A stretch of 11,738 nucleotides of DNA. It comes from Stephanodiscus triporus (lineage: Eukaryota; Bacillariophyta; Thalassiosirophyceae; Thalassiosirales; Thalassiosiraceae). Position numbers and translations under genes: made by a program. The stretch's first letter is position 1; every line of letters starts with the position of its first letter. Below are positions 1-11,738 of the stretch, piece by piece. The DNA is taken from NCBI GenBank assembly GCA_036939755.1, contig JALLAZ010001088.1:1-11738 (forward strand). The letters are read 5' to 3'. A model generated the notes under the pieces. It ran no database searches and had not been told where the DNA came from. It saw only the letters and a program-made list of their open reading frames with translations.

Positions 1-446
1 TGTACGTACTTTACTATTTTGTCAACCATTAACCATTTTCGGTGGCGCAGCCCCTATCGGCTTGTAAGGAAAAATATTTAAGTTTTGTTAGTGTCACTCT
101 AGTTAATCCCAAAAAATGTCGGCTCAAATTTAGTTGGCTGCCCAATTGATTCAGGTCACTTCTATCTCCCTGTTGAAAATTGGAGCCAGTATTCTAGTAT
201 GGGTGAAATGCGCGTCAGAAGGAATTAAACTAAATTTCATGCCGCTTGACTCTCAGCTCAGAAGGAACAATTAGATCTTTGCGATAGCCGCAAATATCAT
301 ATTAGTAGCTTATGGAGGGTGCTTGGAGGGGGTAATACGAGGTGGTAAAAATGTCATATTTATCATCAAGAGGGATGGCAAACAGGAAGCAAGAAGTTCC
401 ATCAATAATCACTACATCTTTGTAATGTTGATTGCTTCTCTTCCTT
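1..446. other. Non-coding 3' flank of the PPR gene
   Basis: This AT-rich stretch lies downstream of the PPR stop codon. I see no convincing coding frame, RNA gene or clear repeat in it. The short open frames here overlap the PPR 3' end on the wrong strand or lack any recognisable protein character. It presumably holds the 3' UTR and polyadenylation region of the minus-strand gene, but I cannot place a cleavage signal. Confidence 0.5.
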
Positions 447-3400
447 TTATGATCTATGTTTGTTGTCAACATTTCTTGTCCACTCTTCTGGCAACTCATT
501 TATTCCTATGCGCCGTAATCTCTTGCCATCACGAGACATACTCTTACCTTTCTTATCCAAATTTTGATATCCAATCTTCACAAGCACATTTAAGAAGGTT
601 TCAGGTGACAGTGCACATCGCAACTGGGTAAGGACAAAGTCTGACACAAATCCCGCACTACAGCAATCACGGAACACTCGTGTGGCACTCTGAGCTACAA
701 GTGCATCGGGTAAATCAAGCCTACCACAACACTTGATGAACGTGCCAAAGATGACCGGATTTGGGCAAATCATGGGATAAGGTTTGTTGCAAATACGATC
801 CATGGCCGTCTCTGCAACGCGGAAGGCTTTCATTTGATTTTCTGGCGAGGCTTTCACGAGATTGCCGACTTCATCTTGTAAAGTATCGGCAAAAGCACAC
901 GCATTAAGGACCTAAATCGTCGCACGAGACGAAGAAAGATCAATAATTTCATGCAACGGCAGATTGTTCAAGGGTATCTGCACACTCAAGATGTGTCGCC
1001 AAACTTACCATTGAATATGCCTGTACAGTAGGCTTCGCATCATTATTCCCATTAGCATAGTTCTTTTCCATCATCTCCAAAACCTCCAATGCCCCCTCTG
1101 CCTTTCTCTCCGAGGGACTACGTGCCCATGCCGTTATCGCAAGGATATAACACCGCTGTGTTGTCCTCATTCTTGATTCCTCGCCCCTCTTCGTTGCTCT
1201 TGCCATATCCTGTTCCATTCTAGACAGTAACTCCGTGGCTCTTTCGCCCGCGTCGACGGAGCCACATGAGCTCCAAGCGTAAAAAACGGATAGGCAAGCA
1301 TATGTGTTCGGTCGTAAGGCATCAATATTCTTGCTTAGCTGCATCATGGCGTTGAAAAGTTCGTCTGCGACGACGCCAGAGTCAGGACGACGCAGGATAG
1401 AATGAGCATCAATTACAGATGTGAACGCAAAAATCGGATTAGTCTTGTTTTGATATGACGGCAGCAACTCCTTGTAACCTTGACGGTACATTTTTATCAT
1501 CCTTCGAAGGAGTTTCAACGCACGGTCGGGCGCTTTCGCTTCCATCCGTCCAGCACCCTTGGTATAATGATAAATGATGTATGCAAATGATCGCTCATCT
1601 GGCCTAACGTCGGCATTTCCATTGTGATGGAATTTGAGCATTCTATCAAGCACGAGTTCGGCCCTTCTGCCCCCGTCTGGAGTGCGGGCACGTGCCCATT
1701 GCTGAATAACAGTATTGAACGAGAAGGAATCGGGGCGAACTGGGAGCTCCATGTCTTCGATACCGTCCAACATAGATCGCATGGCGCTGCTTTCGAAATT
1801 ATCAACCATGGAAAATAACATGGACTCTGCCTCCTCCAACCGGCCGTTGTACGCAAATGAGTCAATGACAGCGTTGTACGTGCGAATGTTCGGCTTCACG
1901 CGAGGGAAACCATCTGCGTGACGTTCTTGCATGTGTCTCAATATCTCCGAGCAACGTTCTCCCGGATTTACAACGTCAATGCCAGCACCATTTTGATGCT
2001 CGCCCCCACTACGCGACCAACATGCGCATACCATTGTGTAGTGGAAGACGTCGGGAGGGTCGTCAATTCTGCCATGGAGGTAAAGGGACTCCATCCCACG
2101 TACAACGGCGTCGGCGGCAAGGGCGGCTTCAAGCTTACCGTGTGGAATTCGCTGGTACGTATTCAGCACACTCGCGAAGGTGTACGCGTCTGGACGATGA
2201 TTGTGCGATAACATTCTGCTCAGGATTGATTCTGCCGCCATTCCTGCCCACAACGGGTTGAATAATCTCGATTTATTCTTTTTTGTAACCTTTGAGACTC
2301 CGTTTCCAGTTTTTGTGTTCTCCTTCTTCTCGTAATTATCATCATACTTCTTGTTATCGCTGTCATTGTCTTTGTAGTATTTCGCCAATGACGTGTCCAA
2401 CCTCGCAGCGGAATTAGTTATCACACCTAGTGCGATATTGTAGCTACGTTGATTCGGTCTTACGCTTGGCATGTCAAGTTCAATTGCCAAACTTTCCATT
2501 CTATCTAGTAATCTCATGACTGTTGCGGCATGATCCACATTGCTCTGCTGTTCACGAGAGTAGGCCACAAGAATGGAGTTGTAGACCTCAACGTCAAGAT
2601 CGCGCGCCTTATCGTGCTGACGGAGAGACGTGTACGATGGCGACGATGTGATTCCGCTGTCGTATGATTCAGCTCCCTCCTCTGTGTCGCTGTCGTTGAC
2701 ATTGTCAACCTCCAGCGTGACATCATTGGAATCAAATAACTCATCTCCATCGATAGACAAATCATCTTCATTAATATCGCCATCCATATCCATGTCATCA
2801 TCAACAATCACACTTGCTGTAGCCTCTGATTTTTTTTCGTTTTCACCATACTTATATTCATCGTCATCATGAGCACCAAATGCTTCTCGTCTAGTCCTCC
2901 ATTTCGGCGAAGAATGCCGGCGATGGTGAAGTGCATCCCTACGCGCCCATGCCTCGAGGCGATCCAAAATAGCCACTGCACGCTCGATCCGATCTAGGTC
3001 AGTAAATTCTGTGACTTTCCGTTGACTGCCGATGTCATGCTGCTGACGGTGTCGTGTCCTTGCGTCGTTACCACCATTGTGGTGACTGCTACTGCTAGTT
3101 CCCCGACAACCGCGCAACCAAGCGTGAATCACCAATGAATAACTCAATGCATCCGGATGGACGTCATCGCCATCGCAGCCGATCCCACTCGGATCAACCT
3201 GGCCAATGTCGAAATCGCGTCGATTATCATCAGCAACTTCCGAAAATGATGATGACGATGGTGCCTCCATGCGCTTCAACAATATATCCTCGGCGCGCAC
3301 GGCAGCGTGTGAGTCGTACCTCGAGGCACGACTCCATGCGTTTAACACCGAATTGTAATTGATGGTGTTGGGTGGAAACGTCAGTTCGTCCATACGGGGC

Positions 3401-4244
3401 TCATACCAGTGTAGATCGTCAATTTCGCTCCTATCGCCTTCGCTGCTCAAGTCGTTCGCCTTATCCTTGTTGTTGTCATCGATGTCGCGGGCCACCGCAA
3501 CAATAGTCGCCTCGTCATTGTCGCTGTCCTTGTCGGGTCCGAAGGAGGACGAGGACGAGAATGAAGACGACGACGTCCATGATCCCTTTATCCACACATT
3601 GTAGTTATTGTCTGCCGCGCCACTGCTGATGCTGCCACCCTCCTCATCTTCGGCACTCTTCTCATCATAATGAACCCCGTTGCGGATATAACCCCCCAAC
3701 TCTCCCCCCTTTTCAAATCGAGCGGTGCCACCGTAGTATCCGACTCCATTGCTACTGCGCACGCCACTGCCACCGACACCCACGCGTTCCTTGTACCGCC
3801 GATGCTTGATTATCATGTCCTCCAACATATCCTGCGCCTCCCTCGCCGGATCGTATCGTCTTTCCTGCCTTTGCTGTCTCTGCTGCTGCCCAGATCCCGC
3901 CGTCGCGATGCCACGCTCGCTTCGATGAGGGGATGACAACGACGATGACGACTCCGGCACAAAAGACAAGGAGCAGCAGCTCTTGGCGAGCGCGTTCATC
4001 ACCGCCGAGTACGTGTAGCAGTTCGGCCTCATCCCCGGCTCGAATTTCACCGACGACGACGGGTCGTAATGTCCCAATCGGATCATCATATTCAGTATCT
4101 CTTTGGCCCGCATCGCCGCCCGCTTGGTGATCTCGTCCGACCTCACTGCTCTTTGCTGTTGTTGCAATGATGGCATTGACGGCGAGGAAGAAGCAGAAGC
4201 AGAAGCAGAAGCAGAAGCAGAAGCAGAAGCAGAAGCAGAAGCAG
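447..4244 (-). CDS. Long PPR protein, C-terminal part (no start of its own)
   Basis: Organellar-type RNA-binding PPR protein. It reads from the Ser-Ala repeat to a TAA at 447-449, with one intron (912-1008). PPR helix signatures recur along it: NCYTYSAVMNALAKS (about 3976-4020), NTINYNSVLNAWSRAS (about 3321-3370), DALSYSLVIHAWLRG (about 3112-3160), NIRTYNAVIDSFAYNG (about 1845-1895), DSFSFNTVIQQWARA (about 1690-1735) and RCYILAITAWARS (about 1120-1160). Acidic and Ser-rich inserts separate them, as is common in diatom PPR proteins. The C-terminus after the intron begins VLNACAFAD and ends with ELPEEWTRNV, a plausible conserved tail. PPR proteins bind single-stranded RNA in mitochondria or plastids and act in processing, stability or translation. 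No targeting peptide is present because the natural N-terminus is missing. The frame stays open upstream through the repeat into the bromodomain exon, and there is no ATG before the first PPR motif except within the Ser-Pro-Met linker. I think its true N-terminus is the fragment at 8352-10140. Confidence 0.88.
912..1008 (-). other. Intron in the PPR gene (97 bp, phase 0)
   Basis: On the minus strand the donor is ATG|GTAAGT (exon ends at 1009) and the acceptor is GATTTAG|GTCC (exon resumes at 911). Splicing joins QAYSM to VLNACAFAD in frame. Without splicing the reading frame stops near 949 and the conserved C-terminal 155 or so residues are lost. Both sides read as PPR protein, so the intron is well supported. 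Confidence 0.9.
4191..4244 (+). repeat. (AAGCAG)9 microsatellite, copy 1
   Basis: Nine perfect AAGCAG hexamers (54 bp), flanked on the right by imperfect units (ACGCAG, CGGCAG). Read on the minus strand it encodes alternating Ser-Ala and lies between bromodomain-derived and PPR-derived coding sequence. An identical nine-unit array sits at 8352-8405 next to the N. This is the left boundary of the suspected misjoined block. Confidence 0.97.
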
Positions 4245-5620
4245 ACGCAGCGGCAGCAGAAGAAGCATCCACAGCAGAAGGACTGTCTACGGCAGTAGCA
4301 GCATTGAAAGTAGCACCTGTCGCTGCAGTCTCTGGGTCAACCAAAGCCAACGAAGCTGCGTTTCTAACCGCCTCCAAGACCTTTTCGTCCACGTGATCCT
4401 CGAAGTCTCTGGTAAGCACAGCATAGTCGCTTTCACTTCAGTTCATAGACCAGTAATTCATTATTTTTTCACATTGGCCAGAGAGGAACGAGGGAGTAAG
4501 AATTGCGATTTTTGCACGAGGTCAAAACATTCACCGAGCCCAGCCAAACGAAAAGAAACAAGGAGCAAAACGTACCGTCCGTTGAACTTGACGCAGTTGT
4601 GACAGATCAAGGCAACACGCTGATGGAGGGATGAGAATGATTTGATCATGCGCGCCACGATCATCTTGCGCACGAGGCTCAGATCCATGGGGAATAATAT
4701 CCTCTCCTTGTAACCAGGAGCTGGAGACGAAGAAACGACCCGGTTCATATCATGAGGAGTCACGGAGATATGTATGGAATCCATCCATTGTACTCACCCT
4801 CCGCGGGATTAACCGGTTTTCGAAACACCGCCGCCGTCCGATGTGCTGAAATCTTTTTGTACAGGGCCAGCAACGCCGTCGTGTCCGGATGTTCCGCGTG
4901 ATAGGCGACATCCTTGTCCAACAACAGTAACGCCCGCTGTTTCTCTAATGCCAGTCGCCTCCTCCTCTCCTCCAACTCTTGATCATTCTTCCTCGACTTG
5001 GCCAGGGAAAGGTGCGCGTGCAGTCGACTGTTGGGCGGGTGGGGCAAATTCATCGGCTCCCGCAGCCGTCCCAGCAAGGCCGATACCGTGAAGTAGCGGT
5101 CAGGCGGCGTGAATTCGGTACTCAGCATGGCGTCGACCGATTCCAGGTAATTGACGTGTTCCCTCCCCGGCTCCCCATTCGGCTGGTAGACCGTCGGTAG
5201 GAGGGGTATGCGGAGCATCGTTGGCTCCCTCAACGGCGACAACGGTGGCGGAGGAGGAGCTCCTCCTCCTCCCTCGTCGCTCATTCGGCCATTATCCGAT
5301 CTGTGCCGTCCTTCTTCGTGGATACCTATTTCTCTCTCCAACGTTTCTATTTCCCTTTCCCTTTCGAGAGCGAGTAGAAAGGCAAATAACGAATCAGAAA
5401 TGGCGAAAATTGATCATCCACGGAAACACGGGGGCACCACAGGGGGGTGGAGGGGCGACGGGGGGTGGGAGGGGCGAGCTTACAGCGCATCTTCGCAGGC
5501 CACCGCCTCCTTTACTATGACGCCGAGCTCGTGCATCGGGAGGCCGGCGGCCAGTCTTGACAGCGTAACGGGTAGTATGTCCCGAACGGCATCGGGGATC
5601 GGATCCTCCTCCATTTCCAT
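4245..5620 (-). CDS. Bromodomain protein, 5' four exons
   Basis: Chromatin-reader type protein with one complete bromodomain, assembled here from four exons: 5620-5484, 5360-4798, 4720-4576 and 4435 onward. The proposed start is ATG at 5620-5618 (MEMEEDPIPDAV), because an in-frame stop lies upstream. Residues ~1-60 are helical (ILPVTLSRLAAGLPMHELG, then an ALEREIETLEREI coiled coil), followed by a Gly/Pro-rich stretch, a basic helix (QELEERRRRLALEKQRALLL) and the bromodomain. The domain shows the ZA-loop elements FRKPVNPAEAPGYKERI, then PMDLSLVRKMI, then ICHNCVKFNG, whose Asn matches the conserved acetyl-lysine-binding Asn and whose loop Tyr is present. The final helix is DYAVLTRDFEDHVDEK. 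Bromodomains bind acetylated lysines in histones in the nucleus. After VLEAVRNAASLALVDPE the sequence becomes low complexity, enters the Ser-Ala repeat and continues in frame into PPR sequence. The true C-terminus is therefore probably absent. The exon structure is my inference from splice consensus and domain continuity; the N-terminal 190 residues match no family I can name. Confidence 0.85.
4436..4575 (-). other. Intron 3 of the bromodomain gene (140 bp)
   Basis: Donor GGACG|GTACGT with the exon ending at 4576. The acceptor is TGAAG|TGAAAG with the exon resuming at 4435. Splicing restores NGRESDYAVLTRDFE, the B-to-C helix segment of the bromodomain. A second acceptor six bases further (exon from 4429) is also in frame and would drop Glu-Ser. 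The intron is well supported; the choice between acceptors is not. Confidence 0.82.
4721..4797 (-). other. Intron 2 of the bromodomain gene (77 bp)
   Basis: Donor GCGGAGG|GTGAGT (exon ends at 4798) and acceptor GTCTCCAG|CTCCTGG (exon resumes at 4720). Splicing creates an Ala codon across the junction and gives NPAEAPGYKERI, restoring the bromodomain ZA loop. The pyrimidine-rich tract before the acceptor is clear. Confidence 0.88.
5361..5483 (-). other. Intron 1 of the bromodomain gene (123 bp)
   Basis: Donor GATGCGCT|GTAAGC (exon ends at 5484). The acceptor is CTCTCGAAAG|GGAAAG (exon resumes at 5360), preceded by a pyrimidine-rich run and a CTGAT branch-like motif. Joining gives a continuous ACEDALEREIETLEREI helix. 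The upstream exon has strong coding character but no similarity I can name, so this intron is less certain than the two inside the bromodomain. Confidence 0.7.
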
Positions 5621-6535
5621 TCCTTCGTTGCCAGTATCGTCTTTGACAGGGTTGGGAGGGATGTTCTTTTAGTCTGTTTATTCATATATTGTATTCCGTA
5701 GATATTTTTTGTATGGTACGATACGAATGAAAATGAAAAAGTCTCTTTTATTGCTCTCTGGTTTGCCAGAGAAAGGATATCCACTATCGTACTGTAATGC
5801 ATTGGCCTCTTGGAGGTCTGCAATGATGATGCGAGAAGCATCTGTTCCAGCTAATGGTTGGAAGGAGGATTAGGATGTTTTGTGATTCCAATGGGCAATT
5901 GTGGGTGTAGATGATAATATTGAAACTCTGCGAAAGAAATTAACTCGTTAACTTTGATTTACATGAGCCATAGGAGTGCTTTTCTTGCACAAGCACCATC
6001 ACATGCATGAAAAATTAGTGAATAGCCATGGCAAAGCAAGCCTTTTCTATGTACCCCTCAACCTCCCTCAAATAATTCACTATGCGACTAAGTAATTGAG
6101 ATGCGCGCGAAAGAGTATCACACAAGGAAAAGAAAAGAGGTGTAAATTAGTTGCAATATTGTCCGGAGTGCTGATAAACGTAATCAGCATGTGCCATCTT
6201 CATTTTTGCTCCTTTCTTCCTTAGACGACGTCCTTCTTCAAATATTTGCTGAACAATTATGTATGGTCATTGATTAAATTCCTTTTCTTGTTGGTAGATC
6301 TGTACTACTGCAGGACGCGCAAGCTAGAGATTATTTCGAGAGGTCAGCATGACATCAACACATAAGACATGACTGGAATGATTCATCACAATCCAAGTGC
6401 AGTCAACCCTTCAGCCGACTCCCAACTCTAAAACATTCCAAAGCATGGTCACCTCCCAACACTTGAACACACCGAATCAATAAAACATCCCGACAGTCTC
6501 CATGTGCTTCATCTTCAAACGTCTTTATATTTCAG
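5621..6535. other. Intergenic region between U2AF and the bromodomain gene
   Basis: About 0.9 kb of AT-rich DNA between the U2AF stop codon and the proposed bromodomain start, on the downstream side of one minus-strand gene and the upstream side of the next. It should hold the U2AF 3' UTR and the bromodomain promoter. I see no tRNA, repeat or convincing coding frame. The minus-strand frame at 5515-5841 lacks protein character and overlaps the first bromodomain exon in another frame. Confidence 0.5.
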
Positions 6536-8350
6536 CTAACTGAGATTACCCCTGGAGTAATCCTCTTCCCCAAAGTACGTGGCATCGACGACGTTCGGGC
6601 CAAATGCGCGTCCCTTCAGTTCCCTCTCGGCGCTCGTGGCATCGTTGGGACTGGCATATTCAAGAAAGATCTTCTTGACGGCGCTGGGCGCGTACCCCTC
6701 CTGTTCGTGTTGTTTCGCACCGCAAGCGTGAGACAACGAAAGACGTGTGAGCATGCGAAAAATATCGCATTGCGCCATAGCGATAGTAACAAAACGCAAT
6801 ACGGAACGTACCCCAGGCCTTGGAATCTTCATCGATAGCAACTTGCCGTACCGCGATACCTCCTCGCGGACCTCCTCCTCGAGCATCTTGTGATCGTCTA
6901 CCGTTGCCAGGTCTTCGTCCGTAACCATATTGAGCAGGACTAATATACGCGTGGGAGCGGGAGCCAGTTGCTGGGCGAGCACGGCCGGAGAGGGGGGCAA
7001 CGCTCCGCCCCCGAACGCGGCGTCGAGCGCGCTCGCGGCGGCGTTGGCCACGGCCATCGGATCGGCGACGACCAGCCCCTGCGGCTGATGCATCTGCTGC
7101 ATCTGGGGCTGCTGCGACATCATGCCCATCCCGTACATGCCCATCTGTGTTCCCGGAAGCATCCCCGTAGGCTGTTGTTGCTGCTGCTGCATCATCATTG
7201 CGCCCATCGGTCCCACGCCCACGGCGGGATTGGCCATGCCGGGAACCATCCCAACCATCGGCGTCGGCGCCGCCAGTCCTCCGCCGACGCCTCCGAGGGC
7301 CGCCATGAGTAGGGCGTCGACGTCCACTCCGTCGACGACGCTCGCCTGGATCGGCGGCGCGGCGACGGGCGCGCCGAACGCACCGCCCCCCTGCTGCTCC
7401 AAGGCGCCCTGATGCAACATCAACCCACCGGAGAACTGCTGAGAGGCCATGCGACAGCTCAGTTGTTTCCCCCCCCCCATGTCCATCCCGTTCAGTCCCA
7501 TGCACGCCACTTGGGTGATGTTCGGGTCCGAGTACTCCACGAAGCAATACCCCTTCGAGGTCACGGCGTTATTGTCCTGCTTCACCAGGTGGAAGGCCTT
7601 CACGGCCCCGAACGCGCCGAGCAACTCCAAAACCTGACCCTCGCTCAGGTGGTACGGCAGCCCGCCGATGAATATCTTGTTCGGGCCGTCGGGGACGGTG
7701 GGACTCACGATCCCGAGCCTCGCCGTGTCGAGTCGCGGCGCCGCGTCGTCGTTGATCCTCGGCGCGAGCGCGGCGTTGTAGTCGTTGGGACGCTTCACCT
7801 TCACCTTCCCCTGTCCCATGACGTCGACGCCGTCGAGCGCGAGACACGCCGACGTGATCTCCATGGTCTTGAATTCGAGGAAGACGAATCGTCGCTCGCG
7901 GTTGATGTACACGCTGATTATCGGGTCGCTGTCGACGTATTGCGCCCTGTGCAATGCCGCGTTGGGATTCGCGCTCGGATCGAGAACGATGGAATCGCGT
8001 ATCGCGTCGCGAAAGAACGCGTGGACCTCGTCCTCGGACAGATCTGGGACGTTCCCGATGTAGAGACGTCGGGCGTGTCTGGTCTGCTGAGGCTGCGTGA
8101 TCGACGACGAGGAGGACGAGGAGGACGAGGGGGGAGGGCGCTGCCCCTGGGCGTTGAGCCCGATGTTGGCCCCGGTCGCACCCGCCGCCAGACCCCCCAC
8201 CCTCATCCCCACGGCGTGACTCGCCTCGAGGGCCGCGCGAGCCTCGTCCTCGGCGAGCTGCTCGGGGGTAGGCTCGACGTCGAACTTGGTCCTGCGCGAT
8301 CGACGCGCCCGACGTCGGTCGTCGACCCAGTCCCGCTCCTCCTCGTAGGA
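6536..8350 (-). CDS. U2AF2: U2AF large subunit splicing factor, 5' truncated at the N
   Basis: Nuclear splicing factor that binds the polypyrimidine tract and helps recruit U2 snRNP to the branch site. Counting from the N, residues 1-25 are an Arg-rich remnant (RRRARRSRRTKFD). RRM1 (about 94-187) has RNP2-like LYIGNV and RNP1-like RFVFLEF, ending VKVKRPNDYNAAL. RRM2 (about 225-300) has KIFIGGLPYHLSEGQV and GYCFVEY. A long Gly/Met/Gln-rich linker with a six-Gln run follows. The C-terminal UHM-type RRM (from about 469) starts ILVLLNMVTDEDL, carries YGKLLSMKIPRPG, and after an intron continues KKIFLEYASPNDA and GRAFGPNVVDATYF, containing the UHM Arg-X-Phe motif. Domain order and signatures match the U2AF65 family closely. 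The stop is TAG at 6536-6538. The N at 8351 removes the start codon and most of the N-terminal RS domain. GC content and CGN arginine use are higher than in the bromodomain gene next door. Confidence 0.93.
   Translation of the reverse strand, partial: SYEEERDWVDDRRRARRSRRTKFDVEPTPEQLAEDEARAALEASHAVGMRVGGLAAGATGANIGLNAQGQRPPPSSSSSSSSSITQPQQTRHARRLYIGNVPDLSEDEVHAFFRDAIRDSIVLDPSANPNAALHRAQYVDSDPIISVYINRERRFVFLEFKTMEITSACLALDGVDVMGQGKVKVKRPNDYNAALAPRINDDAAPRLDTARLGIVSPTVPDGPNKIFIGGLPYHLSEGQVLELLGAFGAVKAFHLVKQDNNAVTSKGYCFVEYSDPNITQVACMGLNGMDMGGGKQLSCRMASQQFSGGLMLHQGALEQQGGGAFGAPVAAPPIQASVVDGVDVDALLMAALGGVGGGLAAPTPMVGMVPGMANPAVGVGPMGAMMMQQQQQQPTGMLPGTQMGMYGMGMMSQQPQMQQMHQPQGLVVADPMAVANAAASALDAAFGGGALPPSPAVLAQQLAPAPTRILVLLNMVTDEDLATVDDHKMLEEEVREEVSRYGKLLSMKIPRPGVRSVLRFVTIAMAQCDIFRMLTRLSLSHACGAKQHEQEGYAPSAVKKIFLEYASPNDATSAERELKGRAFGPNVVDATYFGEEDYSRGNLS
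6701..6811 (-). other. Stop-free 111-bp intron in the U2AF UHM domain
   Basis: Donor CCTGGG|GTACGT (exon ends at 6812) and acceptor CACGAACAG|GAGGGG (exon resumes at 6700), phase 0. Removal gives KIPRPGEGYAPSAVKKIF, which matches the compact strand-loop-strand of U2AF UHM domains. The intron is a multiple of three with no in-frame stop, so an open frame reads through it and would add 37 non-conserved residues if it is counted as coding. Confidence 0.85.
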
Positions 8351-8351
8351 N
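8351..8351. other. Single undetermined base: probable assembly junction
   Basis: The only N in the window. It sits exactly at the edge of an AAGCAG array, between the 5'-truncated U2AF gene and the 3'-truncated PPR gene. Neither gene can be read across it: the U2AF frame continues as a meaningless Phe-Cys run and the PPR frame as Arg/Thr-rich shadow sequence. This fits a contig join of unknown size, not a single uncalled base. Confidence 0.85.
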
Positions 8352-8405
8352 AAGCAGAAGCAGAAGCAGAAGCAGAAGCAGAAGCAGAAGCAGAAGCAGA
8401 AGCAG
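8352..8405 (+). repeat. (AAGCAG)9 microsatellite, copy 2
   Basis: Nine perfect hexamers directly abutting the N, identical in unit, number and phase to the array at 4191-4244. On the minus strand it encodes the Ser-Ala run that ends the readable part of the N-terminal PPR fragment. Its true length is unknown because the array ends at the junction. Confidence 0.97.
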
Positions 8406-10140
8406 AAGACGAAGATGGCACAGAAGACACGAAATCGGATGACAACGCGGACGGGGACGACGAAGACGATGCTGCCGCCGTCGCGCCGTCTCGGTGATTG
8501 TGTCGGTAATCCTGCGCGGCGAGCGCAGTGCACTTGACCCACGCGTCCACGACCGCCGTGAAGGTGACGACGTCCGGCTTGACCCTTTCGTTGCCCCCGC
8601 CCCCCTCCCCCCCGAACCTCCACTCCCTCATCATCTCCCCCAGCAGAAGCTCCGCCATCTCCCCCGCGCTCGGGTGGTAGCTCTTGCTCCACGCGTTTAT
8701 GGCGGCGTTGTAGCTTATCGTCGACGGGGCAAGTCGCGGGTCGCCCGTGCGCGCGTGGGTCTCCACGAGCGCGTCGTGTATCCGATGCGCCCGCTGGGCG
8801 GCCGCGCCCAGCGGCATAGTCGTCGTCGTCGTCTCCGTCGTCCGTTCCCGCCCGTGCCGACGGGCCCCGCCAATCGCGACGTCCCGATCCTGGTAACCGT
8901 CGTCGTCGTCGTCTCCTCCTCCTCCTTCCTTGTCGTAATCGTCGTCGTCCGAGGACGACGATCCATGCCGCCGCCGTCGCTTCTTCCCCTCGAAGCCGAA
9001 GATCCCGCCACCGTCGGCGTCCCTTCCGCGACTGCTCCCCGCCCCACCGCCGCCGATTCCAAACGAGAACGACGGACGACGCTGGCTCTTGGCCCACGCG
9101 TCCATGGCGACGGTGTACATCTTCGTCGTCACCCTCGCGCCGTCGTAGTCCTCGTCGTCATAATCATCGTCGTCGTCGTAGTCGTCATAGTCGTCGTCGT
9201 CGTCGTAGTAGTAGTAATCGTCGTCGTAGTCGTCGTCGCCTCTCCTATTCATGTCCACCTCCATCACCACCCTGCGCAGCAGTCGCTCGCACGTGACCGC
9301 CGACGACACCGTTCCCCGACGCGCGTGCGACGCCATGAGGGAGGTTATTAGGTCGACGTCGTCGGAGGTGAGACGACGACGACGTCGCGAGCGCCGTCTT
9401 CGTCGACTACGACTCCGCGGTGCGTCGTAGTCGTCCCCGTCGTTGCCTCCATCATCATAACCGTCGTCTTCTTCTTCCCCCTCCTCCTGGTCGTCGTCGT
9501 CGTCGTCGTCGTCGAGCGACAGTATCCTTGCGGTCGTCCGATCGAGCCACGAGTCGTATGCGACGCCGTCGCCGTCCCCGACGAGGGGGGGGACAGGAGG
9601 GGGGGGAGCGACTGCGACTGCGCCTGCGACTGCGGGCGCGGGCGTCGTCCTCGCAGTATTCTTCGCTGTCCTCGCAGTATTCTTCATTGTCGTCGTAGTA
9701 GTCTTCATTGTCGTCGTAGTAGTCTTCGTCGTCCCGGCGACTCGCCGCATCCCCCGCAGACGCAATCGTCCGCGCTGCCGCCGCGACGCGTGCGACGACG
9801 ACGACGCGGTCGCCGAAAGTGATAGACGGCGACATGCCGCCCCCACGCACCCGCGCATCGCGAACGGGGCGGCGGGGGGTCCGACGAGGGGCGGGGGAGG
9901 AGCACGCGATGTCGACAGCGCGACCACCGCGACGAACGTTGCCACCGTCGTCGTGGTGGTCGCGCACAGCGTCAGCGCGGCCAACAGCATCAGCGATGTC
10001 GGCGTCGCCGTCGTTATTCCGGATACGAGCACTTGAGCCCGTCGTCGTGGTCGTGGTCGTGGTCGTGGCCGTGGTCGACGCGACGGCCCTCTCGTCATAG
10101 TCGTCGTAGTCGTCGCAGTCGTCGTCCCGGCGTTGCCCAT
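8352..10140 (-). CDS. PPR protein, N-terminal part (3' truncated at the N)
   Basis: An ATG at 10140-10138 opens a 596-residue frame running to the N. Residues 20-34 are an Arg/Pro run, and residues 49-76 are hydrophobic (LMLLAALTLCA, VATFVAVVALS), resembling a signal peptide or anchor. Met51 (9990-9988) would give a more typical signal-peptide start. Low-complexity Thr, Asp/Glu and Arg stretches follow. PPR motifs are visible at about 343 (MYTVAMDAWAKS), 472-485 (STISYNAAINAWSKS) and 520-535 (PDVVTFTAVVDAWVKC). They are separated by Asp/Tyr- and Gly-rich inserts, and the frame ends in the Ser-Ala run. The next expected piece, a helix leading to another PPR motif, is absent here but present at the start of the C-terminal fragment at 4190 and below. 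Likely destination is an organelle, but I see no canonical diatom plastid cleavage motif with Phe, so plastid versus mitochondrion is open. The PPR-containing part is secure; the first 200 or so residues could contain an unrecognised intron or frameshift. Confidence 0.78.
9141..9238 (-). repeat. GTC/GTA trinucleotide run encoding Asp/Tyr-rich insert
   Basis: An impure (GTC)n and (GTA)n tract on the plus strand. On the minus strand it reads GAC, GAT and TAC codons, giving an acidic Asp/Tyr-rich insert between two PPR motifs. The opposite strand reads as a long valine run, which is clearly an artefact. Such trinucleotide expansions recur through this coding region. Confidence 0.85.
9648..9731 (-). 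repeat. Four 21-bp tandem repeats in the PPR N-terminal region
   Basis: Units at 9648-9668, 9669-9689, 9690-9710 and 9711-9731. The first two share TCCTCGCAGTATTCTTC and the last two share TCGTCGTAGTAGTCTTC. In the PPR frame they encode seven-residue Thr-rich or Asn-Thr-Ala-Arg-type units (about residues 137-164). In another minus-strand frame they encode acidic Asp/Tyr/Glu units. The repeat is clear; which frame is translated is less so. Confidence 0.9.
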
Positions 10141-10793
10141 CGCGACTAATATGTTTTGAGTGGAATGGCCCTCCTCCCCAGCTGGCTCTCTCTCTGGATG
10201 TGATTAGGTTGGAATATAGTATATTCTTAGAATGGAGGGCCGAGTTACCCCCTTGCGCCTCCCTCCCCCGTTGGCATCGCTCGGGGAGAGTGGAGGGCAG
10301 GGAAATCGACGGCGAAGGTGAGGAAGGAATGCGGGCGAGGGAGGATGGGAGAAGATGGGATGGGACCACGCCTTAGTTTTCGTCTACATACGGTACAAGA
10401 CATCTTCGGTATGTAAATAGATCGCTTACTTTTTTCACTACTACCTTAGGTACTCTGTTCGCTAAAACAATGTTTACCTAAAAAAGTACAATAGATAGCC
10501 CACAAACACAACTCCACAATGGTTTCCGATGCTTCACCAGGCACCGCCGACCCCAAGATGAATGAATATTTCATTCATCCGACCGTGCATGCGCGCAGGA
10601 TGGGTACTTAAAATGTCCCCATCCGACAATTATTGACTATTGACGGAGATATTTGGTCAGACAGCGGTTGGTTTTTGGCAGGGTTTGGAGTTGTGGGGCA
10701 CCTGACACGCAAATAGCTAGGTGGAAGCTAGGTAAAAAAAATCACCCCAATCATGATGGCCGCCATCGCCTCATGGCCACTATGGTGCCCCCA

Positions 10794-10812
10794 CCCCCCC
10801 CCCCCCCCCCCC
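10794..10812 (+). repeat. Poly-C tract of 19
   Basis: An uninterrupted run of 19 C, with more C on each side separated by single A or G bases. It lies in non-coding DNA upstream of the PPR gene. The exact length is likely unreliable because such homopolymers are hard to sequence. Confidence 0.9.
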
Positions 10813-11085
10813 GCCCGGCTCTGAGGCATTCAACAATCATCCAACATGCGATGCGACAAGTCCATGTCGTTAAAACGAGAGAATTAAATTGTTGTTACTA
10901 TTTATTAGCTAGTAGAAGCCACGTCACATCATTGACATGCTGCTCAACAATCGCCAAGCTATCATCGCCCCCCACTGCCCCTACTAGCCTCTAGAAACCA
11001 CCCCTGCTAGGGGGTCCATTAATTATTTTGGCCAAAACAATTTGCTCCAAATGCCACTTTTAGAGTTGTATCATGTATTTATGTC

Positions 11086-11549
11086 GGTCCCCAAATTGGA
11101 ACAACTCCCAAACCGATTCTGGGACTCCCTCATTTGGAATGCCTACCAATTTGGGGATCCCCGTTTTGGTTCGGGATCCCCGATTTGAGTGCTGCTCCAA
11201 TTTGGGGATTCGGCCTATCATTATACATGTTGGTCCCCAAATAGGAACAAACTCCAAACCGATTCTGGGGCTCCCTGATTTGGAATGGTGTAATTTCCCT
11301 ACCTGAACCAATTTGGGGATCCCCGTTTCGGTTCGGGGTCCCCAATTTTGTCGCTCCAATTTGGGGACTAAAATGCATTTTCCCGAATTGGAACAATCCC
11401 CAAACCCCAAACTGATTCTGGTTAGTGATGGAACCAATCCCCAAACCAATTTAGGGATCCCTGTTTTGATATGGGGATTGCGTTATGATCCCCAAATTGG
11501 TTTGAGGATTCCCTGTGACGTGCATCCCCAAACCAATTTGGGGATCCCC
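11086..11549. repeat. Degenerate ~147-bp repeats with CCAATTTGGGGATCCCC core
   Basis: A long unit beginning GGTCCCCAAATTGGAACAA at 11086 recurs at 11232 (146 bp later), and a weaker copy starts near 11382. Both full units contain CCAAACCGATTCTGGG and CTCCCTNATTTGGAATG. The 17-base core CCAATTTGGGGATCCCC is exact at 11146-11162, 11308-11324 and 11533-11549. Variants of CCAATTTGGGG occur at 11197, 11356 and 11446, and its reverse complement at 11089 and 11490. GGGGATCCCC is itself a palindrome, so the array can form many small hairpins. A 16-bp indel separates the two full units. It resembles decayed satellite or a MITE-like dispersed repeat; I see no flanking target duplication or encoded protein. 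Confidence 0.85.
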
Positions 11550-11738
11550 ACATCAGAAGCCCGAATACGGTTCGGCGAAGCCATAATAGGTACCGGATAG
11601 TTTTAATGGCTATGTACAAACATAGATCTTTTTGACGTTATTTTGAATTCGTTTGAATAGTAGCTTAAATCACGGAAATTAACCTAAATGTCTGCTCAAT
11701 AAACAAAATTTGCCTGATCTGGAGCATATTGACCGTTT

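What the first reader, a model, noticed from the sequence alone, without database searches (positions are those of the whole stretch)
4191..8405. One PPR gene split by a 4.1-kb block bounded by identical AAGCAG arrays
The PPR fragment at 8352-10140 has a start but no end, and the PPR fragment below 4190 has an end but no start. Both meet an identical nine-unit AAGCAG array in the same Ser-Ala frame, and the order of motifs is what one would expect of a continuous protein: PDVVTFTAVVDAWVKC on one side, then an RAAMRAKEILNMMI helix and NCYTYSAVMNALAKS on the other. The block between holds two unrelated genes, each broken at a block edge: bromodomain 3' end missing, U2AF 5' end missing. Deleting the block would leave an intact PPR gene. 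This fits a repeat-mediated assembly chimera; a real transposed or inserted segment is the alternative. One point against: the N-terminal PPR half is visibly more GC-rich than the far C-terminal half, although the part next to the left array is intermediate.
Basis: partly seen in the sequence, partly recalled or inferred. Interest (0 to 1): 0.8.

Follow-up and report, generated by a model that had tools for sequence, protein, structure and literature searches.

The report
Assembly error splitting a diatom gene
A single RNA-binding-protein gene of a diatom looks cut in two because assembly software pasted a piece with two other genes into it at a short repeated sequence; it is most likely a mistake in the assembled sequence and not a real rearrangement.

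Summary
Two (AAGCAG)9 arrays (4191-4244, 8352-8405), the only ones in the 21.65-Mb assembly, bracket 4.1 kb that splits one pentatricopeptide-repeat (PPR) gene. The only two other N runs in a 200-kb sample are single Ns between pieces whose ends overlap by 72 bp; at 8351 the ends do not overlap. Single proteins of centric diatoms and metagenomes run through both PPR halves: 11 of the 22 relatives I fetched (of 58 hits). None of the 58 carries a bromodomain. Collapsing the block onto one array gives an open frame of 1676 codons whose motif spacing across the junction (131 residues) lies inside that of ten relatives (104-197). The block itself is ordinary: a U2AF-large-subunit gene beside a bromodomain gene. 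Best reading: an assembly chimera, with a contig-level false join through the array on the left and a scaffold-level false join (the N) on the right. No reads could be examined. A real insertion is unlikely (about 4%). Not a biological novelty.

The parts
8410..10140 (-). 5' half of the PPR gene (577 codons, ATG at 10140), ending in PPR helix A VKPDVVTFTAVVDAWVKC plus a Ser-rich linker
   Evidence: matches the N-terminal part of P0001, P0003, P0004, P0005, P0007, P0012, P0013, P0017, P0019, P0020, P0021
8352..8408 (.). right AAGCAG run (57 nt), first bases of the right-hand piece of the scaffold; its first 55 nt recur exactly at 4191-4245
8351..8351 (.). single N, read as the mark of a scaffold join; no overlap between the two ends it joins
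6539..8350 (-). U2AF large-subunit gene, 5' end missing (about 160 residues, Gly/Arg-rich in the closest relative); intron about 6701-6811, placed by eye
4246..5620 (-). bromodomain gene, 4 exons placed by eye (5484-5620, 4798-5360, 4576-4720, 4246-4435), runs without a stop into the left array
4189..4245 (.). left AAGCAG run (57 nt), the point of the inferred false contig-level join between bromodomain tail and PPR C-half
450..4188 (-). 3' part of the PPR gene: rest of the long exon (4188 to about 1009) and second exon 911-450; starts at PPR helix B (AAMRAKEILNMMI)

Best explanation
The 4.1-kb block is an assembly chimera in a draft genome of a centric diatom close to the Thalassiosirales (placement inferred from the nearest protein hits). 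The true genome has one continuous PPR gene of roughly 1,800 residues with a Ser-Ala array in a linker inside one PPR motif. Elsewhere it has an ordinary neighbouring pair, U2AF large subunit and a bromodomain gene whose Ala/Ser-rich tail ends in or beside a like array. The assembler ran from the bromodomain tail through the array into the PPR C-half (left edge, unmarked). The PPR N-half was left as a separate piece starting in the array, and the scaffolder attached it to the far end of the block (right edge, marked by the single N). Shown: PPR continuity in relatives, the N, the absence of end overlap, the normal block content. Inferred: which program steps made each join, and that an array lies in the bromodomain tail.
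For: (1) 11 of 22 fetched relatives (of 58 hits) carry the PPR N-half end and the PPR C-half head in one chain; P0001 aligns to the collapsed product in one stretch (1567 columns, 66.8% identity) across the junction. (2) Spacing from V(K/R)PDVVTFTA to RPNCYTYSAV is 131 residues in the collapsed frame and 104-197 in ten relatives. (3) The same 22 relatives aligned to the as-assembled bromodomain-tail/PPR-C frame (best stretch each): every alignment starts at residue 93 or later, beyond tail and array. (4) The N abuts the array; the only two other N runs in 200,000 bases of 20 contigs are single Ns between ends with 72-bp overlap, 71/72 and 72/72 identical; 8351 has none in an ungapped test. (5) The first 55 nt right of the N are an exact copy of 4191-4245, as expected of a piece that starts at a shared repeat. 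(6) Both block genes are broken at the edges.
Against: No reads, coverage or read pairs could be examined. The left junction carries no mark and reads through in frame. No other contig with the missing U2AF 5' end or bromodomain 3' end was found, so the true neighbours are not shown. The 55-nt shared stretch does not match the 72-bp overlap of the other two joins, so one k-mer setting does not explain all. Only three N sites were seen in all. In Thalassiosira profunda the bromodomain and U2AF genes share a 3,369,355-bp contig but their tags are 22 apart (ACHAXT_006695, ACHAXT_006673), so close linkage is not general. The PPR gene's GC fall (0.665 to 0.489 between outer thirds) is near the top of the range of 19 long frames (largest 0.191), and its largest GC step between 150-codon bins is at the junction (0.66 to 0.58).
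Confidence: 0.94

Rival explanations
1. A real segmental insertion: in this strain or on one haplotype a 4.1-kb piece with two partial genes was copied or moved into the array of the PPR gene, by unequal exchange or repair at like repeats.
For: The left junction reads through without a gap and in frame; both edges are at identical repeats, which recombination could use.
Against: The right junction is a join at N, not sequence. Both block genes would have been truncated at the edges, yet no other copy of U2AF or of this bromodomain gene was found in the assembly (other matches are weak, 28-42% identity), so the only copy of a core splicing factor would be a broken one. The assembly may be incomplete, which weakens this.
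Confidence: 0.04
2. The left junction is real, a bromodomain-PPR fusion gene, and only the right-hand piece was misplaced by the scaffolder.
For: One open frame of 1162 codons from bromodomain exon 4 through the array into the PPR C-half.
Against: 0 of 58 PPR hits carry a bromodomain though the length range of that search admits such a fusion. 0 of 120 listed of 158 bromodomain hits carry PPR, but that search takes proteins of at most about 600 residues and would exclude most fusions. Relatives' PPR C-half continues into the PPR N-half.
Confidence: 0.015
3. A retroposed or transposon-carried block.
For: Direct repeats at both ends.
Against: Three GT-AG introns in the bromodomain gene and one in U2AF are retained (letters, placed by eye); no inverted repeat pairs were reported at a minimum of 25 nt with a 14-nt seed; the repeats are coding arrays, not target-site duplications.
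Confidence: 0.005

Closest known systems
Repeat-induced misassembly with a scaffold join written as a short gap
   Same: Break at a repeat present at two places; a piece that starts with the repeat; a single N at the join. PMC5368935 (passages read) describes overlapping contigs with negative gap sizes and gaps inserted between overlapping contigs, in other assemblers.
   Different: Here the joined ends do not overlap, unlike the two other single-N joins seen in this assembly. Program and settings are unknown, and the passages read do not describe a single-N convention.
PPR proteins of Thalassiosirales (P0001, P0005 and relatives; hits named from Cyclostephanos, Skeletonema and Thalassiosira)
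   Same: Same motif order and spacing over both halves.
   Different: Relatives have a linker of varying length and make-up at the junction and no 4.1-kb block; the nearest by score (P0001) has no long Ser-Ala array.
Bromodomain and U2AF large-subunit genes of Conticribra weissflogii (ACHAXS_011698, ACHAXS_011699)
   Different: Orientation and distance in Conticribra were not seen; in the window each gene is cut at one end.

Membership tests
Assembly chimera through a short repeat | identical repeat at the false joints | tested here: met
   55 nt shared exactly, beginning at the first base after the N
Assembly chimera through a short repeat | a mark of a join at a junction | tested here: met
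   single N at 8351; both other single Ns seen are joins of overlapping pieces; met for the right junction only, the left has no mark
Assembly chimera through a short repeat | interrupted gene is unbroken in relatives | tested here: met
   11 of 22 fetched relatives span both halves; of the other 11, three begin in the N-half end and eight begin downstream of it (read on the letters)
Assembly chimera through a short repeat | no reads or pairs support the junctions; coverage step | not testable with these tools
   no reads held
Real insertion or transposition | sequence-level junctions on both sides | tested here: not met
   right side is a join at N
Real insertion or transposition | a source copy elsewhere, or intact cargo genes | tested here: not met
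   both genes truncated; no second copy found in the assembly, which may be incomplete
PPR protein | PPR motifs by profile | tested here: met
   PF13041 3.6e-18 and PF12854 8.7e-11 in the C-half; the N-half alone gives only 0.059 to PF13041 but aligns to the PPR relatives
U2AF large subunit | RRM domain and homology to annotated U2AF | tested here: met
   PF00076 5.2e-18; 81% identity to Cyclostephanos ACHAXA_001596, named an RRM protein, and further hits named U2AF
Bromodomain protein | bromodomain by profile | tested here: met
   PF00439 1.3e-8

The most novel reading that the evidence does not exclude
In one lineage or haplotype a two-gene block really was captured inside a Ser-Ala coding array of a PPR gene, splitting it and fusing a bromodomain protein tail to the PPR C-half. 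The unmarked in-frame left junction, with no reads to test it, is what keeps this open.
Probability: 0.04. Interest if true: 0.5.

Novelty: not a real feature. Interest (0 to 1): 0.1.

Why it matters
It removes a false split gene, a false bromodomain-PPR fusion frame and two falsely truncated genes from this assembly. It also suggests that single Ns here are joins: two in a 200-kb sample, both with duplicated flanks. Gene models crossing a single N in this genome should be distrusted.

Tried and rejected
Haplotype or duplicate contigs carrying the correct joins: DNA searches with 3900-4500 and 8100-8800 found only the window itself. Missing U2AF 5' end and bromodomain 3' end elsewhere in the assembly: only weak matches. 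One of them, C963:1970-2215, matches U2AF query residues 21-101, E 0.0036, 35% identity, in an open frame of 1037 codons; I judged it Gly-rich chance from the letters of P0179 and did not follow it up. Second copy of the PPR gene: only lower-identity PPR matches, the best 37%. GC step as evidence for two genes: rejected as weak (19 ATG-started frames of at least 500 codons, longest non-overlapping, in the 20 sampled contigs, not verified as genes; 16 fall from first to last third, mean 0.085). A k=55 assembly graph as the exact cause: attractive because the shared stretch is exactly 55 nt, but the other two joins overlap by 72, so not claimed. Literature: two searches on how scaffolders write negative gaps and one on tandem-repeat chimeras in eukaryotic metagenome assemblies gave listings in which I saw no paper on this exact case. 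Passages of PMC5368935 and PMC8110574 were read. A search on PPR in diatoms gave a listing only. Structure prediction was not used; it would not decide the question.

None of these changes the odds.
Full report
What is in the sequence. The window is the whole 11,738-bp contig C1073 of an unnamed 21.65-Mb assembly of 1324 contigs. Two nine-unit AAGCAG arrays lie at 4191-4244 and 8352-8405; the perfect period-6 runs are 4189-4245 and 8352-8408, 57 nt each. The 24-mer (AAGCAG)4 occurs nowhere else in the assembly. The four gene pieces described here are all on the minus strand. Reading that way: PPR N-half (ATG at 10140 to 8410), array, N at 8351, U2AF (8350 to 6539), bromodomain gene (5620 to 4246), array, PPR C-half (4188 to about 1009, then exon 911-450). 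Splice sites were placed by eye on the letters and agree broadly with where relatives match.

Base 8351 is N and is the only ambiguous base in the window. I sampled 200,000 bases (the first 10 kb of each of 20 contigs) and found only two N runs, both single, both in C1072. At each of them the last 72 bases before the N are repeated as the first 72 bases after it (71/72 and 72/72 identical). I read a single N in this assembly as a join of two pieces whose overlapping ends were not merged. At 8351 an ungapped test finds no such overlap (best about 34% identity; longest exact common stretch within 1500 bases either side 12 nt). Instead, the first 55 bases after the N recur exactly at 4191-4245, which is where the right-hand piece should attach if the PPR gene is continuous. 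Three N sites are a small sample; I could not fetch more.

One PPR gene. A search with the C-half gave 58 proteins; I fetched the 22 best. In 11 of these 22 the end of the N-half and the head of the C-half lie in one chain in the right order (P0001, P0003, P0004, P0005, P0007, P0012, P0013, P0017, P0019, P0020, P0021). In P0004 the gene model skips a short stretch at the junction and the two matches overlap. Three more (P0009, P0010, P0011) begin inside the N-half end, and eight begin downstream of it (read on the letters). Collapsing the block onto one array gives an open frame of 1676 codons. Its spacing between the flanking motifs is 131 residues. In ten of the 11 relatives, P0004 left out for its gene model, it is 111, 112, 132, 104, 136, 111, 117, 117, 173 and 197. 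The N-half ends with helix A of a PPR motif and the C-half starts with helix B (my reading of the motif, from knowledge of the family). The frame as assembled, bromodomain tail plus array plus C-half, was aligned to the same 22 proteins, best stretch each: no alignment begins before residue 93, while tail and array end near residue 83. None of the 58 hits carries the bromodomain family PF00439.

An ordinary block. The bromodomain protein matches 158 proteins, of which 120 are listed; none of the 120 carries a PPR family. This search would miss proteins longer than about 600 residues. Ten fetched relatives end 24-49 residues after the motif RESDYA, mostly in Ala/Ser-rich tails; the window has 58 residues after it before the array, so hardly more than the stop may be missing. 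U2AF matches 383 proteins (120 listed); the closest, from Cyclostephanos tholiformis, begins matching at its residue 160, so about 160 residues are missing. In Thalassiosira profunda they share a 3,369,355-bp contig with tags 22 apart. In Cyclostephanos the PPR and U2AF genes are on contigs of 119,444 and 186,137 bp. So U2AF and bromodomain gene are natural neighbours in at least one relative, and the PPR gene is not shown beside them in any. This rests on names and contig lengths in the hit tables; I did not see those records.

GC. In 150-codon bins GC is 0.65-0.68 in the N-half and 0.58, 0.54, 0.51, then 0.46-0.50 along the C-half. The fall has its largest step, 0.66 to 0.58, at the junction; third-position GC falls 0.83 to 0.72 there and more, 0.66 to 0.45, inside the C-half. 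Of 19 open frames of at least 500 codons in the sample, 16 fall from first to last third (mean 0.085, largest 0.191). The PPR gene's fall is 0.176: near the top of that range but not outside it.

Mechanism. Most likely the assembler passed from the bromodomain tail through the array into the PPR C-half. The PPR N-half remained as a piece starting in the array, and the scaffolder attached it to the other end of the block. If its read pairs pointed to the PPR C-half, 4.1 kb inside the left piece, the estimated gap would be negative, which fits a one-base gap without overlap; this last step is inference. Overlapping contigs given negative gaps, and gaps written between overlapping contigs, are described for other assemblers in PMC5368935 (passages read). 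The program used here is unknown.

Alternatives. A real insertion would need both cargo genes cut at the edges. It would also need the only U2AF copy found in the assembly to be broken and a join to fall by chance on one edge. It is not excluded without reads, and I give it about 4%. Retained introns speak against retroposition, and no inverted repeat pairs of at least 25 nt were reported.

Verdict. Observation confirmed, interpretation supported, and sharpened by the N and by relatives. An artefact; interest low.

Noticed in passing
window 11060-11560: Dispersed repeat rich in AATTTGGGGATCCCC-like words: a DNA search gave 23 matches on 16 contigs of the assembly, the window's own contig included (68-91% identity apart from the query itself; counts are lower bounds), four of them starting within 70 bases of a contig start (C972, C887, C560, C1321), so it may break the assembly.
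   Followed up: partly
L044 (C1072) 7898 and 8681: Two single Ns, each with 72 bp before it repeated after it (71/72 and 72/72 identical): unmerged overlaps that create false short duplications.
   Followed up: partly
window 10788-10816: Near-pure C tract of 29 bases (85% matches), between genes.
   Followed up: no
L028-L047 (20 contigs, first 10 kb each): Long open frames tend to fall in GC from 5' to 3' (16 of 19; mean difference first minus last third 0.085), a possible general feature of this diatom genome.
   Followed up: partly
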